Assembly (NCBI RefSeq): GCF_000277645.1
Contig: NZ_AKGG01000016.1
Span: 191,117 to 255,116 of the forward strand
Length of the DNA stretch: 64,000 bases
Reading direction: 5' to 3'
From: Weissella koreensis KCTC 3621
Lineage (GTDB): Bacteria; Bacillota; Bacilli; Lactobacillales; Lactobacillaceae
The notes beneath the pieces are model-generated. The model did not search any database. It was not told the origin of the DNA and saw only the letters and a program-made list of their open reading frames with translations. Shown here in pieces: positions 1 to 64,000 of this stretch; the first letter of the stretch is position 1, and each line of letters begins with the position of its first letter. The position numbers and the translations under genes are program-made.

Positions 1-415
1 CACAAACTTTGTCTGCCAAAGCGATTGCCGCCCCATTTGCTGAAGCCACTAAGGCCGCAGTTTCTAATTGCTCAACGGTGTACGTTTTATCTTCCGACAA
101 CTCAACATTAGCCGTTGCTAGATCTTGACTAAAATCGGCCACTTTAGATGAAACCTTCATCGTTGATTCATGAGTGAATTTCCCAGATTGAATAGATTGT
201 TCTACTAAATAAATGACAATTAGTTTAGAAAGTGAAGCAATTGGCAAACGTTCTTGATCATTTTTACTCGCAATAACTTGTCCCGAAGTGACATCAACCG
301 TAATTTCAGCCGGAGCCGAACTATCCGGGGTTAAAGCCGCTGCATTAGACATCGGTTGCACAAGGACTAAGCCCAGCAACATTACGATTATTCCTTTAAA
401 AAAATTAATTTTCAT
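1..415 (-). CDS. dacA: D-alanyl-D-alanine carboxypeptidase (peptidase S11), N-terminal part
   Basis: This is the first ~138 codons of a low-molecular-weight penicillin-binding protein, whose family trims the terminal D-Ala of peptidoglycan stem peptides outside the cell. I translated it by hand. A signal peptide covers residues 1-27, with a hydrophobic core and an SNAAA cleavage region. The S11 active-site motif SLSK is at 61-64 with Ser61 as nucleophile, and the second motif SAN is at 125-127. The KTG motif would lie beyond the window edge. An AGG-containing ribosome site precedes the ATG at 415. The gene lies downstream of leuS but is separated from it by a terminator, so it is probably transcribed alone. 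The S11 family is well supported; the exact paralogue (dacA or dacC) is less certain. Confidence 0.85.
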   Translation of the reverse strand, partial: MKINFFKGIIVMLLGLVLVQPMSNAAALTPDSSAPAEITVDVTSGQVIASKNDQERLPIASLSKLIVIYLVEQSIQSGKFTHESTMKVSSKVADFSQDLATANVELSEDKTYTVEQLETAALVASANGAAIALADKVC

Positions 416-543
416 ATTTATACCTATTTTTAAATGACATTTCAACTTTCTCGTATCAATTATCAGTATATAATAAATTCCAAAATTCGCATAAGAAATA
501 TCAAATAAATCGTTTTATTAATTGATCTAGCTAAAAGTTAAAT

Positions 544-582
544 AAAAAAACTAGCTCAGTGATTTTAAAATCACCTAACTAG
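544..582 (-). terminator. Rho-independent terminator of leuS
   Basis: On the minus strand an imperfect hairpin (CTAG at both ends, core TGATTTTAAAATCA) is followed directly by seven T residues. It lies about 50 bases after the leuS stop. Confidence 0.8.
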
Positions 583-632
583 CTTAGTACGGATACTATA
601 ATTGGACTAAATTATTTTTCAGCTATTTTGAT

Positions 633-3050
633 TTACATAACGACACTAACTAATTTACCAGGTACTGCAATAACCTTCTTTGGCTCTTGACCATCCAAAG
701 TACGTTGCACTCCTTCATTTGCTAGTGCTGCTGCAATAATTTCTTCCTTCGTGCTGTCTTTATCCATTTGTGCTTTTCCACGTAATTTACCATTCACTTG
801 GAAAACAATTTCAACAGTGGCTTCAACTAGCTTACTTTCATCATAAGTTGGCCAAGTTGTCATTTGAATTGACTCATCTTTATGGAAGTAACTCCAAAGT
901 TCTTCACTAATATGTGGCGCAACTGGCGACAATAGTTGAATAAATCCTTCAATATATTCAGCTGGTAAATTATCAACCTTATAAGCTTCATTTATAAAGA
1001 CCATTAGTTGTGAAATACCAGTATTAAAGCGCATATTAGTAAAGTGTTCAGTAACCTTTTTCACTGTTTCATTGTAAACTTTATCCAACTTATGATCATT
1101 CACCGTTGTAATGTGATCGCGTAGATGATTTTCATCATCGATCACCAAACGCCAAACCCGATCAAGCCAGCGACGTGATCCTGAAAGTCCATCTTCTGAC
1201 CAAGCAATTGATTGTTCCAAAGGTCCCATGAACATTTCGTAAAGGCGCAAGGTATCTGCCCCATATTTTTCAACCACATCATCAGGGTTAACAACATTTC
1301 CCTTAGATTTTGACATCTTTTCGTGGTTTGATCCTAAGATCATTCCTTGGTTTGCCAACTTTTGGAATGGTTCCTTCGTTGTAACAATGCCTAGATCATA
1401 CAAAACTTTGTGCCAGAAACGAGCATACAACAAATGCAAAACAGCATGTTCAGCTCCTCCAACATATAGATCAACATTTTGCCAATATTGTTCTAATTCT
1501 GGATCGACCATCATTTCGTCATTATGTGGATCCATATAACGTAAGTAATACCAAGATGATCCTGCCCATTGTGGCATTGTATTCGTTTCACGTCGACCAT
1601 GACGACCTTGTTCATCTGTTACGTTTACCCAATCATCAATATTAGCCAAGGGTGATTCACCAGTTCCAGTTGGCAAAATATTCTCTGCATTTGGTAAGCG
1701 CAAGGGTAATTCTTCCTCTGGTACTAGAGATTTCGTTCCATCATGCCAATTAATCACTGGAATTGGTTCACCCCAGTAACGTTGACGTGAAAAGATCCAA
1801 TCACGCAAACGATAATTCACCTTCTTAGCACCAATTTTATTTTCGCTTAACCAAGTTAACATACGTTCTATCGCAGCTTCTTTTTCCAAACCATTTAAAA
1901 ATTCAGAATTAATATGAACACCGTCGCCAGTATAAACTTCATTTTCAATATCACCACCTGCTATAACTTCCAACTTAGGTAAATCATACTTAGTCGCAAA
2001 TTCATAGTCACGGGCATCATGGGCAGGCACTGCCATGACGGCTCCTGTTCCATATGAAGCTAAGACATAGTCCCCAATCCAAATTTGCAATTTAGCACCA
2101 TTGACTGGATTAATTGCATAAGAACCAGTGAAAATTCCTGACTTATCTTTATTCAAATCCGTTCGTTCCAAATCAGATTTTGAGGATAAGGCTTCCTTAA
2201 AAGCTTCAACAGCTTCTTTTTGGGCTGGTGTAGTGATTTCTTGGACCAAATCGTGTTCGGGTGCGAGAATAACATATGAAGCCCCAAATAACGTATCAGG
2301 ACGTGTCGTAAAGACTTCAATCTTTTTATCAGCATATCCATCGATCTTAAAATCAATTGAAGCACCCGTTGATCGACCAATCCAATTTCTTTGTTGCTCT
2401 TTAATCGCTTCTGGCCAGTCTAAATCATCCAAATCATCCAACAAACGATCAGCATATTCGGTGATTTTCAAAACCCATTGGCGCATTGGTACTCGGTAAA
2501 CTGGATAATCTCCACGTTCAGTCCGACCGTTAATGATTTCTTCATTGGCCACAACCGTTCCACCATTGTAATCAGGGGCCCAATTAACCATCATTTCATC
2601 TTCATAAGCTAAACCTTTTTTGTATAATTGCTCAAAAATCCATTGAGTCCACTTATAGTATTTAGGATTAGTCGTGTTAACTTCACGAGTCCAATCATAT
2701 GAAAGTCCTAACGAACGCATTTGACGTCGAAAATTATTCACGTTGGTCTTGGTCACATCCTTGGGATTAGCTCCCGTTTTAATCGCATAATCTTCAGTGG
2801 GTAACCCAAATGCATCAAATCCCATGGGATGCAAAACATTAAATCCTTGCATCCGCTTCATTCGAGCTAAAATATCAGTTGCCGTGTAACCTTCAGGATG
2901 CCCGACGTGAAGCCCTTGTCCTGATGGGAAAGGAAACATATCTAAAACGTAATACTTAGGCTTAGATTGATCCGTTCCGGTTTTAAATATTTGGTTGTCT
3001 TCCCAAAAACGTTGCCATTTTTGTTCAACCGCTTGATGTTGGTATGCCAT
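633..3050 (-). CDS. leuS: Leucyl-tRNA synthetase
   Basis: Class I aminoacyl-tRNA synthetase that charges tRNA-Leu in the cytoplasm. The 805-residue length is normal for the bacterial enzyme. The HIGH motif appears as HVGH at residues 48-51, and the KMSKS loop (KMSKSKGN) is near residue 577. The CP1 editing insertion lies between them, with a conserved threonine-rich stretch ([14 protein letters not shown]) around residue 245. The C-terminal anticodon-binding domain ends in the usual VNGKLRGK region. The ATG at 3050 has GAGGA eight bases upstream. The gene has its own promoter and terminator. Its leader is only about 75 nt and shows no T-box consensus, although LAB leuS genes are often T-box controlled. 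Confidence 0.98.
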
Positions 3051-3137
3051 TTATCTCGTCCTCACTTTACTGACCAGCCCGATTTAAAATCCTTTGGTCC
3101 GGCGGCCGTTCTTTTCAGTTTATATTAAAAAATTATA
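3051..3137 (-). promoter_or_regulatory. leuS promoter -10 and structured leader
   Basis: A perfect minus-strand TATAAT lies at 3132-3137, with a weak -35 (TACAAA) 17 bases upstream. The roughly 75-nt leader holds a GC-rich block (GGCCGCCGGACC) and a nested hairpin in which GACCA pairs with TGGTC around GATTT/AAATC. No T-box motif was found. The leader cannot be assigned to a known family by eye. Confidence 0.55.
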
Positions 3138-3375
3138 CGCTAAATCAAGTCTAATTTGTATGAGTATTTTCCAAACCACCTAAAAGCTAAATTCTCCTTT
3201 TTTAATTGAGCTCTCAATTCAATCAAATCCTACATTAACGAGCTAAAATCCTTTCAAATGGACCATCTAAAAATATTATTACAATTTTATAAGTTAAAAG
3301 TTATTTTTAATCATCGTTTTTAAAATTATGTGCTAATATGAAAGTTAAATTCTATTTCGACGGAGGATCATTTCT

Positions 3376-4017
3376 ATGCAACGCCAAATCAGCCGTTGGC
3401 AAATTGGGTTAGCCCTTTTTTGCCTATTCATTTTTCTTATCTTACTTTTAGGTGTTCACTTTCAACTTCATTATATCCATCTAATTGACCAATTGGGTTT
3501 TAGACTGATCCGTGAACCAGTCACTAGTGAGCGAACTTGGTTTTTTAAAAATATCACCCGGGCTGGTAATCCAATTTGGACCGCCTTCATTGCCATGTGG
3601 GCATGTTTTTTTGCCGTAATACTTAAAAAATATGACATCGCTATCTTTGTAGTAGTCAACGTTGGAGTCTTCGGTTTAGGTGTGATGAAATTATTAAAGC
3701 ACTTTGTGAATCGACCTCGGCCAAGTATCCTGCATCTCGTCAACGAGGGGGGCTCATCTTTTCCATCTGGTCATGCAATGAATTCAATGCTATTATACGG
3801 ATCATTAATCGTTCTAGTTCATTATTATATTAAAAACGAACCAATCAAGTACGCCTTCATGACTTTGTTAACCTGTTTAATCGTTACCATCCCCATGAGT
3901 CGAGTTTATTTAGGAGTTCATTACCTCTCAGACGTATTAGCTGGACTATCTTTAGCTTGTTTCTTACTCATCTTCTCAAAAGAATTTATTTTCAAATATA
4001 AACCCAAGGAGGTTTAA
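3376..4017 (+). CDS. PAP2-superfamily membrane phosphatase (phosphatidylglycerophosphatase/undecaprenyl-PP type)
   Basis: Integral membrane phosphatase of about 213 residues and roughly six membrane segments. The three PAP2 signatures are present: K108-x6-R115-P116 (KHFVNRPRP), PSGH at 130-133, and SR-x5-H in the stretch SRVYLGVHYLSD near residue 180. These form the phosphate-binding histidine-phosphatase site, probably facing the outer membrane leaflet. The substrate is likely a lipid diphosphate or phosphate such as undecaprenyl pyrophosphate; that is inferred. The ATG has CGGAGG eight bases upstream, and an extended -10 (TGCTAATAT) lies before it. The next gene follows after 3 bases with its ribosome site inside this gene's last codons, so the two are co-transcribed. 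Confidence 0.9.
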   Translation: MQRQISRWQIGLALFCLFIFLILLLGVHFQLHYIHLIDQLGFRLIREPVTSERTWFFKNITRAGNPIWTAFIAMWACFFAVILKKYDIAIFVVVNVGVFGLGVMKLLKHFVNRPRPSILHLVNEGGSSFPSGHAMNSMLLYGSLIVLVHYYIKNEPIKYAFMTLLTCLIVTIPMSRVYLGVHYLSDVLAGLSLACFLLIFSKEFIFKYKPKEV

Positions 4018-4020
4018 TCA

Positions 4021-4536
4021 ATGCGAAAAACTCATAATTTTGCCCAAATGCAAATCGACGAAATTTTACACGTTGGAGATACTGTTGTTGATGCAACGAT
4101 CAAAGCAGGTGATGGAACCCGTTATCTTGCTAGTCGAGTAGGTGACGGCGGTCACGTATTAGCTTTTTCTGATCAAAAAAAAGAAATCGATGATATGGCA
4201 GCCTCACTCTTTTTAAGCGGTTTAACGGCGCGAGTTGAACCAATTGAAAAAAGCTTTACCAATATTCCGGAATATCTAAGTCCTACTGAATTAGTATCAG
4301 TCTTTTTATTTCAAGTTGATCAACTAACTGATCCTAATCAACTAAAACAAACCATTCAGCAAATTCAATTATACCTCCGCACTCTTGGAGTCATTGTTTT
4401 GGATGGCCATCATCAAAATCCTGCCATGCAAGAAGTCTTATCAATGGCTAAAAAGCTTCCTGCTAATGCCTACGAAGTTCGTTATTTCTATGACGCCCTC
4501 ACTGATGAAGCAGCCTTAATTCTACAACGAAATTAA
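4021..4536 (+). CDS. Class I SAM methyltransferase-like protein, divergent MnmM/YtqB family
   Basis: A 171-residue protein with the framework of YtqB/MnmM, which methylates the tRNA wobble base nm5s2U34. The first strand (DTVVDATIKAGDGTRYLA, near residues 20-37) matches the family's SAM-binding strand, but the usual GNGxDT loop reads KAGDGT. The family's NLGYLPGGDK-type substrate motif is replaced by an unrelated stretch (FLFQVDQLTD) near residue 100. The C-terminal end also lacks the usual NPP-type motif. It may have changed substrate or lost activity. It is translated from AAGGAGG located at the end of the PAP2 gene, and that pairing recurs in LAB. Fold assignment is firm; activity is uncertain. 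Confidence 0.65.
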   Translation: MRKTHNFAQMQIDEILHVGDTVVDATIKAGDGTRYLASRVGDGGHVLAFSDQKKEIDDMAASLFLSGLTARVEPIEKSFTNIPEYLSPTELVSVFLFQVDQLTDPNQLKQTIQQIQLYLRTLGVIVLDGHHQNPAMQEVLSMAKKLPANAYEVRYFYDALTDEAALILQRN

Positions 4537-4578
4537 AAAAAGCACAGCAGATGTAAATTACATCAGATGTGCTTTTTA
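4535..4578. terminator. Bidirectional terminator between the methyltransferase pair
   Basis: The hairpin runs from AGCACA at 4541-4546 to TGTGCT at 4568-4573, with the complementary core AGATGTAA/ATTACATC. A-run and T-run flanks allow it to stop both converging transcripts. Confidence 0.85.
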
Positions 4579-4586
4579 TTTTAGAT

Positions 4587-5972
4587 TTAATTAGAATGAA
4601 TCATTAAAGCTACACACTCAACATGCGCAGTTTGTGGGAATTGATCCAAAGGTTGAATATTCCCTTTTACCTGGTAACCATGTTCAGTCATATATTTAAT
4701 ATCTCGAGCCATCGTCACCGGATTACATGAAACATAGACAAAACGTTCAGGTTGAAGGTAGACCACTGCATCCATTAAGCTTTCCGTTAAGCCACGGCGG
4801 GGTGGATCAACAAAAATAACATCTGCTGGTAGATTTTGATCACGCCACTTTTCCATTTGGGCCGGTGCATCTGCAGCAATATATTCTGCATTTTCAATTT
4901 TATTTTGAGCAATATTAATTTTGGCATCTTCCACCGCTCTTTCGACCACTTCAACCCCATAAACACGTTGAACTTGATCAGCAATCGACAGACCAATTGT
5001 CCCAATTCCCGAGTATGCATCAATCGCCACATCACTCTTTTTTAATTCACCCATTTGAGCAGCTAATTGATATAAAACTTCCGTTGTTTTAGGATTGACC
5101 TGGTAAAAAGAATTCGGTCCGATCACAAAATCATGCCCTAATAATTGGTCATGAATTGCGGCATCCCCCCACAAAACACGATTATCACCAGTTAATTGTT
5201 GACTGGTTTGTCGTGGATTATGATTTAAGATCAAACTCTTTAACGCAGGAACCTTTGCCACAATGGCTGCTATGATTCCTTCTTCATCTGGTAATTCTGC
5301 TAAGTGGCTCACTAAAACAACCATCACCTGCTTAGAATAATATCCCCTTCGTACCATGATATAACGCATTGCCCCTTGTTTAGTGGCATCGTTATAAATC
5401 GGTGTTTTAAACTGATCTAATATATCTCGTACAATTCCAATCGTTTGATCAATCACAGGGTCATTTAAATAATAATCCTCCATTGGCACAATCAAATCTT
5501 TATTTTGACGATCAAAAAATCCCGTTGTTAGATGTCCTTGTTGTTTTTTCAAAGGTACAACCGTCTTATTGCGATAATGTGTTTGTTGCTCAGCTCCGAT
5601 GGGGTACGCCACTGGCAAATCTAAATCAACAGATTGAAAGGCTTGTTCCACTTGCCGTTGCTTTAACTTTAATTGACCTTCATAGCTCAAATTAACATAG
5701 GGAGCTACTCCTGCTTTTAATAAGTAGGCTTTATTTTGATTCTTACGATCCGGTGAAGGTTCTAACACCTTAATGACTTCACCATATGCTGACAATCGGT
5801 CAACTTGTGTCAATCGATATTGAATTTTTTCTCCTAAGAAAGCATCAACTAATTTTACTGGATAGTGTTGATCTATCAAGATTACACCCATTCCGTTATG
5901 TAAAATATCAGTCACAACACCTTCTTTAATTTCATTCAATTTCACTGGCAGAATATTTCTGGGCATTCTCAA
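4587..5972 (-). CDS. rlmD: 23S rRNA (uracil-5-)-methyltransferase, RlmD/RlmCD (TrmA) family
   Basis: 461-residue RNA m5U methyltransferase. An N-terminal TRAM domain spans about residues 5-65. The C-terminal Rossmann methyltransferase holds the SAM-binding stretch DAYSGIGTIGLSIA, the FVDPPRRG motif near 387-394, and the catalytic cysteine in YVSCNP (Cys416). The 4Fe-4S cysteine cluster that normally follows the TRAM domain is absent: the segment PSPDRKNQNKAYLLKAG leads straight into LSYEGQLKLKQRQ without any cysteine. This form also occurs in lactobacilli. The gene follows brnQ after 27 bases and ends at the shared terminator. Confidence 0.88.
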   Translation of the reverse strand: MRMPRNILPVKLNEIKEGVVTDILHNGMGVILIDQHYPVKLVDAFLGEKIQYRLTQVDRLSAYGEVIKVLEPSPDRKNQNKAYLLKAGVAPYVNLSYEGQLKLKQRQVEQAFQSVDLDLPVAYPIGAEQQTHYRNKTVVPLKKQQGHLTTGFFDRQNKDLIVPMEDYYLNDPVIDQTIGIVRDILDQFKTPIYNDATKQGAMRYIMVRRGYYSKQVMVVLVSHLAELPDEEGIIAAIVAKVPALKSLILNHNPRQTSQQLTGDNRVLWGDAAIHDQLLGHDFVIGPNSFYQVNPKTTEVLYQLAAQMGELKKSDVAIDAYSGIGTIGLSIADQVQRVYGVEVVERAVEDAKINIAQNKIENAEYIAADAPAQMEKWRDQNLPADVIFVDPPRRGLTESLMDAVVYLQPERFVYVSCNPVTMARDIKYMTEHGYQVKGNIQPLDQFPQTAHVECVALMIHSN

Positions 5973-5999
5973 TCCTCCCTAATTCATATCTAATATTTA

Positions 6000-7349
6000 T
6001 TAATCAATTTTTTTAATGATTTTGGTTTGAATCAAACGATATTGACCATAACCAATCAAAGCACCTATTAATCCTGGTAAAATCCAACCTAATCCTTGGC
6101 TACTAAATGGCACTAAATGGTGATAACCCGTGACGATATGTTGTAAAACCCCATTTGAAATCGGTAAACTAGCTAACATATCTCCAATGGCTGGAATCGT
6201 AATAAAGCCAATCGTCCAACGATAAACTAATGGAGAACCATCAAAATATTTTTTGCATAGGCTCAAACCAATTATTCCCAGAGCGTAAGGGTATAGCATC
6301 ATCATCACTGGTACTGACCAAGCAATAATAGTCGTTAACCCTAAATTAGCCACAATCAATGAGCCAATGGTAATCACACGAAGCCAAAAGCGATATGAAT
6401 ACTTAGGAAATACAGCTTCCATATCTTGTGCAAAGGCTTGAAATAGTCCCATGGCAGTAGTAAAGACTGTCAAAGTCACCAAAATAGCAGTTAAAACCAA
6501 TCCTGCATTGCCGGCATAGTGACTAATAATTTGTGCAAGAGCAATCCCACCATTCTCAGAAAGCTTTAGCTGACCAAGACTCATTGTCCCCATTAAAATC
6601 AAGACAATATAAATTAAGGCTTCAGCTACAACACTTAATGCCCCTGCTTTAGCAATTTCTTTGGAAATATTATCATTATGGACCCCTAAACCTCGAACAG
6701 CGTAAACAATGGTTACACCAACCGTTAATAGGCCGACTCCATCCATCGTGTTATAACCTTCCATAAACCCTGCAGTGAATGCGTGATTTTGATAAGACGC
6801 AGATGGCGTATAATTCAAATGCCCCATTGGAAACAAAAAGGCAACGACAAACAATACTAACAATCCTAGCAAGAAAAGCGGATTCAAATACTTACCAATC
6901 CAAGCTGTAATATCAGCCTTTTTCACCGTCAACAAGTACGCTAATCCAAAGAAGATAACCGTAAAAATAAATAAGCCTACTGTAGCATATTTAGCTGGCA
7001 ATAATGGCGCAATTCCTGTCGAAAATGCAACCGCTGGCAATCTTGGTGTGGCAAAAAGCGGTCCAATGACTAAGTGAAAGGCGACTACAATAAATAAGGC
7101 AAAATAGTGAGACACCGGTTGCGCTAATGCATACAAGTCCTCGCTTTTGGTCACTGACACAGCTAACATTGCCAAATATGGCACAATCGTTCCCGTCAAT
7201 ACGAAACCAATTGTGGCCGGTAACCAATGAGCACCAGCCGCTTGACCTAAATGGATTGGGAAAATTAAATTTCCAGCACCAAAGAAAATCCCAAAGATCA
7301 ACGAAGCTAGTAAAATCACTTTATTAAAACCCAACTTTTCATTTTTCAT
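6000..7349 (-). CDS. brnQ: Branched-chain amino acid:cation symporter (LIVCS family)
   Basis: 449-residue inner-membrane carrier with about 12 hydrophobic segments and the family N-terminus (GIFFGAGNLIFPIHLGQ near residues 20-36). LIVCS carriers import leucine, isoleucine and valine with Na+ or H+. The length is typical. The start at 7349 has AGGGG upstream within an unusual GGGGTACCCC self-complementary block. The rRNA methyltransferase gene follows after 27 bases, so the two may be co-transcribed. No T-box or attenuator was recognised in the 219 bases upstream. Confidence 0.93.
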   Translation of the reverse strand: MKNEKLGFNKVILLASLIFGIFFGAGNLIFPIHLGQAAGAHWLPATIGFVLTGTIVPYLAMLAVSVTKSEDLYALAQPVSHYFALFIVVAFHLVIGPLFATPRLPAVAFSTGIAPLLPAKYATVGLFIFTVIFFGLAYLLTVKKADITAWIGKYLNPLFLLGLLVLFVVAFLFPMGHLNYTPSASYQNHAFTAGFMEGYNTMDGVGLLTVGVTIVYAVRGLGVHNDNISKEIAKAGALSVVAEALIYIVLILMGTMSLGQLKLSENGGIALAQIISHYAGNAGLVLTAILVTLTVFTTAMGLFQAFAQDMEAVFPKYSYRFWLRVITIGSLIVANLGLTTIIAWSVPVMMMLYPYALGIIGLSLCKKYFDGSPLVYRWTIGFITIPAIGDMLASLPISNGVLQHIVTGYHHLVPFSSQGLGWILPGLIGALIGYGQYRLIQTKIIKKID

Positions 7350-7514
7350 TACTGGGGTACCCCTGTTCTAATTTTTATATTTTTACATAATTTTAAAGAT
7401 ACCATATTTAATCTCAAAAAGGCAGACTAACCTAATTAAATTAATCTGGTTTCTTATTAGAATTTATTGAAATTATAATATGTTAAAGCTAAGATTTGAA
7501 TATTAAAATTCAAA

Positions 7515-7555
7515 AGACGACTACTCTAAGATCTCAGATCTCAAATCAGTCGTCT
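7515..7555 (-). terminator. Terminator of the pepD-yjeM operon
   Basis: AGACGACT/AGTCGTCT form the outer stem, with AGATCT-containing inner pairs. On the minus strand it is followed by TTTTGAATTTT. Confidence 0.75.
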
Positions 7556-7568
7556 CATTTAAATTATT

Positions 7569-9104
7569 TTATGCGTTATTTTTTCGTTCATTCCGCTTCT
7601 TACGTTCATAGCGACGATATAAGATCACCGCAATCAAGGTGAAGAAGACTGGCCCAGAAACTGTCCAAAATGCATCTGTCCATTGATGTTCTAAAATTGG
7701 CTCAACACAAGTGAATAATACACTCAAAGCCAAGACAATAAATGAAATAGCAGTAACAATCCACATCATAGTCTTATTTTTAAAGAAGACGTAGGGTTTT
7801 TCAATCTTTGGATTTTGATTGAAGAAAGGATAAGCTCCCACTAAGAATAGATATGGTAAAGCCGTTGAAACGTTACCCATCAATGTCAAAATATTATAGA
7901 AGACTTGCGCTGTTGATCCACCAAAAGCAATCGCAAAGATCAAAATAATGACAAAGATTGCTTGGTACCACATTGCGTTAGCAGGCATTCCTGCTGAATT
8001 CAATTCAGTGACATGTTTAGGCCAGAAGTCCTTAGGTGTTCCCAAAACAAAGGCCTTAATTGGTGAATAAATCAAAACGAAAAATGAACCAATATAAACA
8101 ATGAACATATCAAACCCAGCAAAACGAGCAAACCATTCACCCATCGTAGCTGCCCCAGCGGCATTCAAACCAATTTGATTACCAAAAGTGCTTCCTAAAT
8201 TATTCATCATGACATAGGTTACGTTTCCTAAATTAACATGTCCTTGGTCAATAATTTGAGACCAATTAGCGCTAGCTCCCCAAAGAAAGATCGAAATAGC
8301 ATACAAGACCGCGATAATCGCCGTTGAAATCAAGACCCCGCGTGGGAAATCACGTTTAGGATTTTCCATGCTATCAGTAATTCCACCCATCGACTCCATC
8401 CCTGCATAAGCAAAGACAGCATAAACCACGAAACTTAACATCGCAATTGGTGATGTGAAACTAGGATTAGCACTGTGCAAAAAGGTCGAAAGCCCATGAA
8501 TTGGTTCTGCTGTATGGAAACCATTCTTCAAAAGAATGAAAATACTAAAAACGAAAAATAGAATATTAATGGTTACCATCATAATTCCACCAAAAGATGA
8601 AATTTTTGAAATCCAATCAATTCCTTTTGAAGCAAAGAAAGTAACCACAATAATCAATAGGACCGCCAAAACTCCAATTACTTGATTTGAGTGTAATCCC
8701 CAAAGATGCCAAGTCTGAGTTTGGTCGGACCCACTAATGAAAGTTGAAAATGGAATCCAAATCTTAGAAGCTGTAGCTACTAACCATGTTTCCCAAGAAG
8801 CCAACCACATAAATGTTCCGATAAAGGCAATTTTAGGTCCCACTGCCCCTTCAATCCAAGAGTAAATTCCACCCTTAGCCTCATTAAATGCTGATCCATA
8901 TTCTGCCATCATAAATCCCAATGGTAGGAAGAAGAAAATTGCGGCAAAAATATACCAGATAATACTTGCATAGCCCATTTGCATAAACGCAATGGGGGTG
9001 TTCGCAAATCCAAAGATGGTCGTAAAGATCATCATGATCAAAGTCATTAGTTTGATCGATTTGCCGGTTTTTCCGTTTTCAGCGTCGTTCATAGTTCCAT
9101 TCAC
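7569..9104 (-). CDS. yjeM: APC-superfamily amino acid transporter, YjeM/glutamate:GABA antiporter type
   Basis: 511-residue transporter with 12 or more hydrophobic segments. The N-terminus (FANTPIAFMQMGYASIIWY) and the following EYGSAFNEAKGGIYSWIEGA stretch are characteristic of the glutamate/GABA antiporter branch, including YjeM. A short positively charged tail (RRYERKKRNERK) ends the protein. The substrate cannot be read from sequence; glutamate or a dipeptide breakdown product fits the context. It lies 29 bases after the dipeptidase gene pepD on the same strand, which suggests uptake or exchange of amino acids released from dipeptides. A terminator follows the stop. Confidence 0.85.
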   Translation of the reverse strand: MNGTMNDAENGKTGKSIKLMTLIMMIFTTIFGFANTPIAFMQMGYASIIWYIFAAIFFFLPLGFMMAEYGSAFNEAKGGIYSWIEGAVGPKIAFIGTFMWLASWETWLVATASKIWIPFSTFISGSDQTQTWHLWGLHSNQVIGVLAVLLIIVVTFFASKGIDWISKISSFGGIMMVTINILFFVFSIFILLKNGFHTAEPIHGLSTFLHSANPSFTSPIAMLSFVVYAVFAYAGMESMGGITDSMENPKRDFPRGVLISTAIIAVLYAISIFLWGASANWSQIIDQGHVNLGNVTYVMMNNLGSTFGNQIGLNAAGAATMGEWFARFAGFDMFIVYIGSFFVLIYSPIKAFVLGTPKDFWPKHVTELNSAGMPANAMWYQAIFVIILIFAIAFGGSTAQVFYNILTLMGNVSTALPYLFLVGAYPFFNQNPKIEKPYVFFKNKTMMWIVTAISFIVLALSVLFTCVEPILEHQWTDAFWTVSGPVFFTLIAVILYRRYERKKRNERKNNA

Positions 9105-9133
9105 TCCTTAAAAGCTCAGTATCAATTGTTATT

Positions 9134-10558
9134 TTATAAATTCAAATCTGTTTTAAAATTCAACTTCGAGAAATCAGTTGAAGCGGTAATAATATCAGCT
9201 GTTAACTTACGATAGGCAGTTAAAGCTTCATCTGCTAACTCTTCACCCGTCTTAGTCAAAAAAGCTGTCAATTCAGGTCCTGTCAAATTTTCAGCACGTT
9301 TGTCAGCATCACGAAGCCCCTTGTTCAAAGTGATATTAACTTGTTTTTGGGTTGTTTGAAGTTGCTTCCCAAATTCTTTATAGTGCCCATCTACCAAAAC
9401 GCTCACTAACTTATATGCCCAATAAGCTGATTCTCCATCATAAGGCAAGGTCCCAATTTGATAAGCCTTCGGGGTGGCATCAATTCCAAGATAGAATGGA
9501 ACATAAACGCTTTGGGCAGAAACACCCATCGCAATCCATTGGACACAAGCGACTGCTGGATCCATATTTGGTCGATGCTGTAAGATATGCGATTCTTGAG
9601 TTTTAGCTAAACTAATCGGCCGGAAAAGATGATTTTGCTCAGACTCATTCATTGGATCATAAGGTGTCTTTTCAAAATGAGAACTCAAATACATTTTCAC
9701 GTCATCAACACTCAATAAACGATTAGCTTTTTTGATGAAATCCAAATCCTCACTCATGGGTGATTCATTTGTAGCTCCCGAAAATTGTTGCTGACCCCAC
9801 CAAACTCGTGGTGTACTGTAATGTTCATCTGACAAAGTTTGAGTCCCAAAAATCTTGCGGAAATTAAAAGTTGCTGGATTTGGATTCAAATGATTACTTT
9901 GGACAAAATCAATAATTTGAGGTGCAAACATAAAGTTATCCGAATCGTTAAAGTCAATTGCCTGAATTGCTAGTTGATTGGCTACAACCGCATAGCTATC
10001 ATCTGGTATTCGTTGGGCGACCCAATAATGACCTGTACTAGTTTCCATATACCAAACTTCATCAGCATCCGAAAATAGAATCCCATTGGTCTCACAAGTA
10101 CCATATTCTTCAATGATTGATCCCAAGCGAGCTACCCCTTCACGCGCAGTTTTTACATATGGTAAAACAACCGTAACCATGGCCTCTTCACCAATTCCAT
10201 CTTCTACTAGTGGATCGGCTCCCAATACCGTTTCATTCGCATAAGCACTTTCTGTAGCACTCATGGCTACCCCAAATTCATTAAATCCATCTTCTTCAAA
10301 CAGACCCTCTTTAGTTGTCCATTCTGGGGTTGCTGTATATTTAAACTGCAATTTTGGTAATGGCATCTTAAACCCATTGGCCGATGAAACAAATGTTTGT
10401 TCTGTGGTATGTTCTGTATGGGGATGCACCACAAAATGTTTAGGCCATGATGCCTGGGAATCCTCATTTCGTCCAATCATCGTTGATCCATCAATCGTAG
10501 CTTTTTTCCCTACCAGAATACTAGTACAAGCACTCAATTCCGCTTTATTATATTCCAT
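9134..10558 (-). CDS. pepD: C69-family dipeptidase
   Basis: Cytoplasmic dipeptidase of the Ntn-hydrolase fold, 474 residues, the usual size for LAB PepD. The nucleophile is Cys11 in the segment SACTSILVG; residues 1-10 would be removed by autoprocessing, as in this family. A second conserved block, GRNEDSQ, lies near residue 29. The enzyme cleaves a broad range of dipeptides during growth on peptides. The ATG at 10558 has TGGAG seven bases upstream. It is the first gene of a two-gene unit with the downstream permease. About 360 bases upstream are gene-free. Confidence 0.93.
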   Translation of the reverse strand: MEYNKAELSACTSILVGKKATIDGSTMIGRNEDSQASWPKHFVVHPHTEHTTEQTFVSSANGFKMPLPKLQFKYTATPEWTTKEGLFEEDGFNEFGVAMSATESAYANETVLGADPLVEDGIGEEAMVTVVLPYVKTAREGVARLGSIIEEYGTCETNGILFSDADEVWYMETSTGHYWVAQRIPDDSYAVVANQLAIQAIDFNDSDNFMFAPQIIDFVQSNHLNPNPATFNFRKIFGTQTLSDEHYSTPRVWWGQQQFSGATNESPMSEDLDFIKKANRLLSVDDVKMYLSSHFEKTPYDPMNESEQNHLFRPISLAKTQESHILQHRPNMDPAVACVQWIAMGVSAQSVYVPFYLGIDATPKAYQIGTLPYDGESAYWAYKLVSVLVDGHYKEFGKQLQTTQKQVNITLNKGLRDADKRAENLTGPELTAFLTKTGEELADEALTAYRKLTADIITASTDFSKLNFKTDLNL

Positions 10559-10920
10559 ATTATTTCTCCAGTTAATTTATGCATACAATGTATAAATATT
10601 CTAAAATATTTCTATTAATAAAAATATCTTCACTAAAATTATATACCTATTTTCTTATAAGTCATCAGTTAATTTATAGAATTAACATTTATACAATCCA
10701 GTTATCCCTCAATATTTATGATATTTCAAAATATCGCCATTTTCATTAAATATATTCATTTTTTTGCATAAAAAAGTTCGAATTCTCATTGTTTTAAAAT
10801 TATTTTTTCATTTGTTTTTAGTTTTTTTAGCAAGCCATACTAAACAACACCAAGTACTAAAAAAAGGTCAAGGTAATCTCACCCCAACCTTTTTTATATT
10901 TAAGCTTTAATCCTTTTAAA
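10559..10920. other. Gene-free AT-rich stretch upstream of pepD
   Basis: This 362-base interval holds the pepD 5' region and the terminator of the next permease gene. The only notable element is a 16-base near-palindrome GATATTTCAAAATATC at 10720-10735. No open frame with a ribosome site and no recognisable RNA element was found. The pepD promoter could not be placed with confidence. Confidence 0.5.
10859..10896 (-). terminator. Terminator of the SteT-like permease gene
   Basis: On the minus strand AAAAAAGGTTGGGGT pairs with ACCTTGACCTTTTTT, forming a hairpin that ends in a T-run. Confidence 0.75.
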
Positions 10921-12249
10921 CTAATTCACTTTATTTTTATGTTGCATCCAAAAATAAAATGGTAGACCAATCAAAGTCAATCCAATTCCAGTCATTGCCA
11001 ACCAGAAATTTGATAGCAGCGTCATCACAAGAATAAAGACTCCTCCTAAAATAGCAATAATCGGGATCACTGGGTATAATGGCACCTTATATGGACGCGC
11101 CAATTCAGGCTCCGTGTGCCGTAATTTAATTACTGCAACAAAGACCAAAGTGTAAAACATCCAAATCACGAAAATCAACATATCAGTTAGTAGATCAAAA
11201 CCACCGACAAACATCAAAGCAATCGACAAAACTAATTGAAAAATTCCAGCAATATATGGAATTTGATAACGATTCAACTTAACTAAATGTTTTGAGAATG
11301 GCAAATCATTTTCAAGAGCCATCGCATATGGCAGACGCATTCCCGTCATGGTATAACCGTTAAGCGTTCCATAGATTGAAACTAAGATTCCAATGGTAAT
11401 TAACTTACCACCTAAATGGCCAAAAATCTTATCAGCCACATCCATAGCCGTAGTTTCATTACCAGCAATCGCATTAATAGGTAATGTATGTAAGAATACA
11501 AAATTAACTAAAAGATAGATAATCATAATACCGAATAAACCACCCGCAATTGCTCGTGGTAAATCACGAGACGGATTCTTCAATTCACCCGCAATGTTTC
11601 CAACGTGAATCCATCCATCATAAGCATACATTGTAGCTAATAATCCGGCTCCCAATCCTGTTAGGAAGCCATCAGTATGAGCACCTGCATGAATGGGGAA
11701 GAAGCTGACTTCAACTCCACCTGGCTGCAATAATCCAAATATAATAATTAATGCCAAAGGAATTAATTTGAAAAACAAGGTAATTGCTTGGAACTGACCT
11801 GCTACTTTTGAACCTAAGAGATTAATCAAAAAAACCGATCCCACAGCAGCAATTCCGGCTGGCACAGTATAATTAACAGATAAATGAAATAAGTTAACGA
11901 CTTGTGTTCCAAAAATAATCCCTTTAGCCGCAATACTAGCTGGGAAGTAAACAATAACCTGAGCCCAACCTAGTAAATAGCTCATCATCTTACCGTATGC
12001 CCGTTCAATGTAAACTAACATTCCACCTGTTTCTGGAATCGCTGCGGCTAATTCAGCCCCCGTCAATCCGGCTGCTAATGTAATTAGCCCTCCTAATGCC
12101 CACACAAAAATTGACATGTTGGCATTTCCAGTGGCCGTTGCCACCCCTGATGCTTTAAAAAATACCCCAGCTCCAATAACCGTCCCCATCACGGTTGAAA
12201 TTGCTGGAATCAAAGTCATCGTTCGCTTTAATTCTGTTTGCTCACTCAT
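10921..12249 (-). CDS. Amino acid permease, APC family (SteT/LAT-like exchanger)
   Basis: 442-residue, 12-segment transporter. The first helix has the APC substrate-binding signature GTVIGAGVFFKASGVA near residues 22-37. The stretch LPRAIAGGLFGIMIIYLLVN and the general length match the L-type/SteT branch, whose studied Bacillus member exchanges serine and threonine. Substrate is inferred only. It is transcribed alone, with AGGGA upstream of the ATG at 12249 and its own terminator downstream. Together with BrnQ, the YjeM-type carrier and PepD it makes this 6-kb stretch an amino-acid acquisition region. Confidence 0.85.
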   Translation of the reverse strand: MSEQTELKRTMTLIPAISTVMGTVIGAGVFFKASGVATATGNANMSIFVWALGGLITLAAGLTGAELAAAIPETGGMLVYIERAYGKMMSYLLGWAQVIVYFPASIAAKGIIFGTQVVNLFHLSVNYTVPAGIAAVGSVFLINLLGSKVAGQFQAITLFFKLIPLALIIIFGLLQPGGVEVSFFPIHAGAHTDGFLTGLGAGLLATMYAYDGWIHVGNIAGELKNPSRDLPRAIAGGLFGIMIIYLLVNFVFLHTLPINAIAGNETTAMDVADKIFGHLGGKLITIGILVSIYGTLNGYTMTGMRLPYAMALENDLPFSKHLVKLNRYQIPYIAGIFQLVLSIALMFVGGFDLLTDMLIFVIWMFYTLVFVAVIKLRHTEPELARPYKVPLYPVIPIIAILGGVFILVMTLLSNFWLAMTGIGLTLIGLPFYFWMQHKNKVN

Positions 12250-12548
12250 TTCTTTTCCCTATCCTTAACCTATATTTGATCTAAATATTACTCTTAGCAT
12301 ATCACCAGAAGCTCCCCAAGGCGCTTTTTTGATGTCATAAGCTGCTTTCTAAACTAGAAAAGTATAACAAACCACACTGCGATATGAAATAATTATGTTA
12401 AAAAAGCTTACATCAACTTAGTATGAAACTAACTAGACAATTTTAAAATTCATCCTAACCACTCACTTATTAAAATAAACCGGTTAGTCAAAATCAATTT
12501 ACGTAAATCATTAATTATGGTGTACTACTAATGAAAGGATTCAGCCCT

Positions 12549-13007
12549 ATGAAAATAACACTGGAAATCGACCCTAACTTAACGGCTCCCGAAGTAATTA
12601 TTCGTGCGCCCGCAGATTCACCTGCGGTTGATGATATCAAACAAAAATTAACATCCACCTCATCTGAATTTGAACAAATCACCCTTTATCAACAACAAAC
12701 TAAATTCGAAATGCCAGTTGATCAAATTCTTTTCTTTGAAACGGACGGACGCCAGGTGTGGGCTCATACAACGAAACAAAGTTTTGCTACTCGGCAACGC
12801 CTATATAATTTAGAAGAAACCCTGCCCCCGCAATTTATTAGAATCTCTAAAGCGGGAATTGTCAATGTAACCAAAATTCAAGCTTTAACCAAATCGATTT
12901 CAAATACATTAATTCAGTTTCAGAATTCACACAAACAAATTTACGCATCACGGCGTTACCATAAAGCCTTAGAGGCTCGCTTAATTGATTGGAGAAAATT
13001 ATCATGA
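12549..13007 (+). CDS. LytTR-domain DNA-binding regulator
   Basis: 152-residue protein with a C-terminal LytTR DNA-binding domain (about residues 50-150). The hallmarks are DQILFFETDGRQVWAHT, then YNLEETLPPQFIRISKAGIVN and the closing SRRYHKALEARL. There is no receiver domain, as in small LAB LytTR regulators paired with LiaF-like proteins. An earlier in-frame ATG at 12531 has no ribosome site, whereas AAAGGA at 12533-12538 lies nine bases before the ATG at 12549, so the latter is chosen. The stop overlaps the start of the next gene (ATGA), indicating coupled translation. An inverted repeat CTAACC/GGTTAG lies upstream. Confidence 0.88.
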   Translation: MKITLEIDPNLTAPEVIIRAPADSPAVDDIKQKLTSTSSEFEQITLYQQQTKFEMPVDQILFFETDGRQVWAHTTKQSFATRQRLYNLEETLPPQFIRISKAGIVNVTKIQALTKSISNTLIQFQNSHKQIYASRRYHKALEARLIDWRKLS

Positions 13008-13813
13008 GAAAAACAAATTGGTTCTGGGGCAGCATTTTCATCATGGCTGCTGCTTTACTTATTGCAACCCAAATGGGCTGGTTATCATTGCAAATGCCCG
13101 TTGTTACCATCATTATTGCTATTATTTTAGTGGCACTCCTTGTTTCCAATCTGATTTATCGTTCAATTGGTGGCAGCATTTTTGCTCTAGCTGTGTTAGC
13201 CATGTTATTTAATCGTCAACTAGGAATTCAAGCATTAATGCCATGGACAATCATTGGAGTATCACTACTTTTAATCATTGGTTTGAAGCTGATCTTTAGG
13301 CCTAAAAGTCATTGGTCTCACTCCCACTATGATTGGACAAAAAATCAAAATAGTTATTATGGTCAAAATCATCACCGACCATACGAAAATTTTAATCATA
13401 TGAATTTCGGACAACCAGGATCCACAGATGATCCAACATCGGATGATAATCGTACTGAGTTCAATTCAAATGATCAGTCAAATCCAAGCATCATTACTAT
13501 TACAACGACAATGCAAAACAACATTCGCTATCTTCAAGGATCCAACCTCGAAACGATTAACCTGCGTAATTACATGGGTGATACTAAAGTTTACTTCGAT
13601 CAGCTTACCGATACAGATCATCTAGAGCTAAACATTGATAATTCGCTAGGAAGCGTTAATCTTTATCTACCTCAAAATTGGCAAGTTACCAATGAATTGA
13701 ATCTTTTCCTATCAGCCTCCGATGAACGAGGAATGCATAGCCAAACAATTGGCCCAAGAATCACTATCCGTGGTCGAATCTATCTGGGAAATTTAGTAAT
13801 TCACTATATTTAA
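13004..13813 (+). CDS. LiaF-like membrane protein
   Basis: 269-residue protein. Four hydrophobic segments fill residues 1-95. A polar linker rich in His, Asn, Gln and Asp follows (about 100-165), and then a C-terminal beta-rich domain with the LiaF-type stretch LNIDNSLGSVNLYLPQNW near residue 210. LiaF proteins restrain cell-envelope stress signalling in Firmicutes. Here the partner is the LytTR regulator whose stop codon overlaps this start. GGAGA at 12991-12995 gives the ATG at 13004; a TTG at 12989 in the same frame has no better site. A terminator follows. The LytTR+LiaF pair suggests an envelope-response switch without a histidine kinase nearby. Confidence 0.82.
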   Translation: MRKTNWFWGSIFIMAAALLIATQMGWLSLQMPVVTIIIAIILVALLVSNLIYRSIGGSIFALAVLAMLFNRQLGIQALMPWTIIGVSLLLIIGLKLIFRPKSHWSHSHYDWTKNQNSYYGQNHHRPYENFNHMNFGQPGSTDDPTSDDNRTEFNSNDQSNPSIITITTTMQNNIRYLQGSNLETINLRNYMGDTKVYFDQLTDTDHLELNIDNSLGSVNLYLPQNWQVTNELNLFLSASDERGMHSQTIGPRITIRGRIYLGNLVIHYI

Positions 13814-13826
13814 TAACATTTAAAAT

Positions 13827-13863
13827 TAAAAAGAGACGGGTAATTTTATCCCGTCTCTTTTCT
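13827..13863 (+). terminator. Terminator of the LytTR-LiaF operon
   Basis: A perfect hairpin AAAAGAGACGGG/CCCGTCTCTTTT has an eleven-base loop and lies 15 bases after the stop. Confidence 0.85.
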
Positions 13864-13934
13864 GCATTATGAAGATGAAAGTATTTTTTAATCCGCGTAT
13901 AGATGATACAGAATAAATTATAATATTCCAAATT

Positions 13935-13970
13935 AAAGGAGGTTGGTAATCTATTTACTCAACCTCCTTT
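13935..13970 (-). terminator. Hairpin after the nucleoside hydrolase gene
   Basis: AAAGGAGGTTG pairs perfectly with CAACCTCCTTT. The T-run on the minus strand is short (TTTAATTT), so termination may be moderate. Confidence 0.6.
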
Positions 13971-14010
13971 GATTTATTTTATAAATAACATTATGTTACT
14001 CAATTGAATG

Positions 14011-14967
14011 TTAAATCTTTGACATCTCTAAAATGTTGGTTTCAAAGTAATTAAAAAATGCATCATGATCAACTTGATATACAAATTCAACTAAATTTCC
14101 AGTTGGGGTTATAAACGTTCGGCCACGACTTATCCCATCTGGAACTACATCTATTTTCAATATCTTAGTCTGTACCAAACGATCATTTAGCATGAATGCA
14201 GTGGTTAAAACATCCCATAGGAAATATGCTATAGACTTGGTTTCAAAACGATTCAGAGTCGGTACTGTTGCATAAGCTTGTCCAATAAAATCAAGACCTG
14301 GGTTTTGACGAAGTTTGGCCCAACGCAATCGATCAGCTGGACGCAAAGGGACTTCATGTGTACTTTCCAGTCCCACCATTTGCAAGTTTAAACCAGCATT
14401 TACCACTACCTTAAAAGCTTTAGGATCCCAAAAGGCATTCCACTCTGCCGTTCCATCTTGTTCTGGTTCAGTGATATTACCTTGTCCAAAAGTACCACCC
14501 ATCACCACCAAGCGCTTAATTTTATTTTTAAGTTCCGGCTTCCTAGTTAAAACGGTCGCTAAATCACTGACCGGTCCAGTAAATAATAAGGTCAGTGGCT
14601 CTGATGCCTGCGTTAATAACATTTGTAAATCATCGGCAGCCGAACGATCCGAAATTTTAGTCGTACCAATCCCAAATTCATTTAAAATTGGAAGTGCATC
14701 TACCGTAAAAGCATCCAATCGCCATTCTTTCGGGAATGGGTCACTAGACGTAGCATCCGAGGCACTAATGATTAGATCTTCGTGTTTTCCAAACCGATGA
14801 ATAATTTTTTGAGTCGCTTTAATTGCTGGAGCTAGATATGAATCAGCGGGTACAACTCCCACCCCGACCAATTCAATTTGTTTTTTCCCCTCAGCTGCTA
14901 ACAATAACATCAACGATGCCAAATCATCCACACCACCATCATGACTAAAATATACTTTTTCCACCAT
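14011..14967 (-). CDS. Nucleoside hydrolase (inosine/uridine-preferring family)
   Basis: 318-residue ribonucleoside hydrolase that cleaves the N-glycosidic bond to give ribose and a free base in salvage. The calcium-binding DxxxDD motif is at Asp10, Asp14 and Asp15 (HDGGVDDLA). Further family blocks are LLFTGPVSDLATVL, VVMGGTFGQGN and AEWNAFWDPKA near residue 180. GGAGG lies ten bases before the ATG. An extended -10 (TGTTATAAT) sits upstream near 15017-15022. It is transcribed alone. Released ribose could feed the rbs genes and the phosphoketolase pathway encoded in this window. The exact base preference cannot be read. Confidence 0.92.
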   Translation of the reverse strand: MVEKVYFSHDGGVDDLASLMLLLAAEGKKQIELVGVGVVPADSYLAPAIKATQKIIHRFGKHEDLIISASDATSSDPFPKEWRLDAFTVDALPILNEFGIGTTKISDRSAADDLQMLLTQASEPLTLLFTGPVSDLATVLTRKPELKNKIKRLVVMGGTFGQGNITEPEQDGTAEWNAFWDPKAFKVVVNAGLNLQMVGLESTHEVPLRPADRLRWAKLRQNPGLDFIGQAYATVPTLNRFETKSIAYFLWDVLTTAFMLNDRLVQTKILKIDVVPDGISRGRTFITPTGNLVEFVYQVDHDAFFNYFETNILEMSKI

Positions 14968-15163
14968 TTTATAGAATCCTCCGCTTGAAATATTCGTAAT
15001 TAGACCCGTTTACGTAATTATAACATATAATTCTTGACTAATAAACGAACTTTATTCCGGTGACTTATTTCTATTTCATGAATACAGTCTAATCTATTAT
15101 CCTTCCATCTATCTCGATAAAATAATTTATCTTCACATTACAAATTCAGCCTTATTTTACCCA

Positions 15164-15826
15164 TTATGAAATAACTTCAAATTTATTTTTTTGTAATTTA
15201 ATTTGAATATCAGCTTGCTGAGCCAACTTATCATCATGAGTAATCATAATGACGGTTTTACCATATTCACTCGCTAATTCTTTGAATAAATTAACGATCA
15301 ATTGCGAATTGTCATGATCTAAATTTCCAGTCGGTTCATCAGCCAAAACAATTTTAGCATCTACTAACAATGCTCGTACAATGGCGACACGTTGTTGCTC
15401 ACCACCAGACAACTTTTGAATCGACATCATAGCTTTAGAACGACTAATTCCAACACTTTCTAGGCTATTTAAAATAAATTTTTTATCACCACGATGTCTT
15501 GAATCTGTTATTTCTAATGCAGTTTCAATATTTTGATAAGCTGTCATCGTTTTTAATAAATTATAAGCTTGATAGATGGTTGAAACATATTTTTGACGAT
15601 ATTTAGTTAAGCCAATTTTATAAATTGAAGCTCCGTTAACCCTTATATCGCCTTTTTTAGGAACATCTAATCCAGCAAGAAACGACAACATCGTCGTTTT
15701 CCCCGAACCCGATTCGCCTACAATCGAATAAAAATTACCATCTTCAAATTCTAAATTTATATTTTCATATAATCTTTGATCTTCATCTGCATACCAATGA
15801 CTTAAATTATCCACTTTTAGGCTCAT
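15164..15826 (-). CDS. ABC transporter ATP-binding protein, MacB/LolD type
   Basis: 220-residue ATPase with Walker A GESGSGKTT, signature LSGGEQQRVA, Walker B IVLADEPTGNLD and H-loop ITHDD. The TGNLD variant marks the MacB/LolD/FtsE group that works with FtsX-type permeases. The longest open frame begins at 15907, but GGAGG lies seven bases before the ATG at 15826 and the conserved domain begins there, so 15826 is chosen. It follows the permease gene by 73 bases. The pair probably exports a lipid-associated compound or peptide, or acts mechanically; the substrate is unknown. Confidence 0.92.
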   Translation of the reverse strand: MSLKVDNLSHWYADEDQRLYENINLEFEDGNFYSIVGESGSGKTTMLSFLAGLDVPKKGDIRVNGASIYKIGLTKYRQKYVSTIYQAYNLLKTMTAYQNIETALEITDSRHRGDKKFILNSLESVGISRSKAMMSIQKLSGGEQQRVAIVRALLVDAKIVLADEPTGNLDHDNSQLIVNLFKELASEYGKTVIMITHDDKLAQQADIQIKLQKNKFEVIS

Positions 15827-15899
15827 TATTTGACCTCCTATACTTATTGAGTGCTTTATTAACTCAAAGCCACTTAATTTCAAACTATGATTGACAACA

Positions 15900-17336
15900 T
15901 TAATCATCTTGCAATATTTGCTTTGGCTTTAATTTGAGAATCATAATTGCTCCTCCAGAGACGGACAAAAATGCTATTAATATGGCAACTGAACCTAGTT
16001 CTGCAATCGTTGATGGTGTCATTACATTCTTTAGATTCACGTTTTTTTGTGTCGCAACTTGACCACCCCCAATGTCACCAATAGGTTTGTTCCCAGCCAT
16101 CTTACCAGGAACTTGACCTCCACCTCCTGGTGCACCGCCAGCTTTATTTTGGATCTGATTAGTTTGTTGTTGATTCACTAAGGTCTGTCCCACTTTATTA
16201 GAAGCAGCTGTTCCAACCGCCGTGGCAACTCCCAAAGCGACCACTAAAATGATCAACAATTCGGTGAAAAGTTGTCCGACTACCTTTATTTTTGATTCTC
16301 CCAAGGAAACTAGTATTCCAATTTCTCGACGCCGTTCCCGAGTTAGCAAAAGAATAATCAATCCCAAAATTAACACTCCAGCAATAGAAACAACCCAAAC
16401 GATTTTGCTAGCTAGTTTTGCAACATTCTCCATATTCTTAGCAGCCGTTTTGTACGAAGATTCATCAGAGGTCAATTCCATATTACTGTCGTCTAAAATC
16501 TTTTTAGCATCTTTAACAAACTGTTTAGTTTTAGCCGGTTCCGTCATGTTGAAGGTAACGTTTGAAACTTTATTTTCCGTACCCGCTAAAGTATTAGCCA
16601 AAGTATATGATCCATAAATGGTATTGGCTGGATCACCAGTCATCGGCTCGCCATTCTTCTCAGAACTTTTATAGATTCCGACAATTTTTAAAGTTTTCGT
16701 CTTAGAACTATCATCAATATTGGTAACCTTAATTTGATCACCAACTTTAATGCTATTAGCTAACGCCAATTCAGTCTCAACTACCACATTATTGGTATCA
16801 ACATCGCTGGCTTTAATTCCACGTCCAGAAGTTATTTTATCCGTTTTAGTCTTAAAACCTGACAAACCAGCCGTAGTTATAGTTCCACTAATTGTAATAT
16901 CACCCGAACTGGATTTGCTCATATCTCCGAGATTTTGGTTTTGCTTCGTGGTTGAAGTAATAGTCTTAAACCCGCTGGCATTCACTGAAGCACTATTGGT
17001 AATATTATATGAACTAACATTTGATAATGCGGCCATCTGTTTGACCTTATCCACTGTCGTCGTTGCTACTGTCATCGCAGGAGTAGCTGTACTTGTCTGG
17101 TTTGAACTATCGTCAGTCTTAGCTCGCATTTTATCAAACATTTTTTCCCGATCAGCGGACAAAGTTACCGTGGATCCCACCGAATCCGATGCAATTTTGG
17201 CTGAACTAAGCGCGGCATTTTGAATGATTAACCCCGCCATTACAAAAATTAAAATTACGCTGGCGACAATCGTCAACAAGATGGTGCGTCCCTTTCGTGC
17301 CCACAGGGTCAGCCCTGCTCGTTTTATAAAATTCAT
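15900..17336 (-). CDS. ABC transporter permease, FtsX/MacB type
   Basis: 478-residue permease with one N-terminal membrane segment (about 15-38), a large extracellular MacB-type periplasmic-core domain (about 40-310), and three C-terminal segments with the FtsX signature REIGILVSLGESK near 330. An extracellular loop before the last helix is low-complexity and glycine-rich (AGGAPGGGGQVPGKMAG and a following GGG stretch), which is unusual for the family's core. The large domain is rich in Ser, Thr and Lys, as in Gram-positive exporters. GAGGGA precedes the ATG. The ATPase gene follows. Confidence 0.9.
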   Translation of the reverse strand: MNFIKRAGLTLWARKGRTILLTIVASVILIFVMAGLIIQNAALSSAKIASDSVGSTVTLSADREKMFDKMRAKTDDSSNQTSTATPAMTVATTTVDKVKQMAALSNVSSYNITNSASVNASGFKTITSTTKQNQNLGDMSKSSSGDITISGTITTAGLSGFKTKTDKITSGRGIKASDVDTNNVVVETELALANSIKVGDQIKVTNIDDSSKTKTLKIVGIYKSSEKNGEPMTGDPANTIYGSYTLANTLAGTENKVSNVTFNMTEPAKTKQFVKDAKKILDDSNMELTSDESSYKTAAKNMENVAKLASKIVWVVSIAGVLILGLIILLLTRERRREIGILVSLGESKIKVVGQLFTELLIILVVALGVATAVGTAASNKVGQTLVNQQQTNQIQNKAGGAPGGGGQVPGKMAGNKPIGDIGGGQVATQKNVNLKNVMTPSTIAELGSVAILIAFLSVSGGAIMILKLKPKQILQDD

Positions 17337-17553
17337 AATATGTCCCTCGTTTTTCTATCCTGAATATTTTTAATTATAGGAACACGTACTTATACTAAGC
17401 ATAAATATACTTCAAACGAAACTTAAATTCATAAACATGCACTATTTGAGATAAACGTTTATAAAAACCAAAAATTAAGCTAATTTTATCCAATCCATTT
17501 TGCACTGATTCAAAATATTAAAGTTAGCCTATTTTGATCATCATTTCTGATCA

Positions 17554-17600
17554 ACAAAAAAATGCCATCAGTTATGATTTATTCATAACTAATGGCATCA
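17554..17600 (-). terminator. Terminator of metK
   Basis: On the minus strand ATGCCATTAGTTATGA pairs with TCATAACTGATGGCAT and is followed by seven T residues. Confidence 0.9.
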
Positions 17601-17608
17601 ATTTTTTA

Positions 17609-18805
17609 TTAATCTGCAAAATACGCTTTTAAAGCATCGACCTTATCCAAACGTTCCCATGGCAAATCTAACTCTGGTCGACCAAAGTGACCGTAGGCAG
17701 CAGTTGCTTCATAGCGAGGTTGACGCAAGTCCAATTCCTCAATAATTCCAGCTGGACGTAACTCAAATAAGTCCCGAATCGCTGTCACTAATTGTGCATC
17801 TGCAACTCGACCAGTCCCAAACGTATTAACATCAATCGAAACTGGTGCCGCCACACCGATTGCATACGCAACTTGAATCTCAACACGATCAGCTAATTCC
17901 GCTGCAACGATGTTCTTAGCAATGTGACGAGTGGCGTAAGCAGCACTTCGATCTACCTTTGTGGCGTCTTTTCCGGAGAAAGCACCACCACCATGACGAG
18001 CATAACCACCATAGGTATCAACAATGATCTTTCGCCCTGTCATACCAGCATCACCCTTAGGCCCACCAATCACAAAACGGCCAGTTGGATTGATATAATA
18101 CCGTGTCTTTTCATCAACTAAATTGGCTGGCAAAATTTCATCAATAATAACCGCTTTAACTTCTTTTCGTAACTGTTCCAAACTCACACTCTCACGATGT
18201 TGAGTCGATAAAACAACCGCATCAATCCGTTTAGCTTGATCATTATCATCTAATTCGACTGTCACTTGAGCCTTAGCATCCGGTAAAAGATATGGTAAAG
18301 TTCCTGTTCGGCGTACTTCGGCTTGTTTTTTAACCAGGGCATGTGACAAGACTACTGAAAGAGGAAGATACTGATCTGTTTCGTTGGTAGCATAACCAAA
18401 CATTAATCCTTGGTCTCCAGCCCCAATTTGATCCAGCGGATCAACCCCACCATCTTCACGTTGTTCCATCGCACTATCAACCCCTTGCGCAATATCAGGA
18501 GATTGTTCATCAATCGTTAGTGCCACATGAATATCATCTGCTAAAAATCCAGCATCTGGATCATCATAACCAATCCGTTTTAGCGTTCGACGAACTATTT
18601 GATTCATATTAACATAGGCACTTGTTGAAACTTCCCCAAAAATATTCACAAATCCAGTTGTAACCGATGTTTCAATTGCGGTCCGAGCCATTGGATCGTC
18701 CTTTAAAATGGCATCTAAAATGGCATCTGAAATTTGATCGGAAACCTTATCGGGGTGACCTTCTGAAACTGATTCTGAGGTAAATAGACGTTTTTCCACC
18801 ATCAT
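17609..18805 (-). CDS. metK: S-adenosylmethionine synthase
   Basis: 398-residue enzyme that makes SAM from methionine and ATP. Landmarks are the N-terminal SEGHPDKV (near residue 15), [12 protein letters not shown] (near 120), the phosphate-binding loop GGPKGDAG and the segment [23 protein letters not shown] near residue 265. Length is normal. GGAG lies four and seven bases before two adjacent ATG codons (18805 and 18802); either could be used. The upstream 180 bases hold an S-box (SAM-I) riboswitch with its terminator, so the product SAM should shut the gene off. Confidence 0.98.
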
Positions 18806-18854
18806 AAAACTCCTTTAAGTATTAATTTTTTTATGTTTCTTAATTTTGATCAAT

Positions 18855-18886
18855 AAAAAATGACATACGATAAGCGCATGTCATTT
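18855..18886 (-). terminator. S-box riboswitch terminator
   Basis: AAAATGACATGCG/CGTATGTCATTTT forms the hairpin on the minus strand. It sits between the aptamer and metK and ends in a T-run. Confidence 0.85.
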
Positions 18887-18889
18887 TAA

Positions 18890-18990
18890 TGATCATTACG
18901 CCCATCTGCTAGAAGTTACCACATCGCCCAATTGGGTACGTTGGTGTCAGATCATCGGGTCTAGTCCCTCCCTGAACTCTTGATAGGAAT
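18890..18990 (-). promoter_or_regulatory. SAM-I (S-box) riboswitch of metK
   Basis: On the minus strand the diagnostic 5' block TATCAAGAG, then GGGAGGGACT, GACCCGATGA and the 3' block GTGGTAACTTCTAGCAGA follow S-box order. The normally invariant GGCAACC region reads GACACCAACG, so the P3 side is divergent. A -10 TATAAT lies upstream at 19008-19013. The aptamer is followed by a terminator, which fits transcription shut-off by SAM. Confidence 0.88.
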
Positions 18991-19084
18991 GTTATTTTTA
19001 CTGCTAGATTATATTTTACACGATTAAACAAAGATAACAAGGACTTTTAGCCTGAAAATTCCCAATCATTTTAGTATGTGACGT

Positions 19085-19933
19085 TTAAACTTGGCTCTCT
19101 AACACTAATCCTTCAAAAAAAACACGTAATGAAGTTTTACCATGTTCCGCTCGTTTACCTTGTAAGTATTGCATTTCTTCGTGTACATTTTTATATTCAA
19201 AAAGCGCATTTCCATAATTAATGAATAATTCATTCTCATAGTCATCTAAGCACAAATGAGCTAAATTGGTTAACCCAACTTTAAGCGCTCGTCTTACTCG
19301 CTGAAAAATAATCTTTTTTTCATGTTCATCAATTTGATAATCAGCTGCAAAATTGATTTCCTTAAAATGTAACTGCTTTTCTAACATGATTTCAGCAATA
19401 AACAAGATATCTGATACTCCAGTCTCCGTCGCAATTCCTAATAAATTTAAAATCGAACGCATTTTAGCTTGTTGTTCTTTTTGAATCACCTTTTTATCTA
19501 CCACTACTTGTAACGAAGCTGATTGATTGCCTAATAAATTCTGAATATGATTTAATTTTTGTTCCATTTGGAGATTTTGTACCACTTTTTCTAAAACCGT
19601 TTTAACTTCTATCACATTAATAGGCTTATCAATAAAAAATTCGATCCCACCACGATAAGCATCCTCACGTAAATGAGGCGAGCGAACTTGTGAAATCATA
19701 ACAACTCGCAAATTTGGTTGAATTACCTTTAATTTTTTTACCAAATCGATTCCAGACATCTCAGCCATCAATAAATCAACTAATAAAATATCAACATCCA
19801 AGGCCAGCCACTGATCCAAAGCTTCTCGGGCAGAATTAGCCCATCCCACCACGGTGAAATCAAAATTTTGTTCAATAATTTGTTTTAAAACTAAAGGAAC
19901 AGAAACATCGTCATCCACAATAAAGAAATTCAT
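19085..19933 (-). CDS. Response regulator with YcbB-type output domain (GlnL-like)
   Basis: 282-residue regulator. The receiver domain (1-120) has the acidic pair Asp7/Asp8, phospho-acceptor Asp53 (LLVDLLMAEMSG) and the conserved lysine in FFIDKPIN near residue 105. The output half (about 140-282) resembles the YcbB domain of Bacillus GlnL, with ILNLLGIATETGVSDI and RVRRALKVGLTNLAHLCLDD. Bacillus GlnK-GlnL responds to glutamine and controls glutaminase and a glutamine carrier. The start overlaps the end of the kinase gene by four bases, so the two are translationally coupled. The target here is probably the divergent YfcC transporter gene; that is inferred. Confidence 0.85.
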   Translation of the reverse strand: MNFFIVDDDVSVPLVLKQIIEQNFDFTVVGWANSAREALDQWLALDVDILLVDLLMAEMSGIDLVKKLKVIQPNLRVVMISQVRSPHLREDAYRGGIEFFIDKPINVIEVKTVLEKVVQNLQMEQKLNHIQNLLGNQSASLQVVVDKKVIQKEQQAKMRSILNLLGIATETGVSDILFIAEIMLEKQLHFKEINFAADYQIDEHEKKIIFQRVRRALKVGLTNLAHLCLDDYENELFINYGNALFEYKNVHEEMQYLQGKRAEHGKTSLRVFFEGLVLESQV

Positions 19934-21213
19934 TGTTCCACATCCTCCATCTTACTTTGCAAAAGATACACTGTAAAAGTAGTTCCTTCACACGGCTTTG
20001 ATTCAACTGTAATTTTGCCTTGAAATTGTTCCTCGATAATTTTTTTCGTATGGTATAAACCAATTCCTCGATAGACATCGCCTGTTTGCAGATCAAATTT
20101 AGTCGTGAAGCCTGGTTGAAAAATTGCCGCTTGAACACCTGGATCCATTCCCACCCCATTATCATCAATTTCAAAAATAATTTCATTATTCATACGACTG
20201 ATATTAATTTGTAGCCGCCCTGACCTTTGATTAGACATTGCTTCTAACCCATTTAATAATAAATTAGATAAAATTGTTACCAGCGCATAATGTTTACCCA
20301 CCACAACTTCAACTTCATTTTGAGCCTGGACTATTACATTTAACTGTCTTTCCTTAATGGTAGCACGCAGATCGGAGATAACAATTCGTAAAATCTCAGT
20401 TAAATGCATGGTCTGCATTTGATTTAAATCAAATTGTTCACCCAAACCCGTAATTACATTTCGATAATTTTTCTTAACCTCATGGACATCACGAGCAATT
20501 TCTAAAGCGCGTTGACTAGCAGTAGGATTTTCATCCTGTAGACTTTGGTTCAAAAAATAAGCATTCTGCATAATTCGCTCAATCTCAACGACATTTTTTT
20601 GCATAAAATATAATTCATTTTTAACTGCGGCAGCCGCTAAAACAAATTGATAATATTGTTTCTCATGTTTTTCTTTACGCATCATTAAATTTAAATAATG
20701 GTAACCAAAAGCAAATATACAACCCAACGTACTACGTAGCAAAGCCACAATAAACAATAATTGGAAAAAGTGATAATCTGCAAAATTACCCTGATTCATT
20801 ATGCCAATTTCAAATAAGTTAGCACCATAATCACACAAAACAATCGTACAGAAAAAGGTTAAATCGTTCCAACCACCACGCCTCCAATACAACCAATAAT
20901 ATAAAACGCCATAACAAACATAGAACCCAATATCTGACAAGGTTAACAATCCAATCGTCGTAATCTGGTCTGAATGGCTAAGCCACAAAAGTAATCCTCG
21001 AAAAATAGGGGATGCTAGCGCCACAGTCCCGACAAGTGAAAGTGGATTTAAATCGGTATTAAAATATAAAAAAGCTGGTAATAGCAATGGTGAAAAAGCT
21101 ACGATAAAACCGGGCATCAATGCTTCAAAATTAACTTGCGAAGCCAAAGCAACACATAAAGCCACTACTAAAATTCTTTGCCATCGACCAAATCGATTCA
21201 TTCTTAGACCCAT
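19930..21213 (-). CDS. Sensor histidine kinase (GlnK-like, six-segment membrane sensor)
   Basis: 427-residue kinase. About six hydrophobic segments occupy residues 5-190 without a large extracellular loop, so the signal is probably sensed in or at the membrane. A coiled region carries the likely phospho-acceptor histidine in RDVHEVKKNYRN near residue 240. The ATPase domain shows the N box LSNLLLNGLEAM, G1 DDNGVGMD and G2 RGIGLYHTKKI. AGAAGG lies seven bases before the ATG at 21213; a TTG two codons earlier is less likely. It is co-transcribed with the response regulator and divergent from the YfcC-type transporter. Confidence 0.88.
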   Translation of the reverse strand: MGLRMNRFGRWQRILVVALCVALASQVNFEALMPGFIVAFSPLLLPAFLYFNTDLNPLSLVGTVALASPIFRGLLLWLSHSDQITTIGLLTLSDIGFYVCYGVLYYWLYWRRGGWNDLTFFCTIVLCDYGANLFEIGIMNQGNFADYHFFQLLFIVALLRSTLGCIFAFGYHYLNLMMRKEKHEKQYYQFVLAAAAVKNELYFMQKNVVEIERIMQNAYFLNQSLQDENPTASQRALEIARDVHEVKKNYRNVITGLGEQFDLNQMQTMHLTEILRIVISDLRATIKERQLNVIVQAQNEVEVVVGKHYALVTILSNLLLNGLEAMSNQRSGRLQINISRMNNEIIFEIDDNGVGMDPGVQAAIFQPGFTTKFDLQTGDVYRGIGLYHTKKIIEEQFQGKITVESKPCEGTTFTVYLLQSKMEDVEQ

Positions 21214-21258
21214 TATCAATCCTTCTTAGTTTTATTTTTGAAGCTTAGTGAAGTTTTT

Positions 21259-21272
21259 TGAAACCGCTTACT
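21259..21272. promoter_or_regulatory. cre-like CcpA site in the kinase/transporter divergent region
   Basis: TGAAACCGCTTACT matches the degenerate cre consensus TGWAARCGYTWNCW with one mismatch and lies immediately beside a TATAAT-like box at about 21273-21278. Catabolite control of one or both divergent units is possible. Confidence 0.4.
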
Positions 21273-21403
21273 TATAATATTATTGTAAATAAGAAGCCAA
21301 GTGTCAAGGAAGCACCCTCTTCCTAAATAATTTAAACACTGCATTTTTTGAAATTGTCTTCTTACCTTTACAAATTTAATCATAAAGGTTTAGGTGAATT
21401 CGT

Positions 21404-22954
21404 ATGACTGGTCTTAAAAAACATGCACATTTTAGGCTCAAAATGCCAGGTGCCTTCGTAATTCTATTCTTATTAACCGTGATAGCCGTCTTGGCCACTT
21501 GGTTTGTACCTGCTGGAAGTTACTCCAAATTGTCCTATGATCAACCCAACAAGCAGTTGAAAGTCCACGTTCCGGATGGACCCACTCATAAATTACCTGC
21601 TACCCAAGATTCATTAAAAGAATTAGGGGTCAAAATTGATATTAAACAATTTACAAGCGGCGGAATCACCCAAGAAATTTCCGTACCAGGGACCTATCGT
21701 CGTCTCAAGCAACGGCCTGCTAGTGTCGTCGCCATTCCTAACAGTATGGTTCGAGGCACCATCGAAGCGGTCGATATTATGGTCTTTATCTTCGTTTTGG
21801 GTGGCTTGATCGGAGTCGTAAAAGCCAGTGGGGCTTTTGAATCCGGACTTATGGCCTTAACTAAAAAGACCAAGGGGCACGAATTTATGTTGATCTTCTT
21901 GGTCGCTGTCCTCATGGTCTTAGGAGGAACCTTGTGTGGAATTGAGGAAGAAGCTGTAGCTTTTTATCCCATTTTAGTTCCCGTCTTCATCGCCATGGGT
22001 TATGACTCGATTGTCAGTGTAGGGGCCATCTTCTTAGCTAGTTCAGTCGGGACAGCTTTCTCCACAATTAATCCTTTCTCCGTGGTCATTGCTTCAAATG
22101 CCGCTGGAATTAATTTTACCCAAGGAATTGCTTGGCGAATTGTTGGTTGTGTAGTTGCCGCCTGCTTCGTTATTGCTTATCTTTATTGGTATAGTAAAAA
22201 AGTTAAAAATGATCCCAGTTTTTCATATGCCTATGAGGATCGAACCCAATTTGAAAAAATGTGGTCGGTGACCGGTGAACAAAATAGTATTGCTAGAATC
22301 TTTGACTTTCGACAAAAATTAATATTAATTCTCTTCGTTATCACTTTCCCACTCATGGTTTGGGGTGTAATGTCTCAAGGTTGGTGGTTCCCTACAATGG
22401 CAGCTTCCTTCTTAACTTTTGCAATCTTCATTATGTTCCTAACTGCCACCGGACCAAGTGGAATTGGCGAAAAGGGTGTGGTAGATGCCTTTGTTGCTGG
22501 ATCATCAAGTTTGGTAGGAGTTTCACTCATTATCGGATTAGCTCGTGGAATCAATATCGTCTTAAATGAAGGAATGATTTCAGATACTATGCTACAATTT
22601 TCATCATCATTGGTGACCCATATGAGCGGTCCACTCTTCATTTTGGCCATGCTTTTAATCTTCTTCGTTTTAGGCTTCATTGTACCTTCATCATCTGGAT
22701 TAGCAGTTCTTTCGATGCCTATCATGGCACCTTTAGCCGATACTGTCGACATTCCTCGTTTCGTCGTAGTCACAGCTTATCAATTCGGACAATATGCCAT
22801 GCTCTTCTTAGCCCCAACCGGCTTAGTGATGGCCACTTTGCAGATGTTAGATATGAAATACTCACACTGGCTTAAATTTGTCTGGCCTGTGGTAGTCTTT
22901 GTTTTAGGCTTCGGAGCTATTATCTTAGTTGCAGAAGTTTTGGTCTATTCATAA
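21404..22954 (+). CDS. yfcC: YfcC-family (DcuC superfamily) amino acid/C4-dicarboxylate transporter
   Basis: 516-residue membrane protein with about 12 segments. The N-terminus LATWFVPAGSYSKLSYD and the stretch GGTLCGIEEEAVAFYPILVP (near residue 175) are typical of YfcC, a family tied to basic amino acid or arginine/ornithine exchange. A Ser/Gly-rich helix, FVPSSSGLAVLSMPI, near residue 430 is likewise family-typical. AGGTG lies before the ATG, and a terminator follows the stop. Divergent transcription from a GlnK/GlnL-like system suggests it is the regulated target. Substrate is not fixed by sequence. Confidence 0.83.
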   Translation: MTGLKKHAHFRLKMPGAFVILFLLTVIAVLATWFVPAGSYSKLSYDQPNKQLKVHVPDGPTHKLPATQDSLKELGVKIDIKQFTSGGITQEISVPGTYRRLKQRPASVVAIPNSMVRGTIEAVDIMVFIFVLGGLIGVVKASGAFESGLMALTKKTKGHEFMLIFLVAVLMVLGGTLCGIEEEAVAFYPILVPVFIAMGYDSIVSVGAIFLASSVGTAFSTINPFSVVIASNAAGINFTQGIAWRIVGCVVAACFVIAYLYWYSKKVKNDPSFSYAYEDRTQFEKMWSVTGEQNSIARIFDFRQKLILILFVITFPLMVWGVMSQGWWFPTMAASFLTFAIFIMFLTATGPSGIGEKGVVDAFVAGSSSLVGVSLIIGLARGINIVLNEGMISDTMLQFSSSLVTHMSGPLFILAMLLIFFVLGFIVPSSSGLAVLSMPIMAPLADTVDIPRFVVVTAYQFGQYAMLFLAPTGLVMATLQMLDMKYSHWLKFVWPVVVFVLGFGAIILVAEVLVYS

Positions 22955-22975
22955 AAATAAATCTTATCTATTTTC

Positions 22976-23013
22976 AAAAGACTTCGCTACTTAATTGTCA
23001 GCGAAGTTTTTTA
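22976..23013 (+). terminator. Terminator of the YfcC gene
   Basis: ACTTCGCT/AGCGAAGT stem is followed by TTTTTTATT, 27 bases after the stop codon. Confidence 0.85.
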
Positions 23014-23056
23014 TTAAGGTTTTAATCAGTTACAATCTCAATTCGAGTACGTTTAA

Positions 23057-23092
23057 AAACAAAAAAGGCTAGGACAATTGTCCTAGCCTTTT
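23057..23092 (-). terminator. Terminator of the ribose operon
   Basis: A perfect palindrome AAAAGGCTAGGACAA/TTGTCCTAGCCTTTT is followed on the minus strand by TTGTTTTT. Confidence 0.88.
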
Positions 23093-23170
23093 AATAACGT
23101 GAAACAAATTTAAAGTTAATCGCACTTATTGTTTGTTCAATTAAATTTAATTTTCAGTTATTAATTATAA

Positions 23171-24085
23171 TTAATTTTTCAAGAAAGCAGTAACAGCGGC
23201 AGCAAGCACGATCAAGACCAACCCAATTACAATTACAAGCCATTCTTTTTGAGTCTTCTTAGTGTGCATTACAATAATTCCTGAAACGGTTGCTCCAACA
23301 ATTGAAACTTGTGAAAGCACAAATCCAGTTGCCAAACCAAGCATTGCTGGTTGAGCAGAAACCAAGTATCCTAAGGCAGCCATAGAAAAGAAGAAACCAG
23401 AGAAAATTTGCTTGTAAGTTACGCTTTGCTTGAAGATGTTGTTGTGGTTCTTAGCAACTTCATAGATTCCAAGAATCAAACCAAAGGCAGCCATTCCCAT
23501 TGCTTGGGCCAAGAACATGTGTAATCCATCAGTTCCACGTGTGTATTGTGGAAGAATTCCGTAAAGTGAGTAACCAACTTGAGCAATCAACAAAATACCA
23601 ACAGCCTTCATCAATAATTGCTTATTTCCAGCTGACTTCTTTTCTTGATAAGTAGTCATGTAAGCTCCAACCAAGATTACGATTACGGCAAGGAAACCAT
23701 AAACCTTTGATGAAACAGGGCCCCAGTTACCAAGCATGATAACACCCCAAACAACGTTAGCCGTGATTTGGAAGGCCGTTGAAATTGGCATTGCCTTAGC
23801 TGATCCCAATTCGTTTCCGGCTTTATCTTTCATCCCAAAGGCGAAGATTGTCAAAACGTTACCAAAGGCCCATGCAGCCCCTGAGAAGAATGCCAACCAG
23901 AAGTTAGCTCCGTGTAGCATTGGCATTTGCATGATTAATGAAAGCACAATGGCAACGATAAATGTTCCCCAAGTAGCTCCAAAGATACCTTGAACGGGCT
24001 TACCACCAAAGTAAGAAACAAAAGTTGGATAAGCACTCCAACCAATAATCGCTAATAGCGAGAAAAGCAATCCATACATATTCAT
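23171..24085 (-). CDS. rbsU: Ribose transporter, GRP (glucose/ribose porter) family
   Basis: 304-residue membrane protein with ten hydrophobic segments, the size and pattern of the GRP family (RbsU, GlcU). The first helix carries IGWSAYPTFVSYFGGKP. It ends with a short Lys-Asn tail after the last helix. It imports ribose, probably with protons, in lactobacilli that lack an RbsABC system. It is the last gene of rbsK-rbsD-rbsU. A 143-base gap with a long hairpin separates it from rbsD, which may lower or uncouple its expression. AGGATGATG precedes the ATG. Confidence 0.9.
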   Translation of the reverse strand: MNMYGLLFSLLAIIGWSAYPTFVSYFGGKPVQGIFGATWGTFIVAIVLSLIMQMPMLHGANFWLAFFSGAAWAFGNVLTIFAFGMKDKAGNELGSAKAMPISTAFQITANVVWGVIMLGNWGPVSSKVYGFLAVIVILVGAYMTTYQEKKSAGNKQLLMKAVGILLIAQVGYSLYGILPQYTRGTDGLHMFLAQAMGMAAFGLILGIYEVAKNHNNIFKQSVTYKQIFSGFFFSMAALGYLVSAQPAMLGLATGFVLSQVSIVGATVSGIIVMHTKKTQKEWLVIVIGLVLIVLAAAVTAFLKN

Positions 24086-24135
24086 TTTTTCATCATCCTA
24101 TTCTAATTGATTACATCGTAAAAACTTCCAAATTA

Positions 24136-24206
24136 AAGAAGCGAACCATAAAACAAATTAACAATCCCCTAAATTGGGGAAATCAATTTGTCGATACCCG
24201 CTTCTT
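24136..24206 (-). other. Long hairpin in the rbsD-rbsU gap
   Basis: On the minus strand AAGAAGCG pairs with CGCTTCTT at the base, ACAAATT with AATTTGT inside, and TTCCCC with GGGGA at the tip around AATTTA. The run after it (TTTAATTT) is weak for termination, so it may act as a processing or partial-termination structure within the operon. Confidence 0.55.
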
Positions 24207-24228
24207 AATCTAAAAGCATTAATATTTA

Positions 24229-24651
24229 TTATTTAATTGCTTCTCCAGCAAAATCAACGTTTGATTCCAAAACAATGTTTGAGAATGGTGTGATTTCACC
24301 AGTACGAACTGTCGCAATATTATTATCATCACGGCTCATCGCTTTAAGCTCATCATGTGAAATGAATACAACTTCAACATCGTCATCCAACAAAGCTTGA
24401 ATTGCAGCAAATTGTTCTGGATTGTCAGTCTTAATTTCTTCAGCCAAGTAGGCTTTTTGAATTTTCATTTCTGAAAGAGTTGCAGCCAAAACATCAATGA
24501 ACAAAGGAAGTCCACGAACTACTGAAAGGTCAATTTTACGACCATCATCTTTAACTGGAAGACCTGAATCACCAATGGTTAACCATTGTGTGTGCCCAAT
24601 TTCTGAAATGGCATTTGATAACTTAGTATTTAAAAGATTTGTCTTACGCAT
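24229..24651 (-). CDS. rbsD: D-ribose pyranase
   Basis: 140-residue RbsD/FucU-fold protein that interconverts the pyran and furan forms of ribose so that ribokinase can act. The conserved N-terminal block is LSNAISEIGHTQWLTIGDSGLP with the catalytic His20 (GHTQ), followed by IDLSVVRGLPLF. The length is typical. GGAG lies seven bases before the ATG at 24651. It lies 29 bases downstream of rbsK. Confidence 0.95.
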   Translation of the reverse strand: MRKTNLLNTKLSNAISEIGHTQWLTIGDSGLPVKDDGRKIDLSVVRGLPLFIDVLAATLSEMKIQKAYLAEEIKTDNPEQFAAIQALLDDDVEVVFISHDELKAMSRDDNNIATVRTGEITPFSNIVLESNVDFAGEAIK

Positions 24652-24680
24652 AATCTATCTCCAATTCAATAATTAATTAA

Positions 24681-25616
24681 TTATTTGTGTGCTTCCAAAA
24701 CAGCCAAAACTTCGTCTTCAGTTGGAATACTTGGTTGTGCACCGGCACGTGAAACTGTCAAAGATGAAGCAGCTGAACCGTAACGCATTGATTCTGCTAA
24801 GTTATCCAAGTTAGCGTGCAAACGAGTTGCAGTAGCTCCGATAAATGTATCTCCGGCTGCAGTTGTATCAACAGCACTAACCTTAAAGGCTGGCACAATT
24901 CCTTCAGTTCCATTATCACGCATGAAGAATGATCCTTCTGAACCAATAGTAATGATCACAGTATCAATTCCGCGTTCGAAATAGTAAGCCGCATTGTGCA
25001 ACATTGAGTGCTCATCAGTCACTTCAATCCCAGTCAACAAGAATGTTTCATGTTCATTAGGTGCAATAATGTCAGTTAATTCTAGTAATTCGGCTGGCAA
25101 ACCACCAACTTCAGGCATTGGAGCAGGGTTCAAGATTGTCTTTACGCCATTTTCGTGCGCAATTTTGAATCCTTCAATAACTGTTTCCATTGGTGTTTCT
25201 AATTGTGCAATTACGAAGTCTGATTCAGCAATAGCATCTTCATGTGCACGAACATCTGCAGCAGTCATATCAGCATTGGCTCCACCATAAATGTGGATGA
25301 TGTTATCTCCAGTTTCAGCAGAAACCGTGATATATGCTTGTCCAGTTTCTTCAGTTTCAGAAACCATTACATGTTCAGTGTTCAAATTAGCTACGTTCAT
25401 GCTCTTAGCAGTGTCAAATTCAGCACCAACCTTAGTGATCATGTTAGTCTTAACACCTGAACGTGCTACGGCTACGGCTTGGTTCAAACCTTTTCCACCC
25501 ATTGCTTCAACTTGATGATTTGGAGTGTGAAGAGTTTCTCCACTTGCTCCAAAACGGGGTACAGAAACAACTTTGTCAATGTTAGTTGAGCCTAAAACAG
25601 TAATAATCTTTGCCAT
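24681..25616 (-). CDS. rbsK: Ribokinase
   Basis: 311-residue PfkB-family kinase that phosphorylates ribose at O5, feeding ribose-5-phosphate to the pentose-phosphate/phosphoketolase route. The N-terminal block VLGSTNIDKVVSVPRFGASG and GGKGLNQAVAVARSG are ribokinase signatures. The C-terminal DTTAAGDTFIGA holds the catalytic aspartate and anion hole. A longer frame extends to 25688 without homology. GAAGGA seven bases before the ATG at 25616 decides the start. It is the first gene of rbsKDU, behind a strong promoter overlapped by LacI-type operators. Confidence 0.96.
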   Translation of the reverse strand: MAKIITVLGSTNIDKVVSVPRFGASGETLHTPNHQVEAMGGKGLNQAVAVARSGVKTNMITKVGAEFDTAKSMNVANLNTEHVMVSETEETGQAYITVSAETGDNIIHIYGGANADMTAADVRAHEDAIAESDFVIAQLETPMETVIEGFKIAHENGVKTILNPAPMPEVGGLPAELLELTDIIAPNEHETFLLTGIEVTDEHSMLHNAAYYFERGIDTVIITIGSEGSFFMRDNGTEGIVPAFKVSAVDTTAAGDTFIGATATRLHANLDNLAESMRYGSAASSLTVSRAGAQPSIPTEDEVLAVLEAHK

Positions 25617-25712
25617 TAAATTATCCTTCATTTCTTTAGTATATTTTTTAGTAGCACCACTTAACTGTCCGTATAAATTGACAAGCAATGTGAAGCAAAT
25701 TTCAATAAATAT

Positions 25713-25741
25713 ATTATAATATACCTTTTTTTGTTTGTAAA
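25713..25741 (-). promoter_or_regulatory. Ribose operon promoter
   Basis: The -35 TTTACA (25736-25741) and -10 TATAAT (25713-25718) are separated by 17 bases. The -35 is embedded in an operator-like sequence, so a bound repressor would block polymerase. Confidence 0.8.
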
Positions 25742-25796
25742 CGTTTTCTGAATGTTTTTTTCAAACGTTGTGGTTATTAGATGTTAAACGTTTTAT
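25736..25796. promoter_or_regulatory. Three LacI-type operators (RbsR and/or CcpA)
   Basis: Three sites share an AACGTT core: TGTAAACGTTTTCTGA (25736-25751), TCAAACGTTGTG (25761-25772) and TGTTAAACGTTTTAT (25782-25796). Their centres are spaced about 25 and 22 bp. The first also fits a cre site with one mismatch. No rbsR gene lies in the window. Confidence 0.6.
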
Positions 25797-26055
25797 CTAT
25801 TTTAGTTAAAAGTTTTATTTGTAATCGGTTAATGCATGTTTTTTAATATACTTTATATATACATTATCATATTAATGGTTTATACAAGCAATTTTGATTA
25901 TTTTCATATTTCTTTTGAAATTTTAGTAAATTCAATTAACCATGAAAATTACTTACATTTTGTTTGAATTTCTTTACTTTAATCTCACCCAAAATTGAAT
26001 TAAATCAAATTTTATGGGTTTTGTATTGTTTATCACAAATTTTATGGATTTTCAT
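25797..26055. other. AT-rich gene-free stretch upstream of the rbs operators
   Basis: About 260 bases separate the rbs operator array from the terminator of the next gene. They contain two copies of a TTTTATGG.TTT-like string (near 26011 and 26040) and no open frame with a ribosome site. I see nothing else in it. Confidence 0.4.
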
Positions 26056-26094
26056 ATAAAAAAGAAGCTGTACAAATAAATACAGCTTCTTTAT
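26056..26094 (-). terminator. Terminator of the SLC13-type permease operon
   Basis: AAAGAAGCTGTA/TACAGCTTCTTT forms a perfect twelve-pair stem, followed by T residues on the minus strand. Confidence 0.85.
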
Positions 26095-26108
26095 ATAATT
26101 ATTTATTT

Positions 26109-27215
26109 TTATAGACTCCAAAGTCCAAAAATCAACAGTAACACCGCTGCAAAAGCAAAATTAACTATCATGAAAACTTTTAAGAAGGTCCAAGAAAACT
26201 TAGGATCTAACTGACGGAAAACACGATACCCTATTAAATTAGCCATTGAGGCGAAAATTGATCCATATCCTCCAATATTTGATCCAATAAATAAATCATA
26301 AGCATGATCTGTGAAGGTTGAAATCAAAATCGTTGAAGGTAGATTTGAAATAAATTGACTTAAGAAGAATGTTCCAAATAAAACGTGAGACTTGGTATCA
26401 AACAAGGTTTCAATTAAATGTTTTACCTCTTCTAAATGAGCTAAATTATTAGTCGCAATAAAGAAGAAAATGAACGTTGCCAATAAACCAAAATCCACTA
26501 AGTTAAACATCTTGGGATTATATAGAAAAAAGGCGATTAAGATTAATGGCACCACCAGATTAAACGGTGTCCAACCAAAAATCGTAATAATTAAAATAAT
26601 TCCAGTAACCGTCAAAAAACTCAAACGTCCCCGATGAATTTTATCTGGTTTTGGTAAATCAATTTGGATTGGTGTACTTCGAACAAAGCGCGTAATGATA
26701 AACATTAAAACTAACGTAGCAACCGTTAACGATGCTGACCATTCAAAAAATTGAATAACATTAATCTTATAGTGTACAAACATATATAGATTTTGCGATT
26801 TACCAAAAGGAAACAAAATTGCCCCAGAATTAGCCGCCATGATAACCAAAGTCGAACCAACGACCTTTAAACGGGTCGTTAGTTGATCAGCTAATTTTAA
26901 ATAAATAGGTAATATCGTTAAGATCGCGATATCATTTGATAACAACATTGCCCCAAAAGAAGATAGAAATGTAACACTTGTCATTAATGTTCGCGCATGA
27001 TGACTTCGGTTCACTAACCAAACTGAAACGGTATGCAGAATTCCAGCTTTTTCTAAAAATCCTACCCAAATCATCATAGTCATTAAACTAAAAACAGTAT
27101 GCCAATTGACCGCCCCAATGTCAGGACGAACCAGAAGAGATGTAATCACAGCTAACACCATACTAGCCGTAAACATTACATCCTCTTTCAAGTATGTAAA
27201 GATACGATTAATCAT
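26109..27215 (-). CDS. SLC13/ArsB-NhaD-type anion permease
   Basis: 368-residue polytopic protein of the ion-transporter superfamily that includes citrate, arsenite and Na+/H+ carriers. Typical features are WHTVFSLMTMMIWVGFLEKAG near the start, the discontinuous-helix segment LLSNDIAILTILPI, and MAANSGAILFPFGKSQNLYM near residue 130. It is shorter than most members (about 400-430). The ATG overlaps the end of a 60-residue membrane ORF by eight bases, so it is probably translated by coupling from that ORF. Substrate unknown. Confidence 0.75.
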   Translation of the reverse strand: MINRIFTYLKEDVMFTASMVLAVITSLLVRPDIGAVNWHTVFSLMTMMIWVGFLEKAGILHTVSVWLVNRSHHARTLMTSVTFLSSFGAMLLSNDIAILTILPIYLKLADQLTTRLKVVGSTLVIMAANSGAILFPFGKSQNLYMFVHYKINVIQFFEWSASLTVATLVLMFIITRFVRSTPIQIDLPKPDKIHRGRLSFLTVTGIILIITIFGWTPFNLVVPLILIAFFLYNPKMFNLVDFGLLATFIFFFIATNNLAHLEEVKHLIETLFDTKSHVLFGTFFLSQFISNLPSTILISTFTDHAYDLFIGSNIGGYGSIFASMANLIGYRVFRQLDPKFSWTFLKVFMIVNFAFAAVLLLIFGLWSL

Positions 27216-27390
27216 TAAGATGCTTCTCTTTCTCCAACATTGTGCCGTATGCGTTTGCTAATCGAATTATTTGATACGCTTTTGCAGCCATTAATGCTGT
27301 TATTCCTGCTGAAATCATCATTACAGGAATACTAGCCACTGCGATACTTCCCGTTGTAATTGAACGGCTCGTATGCGTTTTATGTGTCAT
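27208..27390 (-). CDS. Small membrane protein (60 aa) coupled to the SLC13-type permease
   Basis: I do not recognise this protein. It has a Thr/His/Ser-rich N-terminus (1-12), one hydrophobic segment of about 25 residues (SIAVASIPVMMISAGITALM, about 14-37), and a charged C-terminal helix ending KEKHLND. AAGGAG lies eight bases before the ATG, a strong site, and its end overlaps the downstream permease start by eight bases. The coupling and good ribosome site argue that it is real and perhaps an accessory subunit or a leader that drives permease translation. Confidence 0.6.
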   Translation of the reverse strand: MTHKTHTSRSITTGSIAVASIPVMMISAGITALMAAKAYQIIRLANAYGTMLEKEKHLND

Positions 27391-27839
27391 GCTACAATCT
27401 CCTTAAATTATAAAACTCAACCTTTCTATTATCTGAAATTTGCTATTATTAATCAAACGCTAAACTGTAACATTCACACTATGATGTTATAACATTATCT
27501 GTCTTTAGAAACTATTTAATCGTTTATTTTCATAAAAAAGTTATAAATATAGTTAAACACGAACTTCAAGACGTGAATACCTTTTCAAAGTTAGTGTTTT
27601 TCTGTAACAATCTTTACAAATATATTTTTTAAATTTTTTTAAAATTAACACATTTAAATACGTTTTAGATTGATCCAATTTTTACCCTTGCAAATTGTCG
27701 TAATTCAAACAATTACAAAACATCAATTATATAAATATAGACATCCTAATGTACATACTTTTAATTTCTCACCATCGATCATTTTATTATTTATTTCTAT
27801 AACTTAATGTTATATTGAATGCAAAAAGGAGAACTACTA
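27391..27839. other. Divergent AT-rich intergenic region
   Basis: This 449-base region separates the permease operon from the reductase-like gene. A minus-strand promoter is plausible, with -35 TTGATT at 27451-27456 and -10 GATAAT at 27428-27433, 17 bases apart. An inverted repeat TAACAT/ATGTTA with a ten-base spacer lies just upstream, near 27477-27500. No convincing open frame or structured RNA was found. Confidence 0.45.
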
Positions 27840-28358
27840 ATGAGAAAGATCGTTTTTTACGGTGCAGTCAGCCTCGATGGATATTTATCAGACCAAAATG
27901 ATAATTTAGATTGGCTTTTTCAAAGTGACCTTAATGGCATATCAACTTATGAAGAATTCGAAAAAAATGTCAGCACATTCGTCATGGGACGAACCACCTA
28001 CCAAGAAACTCAAAAATATCTAAAAGGAAATGAGTTATATCCTGGGAAGGAAAAAATTATCTTTTCACATCATATTTTAAATCACAATAAGGATACATCT
28101 TTTGTAGCTGGTGATATTATCAAAATATTTAATAGCTTAAAAGCTCTCGACGGAGGGTTAATCTGGATTATTGGTGGCGGATCTATTGTCAAAGTATTAT
28201 TAGAAAATAACATGTTAGATGAAATTTGGTTACAAATTGCACCCGTCTTATTGGGAAAAGGTAAAAAATTATTTGAACCTGGTAATTATTATCAAAAATT
28301 CAATCTTAAATCAGTGAAACAAATGGGTGAATTAACGGAATTACATCTTGTTAAATAA
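27840..28358 (+). CDS. Dihydrofolate reductase-fold protein (RibD C-terminal/YwjB-like)
   Basis: 172-residue protein of the RibD_C/DHFR-like family. The N-terminal strand VFYGAVSLDGYLSDQNDNLDWL, the middle FVMGRTTYQE and the nucleotide-binding IWIIGGGSIVKVLLENNMLDEI are diagnostic. NADPH-dependent reductase activity is likely, but the substrate is unknown; it is not the main folate enzyme. AAGGAG lies seven bases before the ATG at 27840; an in-frame earlier ATG at 27819 has no ribosome site. It is a single-gene unit ending at a bidirectional terminator. Confidence 0.85.
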   Translation: MRKIVFYGAVSLDGYLSDQNDNLDWLFQSDLNGISTYEEFEKNVSTFVMGRTTYQETQKYLKGNELYPGKEKIIFSHHILNHNKDTSFVAGDIIKIFNSLKALDGGLIWIIGGGSIVKVLLENNMLDEIWLQIAPVLLGKGKKLFEPGNYYQKFNLKSVKQMGELTELHLVK

Positions 28359-28396
28359 CATTTAATTTTTTAATTCAAATTTACTAATTTAACTAA

Positions 28397-28426
28397 TAAA
28401 AAAAGCATCTTATCCAGATGCTTTTA
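28397..28426. terminator. Bidirectional terminator between reductase and SMR genes
   Basis: AAAAGCATCT/AGATGCTTTT forms the stem around a five-base loop, serving the two converging genes. Confidence 0.85.
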
Positions 28427-28444
28427 ATTATCTAAATCTTTTAA

Positions 28445-28768
28445 TCAATGGCCCGAACCAAACATATTTACTAAAATTACCCCAATCACAATTAGCCCCG
28501 TTCCTAAGATCGTTGGATAATTAATAGAATTATGGAATACAAAAACCGAGATTAAAGTCACTAAGACAATCCCCACTCCACTCCAAATTGCATATACAAC
28601 GTTAACTGGTAGAGCTTTAACTACAATCGATAGGCAATAAAACGAGACCACGTAAGCTAACAAAGTCGCAACTGTAGGGTACATTTTGGTAAATCCATCT
28701 GTATATTTCAATAAACTGGTTCCAATTAATTCAGAAACAATTGCTAAAGCCAATAATAAATAATTCAT
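28445..28768 (-). CDS. Small multidrug resistance (SMR) family efflux protein
   Basis: 107-residue protein with four membrane segments, the size of EmrE/QacC. The essential membrane-embedded glutamate is at residue 13 in AIVSELIGTSLLKYTDGFT, and the second conserved block is VVYAIWSGVGIVL near 57-69. Members exchange protons for cationic drugs, quaternary ammonium ions or guanidinium. There is no paired second SMR gene, so it would act as a homodimer. Whether it belongs to the drug or the guanidinium subtype cannot be settled from sequence alone. Confidence 0.92.
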   Translation of the reverse strand: MNYLLLALAIVSELIGTSLLKYTDGFTKMYPTVATLLAYVVSFYCLSIVVKALPVNVVYAIWSGVGIVLVTLISVFVFHNSINYPTILGTGLIVIGVILVNMFGSGH

Positions 28769-28932
28769 AAATTCATCCCTCTGATTTCATATCCAATATA
28801 ACTGATCAATAAAAGATGATGATTCACCACAATGTCTCCCAAGCAACATAAAAATATTTATATAACATTATTTTATAACTACCTCAAAATCAATTTTATA
28901 ATATATCGATGCTCTTTGCCCATTAATGTAAT

Positions 28933-29280
28933 TTATGCCTTCGTTAGCTCATTACTTTCTTGGATAATATTTTTGATCTCTTTTAACGTTAATTCTGTAT
29001 TATTTATTAAAATGGTGGTCCAATACTTTTTATTCATATGATAACCAGGTTCTACGCCTTTTAACGTCCTTAAGCTCTCACTATGCTCGGGTAAAAGCTT
29101 AACATTCAATGATAGCTCATCATCTTTGATATAGACCATAGCTAAAATTTTATTATTTTTATGATGCTTTAAAATCGACCATTTAATCGTTGATTTTGTA
29201 CCAGGCTTATTAAATGGATATGATAAATATGCATCCGTCTCAGAAATGATAATATCTATCAATTCTTGTTCTTTCATCAT
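28933..29280 (-). CDS. MmcQ/YjbR-family protein
   Basis: 115-residue protein of the MmcQ/YjbR family. Landmarks are DAYLSYPFNKPG, the middle stretch KILAMVYIKDDELSLNVKLLPE and the C-terminal YHMNKKYWTTILIN. Structures in this family resemble a CyaY-like or DNA-binding fold, but the cellular role is not established. GGGGGAAA precedes two adjacent ATG codons at 29280 and 29277; the longer frame to 29316 lacks support. It lies 28 bases after the NTF2-like gene on the same strand and is probably co-transcribed. Confidence 0.75.
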   Translation of the reverse strand: MMKEQELIDIIISETDAYLSYPFNKPGTKSTIKWSILKHHKNNKILAMVYIKDDELSLNVKLLPEHSESLRTLKGVEPGYHMNKKYWTTILINNTELTLKEIKNIIQESNELTKA

Positions 29281-29308
29281 TATTTCCCCCATCTTTAAAA
29301 AAATTAAA

Positions 29309-29737
29309 TTATACAATTTCCTTAGCTTGATTAAAATCCATATCCATCGGTCTGATGAATGACCAAGTTGAATGAATTACTTTCCATTCATCTGCTTCTA
29401 ACTGATACACTTCAATACAATTATATTGCATGTCAATCAACGAAGTTTTTGCATACAATTGATAAGTTAGAACTGCCATATCAGCGACTGCTTGCACCCG
29501 TGGGGATTCAAAATTATATGTATCAGCAAATAATTTTCCTTCTACATTTTTTAGAACCATTTCTTTAATATCATTATATGTATCCACACGATGTTCCACA
29601 GCTCCATCAAAATAAGAAAACTGATTCTTTGACCAGATATCTAGATAACCTGATGTATCCCCTTTAAACCACTTATCCAAAGCACCTTTTTCAAGTGAAA
29701 TTATTTTTTCTTCTAAATTATTTTCTTTATTCATCAT
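29309..29737 (-). CDS. NTF2/SnoaL-like (DUF4440-type) protein
   Basis: About 142 residues with an NTF2-like cone fold pattern: an N-terminal helix (LEEKIISLEKGALDKWFKGD), then FSYFDGAVEHRVDTYNDIKEM and a C-terminal strand pair EVYQLEADEWKVIHSTWSF. The family includes ketosteroid-isomerase-like enzymes and binding proteins; no function can be assigned here. AGGAG sits four and seven bases before two ATG codons (29737 and 29734). The open frame continues upstream to 29848, but that part is the remnant of a duplicate copy and not a true N-terminus. Confidence 0.7.
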   Translation of the reverse strand: MMNKENNLEEKIISLEKGALDKWFKGDTSGYLDIWSKNQFSYFDGAVEHRVDTYNDIKEMVLKNVEGKLFADTYNFESPRVQAVADMAVLTYQLYAKTSLIDMQYNCIEVYQLEADEWKVIHSTWSFIRPMDMDFNQAKEIV

Positions 29738-29848
29738 AATTCTCCTATTACTTTTTAGTTTCTTAACATCTGGTGCAAACGGTGGAATCAAATCCCATGT
29801 AGAATTAATTACCTTCCACTCTTTTACCTCATTTTTTATCTGTCTTTT
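29738..29848 (-). pseudogene. Remnant of a tandem duplicate of the NTF2-like gene (C-terminal end only)
   Basis: The minus-strand frame directly upstream of the intact gene encodes KEWKVINSTWDLIPPF, closely matching DEWKVIHSTWSFIRP near the C-terminus of the intact protein. A stop precedes it at about 29849-29851 and no start is present. It runs in frame, without its own stop, into the intact gene. This is the tail of a second copy left after duplication and deletion. Confidence 0.72.
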
Positions 29849-29965
29849 TTAATGTACATTTTATTATAAACTATAACGTAACAAGACAATCAAATGTTTA
29901 TTTACAAAAATATGAATTATTTTTATTAAGCATCTCTAAATTTCAAGTAAAGAATCATGGTCGTA

Positions 29966-29999
29966 AATAAAAATGAGAACAATCATAACAACTGTTCCC
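29966..29999 (-). terminator. Terminator of the Opu/EgtU-type operon
   Basis: GGGAACA/TGTTCTC stem on the minus strand is followed by ATTTTTATTT. Confidence 0.65.
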
Positions 30000-30026
30000 A
30001 TCAAATATATAAAACCAAACATTTTT

Positions 30027-30986
30027 CTAATCTTTTTCATGTTGAGTTAAATATGCAATTATTTGTTTCCGATTTAAGTACCCTAAAATTTGGGTCTTAT
30101 CAGTTACAGCAACATATTCATATTCGGCTAATACAGCAAAAGTATCTCTCAATGTAGCTTGTTCATCTAAAGTCTTAATTTCACCGATAGGCTTTTCTGT
30201 TAGATACCCTTGAACAATCCCAACACGGCCGAGATAAATATCATAAATATTTTTAGCTCGACTGGCACTGAAAAAATTACGGACAAAATCATTCGTTGGA
30301 TTTTGAGCAATCTGGGTCGGCGTATCAACTTGGACAATTTCACCTTTACTCATGATCCCCACTCTGTCGCCTAACTTTAAAGCTTCATTCATATCATGAG
30401 TAACAAAAACAATGGTACTATGATATTTATCATGCATTCTTATGACTAAATTTTGCAGTTGTTGCCGCGATAAGGGATCCAATGCACTAAATGGTTCATC
30501 CATTAAAACAATATCCGGTTGGGATGCAATGGCACGTAAGATCCCAATTCTTTGCTGTTCACCACCCGATAATTCATTAGGTTTTCGATTCCAATAACTT
30601 TTTGGATCCAATCCAACATCCATTAACAATTCATGCGTAATTTCATTAATTTTACTTTTATTCATCCCCTTCATTTCAGGAATAACGGCAATATTTTGAG
30701 CAACGGTCATGGTAGGAAATAAGGCAATTTGTTGTAATACATAACCAATATCTTGTCTCAATTCACGATTAGAAAGATTAGCTATATCATTTCCATTAAT
30801 TATAATCTCACCGGCATTTAGTTTCTCTAATCGGTTAATCATTTTTAAAGTTGTAGTCTTTCCGCTTCCAGATTCACCCACCAGCACGAATAATTCACCT
30901 TTATTGATAGCTAAATTCAAATCTTGAATAACGTTTTGTGCTTGATATTCTTTTTTAACATGTCTAAATTCAATTGCAATAGTCAT
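30027..30986 (-). CDS. Quaternary-amine/ergothioneine-type ABC importer, ATP-binding protein with CBS-like tail
   Basis: 319-residue ATPase of the OpuCA/EgtV group. It has Walker A GESGSGKTTT, Q-loop, signature LSGGEQQRIGILRA, Walker B IVLMDEPFSALDPL and H-loop FVTHDMNEAL. The C-terminal ~70 residues (from about 250) resemble a single CBS domain that ends in LGYLNRKQIIAYLTQHEKD. OpuCA normally carries two CBS modules that gate activity by ionic strength, so the tail is reduced. AAAGGAG precedes the ATG. It starts 8 bases after the permease/binding-protein gene and is translated from the same message. Confidence 0.9.
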   Translation of the reverse strand: MTIAIEFRHVKKEYQAQNVIQDLNLAINKGELFVLVGESGSGKTTTLKMINRLEKLNAGEIIINGNDIANLSNRELRQDIGYVLQQIALFPTMTVAQNIAVIPEMKGMNKSKINEITHELLMDVGLDPKSYWNRKPNELSGGEQQRIGILRAIASQPDIVLMDEPFSALDPLSRQQLQNLVIRMHDKYHSTIVFVTHDMNEALKLGDRVGIMSKGEIVQVDTPTQIAQNPTNDFVRNFFSASRAKNIYDIYLGRVGIVQGYLTEKPIGEIKTLDEQATLRDTFAVLAEYEYVAVTDKTQILGYLNRKQIIAYLTQHEKD

Positions 30987-30993
30987 TCTAATG

Positions 30994-32514
30994 TCACTCC
31001 TTTATCAAGTCATGCTGAACCAAATACTGATGTGCCACAGATGCAGCCGGCTCTTTCTTTACATTCACCGCATAGTTCATTTCTTGCATATCTTGATTCG
31101 ATATTTTCCCAGCTAATTTATTCAAAGCCTTGACTACTTTAGGATGTTGATTAGCAAATTTTGTCTTCATCAAAGGGGCTCCTTGATAAGCCGGAAAGAA
31201 ATTTTTATCATCTTTTAAAAGTGCTAAGTTATACTCCTTAAGTTCACTGTCAGTTGCGTAAGCATCCACCAAATTAATTCGTCCATCGTTTATCGCCTCA
31301 TACCGTAACGCTGGCTCCATAGACTTAGCTGATACCTTAAAGCCATAAGCCTTTTGTAGTCCCCGCATTCCATCATCACGATCGATAAATTCTAATGTCA
31401 TTCCGGGTTTTAGTAAACCATTGATTTTAGCTAAATCACTAATATTATTTAAGTTATTTTCTTTTTTAAATTTTTCAGTTACAGCTAATGCATAAGTATT
31501 GTTATATTGCATTGGCTTAAGATAAGTCAACTTATCTTCTTTACTTAACATATTTTTCGCCAAATCATAAGTTTCTTGAGCCGTTTGATGTTTCGCCACT
31601 TTTCCTTTAACTAATGTTTCCAATACTGATCCACTAAATTCTGGATAGATATCAATCTGATCATTTTGTAATGCACTAAATAAGAAAGTGGTCTTCCCAA
31701 AGTTGGGTTTTAATTGGACATTCGCATGTTCATCATTGTCTTCGATTAATTCCTTATACATATTAATTAATATTTCCGGTTCTGAGCCAAGTTTCCCAGC
31801 AATTGTAATATTTTCGATGCGATTATAGTAAGTAGTATAAACACTTCCACTACCAATCAGCAAGAGCAGACTTAAAAAGGCAAGTATTGCATGAATTGGT
31901 TTAATAGACTGAAACCACCTGACCACTAAACTTAAAGTAACCGCTAAAATGGCCGACGAAACCGCCCCAATAATCAATAGCGAAGTATCATTTCTATCAA
32001 TCCCTAACATAATGAAAGTACCCAACCCACCAGCACCAATCAAGGCAGCTAACGTAGCAGTTCCTATAATTAAAACTAGAGCCGTTCTAATCCCCGAAAT
32101 TATTTGGGGCATTGCAATCGGTAATTCAACTTTAAATAATTTACGTGCTGATGACATTCCAAATGCATCAGCTGCCTCCTCAATTGATGGATCAATTTCT
32201 GATATACCTAAATATGTGTTTTGAAAAATAGGCAATAAAGCATAAACAACGAGCGCTATGATCGCAGGCAACGTTCCAATTCCAACAAATGGAATTAATA
32301 ATCCCAACAATGCCAACGATGGAATTGTTTGTAAAATACTAGTTAGTTGTAAAAAAAATTCTGAAAAACGTCGATGTCTGACAACCCAAATAGCTAATGG
32401 AATTGCTATTAACATAGCAATCACGAGCGCTATAATTGAAATCTGTACGTGTTGCCATAACGCCAATAATAAATCTGTCTTTCGTTCAATAATGACTTGT
32501 ATTAATTTTTGCAT
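30994..32514 (-). CDS. ABC importer permease fused to substrate-binding domain (OpuBC/EgtU type)
   Basis: 506-residue fusion. The N-terminal permease (about 1-225) has five or six segments and the EAA-type loop EAADAFGMSSARKLFKVELP. The C-terminal substrate-binding domain (about 235-506) faces outside and contains IDIYPEFSGS, a motif of choline/glycine-betaine and ergothioneine binders, and later FIDRDDGMRGLQKAYG. The architecture matches OpuC-type osmolyte uptake and also EgtU. Ligand choice depends on the aromatic cage and cannot be read with confidence. It is the first gene of the two-gene operon and divergent from an Lrp-type regulator. Confidence 0.88.
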   Translation of the reverse strand: MQKLIQVIIERKTDLLLALWQHVQISIIALVIAMLIAIPLAIWVVRHRRFSEFFLQLTSILQTIPSLALLGLLIPFVGIGTLPAIIALVVYALLPIFQNTYLGISEIDPSIEEAADAFGMSSARKLFKVELPIAMPQIISGIRTALVLIIGTATLAALIGAGGLGTFIMLGIDRNDTSLLIIGAVSSAILAVTLSLVVRWFQSIKPIHAILAFLSLLLLIGSGSVYTTYYNRIENITIAGKLGSEPEILINMYKELIEDNDEHANVQLKPNFGKTTFLFSALQNDQIDIYPEFSGSVLETLVKGKVAKHQTAQETYDLAKNMLSKEDKLTYLKPMQYNNTYALAVTEKFKKENNLNNISDLAKINGLLKPGMTLEFIDRDDGMRGLQKAYGFKVSAKSMEPALRYEAINDGRINLVDAYATDSELKEYNLALLKDDKNFFPAYQGAPLMKTKFANQHPKVVKALNKLAGKISNQDMQEMNYAVNVKKEPAASVAHQYLVQHDLIKE

Positions 32515-32630
32515 TTTATTCCCCTAATTGATTTAAGCAATATATGAAACTATACTCGTTATATATTTAAATGTTAATATTAATTTGAAGGTATTTTGCC
32601 TTTTAACTTTAAAAAAGAAGGATATAAATT

Positions 32631-33047
32631 TTGCTTGATTCAACAGATCTAAATATTCTAAAAGAACTGAATAAAAATAGTCGTATAAAAACAAGTCATC
32701 TAGCGCAAAAAATACACCTAACTCCACCCGCCGTTAGCGAAAGAATTAGGAAACTTGAAGAAACTGGGGTTATTGAACGTTACCGAATCGAAGTTAATTT
32801 AGAGAAAATGGGATTTTCTCGACAGATATTTATTGAAGTTACTATGGATACCCCCAATTCCGATATGTATCTTCAGCTTATTCATAGATATAGAAATTCT
32901 ATATTGCATCATTATAAAATAACCGGAGACAGTAATTATTTAATTGAAGGTGCTTTTTACACAAAAGTTGACTTAAACAAATTCTTAAATGAGCTAGATC
33001 GCTTAGCTACATATAGAATTTCTGACGTCATTGACGAATTAATATAA
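32631..33047 (+). CDS. Lrp/AsnC-family transcriptional regulator
   Basis: 138-residue regulator. The helix-turn-helix lies within residues 1-60 (LDSTDLNILKELNKNSRI and LTPPAVSERIRKLEETGVI), followed by a ligand-binding RAM domain. The start is TTG at 32631, with GAAGGA eight bases upstream and no ATG available. It overlaps the divergent region of the Opu/EgtU-type operon and precedes an oxidoreductase gene by 26 bases. It probably senses an amino acid or related small molecule and controls one or both neighbours; that is inferred. Confidence 0.9.
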   Translation: MLDSTDLNILKELNKNSRIKTSHLAQKIHLTPPAVSERIRKLEETGVIERYRIEVNLEKMGFSRQIFIEVTMDTPNSDMYLQLIHRYRNSILHHYKITGDSNYLIEGAFYTKVDLNKFLNELDRLATYRISDVIDELI

Positions 33048-33073
33048 AATAATCAATAAGGTGGTCTTAAAAC

Positions 33074-34033
33074 ATGAAAGCAATTGTCGTTAATCAACCA
33101 GGTGGTCCTGAAAATTTATTCTATCAAGACGTTCCTAAGCCCAAAACAGTTCCTGGATGGTCTTTAATTAAAATCAAAGGATTCGGTATTAACCATTCTG
33201 AAATTTTTACTCGTGAGGGAAAATCCCCTTCAGTTAATTTTCCAAGAATATTAGGAATTGAATGTGTGGGGGTTATTGAAGAAACAACTGATCCGAATAG
33301 ATTACCTAACCAACAAAAGGTCATTTCGATTATGGGGGAAATGGGGCGTGCCTTTGACGGAAGCTATGCCGAATACGTCCTTGTTCCAAATGAACAAATT
33401 TATCCGGTTAATACTGAACTGGCATGGGGTGAATTAGCTGCAATTCCAGAAACATATTATACAGCCTATGGTTCAATGTTAAATCTTAACATTACTGAGT
33501 CTGACGAATTACTCGTTAGAGGGGCCACCAGTGGTGTTGGAATCGCATTTTTAAATCTAATAAAAAGTAAATATCCTTCCATTAAAGTTACTGGGACTAC
33601 TCGGAACCTCGATAAAAGCGCAAATTTAAAAAAAGTTGGCTTTGATCATATCATTGAAGAAAAAAATGGTGTAATTCAAGGAGACAATTCCTTTGACAAA
33701 ATTCTCGAATTAATTGGCCCTGCAACTATTAAAGATAGTTTTAATCACTTAAATGAAAAAGGAATCGTATGTAGCACTGGCCAGTTAGGTGGACAATGGG
33801 ATCTTAATAATTTTGATCCCATTATGGACATTCATCAAAACAGCTATCTAACAAGCTTTTATTCGAACAATGTGGATGAACATAAATTAAATGATCTTTT
33901 GAATTACATTACTAGAAACAAAGTAAATGTTAAACCGGAAAAAATTTTTAATTTAAGCGATCTTTCTAAAGCACACAGTTACCTCCAAAGTAGCCAAAGC
34001 TTTGGTAAAGTCATTGTCTTAACTGAGCAATAA
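33074..34033 (+). CDS. Zinc-independent MDR-family NAD(P)H oxidoreductase (quinone reductase type)
   Basis: 319-residue medium-chain dehydrogenase/reductase. The N-terminal GroES-like half starts MKAIVVNQPGGPENL, and the catalytic-zinc histidine/cysteine set of alcohol dehydrogenases is missing, which points to the quinone oxidoreductase branch. The Rossmann half has LLVRGATSGVGIAFLNLI near 150 and VTGTTRN, suited to NADPH. It uses the same orientation as the Lrp-type gene 26 bases upstream and probably shares its transcript. Substrate unknown. A bidirectional terminator follows. Confidence 0.87.
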   Translation: MKAIVVNQPGGPENLFYQDVPKPKTVPGWSLIKIKGFGINHSEIFTREGKSPSVNFPRILGIECVGVIEETTDPNRLPNQQKVISIMGEMGRAFDGSYAEYVLVPNEQIYPVNTELAWGELAAIPETYYTAYGSMLNLNITESDELLVRGATSGVGIAFLNLIKSKYPSIKVTGTTRNLDKSANLKKVGFDHIIEEKNGVIQGDNSFDKILELIGPATIKDSFNHLNEKGIVCSTGQLGGQWDLNNFDPIMDIHQNSYLTSFYSNNVDEHKLNDLLNYITRNKVNVKPEKIFNLSDLSKAHSYLQSSQSFGKVIVLTEQ

Positions 34034-34116
34034 ATATATAACAATCAATCTAGCTAAAGGAAGATTAATACTCACAAATAAATATTCATATATGCAAAAT
34101 TAAATCAAAATCAGGA

Positions 34117-34165
34117 CAAAAAAACCGTTATACAAGCATAAATGCCTATATAACGGTTTTTAATT
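34117..34165. terminator. Bidirectional terminator after the oxidoreductase and rplL
   Basis: AAAACCGTTATA/TATAACGGTTTT is a twelve-pair stem with A-run and T-run flanks. It serves the converging oxidoreductase and rplJL transcripts. Confidence 0.88.
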
Positions 34166-34197
34166 TACCTTTTGAAAGGTATTAAGCCTAAATGAAA

Positions 34198-34563
34198 TTA
34201 CTTAACAGTAACTTCGGCTCCAGTTTCTTCCAACTTAGCCTTTAATTCGTTAGCTTCGTCTTCTGAAACAGCTTCCTTGATAACTGAAGGTACGTTGTCA
34301 ACAAGTCCCTTAGCATCCTTCAATCCCAAACCAGTAACTTCGCGGACAGCCTTGATTACTTGAACCTTAGCGTTACCTGCTGAAACCAATTCAACATTAA
34401 ATTCAGTTTGTGCAGCAGCTTCGCCACCAGCAACACCAGCAGCTGCAACAGGGGCAGCAGCTGAAACACCAAATTCTTCTTCGATAGCTGAAACCAAGTC
34501 AGCCAAGTCCATGATCGTTGCTTCCTTCAATGAAGCGATGATTGAATCCTTATCAAAAGCCAT
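34198..34563 (-). CDS. rplL: Ribosomal protein L7/L12
   Basis: 121-residue stalk protein of the 50S subunit that recruits translation factors. The N-terminal dimerisation domain (1-35) is followed by an alanine-rich hinge ([17 protein letters not shown]) and the C-terminal factor-binding domain with [27 protein letters not shown] nine bases before the ATG at 34563 decides the start; the frame extends upstream without meaning. It is co-transcribed with rplJ, the usual order. Confidence 0.98.
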
Positions 34564-34662
34564 GATAATAATCTCCTTTAATTTTAGCCATATTGGCATA
34601 ATTTATTAGTAAGTAATATAACTTTATGGTTAAATTTACATTTAGCAAAAAGTTTAAAAGCT

Positions 34663-35166
34663 TTATGCTTCTGCTTCTGCCTTCGCGTCTGACACAGCCT
34701 TAACGGCATAAGCGACGTTACGAACAGGTGCTTGCAATGTTGACAACAACATTGAAAGCAATCCATCGCGGTCTGGCAAAGCGGCATACTTGTTAATGTC
34801 TTCGACACTAGCAATGTTTCCGTCAACCACACCACCCTTGATTTCAAGGGCTTCGATTTCATCAGCATACTTCTTCAAAATCCGGGCTGGAGCAATTGCA
34901 TCTTCGTTTGAAAATGCAACGGCTGAAGGTCCGGCAAACAAGTCATTCAAGGCTGACAAGTCAGCAGCTTCGGCGGCACGCGTCAAAACTTTGTTCTTGA
35001 TAACCTTCAACTCAACGCCTTCCTCACGTAATGACTTACGTAAGTTGTTAGATTGCTCAACAGTCAATCCACGGACGTCAACTACAACAGAAGTAGTTGC
35101 ATCTTTAAACTTTGATGCAATTTCTTCTACTTTTTGTGCTTTAACAGCAATAGTTGCTTCACTCAT
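34663..35166 (-). CDS. rplJ: Ribosomal protein L10
   Basis: 167-residue stalk-base protein that anchors L7/L12 dimers to 23S rRNA. The N-terminus ([25 protein letters not shown], shown here in parts KVEEIASKF and [10 protein letters not shown]) and the C-terminal L12-binding helix rich in Ala are normal. An L10-leader RNA precedes it and is expected to bind the L10-L12 complex for feedback control. The gene has a strong promoter. Confidence 0.97.
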
Positions 35167-35204
35167 GGTATTTGATTCCTCCTATATTAGATTTGATCCT
35201 AACT

Positions 35205-35330
35205 AAGAAACCCCCAACACCATAGTGCCGGGGGTTCCAATTTGCTTTCGCTCATTTTCACTTCCTCGGCAGGATATATTAAGGCCAAAAGGCCTCCGGC
35301 GTCTTAGGTAGAATCTATTTAATTCATTAG
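35205..35330 (-). promoter_or_regulatory. L10 leader (ribosomal protein autoregulation)
   Basis: The ~125-nt leader between promoter and rplJ holds CCTAAGACGCCGGAGGCC, then GGCCTTAATATATCCTGCCGAGGAAG, and ends with a terminator-like hairpin (GAACCCCC/GGGGGTTTC). This layout matches the L10 leader family that binds L10(L12)4. The final hairpin suggests attenuation. Confidence 0.8.
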
Positions 35331-35332
35331 AC

Positions 35333-35362
35333 AATATACCAGAAATATCCGGGAAATGTCAA
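35333..35362 (-). promoter_or_regulatory. rplJL promoter
   Basis: The -35 TTGACA (35357-35362) and -10 TATATT (35333-35338) are 18 bases apart, upstream of the L10 leader. Confidence 0.85.
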
Positions 35363-35383
35363 TAAACGTCTACAACTTTTTTA

Positions 35384-36076
35384 TTACAATGATGTAATAT
35401 CTAAGTTAATAGCAGGTCCAAATGTAGAAGCAATTGATACATGTTGTACATATGTTCCCTTAACAGCAGATGGGCGAGCCTTGATAACAACGTCAGAAAT
35501 TGACTTGATATTTCCAGCAAGCTTGTCAGCATCAAATGAAACCTTACCAACAGGAACAGCAACGTTTCCGTCACGATCAGTACGGTAAGTAACCTTACCA
35601 GACTTAGACTCTTCAACGGCCTTAGCCACATCAAAAGTAACTGTTCCAGTCTTAGGGTTAGGCATCAATCCCTTAGGTCCAAGCACACGTCCAACACGTC
35701 CAACTTGAGCCATCATATCAGGAGTAGCGATGGCAACATCAAAGTCCAACCATCCATCAGCGATACGCTTAACTAAGTCAGCACCACCGACAACATCGGC
35801 TCCAGCTGCTTCAGCTTCTTTTGCCTTATCTCCTTGAGCGAAGACAACAACTGTTTGGTCCTTACCAGTTCCGTTAGGCAAAACTACAGCCCCACGCAAT
35901 TGTTGGTCAGCTTGACGTGTATCCACGTTCAAGTTGAATGAGATTTCAACAGTTGAATCAAACTTGGCGAAGTCAATTTCCTTCACCAATGCAGCAGCTT
36001 CATCCAAGTTGTATAACTTTTCAGCTTCAACTTTTTCTGCGGCTGCTAAATACTTTTTTCCATACTTCTTAGCCAT
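35384..36076 (-). CDS. rplA: Ribosomal protein L1
   Basis: 230-residue protein of the mobile L1 stalk. Family blocks are [34 protein letters not shown] and [22 protein letters not shown] ten bases before the ATG at 36076 selects the start; a frame seven codons longer has none. Upstream, between rplK and rplA, lies an L1-operator-like hairpin, and a second copy lies in the rplK leader, so L1 probably limits its own synthesis. Confidence 0.98.
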
Positions 36077-36099
36077 GGTAGCTATTCCTCCTTGCAAAT

Positions 36100-36129
36100 G
36101 CGGTCAAACGGTCGTCTAAGACCTCCCGC
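36100..36129 (-). promoter_or_regulatory. L1-operator-like hairpin before rplA
   Basis: On the minus strand the layout is GCGG-GA-GGTC-loop-GACC-spacer-CCGC: an outer GCGG/CCGC stem and inner GGTC/GACC stem separated by an asymmetric internal loop with GA. It matches the second hairpin at 36646-36683 in architecture. Confidence 0.65.
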
Positions 36130-36197
36130 TTGATCATGCTTAGTTTCCTAATGCGATCCGTCTGAAACGGCAATAGTAATTCTTGTGAGATAAAAAA

Positions 36198-36623
36198 TTA
36201 TCCTTCAACAACGAATCCCATTGAACGTGCAGTACCTTCGATCATGCGAACAGCTGCATCAACGTCAGCCGCGTTTAGATCTTGCATCTTAGTCTCAGCG
36301 ATTTCTTTGACTTGCGCCGCAGTAACCGTTGCTACCTTCTTGGTGTTAGGTTCTCCTGAACCCTTTTCAACACCAGCAGCCTTCTTCAAAAGAACGGCAG
36401 CAGGTGGTGTCTTAGTTACGAATGTAAATGAACGATCTTCATACACTGTAATAACAACAGGAATCAAAAGACCCCCTTGATCCGCTGTACGAGCATTAAA
36501 CTCTTTGGCGAACCCCATGATGTTAACACCAGCTTGTCCCAATGCAGGACCAACTGGAGGAGCAGGTGTAGCCTTACCGGCTGGAATCTGCAACTTAACA
36601 ATACTTGAAACTTTCTTAGCCAC
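36198..36623 (-). CDS. rplK: Ribosomal protein L11
   Basis: 141-residue protein at the GTPase-associated centre of 23S rRNA. Conserved features are [20 protein letters not shown] and [15 protein letters not shown], and the C-terminal RNA-binding domain ends in [11 protein letters not shown]. The start is GTG at 36623, with GGAGG eight bases upstream, and gives exactly 141 residues. It forms an operon with rplA. The promoter lies at 36713-36741. Confidence 0.97.
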
Positions 36624-36645
36624 GATTGTATCCTCCTTCGTGCTT

Positions 36646-36683
36646 GTGGTATAAAATGGCGAGTTTCGATTTCCGCCTCCCAC
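36646..36683 (-). promoter_or_regulatory. L1-operator-like hairpin in the rplK leader
   Basis: On the minus strand GTGG-GA-GGCG pairs with CGCC and CCAC, giving two stacked stems with a GA-containing internal loop. It lies between the promoter and the rplK ribosome site, the position of the classical L1 operator. Confidence 0.68.
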
Positions 36684-36712
36684 ATATACATGTCACCACG
36701 CATACAATGAGT

Positions 36713-36741
36713 ATAATAACAAATAATCTAGATAAAAACAA
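36713..36741 (-). promoter_or_regulatory. rplKA promoter
   Basis: The -35 TTGTTT (36736-36741) and -10 TATTAT (36713-36718) have a 17-base spacer. Confidence 0.7.
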
Positions 36742-36883
36742 GAACATCTCTATTTGTTTCTACTATAAAATAAAAAATGTTCTTTAATTACTACGCCATT
36801 CCTTCATTTAATTAAATGCATCAAGTTTATTTAATATAACCTATTATTGATGATATTTATTGTTAAATCTTAAAAAAATAATA

Positions 36884-36916
36884 TTAAAAAGCTGAGATCC
36901 AAAGGGTCTCAGCTTC
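36884..36916 (-). terminator. Terminator of the rpmG-secE-nusG operon
   Basis: AAGCTGAGACC/GGATCTCAGCTT stem on the minus strand is followed by TTTTAAT. Confidence 0.85.
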
Positions 36917-36936
36917 AATTTTAAATATATTCTATA

Positions 36937-37554
36937 CTAATATTTAACAGGTTCAACGTCCGCAAATGAAACTTGAGTGGGTGTTTCGCGTCCAAAGAAA
37001 GTTACCAAAACCGTAACTTCAGCTTTGTCTTCATCAATTTCAGTGATTGGTCCCTCTTGATCAGCCATTGGTCCGGCGATAATCTTAACGTAATCACCAA
37101 CAACAGCATCCAACTTTAACTTGTCATGTGATACTTCTTCTTCAGCATCTATTTCTAATGGATTTCCATTTTCATCATAACGATGCAAGAAAGTTGCAGC
37201 TTCATCCGCTGTCAAAGAAACAGGTTTAGCACCTCCACCACGTGAACCTAAGAATCCAGTAACGTTTGGTGTATTTCGCACGACATACCAAGCTTCATTG
37301 GTCATGACCATCTTCACCAAAACATAACCAGGATATTCATTTTCCATATGGGTCTTAATTTCCCCATCAGCGTCACGAACAGGCATTCCGTCTTTATCAC
37401 GATCTACCACTTCTTGTTCTGGTACAATCACGCGATAAATGAAATCGGTCATATTCATTGTTTCAATACGAGATTCCAAACTAGATTTAACTTTATTTTC
37501 ATACCCTGAATACGTCTGTAAGACATACCATTCCGCTTCAACTGATTCAACCAT
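36937..37554 (-). CDS. nusG: Transcription termination/antitermination factor NusG
   Basis: 205-residue factor that binds RNA polymerase and the ribosome. The N-terminal NGN domain begins AEWYVLQTYSGYENKVK and contains YPGYVLVKMVM. The C-terminal KOW domain holds VGDYVKIIAGPMADQEGPI. GGAGG five bases before the ATG at 37554 gives the start. An acidic patch between domains (DENGNPLEIDAEEEVSHD) is a longer linker than in E. coli. It follows secE with an 90-base gap. Confidence 0.97.
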   Translation of the reverse strand: MVESVEAEWYVLQTYSGYENKVKSSLESRIETMNMTDFIYRVIVPEQEVVDRDKDGMPVRDADGEIKTHMENEYPGYVLVKMVMTNEAWYVVRNTPNVTGFLGSRGGGAKPVSLTADEAATFLHRYDENGNPLEIDAEEEVSHDKLKLDAVVGDYVKIIAGPMADQEGPITEIDEDKAEVTVLVTFFGRETPTQVSFADVEPVKY

Positions 37555-37644
37555 TAGAGCCTCCATTTTTTCCAAATTAAAAACCCCCTTCATCAGAGGG
37601 CCGTTCTATATCTCAATTAGTAACTTAATTATAAGCTGTTTTAA

Positions 37645-37815
37645 TTACTTGGACAAGAGCAAAATTCCTTGTTCTAAGAGCCAGTCAACGCCACCAAAAA
37701 ATAGGGCGAAGAAAATCGATGTACCCAACACAATTCCCGTATCCCGCATATTTTCACTAAACGTTGGCCATGTCACACGGCGCATTTCTGATGCAACTGA
37801 TCCTAAAAACTTCAT
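37645..37815 (-). CDS. secE: Preprotein translocase subunit SecE
   Basis: 56-residue membrane subunit of the SecYEG channel. The amphipathic segment MRRVTWPTFSENMRDTG precedes a single membrane helix (IVLGTSIFFALFFGGVDWLL). The short Gram-positive form lacks the extra helices of E. coli. AAGGAG lies nine bases before the ATG at 37815. The order rpmG-secE-nusG is the standard one. Confidence 0.96.
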   Translation of the reverse strand: MKFLGSVASEMRRVTWPTFSENMRDTGIVLGTSIFFALFFGGVDWLLEQGILLLSK

Positions 37816-37853
37816 TTTACCAATCTCCTTATCCAAATAATTTAAAACGAAAC

Positions 37854-38003
37854 TTACATTGTTTCACGATGCAAAGTATGATGTCCACAAAATGGGCAAT
37901 ACTTTTTTACTTCAAGGCGTTCCATGCGTTCTGGCTTTTTAGTAACCATATAATTACGTGAAGCGCAGACGCTACATGCTAAAGCAACTTTTTTAACTCC
38001 CAT
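37854..38003 (-). CDS. rpmG: Ribosomal protein L33 (zinc-ribbon form)
   Basis: 49-residue protein, translated by hand: it begins [13 protein letters not shown] and ends [14 protein letters not shown]. Two CxxC pairs (Cys10/Cys13 and Cys36/Cys39, approximately) make this the zinc-binding C+ form. The ATG at 38003 has the weak upstream sequence GAGGAAACGAC. It sits immediately before secE as in most Firmicutes. Confidence 0.93.
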
Positions 38004-38169
38004 GTCGTTTCCTCACTTATTCAATAGTGCAATTATTATAACATACTTATTTGATCCGATACTAACTATAAGTCACTAACAATTAAATATGGTCCTATAC
38101 TATTAAACGATTTGTATTTAAATAATGAATATACCCTATTAAATTACCAAAATTATAAACATACAATAA

Positions 38170-38712
38170 TCATTCAATCCCTTTGATCTTCTTGCGAATA
38201 CGCATTAAATTTGTGCGAACTTGATTAATAGTTTGGTTCAACATTAGCGCGATTTCAGAGCCTTTATAACCTTCAACTGAAAGTTTCAGAATTTGTTGTT
38301 GAATCGGATTTAATTTAGCAGTGGTCCATTTACTATTTAATAAATTTTCCAATATTTGAAGATACTGTTCCCGACCTAATGGTAAAATTTCCTCAACTGT
38401 TTGATTTTCTAACTGAACGATAATAGTGTTTTGATTTTGAGCCTTCGTCTTCAAACGGTAAATACGACGCCAACATGCCGTTTGAAAATACTTTGTAAAC
38501 GCTCGATAATCTCCTGGCGCTAAAGCTCGAGCTGTTTTTATCAACAAAATACTAACTTCCTGACGCCAATCAGCTTCCGTTAATTCAGCTGGTCGTTGCC
38601 GAAATTGTTTCCAAATTAAGGGTCGATATAGCTGATACAATTCTAAAAAGACCGTACCATCATTAGCTTTCAATCGGTTATATTGTTCAAAAGTTATCCC
38701 TAGTTGATTCAT
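38170..38712 (-). CDS. ComX/SigH-like sigma factor
   Basis: 180-residue protein with region-2-like features (FLELYQLYRPLIWKQF, FTKYFQTACWRRIYRLKT) and region-4-like features (LNPIQQQILKLSVEGYKGSE, IALMLNQTINQVRTNLMRIR). The location beside rpmG-secE-nusG is where lactic acid bacteria carry the SigH/ComX-type gene that controls competence genes. Whether it is active for competence here cannot be told. No obvious terminator follows; a gap of ~165 bases separates it from rpmG. The AGGTGTATTAA region gives its ribosome site. Confidence 0.75.
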   Translation of the reverse strand: MNQLGITFEQYNRLKANDGTVFLELYQLYRPLIWKQFRQRPAELTEADWRQEVSILLIKTARALAPGDYRAFTKYFQTACWRRIYRLKTKAQNQNTIIVQLENQTVEEILPLGREQYLQILENLLNSKWTTAKLNPIQQQILKLSVEGYKGSEIALMLNQTINQVRTNLMRIRKKIKGIE

Positions 38713-38954
38713 TTAATACACCTCCACCCTCAGTATGCCAAAAACTTTGTCAGATGGGGAATAAATGTTGCCCTGCTTCACTTCTTAATCGTAAATGTTG
38801 TTACCTAAAATTTATTATATGTAAAATCAGCAAATATAATATTAGTTTTAACCATCAAATTGACCTATTAAACCCATAATAATCTCTCATAAAATCCTAA
38901 ATAATCTAAATAATTTAAAATAACCCAATACGTGTCATAAAACTTTTTTAGCCA

Positions 38955-38988
38955 TTAAAAAAATCGTCACCTCATTGATGACGATTTA
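38955..38988 (-). terminator. Terminator after rlmB
   Basis: AAATCGTCATC/GGTGACGATTT stem on the minus strand is followed by seven T residues. Confidence 0.85.
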
Positions 38989-39003
38989 CATAATTCAATA
39001 TTT

Positions 39004-39864
39004 TTACAATGGATGACGTGAATTGAAGCCACCATATATTAACAAACTAGCAGCAACTGAAGCATTCAATGATTGCACATGTCCAACCATTGGAATGGTC
39101 AACATTTCGTCAACAGACTTCTTCAAAAGTTGGGCAATACCCTTACCTTCATTCCCAATAATCAAAGCAACCGCTCCTCGGGCATCCCATTGCCGATAAT
39201 CAGTACCATTCATATCAGTTCCAAAAATCCACAAGCCACGTTCCTTCAATTGTTCCACTGTTTGAACCAAATTAGTTACTCTGGCCACGGGGACATGTTC
39301 AATTGCTCCGGTTGAAGTTTTAGCCACCGTAGCCGTTAATTGAACTGCACGGCGCTTCGGAATAATTACTCCATGAACCCCAGCTGCATCAGCTGTTCGC
39401 AAGATCGATCCTAAATTATGTGGATCTTCAATTGAATCTAAGATTAAGAAGAAAGGTTGTTCCCCTGCTTCTTCCGCTTTTTTAAACAAGTCATCAATCG
39501 TTGCATAGGTGTATGCTGCAATCGATAACACAATCCCTTGGTGATTTTGTCCGTCTACTAATTCATCTAATTTTGATTTAGGGGCATCTTGAATAACTAA
39601 GCCTCGTTTTTTGGCTAAGGCAATAATTTCTTGATGTAAAGTATCAGCCAATCCAGTTTGTAACCATACTTTGTTGATCTCAGTCGTTCCCTTTAGCGCT
39701 TCAACTGATGCATGATGGCCATATACAAATTCTATCGTGTCATCAATCGGCACACTCATATTTTCTTGATTTTGCCTAGACTTATTTTTAAAATTACGGT
39801 CTTTATTATCTGACGCTTTAAAATTATTTTTACGTGGCTTTGCTTGTTTATTTCTTGCTTCCAT
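39004..39864 (-). CDS. rlmB: 23S rRNA (guanosine-2'-O-)-methyltransferase RlmB
   Basis: 286-residue SPOUT (TrmH-family) enzyme. It has an N-terminal basic extension (about 1-35, rich in Lys, Asn and Arg), a substrate-binding L30-like domain (about 45-115) and a knotted domain with motif 1 [20 protein letters not shown], motif 2 [10 protein letters not shown] and motif 3 [13 protein letters not shown]. RlmB methylates G2251 in the peptidyl-transferase region. It overlaps mrnC by 17 bases, so translation is coupled. Confidence 0.95.
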
Positions 39865-40273
39865 AATATCTGGTCCGTCCGCTTTCTACTTGATTAATGA
39901 CCCATGTAACTACTTCATCGAGCCGTTCAAATTGTTGACTTGCATGTAAATAACCGATCAAAGCCTCAAACCCAGTTGAAATACGATATGTAACTACATC
40001 GGTATTCTTAGCTTTTGTGTGGGAATTAGCATTTCGACCACGTTTAAAAAACGTTAATTCAGTTTCTGTCAAATATTCATCAGCCTCCATTAATTCAAAT
40101 AAAGCTGCATGCGCTTTGGCGGAAACGAAAGCTTTTGCTTGCCTTTGCAAGCGTCCAGGTTTAGTAATACCTTGCGCCAACAAATGTTGCCGGATGTAAG
40201 TCTCATAAACGGCATCACCCAAATATGCTAAATCGAGACCATTTAATTGTTGATAATTAATTTTTTCATTCAT
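39848..40273 (-). CDS. mrnC: Mini-ribonuclease III
   Basis: 141-residue RNase III-like nuclease without a dsRNA-binding domain. The catalytic signature [17 protein letters not shown] lies near residues 14-30 and the block [16 protein letters not shown] near 75. Mini-III matures the ends of 23S rRNA. The rlmB gene overlaps its 3' end, as in Bacillus (mrnC between cysS and rlmB). Confidence 0.95.
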
Positions 40274-40330
40274 ATTGATATCTTGTCGCCCATTTCTAAA
40301 TTAAAGCATCATATAATTTCGTCTTTTTAA

Positions 40331-40346
40331 TGTTTCACATGAAACA
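40331..40346. other. parS-like centromere site
   Basis: TGTTTCACATGAAACA differs by one base from the Bacillus parS consensus TGTTTCACGTGAAACA, in the gap between mrnC and cysS. parS sites bind ParB (Spo0J) for chromosome segregation near the origin. No ParB gene is in the window. Confidence 0.5.
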
Positions 40347-40402
40347 TTTGCGCTTATTCTACTGTTTTTACTTACTCTACATTAAACAGCCTTGAACAGC
40401 AA

Positions 40403-41818
40403 CTACTTCCTAGTCCAGCGAACGCCTTGGGGTGTATCTTCTAAGATAATACCTTGCTGCGTTAATTCATCACGAATTTGATCTGCTCGAGCATAGTCCC
40501 GATTTTGTCGAGCAATTTCACGATCCTGAATTAAATCATCTATAACTTGATCTAATTCTTCCGTCTTAGCCAAACCATCAACCCCAAAAATCATCATCAA
40601 TTCACTCATTGTCTTTAAAATAATTTCAATGGTTGACTCTTGTACTTCAGCTTGAGTTCCATAAATATTAGCTAACTCTGCCAAATCAAAAATGGCTGCT
40701 AATCCATTTTGAGCATTAAAGTCATCATCCATTGCTAATATAAAGCGGTCAACAATCACTTGGACTTGTTTTTCAATTTCATGATCATTCCCTGCCTGGC
40801 TTGTTTCTAAACGAAAAGCCAAATTTTGGTAGGCCGTTTTAATCCGTTGTAAATTACGAGTAGCAAGTTCAATGTTCTTTTGTGAATAGGCAATTGGTCG
40901 TCGATATTGAGTAGTTGACATCATAAAACGAAGTACCATCGGATCATCTAGTTCTTCTAATAAATCGTGTACTGTTGTGAAATTACCCATTGACTTAGAC
41001 ATCTTTTCTTCGTCATCCCCAACCGTTACAAATCCGTTATGCAGCCATTGGTTCACAAATTTTTCGCCAGTTTTTGCTTCAGATTGCGCAATTTCATTTG
41101 AATGATGCGGAAATGCTAAATCAATTCCCCCACCATGTAAATCAAAATGGTTTCCCAAATATTTAGTCGACATCACTGAGCATTCAATGTGCCATCCAGG
41201 TCGACCCATTCCCCAAGGAGACTTCCATGCAATTGACCCATCATCTTCAGCACCCTTCCAAACGGCGAAGTCCATTGGATCTTCTTTACGTTTCATTTCT
41301 TCCTCATCTAAACGTCCCGCCGAATTATGTTCCATTTCATTTAAATCTTGATGAGCCAAAATACCATAATCTTTATATTTTTTAGCTCGGAAATAAACAT
41401 CGCCTTCTGAAACATAGGCATATCCTTTATTAATCAATTCTTGTACGAATTCAATAATTTCGGGAATATTTTCCGTCGCTCTTGGTCGAACCGTAGCAGG
41501 CAGAATATTCAAGGCTTTCGTATCAGCTTCATATGCTTCTATGTAGCGATCAGCTAATTCTGGTACTGAAATTCCCTGTTCCTTTGCTGCCTTAATCATC
41601 TTATCATCCACATCAGTGAAATTAGAAACATATCTGACTTCATATCCTCGATAAATAAAATAGCGCCGAATTGTATCAAAAGCAATTGCTGAACGCGCAT
41701 TCCCAATATGAATATAGTTATAAACGGTTGGTCCACAAACATACATACTGACCTTCATTGGTTCAATTGGGGTAAAGGGTTCCTTTTGTAAGGTCATGGT
41801 ATTAAAAACATTAATCAT
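40403..41818 (-). CDS. cysS: Cysteinyl-tRNA synthetase
   Basis: 471-residue class I synthetase. Landmarks are [20 protein letters not shown] with the zinc-ligand Cys28 and HIGH-like HIGN, the later zinc ligands HIECSVMS and [11 protein letters not shown], and the KMSKS motif KMSKSMGN. C-terminal anticodon-binding domain present. It lies 42 bases after nadE, and mrnC follows after 130 bases in which a parS-like site sits. No T-box was seen. Confidence 0.97.
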
Positions 41819-41860
41819 AACTAATCCACCTCCGCGATGCTAATTTTGTAACTGATTATT

Positions 41861-42685
41861 CTATTGCCACCATTGTGAGAATACTGTAACAGCGCCTTGT
41901 CGCTTATGTTCTGTCCGTGCATACCAGCGTTCAATTGTTTGAGCATCTGATTCGTCAACCATTTGACCTTCCAAATAGTTATCTAAAACTTCATACGTTA
42001 CTCCAAGTGCTGTTTCATCAGGTAAAGCTGGATGATCTTCTTCCAAATCAGCTGTCGGAACTTTTTCATAAAGCTGTTTAGGCGCCTGTAACCAGGCTAA
42101 AATAGCACGTCCTTGACGTTTATTCAAACGATACAAGGGCATGATATCAGCGGCCCCATCGCCAAATTTTGTATAAAAACCAGTAACTGCTTCAGCAGCA
42201 TGATCTGTTCCAATCACCGCTCCTTGCGTTGCCCCAGCTACTCCATATTGCGCAATCATCCGTTGACGGGCCTTGATGTTACCTTTATTAAAATCAGTGA
42301 CTGGTAATCCAGCCATAGTTAAGCTTTGAACCGTTGCTTCTGTAGCTTCTTTAATATTACTAATGATTACTTGATCTGCCCCCTGCCACTCAATAGCAAC
42401 TAAAGCATCATCCTCATCATTTTGAGTCCCATAGGGTAAACGCATAGCGATAAATTGATAATCTGACCGACCCGTTTCAGCTCGTAATTCAGTTACAGCT
42501 GTTTCTGCCATATGACCAGCTAAAGTCGAATCTTGACCGCCAGAAATTCCAAGAACATAGCTTTTCAACCCTGTTTTAATTAAATATTTCTTTAATAAAT
42601 CAACCGAACGGCGATATTCTTCCGCTGGATCAATTTCCGATTGTACACCTAATACTTTAATAATTTCTGCTTGTTGTGCTCGCAT
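41861..42685 (-). CDS. nadE: NH3-dependent NAD+ synthetase
   Basis: 274-residue enzyme that amidates deamido-NAD with ammonia. The PP-loop [11 protein letters not shown] lies near 52-62 and [17 protein letters not shown] near 145 is the second conserved block; the C-terminal [15 protein letters not shown] also fits. There is no glutaminase domain. The ATG at 42685 is chosen because it gives the usual length; the upstream GGGGGG is an imperfect ribosome site. It follows pncB by 44 bases, so the two steps of nicotinate salvage are co-encoded. Confidence 0.96.
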
Positions 42686-42729
42686 TTGATGCCCCCCCAT
42701 TTTCAACGACTTGATCTTAATCATCTATA

Positions 42730-44223
42730 TTAAAATTGACCATGCTTTTGATCATCATCTTTTTTCAAATTGCTCACATAATCTCGTACATCATTAATCA
42801 ATTTCATCTTATTATCCCAAGCCTCTTTTGACAAATCAACGGGATATTCTTGTGGATTTAATCCTCGACGATACTCTGACCATAAATGTTCTAAGCGTTG
42901 TGCTGAATAAGCTTGAACTGCTTGAACATCAGGTAAATCATATACAACTTTACCATCAACGACCATTGTTTCTAATATCGGACGCGCCGTAAAATCAGTG
43001 ATCGTTTTATTCAAATAAGTGTATTGAGGGTGGAACATGTATAATTGCTCTTCTTTTTGTGGATTTTCATCCCAAAGGGCGACATAATCACCTTGTGACT
43101 TACTATCAGTATTGCGTGTAATTCGCCAAACCTGTTTTTTGCCTGGCGTCGAAATTTTCACGGCACTACCTGAAATTTTAATTGTATCAACCATCTGGCC
43201 ATTTTCATCTTCAACTGAAACAACTTTATAAACTGCTCCTAAAGCCGGTTGATCAAAGGCTGTAATCAGCTTAGTTCCAACACCCCAAACATCTATTTTA
43301 GCTCCTTGTAGCTTAAGTGATGTGATCGTTTCTTCATCTAGATCATTTGAGGCATAAATTTTAGCATCTTCAAATCCAGCTTCATCCAAAAGTTTTCGTA
43401 CACCCTTTGAAAGATAAGCCATATCTCCAGAATCAATTCGCACACCTAAAAAATTAATCTTATCACCCATTTCTTTAGCCACTCGAATCGCACTTGGTAC
43501 CCCTGATGCCAATGTGTCATAAGTATCAACTAAGAAGACACAATCACGATGCGTCTCTGCGTAAGCTTTAAAAGCTTCATAGTCATTGCGATAAATTTGA
43601 ACTAGTGAATGAGCATGTGTTCCGCTGATCGGAATACCAAATAATTTTCCAGCCCGTACATTGGATGTTGCATCAAAGCCACCAATAAAGGCTGCTCGGG
43701 TCCCCCACAAAGCAGCATCCATTTCTTGAGCACGTCGGGTTCCGAATTCCAACAAAGGTTGATTGCCAACTACCGAACGAATTCGCGAAGCTTTGGTAGC
43801 AATCAAAGTTTGATAATTAATAATATTCAAAAGTGGTGTTTCAATAATTTGCGCGTCAAAAATTGACCCTTCAACTTGTAAAATCGGTTCATTATTAAAA
43901 ACAACTTCCCCCTCATGTGGAGCGCGAATTGTTGCTTTAAAATGCCATTGCTCTAAATAATCTACAAAATCGTCAGCAAACATTGGCTCTGAACGCATAT
44001 ATTCAATATCACTTTTTGAGAAATGTAAATCTTCAACGAATTCTAAGACATGTTCAAGACCAGCAAAAATAGCATAACCATTTTTAAAAGGTAGGTCCCG
44101 AAAATATAATTCAAAAACGGCTTGGCGTTCGTGAATCCCTTCTTGGAAATAGGTTTGCATCATTGTTAGTTGGTAAGCATCTGTGTGAAGCACTAATCCG
44201 TCATCGGGAAATTGGGTTTTCAT
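42730..44223 (-). CDS. pncB: Nicotinate phosphoribosyltransferase
   Basis: 497-residue first enzyme of the Preiss-Handler pathway, converting nicotinate and PRPP to nicotinate mononucleotide. Family blocks are HTDAYQLTMMQTYFQEGIHE, LLEFGTRRAQEMDAALWGTR, THAHSLVQ (the ATP-phosphorylated histidine region) and RIDSGDMAYLSKGVR. GGAG eight bases before the ATG at 44223 gives the start. The pncB-nadE pair indicates dependence on external nicotinate, as in many LAB. Confidence 0.96.
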   Translation of the reverse strand: MKTQFPDDGLVLHTDAYQLTMMQTYFQEGIHERQAVFELYFRDLPFKNGYAIFAGLEHVLEFVEDLHFSKSDIEYMRSEPMFADDFVDYLEQWHFKATIRAPHEGEVVFNNEPILQVEGSIFDAQIIETPLLNIINYQTLIATKASRIRSVVGNQPLLEFGTRRAQEMDAALWGTRAAFIGGFDATSNVRAGKLFGIPISGTHAHSLVQIYRNDYEAFKAYAETHRDCVFLVDTYDTLASGVPSAIRVAKEMGDKINFLGVRIDSGDMAYLSKGVRKLLDEAGFEDAKIYASNDLDEETITSLKLQGAKIDVWGVGTKLITAFDQPALGAVYKVVSVEDENGQMVDTIKISGSAVKISTPGKKQVWRITRNTDSKSQGDYVALWDENPQKEEQLYMFHPQYTYLNKTITDFTARPILETMVVDGKVVYDLPDVQAVQAYSAQRLEHLWSEYRRGLNPQEYPVDLSKEAWDNKMKLINDVRDYVSNLKKDDDQKHGQF

Positions 44224-44447
44224 GGTTTTTTCTCCATATTTTTCACAATTCATTTAATTCAATCTTCTAAATTTTATCATATTTTAAAAGAAATCGTTTA
44301 CTTTGTCCATGTTTTACTAATTCAAAAGCGCAAGGTGTATAATATTAAGAATTGTTTCCATTAATAAGTATAAATCCGAACTTCTATCATTAGTTCTCGT
44401 TTTATGCTTCACAAAATCATTTTTAGTAATCGAGGTTATAAAATAAA

Positions 44448-45116
44448 ATGGTAAATAATATTTTCAAAATGAAAGAATCTGTCCGAGTTGGAGCCTTATT
44501 AGCAGCGACAACTGGTTTCATTGATTCTTATACCTTCGCCTTTCATGATGGCCGTTTCGCTTCATTCCAAAGTGGAAACATGCTCCAATTTGCGGTTAAT
44601 ATAGCTCACGGAAATTTTAAACATTCCTTGATTTTTATATGGCCTGCCCTAGCCTTCGTCTTCGGTGTAATGCTAAATCAGGTTGTTAAACGCATTCGTT
44701 ATGTCAATAAAGCTCAATGGGAAGAATTTTCAATCCTCTTCGAAATGCTTGGCATCACTATCGCAGCAATTTTAGAAATTTTACATGCTCCAAGTGTCTT
44801 GAATATTTCTATTTTAGCCCTCAGCATGGCCTTCCAGAGCGATACCTTCACTAAACTGCATGGGGATGCCTACGCAACTACCATGTTCACTGGAAATCTA
44901 AAACGTTTCGGAGCAACACTTGCAAGCTATGGCTTAAATCATCAAAAATCTGAACTGATGAAAGCTCGTAATATCGGTGTAGTCATTCTTAGTTTTATCA
45001 TCGGAGTCGTTTTAGCTACTTTTATTGGGATTAAATTAAACGGATGGTCATTATTTATTCCAGTCTTATCACTTGGGTTAACTTGGTTTATCATTACTGC
45101 TGATCGTCAAAATTAA
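44448..45116 (+). CDS. YoaK-family (DUF1275) membrane protein
   Basis: 222-residue protein with about six hydrophobic segments and the family signature GFIDSYTFAFHDGRFASFQSGN near residues 25-44, plus MAFQSDTFTKLHGDAYATTM near 125. The role of the family is not known. GAGG lies twelve bases before the ATG; an internal ATG at 44469 is possible. A TATAAT-like box lies about 105 bases upstream. The gene is divergent from pncB and followed by the metQNI T-box region. Confidence 0.82.
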   Translation: MVNNIFKMKESVRVGALLAATTGFIDSYTFAFHDGRFASFQSGNMLQFAVNIAHGNFKHSLIFIWPALAFVFGVMLNQVVKRIRYVNKAQWEEFSILFEMLGITIAAILEILHAPSVLNISILALSMAFQSDTFTKLHGDAYATTMFTGNLKRFGATLASYGLNHQKSELMKARNIGVVILSFIIGVVLATFIGIKLNGWSLFIPVLSLGLTWFIITADRQN

Positions 45117-45124
45117 AATTAAGT

Positions 45125-45153
45125 TTGACAAATTTTATAAAGCAATTTATGAT
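45125..45153 (+). promoter_or_regulatory. metQNI promoter
   Basis: -35 TTGACA (45125-45130) and -10 TATGAT (45148-45153) are separated by 17 bases and lie just upstream of the T-box. Confidence 0.88.
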
Positions 45154-45169
45154 TGTGCATATAGAAATG

Positions 45170-45476
45170 AAACAAGTTGAGCAGAAAAGTAACTACCAGG
45201 CAATCGCTCAGAGAGACAACGTTGGTGAGAGTTGTTCGAAAGGCCAGTAGTGAAAATGATCTGTGATTGGCAATGGTGAGTAGCAAGTCTATCAGCCGTT
45301 GACGGATTGGTCTACGTTACAAGACACGCGAATCGGTAGCGCATCATATCGCATACTACCCGCTCGTTGTTAAGGCTTTAAAGTGCACACGTTTCTTTAA
45401 GGTGAAGTAGAATGGTACCACGGACACCCGTTTCTATTTGATATTTATTTATCAAATAGAAACGGGTGTTTTTTGT
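45170..45476 (+). promoter_or_regulatory. Methionine T-box riboswitch
   Basis: The leader has a stem I region with AAGTAA motif, the specifier loop context TGAAAATGAT with ATG (Met) at 45256-45258, the invariant T-box AGAATGGTACCACGG at 45409-45423, and a long terminator (45425-45475) whose ACACCCGTTTCTATTTGATA half is perfectly complementary to the other. Uncharged tRNA-Met would let transcription enter metQNI. Confidence 0.92.
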
Positions 45477-45519
45477 TACTTCACTGCCCTAGTTATAACC
45501 ATACAAACGGAGGATTATC

Positions 45520-46347
45520 ATGAAAAACATATTCAAATTGAGCATCACACTCTTAGCTCTTCCCCTCGCTCTAAGTATTTTAACACCTATAGAATCAGTT
45601 TCCGCCGCACAAAAAACGGTAACAGTTGGAATTGTCGGAACATCTGAACAAGAATTATGGAAATCCGTCGCAAAGACTGCAAAGAAAGATTCAGGCATTA
45701 CGGTTAAAACCAAAATTTTTACTGATTACAACACTCCTAACAAAGCTTTAGTAGATGGATCATTAGATCTGAACGCTTTCCAACACACTAATTTCTTAGA
45801 CAATTGGAATAAGTCCAATGGTAATCAATTGGCATCAATTGGAAAAACCTATTTAACTCCTATGAGAATTTATTCTAATCATGCTCATGATGTCAAAAAC
45901 ATTAAAGACAATACTACTATTGCGATTCCAAATGATCCAACCAATGAGGGTCGTGCTCTGACCCTTCTTCAAACAGCTGGTTTGATTAAACTCAAGAAAA
46001 CTGATCTACCAACCATCAAGGACATAAAAGAAAATAAACTAAACATCAAATTCAAAGAAATTGCTGCCGATCAAACCCCCAGCGCTCTTAAATCCGTTGA
46101 TGCAGCTGTCATCAATGCAAACTACGCTCAAGAAGCACATTTAGCTGTTAAAAAATCAATCTATGTCGAGCCCATTAATAAAGCATCAAAACAATGGATC
46201 AATGTTATTGTTGCTAATAAAAAACAAGCAAAAAATAAAACTTACCAAGCCGTTGTAAAAGCCTACCAAACTAAAAAAACAGAACAATATTTCGATCAGA
46301 CTTGGGGTGATACTCAATTACCTGCTTGGAATATCAAGTTAAAATAA
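45520..46347 (+). CDS. metQ: Methionine ABC transporter substrate-binding protein (MetQ/NlpA family)
   Basis: 275-residue binding protein. The mature start [20 protein letters not shown] and the methionine-binding pocket stretches [18 protein letters not shown] and [18 protein letters not shown] fit the NlpA family. The N-terminal 31 residues form a signal ([15 protein letters not shown]) ending in SVSAA with no cysteine, so the normal lipobox is absent and the protein should be secreted or N-terminally anchored. CGGAGG lies nine bases before the ATG. It is the first gene of metQNI behind the T-box. Confidence 0.92.
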
Positions 46348-46364
46348 AAGGGAGGAACCGTCGA

Positions 46365-47138
46365 ATGTCCCTAATTGAATTATCCAATATCAAAGTTGAT
46401 TTTAAACAATCCAATCAAGTCATTACTGCAGTGCAGAATGTTAACTTAAAAGTTGAACGAGGCCAAATTTTTGGAATTGTAGGTTATTCGGGCGCTGGTA
46501 AATCAACATTAGTACGGACAATCAACCTATTACAACGGCCAACCCATGGTTCAGTAAAGATCAACGATATCGAAATGACTAGCTTATCGCCAGTTGAGCT
46601 TCGTTTAAAACGTCAAAAAATCGGTATGATTTTCCAACACTTTAACCTTTTAGAAGAGATGACCGTTAAACAAAATATTTTACATCCACTTAAACGTTCA
46701 AAACAAACTACCAATCAAAAAGAAAGCAAAGCCAAGCAACTCTTAGAATTAGTAGGATTAACTGATCAAGCAAACGCCTATCCGTACCAACTTTCAGGTG
46801 GTCAAAAACAACGAGTCGCGATCGCTCGGGCTTTAGTAAATGATCCTGATATTTTAATTTCTGATGAATCAACTTCAGCCCTAGACCCTAAAACTACTCA
46901 ACAGATTTTAGAACTCCTGAATCATTTAAATTTGACTTTACATCTAACTATTTTAGTAATCACTCATGAAATGCAAGTAATTGAAGCCTTAGCTGACCAA
47001 GTCGCTATCATGGAACACGGTCAAATAATTGAACAAGGATCAGTCCAAAATGTTTTTAATCAACCTAAACAAGCTTTGACTCAAGAATTTATTACCTTGT
47101 CACAAGGTTTTTCAATTCAAAAACCGCAATACAACTAG
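46365..47138 (+). CDS. metN: Methionine ABC transporter ATP-binding protein (MetN), short form
   Basis: 257-residue ATPase with Walker [10 protein letters not shown], signature [15 protein letters not shown], Walker [16 protein letters not shown] and H-loop VITHEMQV. Typical MetN proteins are about 340 residues and carry a C-terminal NIL (ACT-like) domain for methionine feedback; it is absent here. GGGAGG nine bases before the ATG at 46365 selects the start, inside a longer frame. The gene begins 17 bases after metQ. Confidence 0.93.
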
Positions 47139-47153
47139 AAAGGTGACTTTTGT

Positions 47154-47846
47154 ATGCAAAATTGGTTTAATCTTCATGTTCAAAACATTACAGTGCTCGG
47201 TTGGGGTGGTGATACTGGTTTTGGCACTGCTTTATGGGAAACTTTATACATGACTTTAGGATCTGCACTGATTGGTGGCATTTTAGGTCTTGCCTTCGGT
47301 TTAAGTTTAGTTTTAACAGCACCAAAGGGTTTAAATCCCCATCCCCGTTTGTTTAAGTTACTGGATTTATTAGTTTCCATAGGCCGAGCAATTCCTTTCA
47401 TCATCATGGTCGTCGTAATTTCACCCCTGACCCAATTAATAACCCATACCACAATTGGGCCAACCGCAGCCCTCATTCCTTTAGCATTTGGAATTTTTCC
47501 ATTTTTTGCCCGTCAAGTTCAAGTTGTGTTATTAAGTATTGATTCCGGTAAAATCGAAGCGGCTAATTCCTATGGTGCAACCCATTTTGATATAATTTGG
47601 GATGTCTATCTGCGAGAAGGACGAGCAGAACTAATTCGAATTAGTACCGTTTCTTTAATTTCACTTGTTGGTCTAACCGCAATGGCCGGAGTAATTGGTG
47701 CTGGAGGCTTAGGAACCACTGCAATCGTAACTGGCTATCAACGTTTCCAGACCGACGTGATGTGGTTAGCTACTTTAATGTTATTAACGTTAATTTTAAT
47801 CATTCAGTTTATTGGTGATTGGTTGGCTAAACATTTACAACACTAG
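47154..47846 (+). CDS. metI: Methionine ABC transporter permease (MetI)
   Basis: 230-residue permease with five segments. The EAA loop is EAANSYGATHFDIIWDVYLREG and the C-terminal helix has MAGVIGAGGLGTTAIVTGYQ, as in MetI. AAAGGTG precedes the ATG, 15 bases after metN. It ends the operon at a terminator. Methionine imported here would feed MetK, whose own gene is controlled by SAM. Confidence 0.95.
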   Translation: MQNWFNLHVQNITVLGWGGDTGFGTALWETLYMTLGSALIGGILGLAFGLSLVLTAPKGLNPHPRLFKLLDLLVSIGRAIPFIIMVVVISPLTQLITHTTIGPTAALIPLAFGIFPFFARQVQVVLLSIDSGKIEAANSYGATHFDIIWDVYLREGRAELIRISTVSLISLVGLTAMAGVIGAGGLGTTAIVTGYQRFQTDVMWLATLMLLTLILIIQFIGDWLAKHLQH

Positions 47847-47850
47847 TTTA

Positions 47851-47890
47851 ATAAGTCATCGTATTATTTAAATATGATGACTTTTTCTTT
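47851..47890 (+). terminator. Terminator of metQNI
   Basis: AAGTCATC/GATGACTT stem is followed by TTTTCTTTTT. Confidence 0.8.
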
Positions 47891-47902
47891 TTAAAAATAG
47901 GC

Positions 47903-47938
47903 ATTAAAAAAGAGATTAGGATTGAAACGTCCTAATCT
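47903..47938 (-). terminator. Terminator after the FusB-type gene
   Basis: AGAGATTAGGA/TCCTAATCTCT is a perfect eleven-pair stem, followed by six T residues on the minus strand. Confidence 0.88.
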
Positions 47939-47986
47939 CTATCTCAAATTTTTTAATCAGTCTTAAATTATTCTATTAATCAAAAA

Positions 47987-48640
47987 CTAATGATTAGTCA
48001 TATAATCAACAAACCGATTCAAATATTGCGGATCATTAATCCGTGCATTACACTCCGCACCATTACGGCAAATTAAATTTCCCCGCTTAGTGTAATTACC
48101 GGAAGCTCCGCGTGCTTTAAGTTTTACTGAAAACATTGAAACAGTACTCAACTCATGGCAGATTGCGCACAAACCATTCAACGGTTTAGGATCCATATCG
48201 CCATACAGACCAATATAACGTTGATTTTGCGGCATAATTAAATATTTCTTTTGATTCCCATAGTCATCCCAACCCCAATAAGTTTGTTGGTATCGGTCTG
48301 TTTCCCAATTACTAGGATATTGAACTTTTTTTTGCTTTTTAAAGAGTTTATCTATTTGTTTTTCATCCATCTCTGGGAAAGGTTGAACTAAACTTTTCAA
48401 CCCTTGCAAAGCCTTATCTGCACGTTCATGTGTACAGTCTTTCGCCAAGATAATTTCTAATAACTTTTCTACAACTGCTTCAGTTTTGATTTCCATTTCA
48501 TCTAACAACTTAATCAAATCTAGTTGTAAGACACCTATAACTTTACTATCATTAACTGACTTATAAGCGCTAATGACATGGTGAACTTCTTGACTAATTT
48601 GCACAAATTGAAATGGTTGTAATTGTTTTTCTTTTTCCAT
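47987..48640 (-). CDS. EF-G-binding zinc protein, FusB/FusC family
   Basis: 217-residue protein. An N-terminal helical domain (1-75) is joined to a C-terminal zinc domain with four cysteines at 158, 161, 191 and 197 (CAIC and ICRNGAEC). This fits FusB, which binds elongation factor G and frees it from fusidic-acid-stalled ribosomes. Aromatic stretches (YQQTYWGWDDYGNQKKYLI) match the family. Fourteen bases separate it from the upstream manA fusion stop and GTGAGGA gives its ribosome site, so it is co-transcribed with it. Resistance to fusidic acid is an inference; housekeeping members exist. Confidence 0.85.
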   Translation of the reverse strand: MEKEKQLQPFQFVQISQEVHHVISAYKSVNDSKVIGVLQLDLIKLLDEMEIKTEAVVEKLLEIILAKDCTHERADKALQGLKSLVQPFPEMDEKQIDKLFKKQKKVQYPSNWETDRYQQTYWGWDDYGNQKKYLIMPQNQRYIGLYGDMDPKPLNGLCAICHELSTVSMFSVKLKARGASGNYTKRGNLICRNGAECNARINDPQYLNRFVDYMTNH

Positions 48641-48654
48641 AATTCCTCACGTGA

Positions 48655-50388
48655 TTAACGTGATTTAGGGCCTGGCGTAGACATAATTAATGTCATTTTA
48701 CCCTTCAGAGTCCATTCCGCTACCGTAGCTGGCATCACAAAACTAGTTGCTAACTCCAACGGATAACTTTGACCATCAACAATGACTGTTCCTGAACCCG
48801 CGATCACTGTATATTGTGCATAAGGAGCCTGTTTAACGATATATGCTTCACCATCTAACTCATCCTTATACACATTAAAGTACGGTGCTTCCACCATAGT
48901 AGTTTCTTGTAACGCCCCCATTTGGAGCGTTCTTTGCGCGGGGCTTTCCGCCTTAAATGGAACAGTCGTGACATTTTTAGCATCTTCCAGATGCAAATCT
49001 CGTAATTCGCCAGTCTTCTTATCAGGACGATCAAAATCATACACTCGATAAGTTACGTCCGAACTCTGTTGCGTTTCAAGTGCCAAGACACCAGTTCCTA
49101 AGGCATGCAAAGTTCCAGATGGAACATAGAAAAAGTCACCCGCATGAACTGGAACTTTTTGCAAAAGATGTTCCCAATCAGCTTGATCAATCATTTGATT
49201 AAATTCAGCTTGTGTTTGAGCCTTATGACCATAATAAATCTCAGCGCCCGGTTTAGCTGCCAAAATATACCACGATTCAGTCTTACCCAATTCACCATTA
49301 TTATGTTCAGCAGCATAATCATCACCAGGATGAACTTGAACTGACAAATCTTGATGAGCATCTAAAAACTTCACTAAGAGGGGGTAAGGACGATTAACAT
49401 CATTATTTTCGAATAATTCAGGATGAGTTTGCCAAACTTCAGCTAATGTTTTACCAGCTAAAGGGCCACGGGAAATCGGTGAAACACCATTTTGATGGCC
49501 TGAAATAATCCAAGCCTCTCCCGTTGTATCACTTGGGATAGGTAAATCGAAAACATCTTTTAATGCCGTTCCGCCCCATATTTTTTCATGTAAAACTGGT
49601 GTTAAAAATAATGGCTCTGTCATATCAATTTCCCCTTCCTCGTTTTCCAATAAAACAACATTATCCCCCTCAATCCAACCTTGACTTCCTATTTCATACC
49701 AGTCATTTTTAGAAGGATCATGGACAATCTGAGTTAATAAAACGTCCAACCCAGCCATTAAAACATTCTTATGACTTCCATACGGTTTTGAGTAAACTGG
49801 AACTTGTTTCGTTTGATTACTAGCAAACAATCGGCCTCTTTTTTGAAGCGGTTGAGGATCCCAATCATAATGTTCAAATTTATTGCTAGTAGTGGCTTTA
49901 AAAGGGACTTGATTTGTTAAAATTTGATCATTAGCTTGTGCACCTTTTTTGATCGTCATTAACTTACGATCATAAAGAATCCACCTGGAATCACCCAATT
50001 GATGCCAAAAAAGTCCTTTTGTAGTTGACAGACGTTTAATCACCGGCCAAGTCCCTATAGTTAACGACTCTGATAGCATACTGTTTAAGTCAGGATTTGC
50101 ATAAGTTGGTGTAGGAGACTGGATTTCTACTTGATAATTAGTCAAGGCTTCAATTTGCGCAACATTCCCTTGGCGGTAATAGATCGTAACCCTTTGTAAT
50201 TGATCCGTAAAAAAACCTTCCAAGCTTCCATCGATATGATCAATAACATAATCATTAATGGTTTGTGGCTGCAATCGAAATGGCTTACCTAAATCACCCT
50301 CGATAATTTGTGCAGGTGCTAAATTTTTATTAGTACCTTGTTCTTTGGTATAAACCCAAATCGGCACTCCTTTTAACGCTAATCCCAT
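48655..50388 (-). CDS. manA: Mannose-6-phosphate isomerase fused to an N-terminal MucBP/SH3-like region
   Basis: 577-residue protein. Residues 256-577 are a complete class I mannose-6-phosphate isomerase (Man6P/Fru6P interconversion), with LFLTPVLHEKIWGGTALKD, zinc ligands in LSVQVHPGDDYA, the Glu in LGKTESWYIL, and PSGTLHALGTGVLALETQQ. The first ~255 residues look like surface-protein modules: a MucBP-like domain (about 8-72, with FTDQLQRVTIYYRQ) followed by two SH3/GW-like segments (about 110-165 and 190-250). No signal peptide or anchor is visible. AGGGG with good spacing lies before Met256 (49623), so a normal 322-residue ManA could also be made. GGGGAGG precedes the first ATG. Confidence 0.85.
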   Translation of the reverse strand: MGLALKGVPIWVYTKEQGTNKNLAPAQIIEGDLGKPFRLQPQTINDYVIDHIDGSLEGFFTDQLQRVTIYYRQGNVAQIEALTNYQVEIQSPTPTYANPDLNSMLSESLTIGTWPVIKRLSTTKGLFWHQLGDSRWILYDRKLMTIKKGAQANDQILTNQVPFKATTSNKFEHYDWDPQPLQKRGRLFASNQTKQVPVYSKPYGSHKNVLMAGLDVLLTQIVHDPSKNDWYEIGSQGWIEGDNVVLLENEEGEIDMTEPLFLTPVLHEKIWGGTALKDVFDLPIPSDTTGEAWIISGHQNGVSPISRGPLAGKTLAEVWQTHPELFENNDVNRPYPLLVKFLDAHQDLSVQVHPGDDYAAEHNNGELGKTESWYILAAKPGAEIYYGHKAQTQAEFNQMIDQADWEHLLQKVPVHAGDFFYVPSGTLHALGTGVLALETQQSSDVTYRVYDFDRPDKKTGELRDLHLEDAKNVTTVPFKAESPAQRTLQMGALQETTMVEAPYFNVYKDELDGEAYIVKQAPYAQYTVIAGSGTVIVDGQSYPLELATSFVMPATVAEWTLKGKMTLIMSTPGPKSR

Positions 50389-50415
50389 GAATCAAACCTC
50401 CCCTACTAAATATGA

Positions 50416-50913
50416 CTAATTATCCTCAACGGCAATATCAACAAATTCACTATGGACAAATTTGGCTATATCCTCAGCTTTCACCCGGATGGAACGACCA
50501 ACTTCACCCGCAGATAAAATTATTTCTCCAGCCTGTTGTGCTCGAATGTCAAAGTAGATTGGGAATTTCTTAGTTTGCCATATACCAACTGGATTATTAG
50601 CTCCGTGTACATACCCAGTAGTCTTTTGTAAGTCTTTGGTTGGAATCATATATGTTCGTTTATTACCAGAAATGGCGGCTAATTTTTTCTCACTTAAATG
50701 CATATCAATTGGCACAATCCCAATCAAAGGACCTGTTACATTTCCTTGTAATGCGAGCGTTTTATAGATATCATGTTCATTAATTTGATACTTTTCCAGT
50801 TCATCAGTCGATCGATCCATGCCATGACTAAAAATAATTGACTCATATGGTATATCTGCTTTATCCAATATTTGTTCTACTAAAATTTTTTTAATTCTAT
50901 CCTTTTTAGCCAT
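50416..50913 (-). CDS. ybaK: YbaK/EbsC-family aminoacyl-tRNA deacylase
   Basis: 165-residue trans-editing enzyme that hydrolyses Cys-tRNA-Pro or a related mischarged tRNA. Signature features are YKTLALQG with the catalytic lysine near 48, and TTGYVHGANNPVGIWQ near 110. The ATG at 50913 gives the usual N-terminus MAKKDRIKK; an ATG three codons earlier (50922) lies very close to GGGGGCC, so either start is possible. The gene is the first of a same-strand cluster with the manA fusion (27 bases on) and the FusB-like gene. Confidence 0.9.
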   Translation of the reverse strand: MAKKDRIKKILVEQILDKADIPYESIIFSHGMDRSTDELEKYQINEHDIYKTLALQGNVTGPLIGIVPIDMHLSEKKLAAISGNKRTYMIPTKDLQKTTGYVHGANNPVGIWQTKKFPIYFDIRAQQAGEIILSAGEVGRSIRVKAEDIAKFVHSEFVDIAVEDN

Positions 50914-51022
50914 AAAACACATCGGCCCCCTATTCGTATTATTCCTTATTACTATTATACCTGATCATTGATAATTAGAAGATTTTTTATAAAAACTTAT
51001 AGATTTATATTAAATTTGATAA

Positions 51023-51550
51023 TTATGACTCACTAGCTACATCACCATCAATTTCTATTAGCTGCATGCAAATAATCTTATAAATTACAGCTTGTATAGC
51101 CATTTGTTGAAAATCTGGAACTCCAAACGCTGCTTGCTGAAACTGTACAACGGGATTTTTAATATCTAATCCCGCCAAAGCATGATTGAAACGTTCCACA
51201 AAATTGTCATAAGCCACCTGGGTATTTTCTTTATTTGAGCCAAGTTGCTTAGCGACTCCCTTTTTGACCGTATCTAAAGGAAAAACCACCTTCATAATAC
51301 TGATCAAAATAATTTCGACCAATTGTTGCCTTTGATATTTTTTCTTAATAGGACGTTGAACCATATCATTTTTAACATAACTATTAATCATCGCTTTTGT
51401 GATTGTGGTCTGTAAAATTGGCGTAAAAATTTTATTCACCTCAGTCACTACTTGATCCATATATAAGTCCAAATCGGGTAAAGAATCCCAAGTTGGAATT
51501 TGTTGGCGCTGTAAATTTTCTAACCATCGTTTATATTCGATTGATTCCAT
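51023..51550 (-). CDS. DUF1836 protein
   Basis: 175-residue protein matching the DUF1836 pattern: WDSLPDLDLYMDQVVTEVNK, then ITKAMINSYVKNDMVQRPIKKKYQRQQL, shown here in parts (ITKAMINSYVKND and RPIKKKYQRQQL), then helices to the end. The MINSYVKN and KKYQRQQ parts resemble a MerR-like winged-helix region, so a DNA-binding role is possible. No function is known. It is divergent from the hemolysin III-like gene. Confidence 0.78.
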   Translation of the reverse strand: MESIEYKRWLENLQRQQIPTWDSLPDLDLYMDQVVTEVNKIFTPILQTTITKAMINSYVKNDMVQRPIKKKYQRQQLVEIILISIMKVVFPLDTVKKGVAKQLGSNKENTQVAYDNFVERFNHALAGLDIKNPVVQFQQAAFGVPDFQQMAIQAVIYKIICMQLIEIDGDVASES

Positions 51551-51644
51551 CTTGCATTTACCTCATCGCTCATCTTTTGTAAGTGTAATTATGGCACAAA
51601 AAACATATTTTGTCATCTTACGTAATATTCAATTCTACATAACC

Positions 51645-51674
51645 TTGACTTTGGTTCTATCAAACTTTTATAAT
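51645..51674 (+). promoter_or_regulatory. Promoter of the HlyIII-like gene
   Basis: -35 TTGACT (51645-51650) and -10 TATAAT (51669-51674) have an 18-base spacer, and the start codon follows 30 bases downstream. Confidence 0.85.
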
Positions 51675-51704
51675 AGCAATATCTTAACAGAGAGGAACTT
51701 TACT

Positions 51705-52349
51705 ATGAAATTAGATATTACAAACCATAAAACCGTTATTTATGAAATATGGAACGCGATCACTCACGGTATCGCTTTAATTATTAGTTTAATATTAATA
51801 GTATCTCTAATTCAACGTGGAAACCTACACCATTTACCATTCTATCAAATGACCAGTTTATGGGTATACAGCGGAACTTTACTACTTTTATATTTAGCTT
51901 CCACTTTATTTCACTGCTTAGCATTTACTTCAGCCTATCGCTTTTTTCAAATTTTTGATCACAGTAATATATTTTTATTAATTGCTGGAACCTATACTCC
52001 TTACTGCTTAATTACTCTAAATAATCAAAAAGGATTTATTTTATTAATTTTAATTTGGATTTTAGCTATCAGTGGAATTTTAAATCACGTATTAAGTCAC
52101 GGTCGTCATCAAAAAATTGAAACCACCTTTTACATCATCATGGGTTGGCTATGCTTATTAACTGGAAAAGAATTATACCAAAATTTATCAACTACAGGAT
52201 TTTGGTTATTAGTATCTGGCGGTCTTGTCTTTACTATAGGTGCATTTATTTATAGTTTTTCAAAAATACCCGGACTTCATTTAATTTGGCATTTCTTTGT
52301 CATGGCTGGAACCTGGTTAATGTTCTTCTCAATATATTTCAATATTTAA
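51705..52349 (+). CDS. Hemolysin III/YqfA-family membrane protein (PAQR superfamily)
   Basis: 214-residue protein with seven hydrophobic segments. Metal-site residues of the PAQR family are seen: IWNAITHGIALI, YLASTLFHCL, FDHSNIFLLIAGTYTPYCL and the C-terminal HLIWHFFVMAGTWLMFF with the paired histidines. The promoter and AGAGAGG before the ATG at 51705 fix the start, although the frame is open further upstream. The family is linked to membrane-fluidity sensing; the hemolysin name is historical. Confidence 0.9.
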   Translation: MKLDITNHKTVIYEIWNAITHGIALIISLILIVSLIQRGNLHHLPFYQMTSLWVYSGTLLLLYLASTLFHCLAFTSAYRFFQIFDHSNIFLLIAGTYTPYCLITLNNQKGFILLILIWILAISGILNHVLSHGRHQKIETTFYIIMGWLCLLTGKELYQNLSTTGFWLLVSGGLVFTIGAFIYSFSKIPGLHLIWHFFVMAGTWLMFFSIYFNI

Positions 52350-52401
52350 TCAAAATAGCCAGCATAAAATAACATTATTTATCACACATATAATTAAACA
52401 A

Positions 52402-52438
52402 CAAAAAAGCGCTTAAGATTTACATCCTAAACGCTTTT
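52402..52438. terminator. Bidirectional terminator after xpk and the HlyIII-like gene
   Basis: AAAAGCG...CGCTTTT with an inner TTAGGATGT/ATCTTAA stem and A/T-runs on both sides. Confidence 0.8.
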
Positions 52439-52468
52439 ATTGTATAACCATAATTTAATTAATTAAAA

Positions 52469-54922
52469 TTAAACCAATGGTGACCACTTCCAGTCAGTGA
52501 ATTCTTCGATATCACGACCTTCGTTACGAGTAACTTCGAAGTGCTTTGCCAAAATAGCATCCATCTTCTCGAAGAAGACATCAGCCTTATCAGATGCAAC
52601 AACTCCATTTTCAAGCAATGCTGAAACAGCATCCTTTGCTTGGTGGAATCGATCCAATTCTGAGTAGACACGCATATCGTAAGTAGTAGTGATGTCACCA
52701 TCTTCACGGTATCCGTGAACATGAAGTCCAAGATGTCCGCGCTCGTAGAAGAATGATTGGATCAAATCTTCATAACCGTGGAATCCAAAGACAACAGGTG
52801 TTCCTGACTCACCGAAGAACTTAGTGAATTCTTCATCAGTCAATGAACGTTCTGAGTTCATGGCACCATTCTTGTTTTGCAAACGCATTAATTCAACAAC
52901 GTTGACATAACGCATTGCAACTTCAGGGAATGCTTCGTTAACAAGGTGCAAAGCAGCCAAAGTTTCGATTGTTGGTTCAACACCAGCAGATGCGAAGACG
53001 ATGTCAGCCTTACCTTGTGGAGCAGTAGAAGCCCAGTCAACAACCATCAAACCTTCGTTAGCAAGAGTTTCAGCTTCAGAAACTGAGAACCATTGTTGAC
53101 GAGGTTGCTTTGATGCAACCACGTGGTTAACCTTGTGACGTTCAGTGAAGGCACGGTCAAAGACGGCCAACAATGAGTTACCATCAGCTGGCAAGTATTG
53201 ACGGATAAAGTCTGCTTTCTTTTCTGCCAAGTGAGTCAACATACCAGGATCTTGGTGTGTGTAACCGTTGTGGTCTTGTTGGAAAACAGTTGAAGTTGAA
53301 ATCAAGTTCAATGATGGGTAATCATTACGCCATGATTGTTCTGAAGCATGACGCAACCACTTGAAGTGTTGAGTAATCATTGAGTCCACGACACGCAAGA
53401 ATGATTCGTATGATGCGAATACTCCAACACGTCCAGTCAATGTGTAAGCTTCAAGCCAACCTTCAGCTTGGTGCTCTGAAAGTTGTGAATCAAGAATACG
53501 TCCTTCAGGAGCTTGATGTTGGTCATAAGGTTCGTTGATTGGTTCCATCCATTGACGGTTCGTCATCTTGAACATATCCCATAGACGATTTGACATCGTC
53601 TCATCAGGTCCGAAGATACGGAATGAAGTAGGGTTCATCTTAGCAACTTCAGCGAAGAAGCCTGACAAAACGTTCATATCCATATTACGGTTTCCATCAG
53701 CTAATTCAGTTCCGCGGTTGTCCGCATTAACATCGTTAGCAAACTTCTTCCAGTCTGGCAATTCCAAGTTCTTTGCAGCTTCACCACGGTGACGTCCACC
53801 GTTAGTGATAGGGTTAGCAGCCATACGCTTGTCACCCTTAGGTGCCATTGCAGCTACTTCATCCTTCAAAGTTCCATCAGCATTGAACAATTCGGCTGGC
53901 TTGTATGAATTCAACCATTCTTCGAATTGTGGCAATGTTGCCATCTTCTTTTGTGAAAGGTTCAATGGAACTTGGTGCGCACGGAATGAACCTTCGATTG
54001 GTTCTCCAGCTTCATTGTGCGTAGGTCCACCCCAACCCTTTGGCAAGCGAGCGATGATTACTGGCCATGCGGCAACAGTTCCATCTTCATACTTTCCGTT
54101 TTCACGGGCATCCTTTTGAATTGCTTGGATATCTTCGATAGCTTGGTCAAGAACCTTAGCAGCCATCTTGTGATATGCAGCATAGTCACGGATATCATCG
54201 TTTTCAATGAAACGAGGTGAGTATCCAAGACCTTCAAAGAACTTAGTGATTTCTTCGTCTGACATACGTGAGAACAAAGTTGGGTTTGAAATCTTGAATC
54301 CGTTCAAATCCAAGATAGGCAAAACAGCACCATCGTTCTTTGGGTTGATAAACTTAATTGAGTGCCATGCAGTCATTGCAGGACCAGTTTCAGCTTCACC
54401 ATCACCAACAACAGCAAATGCGATTTGGTCAGGATTGTCCAAAATTGCACCAGTTGCGTGTGACAATGAGTATCCAAGTTCTCCACCTTCGTGAAGAGAT
54501 CCTGGAGTTTGAGCGGTCATGTGTGATCCAATTCCACCAGGGAATGAGAACTTCTTGAACAACTTTGCCATACCATCAATATCTTGAGTGATCTCAGGAT
54601 AATTGTCAGTGTAAGTTCCATCCAAGTATGAGTTCGTAACCATAACTTGTCCACCGTGACCAGGTCCACCAACGTAGAACATGTTCAAGTTGTACTTGTT
54701 AATCAAACGATTTGCATGTGCATACAAGAAAGTTTGACCTGAGATAGTTCCCCAGTGTCCGATAGGCTTAACCTTAACGTCATCAGCAACGATTTGTGTA
54801 CCAGTCACTGAGAACAATGGGTTGCTCTTCAAAAAGATCATACCGGCTGAAAGATAGTTGGTAGCGCGCCACCAAGCATCAACTTTAGCAAGGTATTCTT
54901 GTGAATCAAAATCTACTGCCAT
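52469..54922 (-). CDS. xpk: Xylulose-5-phosphate/fructose-6-phosphate phosphoketolase
   Basis: 817-residue thiamine-diphosphate enzyme that splits xylulose-5-phosphate into acetyl-phosphate and glyceraldehyde-3-phosphate, the key step of heterolactic fermentation. Conserved elements are [17 protein letters not shown] N-terminus, VGGPGHGGQ, the TPP motif [11 protein letters not shown] and GYTHQDPG near residue 545. The ATG at 54922 with AAGGAG eleven bases upstream gives the standard length; the longer frame has none. Codon use is more biased than neighbours, in line with very high expression. A strong promoter and upstream inverted repeat precede it. Confidence 0.98.
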
Positions 54923-54992
54923 TTTGATTAAATCTCCTTTATAGGTTTGAGAATTGTAATTCCAACTTAGGACCATCCCTAAGAATATGTTC

Positions 54993-55021
54993 ATAATAAC
55001 ATCAATTTAATAGTTTTTCAA
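54993..55021 (-). promoter_or_regulatory. xpk promoter
   Basis: -35 TTGAAA (55016-55021) and -10 TATTAT (54993-54998) are 17 bases apart; the start of xpk is about 70 bases downstream. Confidence 0.85.
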
Positions 55022-55035
55022 TCATTATTCTCAAA

Positions 55036-55053
55036 TTGGACCGCTCCAATTCA
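55036..55053. promoter_or_regulatory. Inverted repeat between the xpk and NCS1 promoters
   Basis: AATTGGA-CCGC-TCCAATT, seven perfect pairs with a four-base centre, lies 15 bases upstream of the xpk -35 and 14 bases upstream of the divergent -35. It is a possible operator for either promoter. Confidence 0.5.
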
Positions 55054-55066
55054 GTTAAATTTTAAA

Positions 55067-55095
55067 TTGTTTTTATGTTTTTAACCTGCTATGAT
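55067..55095 (+). promoter_or_regulatory. NCS1 permease promoter
   Basis: -35 TTGTTT (55067-55072) and an extended -10 TGCTATGAT (TATGAT at 55090-55095) have a 17-base spacer. Confidence 0.8.
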
Positions 55096-55104
55096 ACATA
55101 AAAC

Positions 55105-55196
55105 CACTTTAAATTGATCCCGTGAGATCAATAAGGATATAAATTAAAGCAATCGGTGGTCCCATAGTATCCTGTACTGCGGGGCCTTTATTTTGC
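55105..55196 (+). promoter_or_regulatory. PyrR-type transcription attenuator
   Basis: The 5' hairpin at 55113-55132 presents ATTGATC-CCGTGA-GATCAAT, so its loop region reads TCCCGTGAG, which matches the PyrR-binding consensus TCCnGnGAG. A downstream terminator follows (GGTCCC at about 55158-55163 with GGGGCC, then TTTATTTT at 55187-55194). AAGGATAT can pair with TATCCT inside the terminator loop as an antiterminator. This fits UMP-PyrR control. Confidence 0.65.
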
Positions 55197-55241
55197 TCAA
55201 TTTACTCAACTAAGAGGTGTCTGATTTTGAAGGAGGAAATT

Positions 55242-56609
55242 ATGCAAAAGTCATTTGGAACAGTTCACCCAATTCCCCAAGTTGCTCGCTATTCGAATAA
55301 ATGGGATATGTTTGCCACATGGGTCGGTGCTAATGCTAATAATGGAACTTGGTATATTGGGGGGGTGATCGCTGCTGCCGGAATGTATACCGCATCTACT
55401 GCCTTGATTGTAGCTGGAATATTATCGTATACTCTACTAGCCTTTTCTAGTTTAATGGGATATCACACCGGCTTATCCGCGATGACATTAACCCGAGCTT
55501 CCTTTGGGATTCGTGGTTCATTTCTACCGTCTATAATTAATATTGTCCAATTCATTGGCTGGGCTGCTGCAAATACTTTCATTGCGGCAATCTCTGTCTC
55601 AACTATCTTTCATACTATTCTAGGCTGGCCCAGCTATGGTCAACCTGGTGGTCAATGGGGCTTAGTTATTGGAATTATAATTATGTCTATTTTGCATTTA
55701 ATATCCATTTCACTGGGCGAAAAATCAGTTCGCTTAATTGAAAGAATTGGAATTATTTTGGTCATCATATTCGTAGTCTGGGAATCAATTGTCGTCTTTA
55801 AAACCGTTTCTCTACATGCCATTTTTGCTTGGCAACCACCCAAGCATATGCAAATTAGTTCGGGAGCTGCGATTGACATCTTAGCAGCTTTCAACTTAGC
55901 TTGGGTTACCGCTGGTTCTGATTTTTCTAGATTCAGTAAATCTAAACAGGGAGCGACTTCAATGGCCTTCTTGGGCGCCAATATTGGATTATTCTGGTTT
56001 GCTTTTATTGGTTTAACTGCCACAATTGCTACAGCTATCGCGCTCAATAACTACGATCCCAATTATTCTGACCCTTCTACGATTGCCATGCGACTGGGGC
56101 TTGGAACCTTGGCTTTGATTGTTATTATGATCACTTCAACTACTGCCAATGCAGTTAATTTAATGGCGGCTGGGTCTGCGCTTACTAATATTTGGCATAA
56201 ATTAAGTTTGAAAGCATCTCTTTTAATTGTCACCCTCACAGCGACTTTGGTTTCATTTATTCCCCTCTTTGTCGCTAGTTTCTTGACCGACTTTATTGCC
56301 TTTTTGGACTTAATTGGAATGGTATTGGGCCCTGAAATTGCCATTTTCCTAGTTGATTACTTCCTAATTAGAAAAGGAAATTACCAAATTTCTGAATTTA
56401 CGAAGATTAATGGTCAGTATTGGTACAATGGCGGCATTAATTGGCGCGCCATTGGTTCTTGGATATTTGGCCTTCTAGCTTATTGGGGGCTTGGTTACAT
56501 TGCTTTAATTAAAGAAACAATTGGTGCTACTTTTGTCGCCATGCTACTAACAGCAATTGTATATTTAATACTCGCCTGGCCTAATAGAAATAAGTATAAC
56601 AATCATTAA
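55242..56609 (+). CDS. NCS1-family nucleobase permease (cytosine/uracil/purine type)
   Basis: 455-residue transporter with about 12 segments. The NCS1 hallmark WVGANANNGTWYIGG lies near residues 26-40, with later TLTRASFGIRGSFLPS and NLAWVTAGSDFSRFSKSK near 215-232. CodB-like proteins import cytosine; the upstream PyrR-type attenuator suggests a pyrimidine substrate. AAGGAGG lies before the ATG at 55242, and the upstream TTG in the same frame is rejected. It is divergent from xpk and shares a terminator with the GntR gene. Confidence 0.85.
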   Translation: MQKSFGTVHPIPQVARYSNKWDMFATWVGANANNGTWYIGGVIAAAGMYTASTALIVAGILSYTLLAFSSLMGYHTGLSAMTLTRASFGIRGSFLPSIINIVQFIGWAAANTFIAAISVSTIFHTILGWPSYGQPGGQWGLVIGIIIMSILHLISISLGEKSVRLIERIGIILVIIFVVWESIVVFKTVSLHAIFAWQPPKHMQISSGAAIDILAAFNLAWVTAGSDFSRFSKSKQGATSMAFLGANIGLFWFAFIGLTATIATAIALNNYDPNYSDPSTIAMRLGLGTLALIVIMITSTTANAVNLMAAGSALTNIWHKLSLKASLLIVTLTATLVSFIPLFVASFLTDFIAFLDLIGMVLGPEIAIFLVDYFLIRKGNYQISEFTKINGQYWYNGGINWRAIGSWIFGLLAYWGLGYIALIKETIGATFVAMLLTAIVYLILAWPNRNKYNNH

Positions 56610-56631
56610 TATTAATTAAATTCAAAAAATT

Positions 56632-56675
56632 AAAAGGCGTCTTCAACAGCTGTAATGCTGCTGGAGACGCCTTTT
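56632..56675. terminator. Bidirectional terminator between the NCS1 and GntR genes
   Basis: AAAAGGCGTCT/AGACGCCTTTT and inner CAGC/GCTG pairs form a strong hairpin between converging genes. Confidence 0.85.
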
Positions 56676-56687
56676 GCTTACGTATAA

Positions 56688-57419
56688 TTACTCACCGTCC
56701 ATTGAGATAAACGAATTGTAATGCATATATTTATAATGTACTCGCATCGTACCATATTCAAATGGCGTACCATCATCAAGAAAATAAATTCCGGCCATAA
56801 TTCCAACCGGCTCATTAACATTTAGGTCGAGCATTTGTTGGTCAAATTCATTTGAAGGCTCCACCGTAACTGTCACAAATGACTTGGAAACCGATTTTTT
56901 AGTCGCCTTTTCTGCATAGTGAAACATGGAATATTTAAAATCCTCTTTGCTAGCTAGCGGAATTAATTTCACTGGAATTAAAGCATTCTCAATCATGAAA
57001 TAGGTATTCCCTAACGTTCTTAATCGTTGAACTTCCCAGACTTCTTCACCAGGTTCTAAGAATAAAGCCATTCTGGTTTCTTCGTCAGCTTCATGAACTT
57101 GAGCCGATAACAAATGGATAGCTGGCGTTTCACCATGATGACGGAACGAATCTGAAACTCCCAGATTAGAACCAACTGATCGAAACATCGATTTATTTTT
57201 TAAATATAACGGATTAACAAAAGTTCCTGAACCACGTTTCTTAAAAATAATTCCTTGCCCTACTAAACCACTAACAGCACGTTTGATTGAACTACGGGAT
57301 ACGCCATACTCTAACGCCAAAGAACGCTCATCGGGCAATTTTAATGCCGAAAATTGTTCCGCATCGATTCTCTTTTGTAAATCTGCCATGATGCGAACAT
57401 AGATTGCTTCTTGCGTCAT
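56688..57419 (-). CDS. GntR-family regulator (HutC/UTRA subfamily)
   Basis: 243-residue repressor-type regulator. A winged-helix domain occupies about 5-75 (LPDERSLALEYGVSRSSIKRA and FKKRGSGTFV), and a UTRA ligand-binding domain follows (VWEVQRLRTLGNTYFMIENALI, shown in parts RLRTLGNTYFM and ENALIPVKLIP). Members sense sugar phosphates or nucleobase-related effectors. GAGGAG is close before the ATG at 57419, while a longer frame to 57494 lacks support. It lies on its own between terminators; a target within the window is not apparent. Confidence 0.9.
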   Translation of the reverse strand: MTQEAIYVRIMADLQKRIDAEQFSALKLPDERSLALEYGVSRSSIKRAVSGLVGQGIIFKKRGSGTFVNPLYLKNKSMFRSVGSNLGVSDSFRHHGETPAIHLLSAQVHEADEETRMALFLEPGEEVWEVQRLRTLGNTYFMIENALIPVKLIPLASKEDFKYSMFHYAEKATKKSVSKSFVTVTVEPSNEFDQQMLDLNVNEPVGIMAGIYFLDDGTPFEYGTMRVHYKYMHYNSFISMDGE

Positions 57420-57461
57420 TTTTTGCCTCTCCTCATTGTTTTTAATAATTAATTTTAACAT

Positions 57462-57500
57462 AAAAAGTGGTTGGACCAAATAATTTTGGCCCAACCACTT
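57462..57500 (-). terminator. Terminator of the MFS operon
   Basis: AAGTGGTTGG/CCAACCACTT perfect stem is followed by TTTTTATGTT on the minus strand. Confidence 0.85.
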
Positions 57501-57510
57501 ATTAATAATT

Positions 57511-58893
57511 TTATCGTTTGCGTAATAAGCGCGTAAGTACGGCAGAAATAAATACTATGAAAGCCGCAACATAAAATGCAGTCTTAATCCCACTTAATTC
57601 AGCTAATTTGTAACTAACGCCTTGATGTCTTTGACTAAGGCTAACCAAGCTATACAAAGTAATCAATGCTGCTGTTCCAAATGAAGCAGATACTTGACGA
57701 ACAGTTGTAAAGGCGGCCGAAGCATCAGGCATTAATTCAAGTGGTACAGCATTAAATGCTTCAGTTTGAATTGGCATTGTAACTAAGACCAAACCAACCT
57801 GACGAATTAGTTGACCTAATACTGGTACCCAAAGTGGTGTGTGCATCCCCAAATTGGCCAATAATAATGTTCCAATTAACGTAATCGTCAATCCAATTGG
57901 CGCCAACATTCTAGCACCATAACGGTCATATAATTTTCCAGATGTTGGTGACAAAAGGGCTGTCACAATCGCTCCCGGCATCAAAACCATCCCTGAAACC
58001 ATCGCTGATTGTCCACGAACTGATTGCAAGTAAAGTGGCAACATTAATGCTCCACCATATAACGCTGTCATCAAAACAACGTTAATAATCACTGCCACCC
58101 AAAAATTATGGTATGAAAATACTCGTAAGTTTAAAAGCGGAACCTTCGTATGCGTTTGTTGATAAACAAAGGCAAACGTAGTCACAATACCAACTAATCC
58201 ATACGCCCAAACATTAGGACTCGTCCAATTTCCAGTCCCCGCATTAGAAAATCCATACAATAGCGTTCCTAATCCAATAGATGACAAAACTACTCCAGTA
58301 AAGTCAAATTTCAAAAACTTTTGTTCTCCAACGTTTTTCAAGCGTACCATGGCAAAGATCAAATCAATGATCATTAATGGTGCTAATCCCAAGAACAACC
58401 ATCGCCAAGAAACAAATGACACAATTGCTCCAGATAGCGTTGGTCCAATCGTAGGAGCAAAATTCAAGGCCAGTCCGATCATCCCCATCGCTGCTCCTCG
58501 ACGGTCGCTAGAGAATAAATTCATTACTACTACGTTCATCAAAGGTCCAAAGACCCCTCCACCCATGGCTTGAACCATTCGGCCAAGAATCAAAACTCCG
58601 TAATTGGGTGCAAAACCTGCAATAATCGTTCCGACCGTAAACATGGCCATGGCCGTCAAATAAAGTTGGCGTGTTTTAAAACGTTGAATCAAGAAGGCCG
58701 TCAATGGAACCATCACACCATTAACCAACATATATCCGTTGGTCATCCATTGTCCTAGCGAAGTATCAATGTTGAATTCTCGCATAATACTAGGCAAAGC
58801 CGTATTCATTAAGGTTTGGTTCAAAAAACTCAAGAATACCCCGGCCATTAAAATATATAACGCTCCTCGTTGGCGTGTTGTTAAATCTTGCAT
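57511..58893 (-). CDS. MFS multidrug transporter, DHA2 (EmrB/QacA) type
   Basis: 460-residue transporter with 14 hydrophobic segments. The family motif LDTTIVNVALP is replaced by LNQTLMNTALPSIM near residues 23-36, and GRMVQAMGGGVFGPLMNVVV (motif C region) near 105 fits DHA2 pumps. GGAAGG precedes the ATG at 58893; another ATG at 58899 is too close to the site. It is the last gene of a three-gene set with an M50 protease and an unknown protein, and a terminator follows. Substrate not known. Confidence 0.9.
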   Translation of the reverse strand: MQDLTTRQRGALYILMAGVFLSFLNQTLMNTALPSIMREFNIDTSLGQWMTNGYMLVNGVMVPLTAFLIQRFKTRQLYLTAMAMFTVGTIIAGFAPNYGVLILGRMVQAMGGGVFGPLMNVVVMNLFSSDRRGAAMGMIGLALNFAPTIGPTLSGAIVSFVSWRWLFLGLAPLMIIDLIFAMVRLKNVGEQKFLKFDFTGVVLSSIGLGTLLYGFSNAGTGNWTSPNVWAYGLVGIVTTFAFVYQQTHTKVPLLNLRVFSYHNFWVAVIINVVLMTALYGGALMLPLYLQSVRGQSAMVSGMVLMPGAIVTALLSPTSGKLYDRYGARMLAPIGLTITLIGTLLLANLGMHTPLWVPVLGQLIRQVGLVLVTMPIQTEAFNAVPLELMPDASAAFTTVRQVSASFGTAALITLYSLVSLSQRHQGVSYKLAELSGIKTAFYVAAFIVFISAVLTRLLRKR

Positions 58894-58916
58894 AATCATC
58901 CTTCCCTAAAAGTACA

Positions 58917-59621
58917 CTAAACTCGTAAACGAGCTAACACTGTTACTACAATTCTAATTAAAAAGCTCAAAATCGTTAGTGCAAAAAAATAATAAACAAC
59001 TTGTTTGGCTGCAAATTGCCAATATTGAAATCCTGTGGTTTTAAAAAGCCAACTACAAATTAAACTAACAATAGTCAGTAACCCTAAATATAATAGCATT
59101 CCTGTTTGAGCACCAGCCCAATCGGCTTTACTCAAATCAATTCCAAAAAATAAAGTTAAACATAAATATCCCCAGATAATTCCTTGCAAAAAAGAAGGTG
59201 ATCCCGTTGGTGATCCTGTCAACAAGCTGGGCCATAACCAACGAGTAACAAAATACATACTCAAACTGATCCCAAAGATTGGGGCAATTCCGATAAAAAA
59301 GTTTCCTAATGTTTGATACCAATTATGTGGATCATATGTATGCTCTACATAACCTAAAGTTCCCTGGGCATCAGCTGGCTGCAAAAATGATATCGATTTA
59401 ATTTTATGACCAAATATAATTGCTACCACAGCATGTGATAATTCATGAACAATAATACCTAGCCAAGCCCACCAAATTTTATGACCAAAAAGATTGCTAC
59501 TAATAGCCATATTCTTTGATATCAGCCAGCTTGCACAAACTGGAACTAAGAAATTTACACCTAAAACTAAAACCCACAAGCCTAACACTGGGTGTGCCAA
59601 CATCATTTCTTGCCAAATCAT
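58917..59621 (-). CDS. M50-family membrane metalloprotease-like protein
   Basis: 234-residue polytopic protein with the zinc-binding HExxH motif as HELSH at residues 59-63, within a hydrophobic helix. A second short acidic region DLSKADWAGAQTGML near 170 could give the third metal ligand. Short S2P-like proteins of this kind are unassigned. It lies 17 bases before the MFS gene and 20 bases after the unknown protein gene, GGGAGG preceding its ATG, so all three are one transcription unit. A cleaved substrate is not evident. Confidence 0.72.
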   Translation of the reverse strand: MIWQEMMLAHPVLGLWVLVLGVNFLVPVCASWLISKNMAISSNLFGHKIWWAWLGIIVHELSHAVVAIIFGHKIKSISFLQPADAQGTLGYVEHTYDPHNWYQTLGNFFIGIAPIFGISLSMYFVTRWLWPSLLTGSPTGSPSFLQGIIWGYLCLTLFFGIDLSKADWAGAQTGMLLYLGLLTIVSLICSWLFKTTGFQYWQFAAKQVVYYFFALTILSFLIRIVVTVLARLRV

Positions 59622-59641
59622 GTTTAATTCCTCCCTTATTT

Positions 59642-60706
59642 TTAATGATCGGAAGGACCGGATTCATTTTTAGCAAATGTTATTTGCCCACTAACACTAT
59701 CTAGGACCCCTTGAAACAATTCTTTCACCATATAATCATTAGAATTAAATCCAGCTGGTAGTTTAATATCTGAAAATTTAACCATCTCATAGCCATATGC
59801 TTCTAATTTTTTAAACTTATTTTCAGCAGTCAAAAGGACGGCCGGCGTTGATGTTATTAGCGTATCTTCCAATATAATTAAAAATTGTTCAATTGCACCC
59901 GCTAGTTTTAAATCACCATTAAAAGTTAGATCTAAAACATTTCCTACAATCCAACCATCTGATTCATCATCTGACATTAAAACGCCTAATTCCACCATAG
60001 CATGACCCTGAACGTTTCCATTCATTGTCATCACTATTTCAATATTACTATACTTTCGTACACGTTTTTTTCGTGCATTTTTGATACGTTTTAATAATAT
60101 TGGCCAATCTAAGGGCCGATTAACACGCAATATTTCCTCAATCTGCTCGTTATCATTTGGCTGAGCAAATCTATATTCCAAAGTATTGTTAATCTCAGCT
60201 GATTCAACCACATTAAGATTTAAGCGATCTAATATGTAACCATGCGCTTCTAGATATTTCATCATTGCTATATCTTGTTTTTTTAACTCATCCGAACGAT
60301 TTGGTAAGCGTAATAATGCATCTAAAACCTCAATTGTATAAGTAGCTGGCATTATTTTATAATTTGGTTTTTGATTTTTATGAAGATCTTCCATCACAGC
60401 TAGTTGAAATCCAGTGTAAGCCTCATATTCCTCATAACTTAATAAATCTAAGGTAATAATTCCATCAGAAAAGAGCATTACATCATCCCCAACACCGGGT
60501 TTGAAATTTAAATTCCCCATAATTTCAATGATTTTATGAGTATCATACATCCATTTTACATCAATCACCAATGGGATCATCACTGCATCAAAATCCAGAT
60601 GTGACAGCAATTCAACTGAAGCAGTTCCAACAACTATAGGTTCTATTTCATATTGATTTAATACCGTCACGATCTTTCTAAAGTGATTATATTTATATTG
60701 ATCCAT
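59642..60706 (-). CDS. Unknown protein with nucleotidyltransferase-like and acetyltransferase-like halves
   Basis: 354 residues. I do not recognise the protein. Residues 1-150 resemble a minimal nucleotidyltransferase fold: GTASVELLSHLDFDAVMIPL then VIDVKW, and GDDVMLFSDGIITLDLLSY supplying further acidic positions, but the canonical GS-x-DxD signature is not exact. Residues 170-354 resemble a GNAT acetyltransferase: TLEYRFAQPNDNEQIEEIL, IVMTMNGNVQGHAMVELG, and the typical ending stretch AVLLTAENKFKKLEAYGYEM. GGAGG precedes the ATG. It heads the operon with the M50 and MFS genes. Confidence 0.6.
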   Translation of the reverse strand: MDQYKYNHFRKIVTVLNQYEIEPIVVGTASVELLSHLDFDAVMIPLVIDVKWMYDTHKIIEIMGNLNFKPGVGDDVMLFSDGIITLDLLSYEEYEAYTGFQLAVMEDLHKNQKPNYKIMPATYTIEVLDALLRLPNRSDELKKQDIAMMKYLEAHGYILDRLNLNVVESAEINNTLEYRFAQPNDNEQIEEILRVNRPLDWPILLKRIKNARKKRVRKYSNIEIVMTMNGNVQGHAMVELGVLMSDDESDGWIVGNVLDLTFNGDLKLAGAIEQFLIILEDTLITSTPAVLLTAENKFKKLEAYGYEMVKFSDIKLPAGFNSNDYMVKELFQGVLDSVSGQITFAKNESGPSDH

Positions 60707-61007
60707 TGCAAGACCTCCATTCTTTTACATTTAACTTGGCACACAGCATTTTTTACAATTCCATTGTTTGACGTTCAGATTAATAAAGTCTATTAAATAA
60801 AACTTTTATAGTATGCTGATTTTTTATCTCAGACCAAAAACAAAAGGCCGGGACAAAATGTTCCAGACCTCTTTAATAACAATGCATTGCATTTTTCTGA
60901 TTAATACCAAGGCGCTTTATTAATTATTAATATTAATAATTAAACTTTCACTCCATTCTACACCTTTTAATTTAAAAATCTATTCTTCTAACAAAAGTCA
61001 ATTTATT
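60707..61007. other. Gene-free region between two minus-strand units
   Basis: The 301 bases hold the terminator of the glycosyltransferase gene and the promoter region of the unknown-protein operon. No open frame or RNA was recognised. A -10-like CATACTAT sequence lies near 60810, but the promoter is not certain. Confidence 0.4.
60836..60872 (-). terminator. Probable terminator of the glycosyltransferase gene
   Basis: AGGTCTGGAAC/GTCCCGGCCT imperfect stem is followed on the minus strand by TTTTGTTTTT. It lies about 135 bases after the stop. Confidence 0.55.
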
Positions 61008-62990
61008 CTACAAATGAACTCCTCGTTGATGATCGTAAAAGGTATAAATAAATGAGCTCCCCGCCGGTAGCTTTTGTGTACTCCTGACATTATAAGGTGC
61101 AAGTCGATAATCTAAAAGCGCCACACTCCAAACTCGTTGTACTTGATTAGTTTTATTACGCAGTTCCATTTCATAATATCCTGCAGCCAACGGGTGTTGA
61201 TTAGTCATAAACGTTCCCTTTGATGTTGACACAAGTTTAAGTTTATAACTTTTTTGCTCATCTAAATTAATTAAATGTCCTGTAACTTGTGATCCCCGTG
61301 GAACTTGTAAGGTAAATTGGTTGATTTTAGTTCCTACTCTCACTTTTTGCGACAGAATTTGATTCGGTAATAATTTCGTTGGCTTTGCATGATATTGCTG
61401 AGATAATTGGCTTCGTTGTGCAATCGTAATAATCTTTTCATTCTTACGTGGCGCAAACATTATCGTAACCCCTAACACTACAATAAACATGGACAAGCCC
61501 CACCAGAATATCTTCCGTAAGCGTGGTTTTCGAAGGCTTATACTACTATTCAAATATTCATAATTGTGCCAAACAATATAAAACAACATTGGTATCAATA
61601 CTAACCCATAACGAGCCTCTGTTTCCCAAATCAAAGTATGCAAGGCAACATATCCTAGCAAAATCAAGTTAACAAACCCCAACTGGTCACCATGGCGTTC
61701 AAATTTTATATTTTTAAATGATTGAATAGTTGAAAGCAAGGCTAAACCATACAGGCTTCCCCATAGCATTCGTTGCACTAAGACAATGAACTGAGACAAA
61801 TTTGCTTGATGTTTCTGATACCAATTTGGTGCTTCAACATGGCCACCAGTGTAAGCCATCGGTAGCGGTTGACTAGATAATAAAATTCCCATTTTAGTAA
61901 ATGAATGTTCAATCCAACCAATAAATGTATATGTTTGCAAACGCTCTGGAATTTTATGATTCAACGCTTGCTGACGCTCTTCTTTATCCTTGAGTTTCAA
62001 GAGGCCATGAACATCATCACCCGCATAAATCCCATGTTTATGCTGATTTAACCCCATATAAATCCATGAAGTAGTTGGAAGCTCATACTTAGCATTTTGA
62101 TGATAATTAGCTGAATTTAAAATCACTTGCTTTGCCGGTACAGAAACCCCAAATCCAACAATAAGTAACATAATCGGTATCATAATTTCTTTTTTAAAGA
62201 TTTCTCGATAATAAATTAAATTCCATAGCGCCCATAATAGACCAGCAATTAATACAATAATCAAATTTGGCTTAACCAATTGACCTAAAATAGTTAAGCA
62301 AACTAACCACACTCCATTAAAATAACGTCTTTTTTTATTATGCTTACCCCAATCTAAGACAATATAAACGATCCAAGTCAGGCACAACAAAACAATTGAA
62401 TCAGTATAAAATACTTTAATCATATAAGTATATGATAAAGGTAACACAGCGAAGAAAGTGATAATTCCAACTTGAATCGCTGGAGAATTATTAACTTTTT
62501 TACGCGCAATATACAACATTGATGCAATAAAACCATCAAAACAGATTAGCGATAACCCATACATCGTTAATTGCGTTGAAATCCCCAATAAATGTGTAAT
62601 TTTCAAGACCCATGAAAGCAAAACTGCAATCACTGCATTATTAGGATAACGCCAGAAATACGATGTCCCCGCCCAACTTTGATGATTTAAAGCTAGCTGT
62701 TCGGCCTGATAATAAACTCGAAATGGATCATGATAAACCGAACTTGGTAAATATTTCAAGACCATAATCTGCCCTAATATCATTAGAATAAAAATAACGA
62801 AAACTATCAATTTCGTTTTATGAGGTTCTAAATGATTAAGCTTTGGCGAAAAATACAACCAGCCGATAACAACTAATATTATGCCTATCAATGTTAATAA
62901 TGAGAAAGGCGCAACGATACTAGTAATAAGCCCTACGCTCAAAACTAAAACCGTAATTCCTAAAATTATTTTTTGTAAAAATTTAGCCAT
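61008..62990 (-). CDS. GT-C-type membrane glycosyltransferase (GT39-like)
   Basis: 660-residue protein with about 12 hydrophobic segments followed by a ~150-residue C-terminal domain outside the membrane. An acidic residue in the first loop (YHDPFRVYYQ) and the aromatic stretch TSYFWRYPNNAVIAVLLSW fit the lipid-linked-sugar transferases such as mannosyltransferases. The tail is beta-rich. GAGAAG precedes the ATG at 62990. It lies next to a surface protein gene, so cell-wall polymer or protein glycosylation is plausible. Donor and acceptor are unknown. Confidence 0.7.
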   Translation of the reverse strand: MAKFLQKIILGITVLVLSVGLITSIVAPFSLLTLIGIILVVIGWLYFSPKLNHLEPHKTKLIVFVIFILMILGQIMVLKYLPSSVYHDPFRVYYQAEQLALNHQSWAGTSYFWRYPNNAVIAVLLSWVLKITHLLGISTQLTMYGLSLICFDGFIASMLYIARKKVNNSPAIQVGIITFFAVLPLSYTYMIKVFYTDSIVLLCLTWIVYIVLDWGKHNKKRRYFNGVWLVCLTILGQLVKPNLIIVLIAGLLWALWNLIYYREIFKKEIMIPIMLLIVGFGVSVPAKQVILNSANYHQNAKYELPTTSWIYMGLNQHKHGIYAGDDVHGLLKLKDKEERQQALNHKIPERLQTYTFIGWIEHSFTKMGILLSSQPLPMAYTGGHVEAPNWYQKHQANLSQFIVLVQRMLWGSLYGLALLSTIQSFKNIKFERHGDQLGFVNLILLGYVALHTLIWETEARYGLVLIPMLFYIVWHNYEYLNSSISLRKPRLRKIFWWGLSMFIVVLGVTIMFAPRKNEKIITIAQRSQLSQQYHAKPTKLLPNQILSQKVRVGTKINQFTLQVPRGSQVTGHLINLDEQKSYKLKLVSTSKGTFMTNQHPLAAGYYEMELRNKTNQVQRVWSVALLDYRLAPYNVRSTQKLPAGSSFIYTFYDHQRGVHL

Positions 62991-63184
62991 TATTCTTCTC
63001 AACTTATCTTTTTCTATTAATTAAGTATCTTTAAATATCCTATATTAAAACTATATAACAATTAGCATATCATACAACATTGCTAATAGGCATTACGACC
63101 TATTTATATCTTAATTAGAATAAATTTTACTAAATTTCAAGAAATACATAAGTAGAGCTTTATTTTCCAAAATACAAAATTAAA

Positions 63185-64000
63185 TTATCGCTTCCGAAAA
63201 TACCAACAGAAAGTTACTATGCTCATTATAATCAAGCTGATTATCCCCCTAATAAAAGAGCATGATTGAATGTCACTATGTGTGGTCGGTAATTTTGGAT
63301 AATTTAACTTTTTGGATTTAACAACATCAACTGTCGCCATTTCTTTTGGCTGATTTTTAACTACTTTCAAATACGTTATTGGAATAACATTTTTTATACA
63401 CATTTTATTTATATTTCGTTGATCTATTTTCTGAATAACCGTTTGCTTATTTTCTACTAACGTCTTTAATCCGACGATATTTAATATTCCAATCTGTTTT
63501 TCCATAGTACTAGATACTTTTTTAACCACAACTATGTCAGAACTTTTCACTTTTTCTACTTTAGTTGAATCAGGCTTAATTACTAAATCAATTATTTGTT
63601 TATTTTCAACCGTCTTAGATAATTCATTTGATTTCATTAATAATTCTACATTTTTAACATCATCAATTTTTTCTTTAACTACCGGTATTTCAGCCTTTTC
63701 TTCCACTTTGGCTGAATTAGGCTTATTTTCTGATTCAACTGGTTGTTTAAGTTCAACTGGCTTAGTCAATTCAATAATATTAGATAGTTCATTTGCCTTC
63801 GTTAACAACTTTAAATCTTTACCATTGTCATTATTTTCTTCTTTGACTACCGGTATTTCAGTTTTTCCTTCTTCCTTGGTTGAATTAGGATTATTTTCTG
63901 ATTCAACTGGTTGTTTAAGTTCAACTGGCTTAGTCAATTCAATAATATTAGGTAGTTTATTTGCCTTCGTTAACAATTCTAAATCTTTACCATTGTCATT
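63185..64000 (-). CDS. Repeat-rich surface protein with LPTTH sorting signal, C-terminal part
   Basis: The 3' end of a longer gene (5' part beyond the window). The sequence is Lys/Glu/Val-rich. Two near-identical 56-residue repeats (DNA 63665-63832 and 63833-64000) share LLTKAN, IELTKPVELKQPVESEN and IPVVKE. A degenerate third copy (63500-63664) follows, then a different stretch. The end has LPTTH 35 residues before the C-terminus, an 18-residue hydrophobic segment (GIISLIIMSIVTFCWYF) and RKR, the layout of a sortase substrate, with His in place of Gly. It is probably a covalently attached surface protein. Confidence 0.72.
   Translation of the reverse strand, partial: NDNGKDLELLTKANKLPNIIELTKPVELKQPVESENNPNSTKEEGKTEIPVVKEENNDNGKDLKLLTKANELSNIIELTKPVELKQPVESENKPNSAKVEEKAEIPVVKEKIDDVKNVELLMKSNELSKTVENKQIIDLVIKPDSTKVEKVKSSDIVVVKKVSSTMEKQIGILNIVGLKTLVENKQTVIQKIDQRNINKMCIKNVIPITYLKVVKNQPKEMATVDVVKSKKLNYPKLPTTHSDIQSCSFIRGIISLIIMSIVTFCWYFRKR
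63665..64000 (-). repeat. Two 168-bp tandem repeats in the surface protein gene
   Basis: Two consecutive 168-bp units encode 56 residues each, nearly identical at the DNA level; further copies probably lie beyond the window. The next unit (63500-63664) is strongly diverged. Confidence 0.85.

Follow-up and report, generated by a model that had tools for sequence, protein, structure and literature searches.

The window, a 64,000-nt stretch of DNA from the kimchi bacterium Weissella koreensis, contains on its minus strand a gene of one continuous frame (48655..50388), predicted to encode a 577-residue protein. The same fused frame is present in genomes G001 and G009 and in protein clusters P0010 and P0011. 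Residues 1–255 comprise a MucBP domain and two predicted SH3-like domains, and residues 256–577 make up an entire mannose-6-phosphate isomerase (ManA) of class I, the enzyme that interconverts mannose-6-phosphate and fructose-6-phosphate. The ManA part, 322 residues counted from an internal ATG at fusion residue 256, occupies 48655..49623 (-). It scored 204.4 bits against NCBIfam TIGR00218 (cut-off 116.2) and aligned nearly end to end with a solved relative, 1qwr (E 1.9e-93). Its HP, E and HAL motifs, which provide the metal ligands of class I ManA, are in register with those of 1qwr.

The N-terminal half was assigned by profile and by predicted fold. The MucBP domain spans about residues 5–76 (50161..50376, -), and within it residues 17–72 matched PF06458 with 37.7 bits, above the gathering cut-off of 23. 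The first SH3/GW-like domain (about residues 77–150; 49939..50160, -) is called on thin evidence, namely the AF2 model and a match to 5leo at residues 71–147. The second (about residues 176–248; 49645..49863, -) is called from the AF2 model and from matches to 1m9s, 9kz1 and other SH3b structures. No SH3b or GW match above the Pfam cut-off was seen in the fusion protein. Among the ten proteins searched, there were near-misses for L024 (SH3_3, 23.5 versus 27; GW, 17.5 versus 21) and P0002 (SH3_3, 26.5 versus 27), and the remaining eight gave no SH3_3 or GW match. Predicted structures and structure matches nonetheless place an SH3-like fold in two stretches of this half. The first-pass annotation had described a single frame joining a MucBP segment, two SH3/GW-like segments and a complete class I ManA, and both the frame and the domain calls hold. 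It had also proposed searching the N-terminal 255 residues against domain databases and by structure prediction, and named absence of a MucBP or SH3 fold as fatal to its reading; MucBP passed the Pfam cut-off, SH3 was recovered by predicted fold only, and both folds are thus supported. An alternative identity as internalin J (NCBIfam) was discarded, as scores fell far below the cut-off and were confined to the MucBP part. Models of the whole fusion, built from a 29-row alignment, had mean pLDDT values of 63.6 to 81.1 across five models; pTM was 0.56, confidence was low at residues 249–252, and there was no confident arrangement or sign of the two halves packing together.

The fused gene probably shares an operon with both of its neighbors. 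Upstream, after a 27-nt gap, lies a gene for a YbaK-like aminoacyl-tRNA deacylase (50416..50922, -), a homologue of which is also found 5' of the pair in W. kandleri. Downstream, after a 14-nt gap, is a gene for a FusB/FBP-like EF-G-binding protein (47987..48640, -), followed by a terminator-like hairpin at 47940–47911. The protein encoded at 47987–48640 is a FusB-family homologue, but its scores do not come near the NCBIfam thresholds that define named resistance proteins. A DUF1836 protein gene (51023..51550, -) is possibly the first gene of the operon. A promoter-like site occurs at 51616–51588, but such sites are rarer than in shuffled sequences (11 versus 16.4).

Could the fused frame be an error of sequencing or assembly? 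The first-pass annotation had named a frameshift joining two genes as the way its reading would fail. Yet the frame recurs in G001, G009 and P0011, which are independent copies, so a frameshift or base error is vanishingly improbable. In G001 the fused frame differs from that of the window at 7 nucleotides, of which the N-terminal part accounts for 6; the window as a whole shares 84% of sampled 31-letter words with the G001 contig. G009, which belongs to another species, is 74.1% identical to the window in the N-terminal part and 91.9% in ManA; the corresponding values for P0011 are 83.5% and 95.3%. The fusion is borne by two protein clusters: P0010, whose 12 members are of the same kind as the window's protein, and P0011, with 8 members. 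Neither G001 nor G009 has a manA match other than the fused gene. Between window and G009, dN/dS is low for both halves (0.032 and 0.049), the value for the N-terminal part being a rough figure as its dS is saturated (4.8). The fused reading frame at 48655–50388 is genuine and no artefact.

Elsewhere in Weissella, the two parts are usually separate genes. A homologue of residues 1–255 lies immediately 5' of manA, on one strand, in 28/28 genomes of the genus that were examined. Junctions read directly showed the fusion in two (G001 and G009) and separate genes, 3 to 153 nt apart, in 26; this supplies the count of ManA fusions among Weissella that the first-pass annotation had called for. A scan of named genome contigs, which may omit genomes very near the window, yielded 21 loci, 19 of them in named Weissella records and two in metagenome-assembled genomes labeled 'Lactobacillaceae bacterium'. 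G026, for which an automated search gave an open frame of 621, was considered as a second, independent fusion and rejected: on direct reading, the upstream part ends in a TAG and more stops lie in frame between the genes. W. muntiaci, W. oryzae and G019 have an inter-gene gap of 122–153 nt. Within it, W. muntiaci (2511–2553 of locus L012) and G019 (2577–2603 of locus L020) carry a terminator-like hairpin; in W. oryzae (locus L017) none was found. Co-transcription of the pair is therefore not necessarily universal. By eye, a AAACGCTTAC-type stretch is visible ahead of manA in the W. muntiaci and W. oryzae loci. Transcription of manA in these two species is possibly separate and sugar-controlled. 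A search of 103 loci for the catabolite-repression consensus matched four, W. muntiaci and W. oryzae not among them.

The junctions of near outgroups show how the fusion arose. In L004 and in W. diestrammenae (L007), the stop of the upstream gene precedes manA by 15 and 19 nt, respectively, and is still 5' of the ribosome site. W. kandleri (L003) has a TAA 3 nt before the manA ATG, and here the Shine–Dalgarno (SD) sequence already falls within the upstream frame. At the junction of the window and of G009 there are in-frame codons and no stop. The Weissella pair, a compact MucBP-SH3-SH3 gene followed by manA, thus became one reading frame as the stop of the first gene shifted beyond the ribosome site of manA and later disappeared. 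FastTree trees of ManA (32 sequences), the upstream part (30) and the two concatenated (32) all placed the window, G001, G009 and P0011 in one clade, with support of 0.998, 0.999 and 1.0, respectively. On this phylogenetic evidence, the fusion is of single origin and specific to the W. koreensis clade.

The old start of manA has survived within the fused frame. Its SD sequence, GAGGAAGGGG (49632..49641, -), is now read as linker codons and lies within the 20 nt that precede residue 256. Pairing of these 20 nt with the anti-SD sequence gives a duplex energy of -12.1 kcal/mol, which ranks first among the 442 internal in-frame ATGs of 53 window ORFs, itself counted. The median for those 442 ATGs, the tested one included, was -2.65, versus -7.9 for the first ATGs of 53 long ORFs in the window; the internal SD is stronger than that at 47 of these 53, which are first ATGs and not verified starts. 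The manA SD has an energy of -12.4 in G009 and -9.1 in W. kandleri. Because both the old ATG and a strong SD persist, the locus probably yields two products, the 577-residue fusion and a free 322-residue ManA. The strong SD may also be a by-product of a linker rich in Glu and Gly. Linker residues vary by lineage (ENEEGEID, ENEGEGLA, ENMEGAID), with Glu and Gly kept, and among synonymous codings the chance of an equally strong SD was 0.15 for the window (not significant) and 0.05 for G009 (borderline). The linker residues of P0011 are compatible with an SD sequence as well: 92% of the codings sampled for them give -7.9 or a stronger energy.

Residues 1–255 represent, by profile search, an old, separate and compact family that is widespread in Lactobacillaceae. 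When 301 Lactobacillaceae genomes were searched with a 15-sequence profile, 227 had a match at E 1e-6 or better; the weak matches may be adhesins that share MucBP alone. Among the matches listed (at least 150, each in another genome, 15 of them Weissella), all had E 3.5e-31 or better and covered nearly the full model, and the MucBP-SH3 frames were 228–578 residues long. An order-wide search of 198 genomes gave 11 matches at 1e-20, all in Lactobacillaceae, and no profile match in 167 of the genomes. Outside Weissella, we inspected 20 loci (L082–L101) picked to span genera, some of them shortened by contig ends. None had manA near the family member within the stretch covered. Neighbors in these loci, with each cluster named from one member, were a Hsp100 Clp ATPase (16), release factor 3 (prfC; 14), HPr (12), PtsI (7) and glycerol-3-phosphate cytidylyltransferase (6). 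Longer MucBP-SH3 forms (339–377 residues; L094, L096, L097 and L101) have, by eye, an amphipathic-looking N-terminal helix and a basic stretch. These forms might attach to the inner face of the membrane.

Where would such proteins reside? MucBP and SH3 folds resemble adhesin and wall-binding modules, and one suggestion in the first-pass annotation was a moonlighting surface protein, whose modules would bind wall polymers or mucus and carry ManA to the surface. Its accompanying observation, that the fusion has no signal peptide, agrees with ours: by reading and crude hydropathy, rather than a signal-peptide program, no clear signal peptide was evident in any of 25 family members, that of the window included, and Weissella N-termini read directly gave the same result. 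The most hydrophobic N-terminus of the 25 was that of L092, where the start codon is a guess. Both termini of the fusion were read, and neither a signal peptide nor a wall anchor, as expected of a secreted adhesin, was seen. With no clear signal peptide on the fusion or on the family members examined, the surface proposal is unsupported, and we regard it as very improbable. The fusion and both of its halves are probably cytosolic.

We favor, as the probable account, a model in which the gene pair of the W. koreensis clade merged by stop loss and the merged gene gives two products. In this model each half still does what it did before the fusion, probably in the cytosol. Initiation at the first start would produce the 577-residue fusion, and initiation at the old internal start would produce free ManA. 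The ManA half would retain the isomerase role known for its family, and the MucBP-SH3 half would retain an ancestral role of its own, probably, to judge from its fold, the binding of a protein or polymer ligand. Overlapping with this account is the view that the linkage is a neutral accident without a role, free ManA doing the work. Retention of the free-ManA start and restriction of the fusion to one clade fit that view, yet the N-terminal half is open and conserved in three fused lineages with low, if saturated, dN/dS; at least this half therefore seems to be under selection, and we consider pure accident rather unlikely. Given the overlap, our confidence in these two accounts is not additive.

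Alternatively, the fusion could be the sole product and the covalent link functional, with MucBP-SH3 regulating, localizing or scaffolding ManA and so hard-wiring an older partnership of two proteins. The pair has stayed adjacent throughout Weissella although the upstream protein diverges, and three lineages retain the fusion. Yet the internal manA start is still present, no arrangement of the halves is confidently predicted in the full-length model, the wide gaps and hairpins noted above indicate that co-expression is not universal, and no manA accompanies the N-terminal family at the 20 loci outside Weissella. We judge this alternative unlikely, though regulation of ManA by the N-terminal part, the other suggestion of the first-pass annotation, is possible. 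More specifically, MucBP-SH3 might be an intracellular binding or regulatory factor of sugar-phosphate or PTS metabolism that was paired with manA in Weissella and then fused, one gene giving two forms of the isomerase, one fused and regulated, the other free; this idea is quite doubtful.

The fusion of the two genes, in a food bacterium, is real and lineage-specific. A literature search covering titles and abstract openings found no published account of this fusion or of the MucBP-SH3 family. With its traceable single origin, living intermediates and retained internal start, as read from the comparisons above, the locus should help in studying how neighbors in bacterial operons merge. MucBP-SH3 proteins lacking a clear signal peptide appear to be widespread in Lactobacillaceae, and domain names alone would misfile them as surface adhesins. 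The wider question raised is what role the MucBP-SH3 protein has within Lactobacillaceae cells.

Compared with known systems, residues 256–577 resemble class I ManA (TIGR00218; 1qwr) over almost their full length and share its conserved motifs; unlike that enzyme, the fusion has 255 extra N-terminal residues and is confined to one clade among the 28 Weissella genomes. With MucBP proteins (PF06458), such as repeat adhesins, it shares the MucBP fold at an above-cut-off Pfam score, whereas it is compact, has a single MucBP copy, lacks a clear signal peptide and has no wall anchor that we could see. Its two predicted SH3-like barrels recall the SH3b/GW wall-binding domains of InlB, lysostaphin and autolysins, yet they have no Pfam match and the fusion is apparently cytosolic. 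The stand-alone compact MucBP-SH3 proteins of Lactobacillaceae are homologues of residues 1–255; in contrast to the fusion, they are encoded by a separate gene, often (in the 20 non-Weissella loci) near those for Clp ATPase, HPr, PtsI or prfC.
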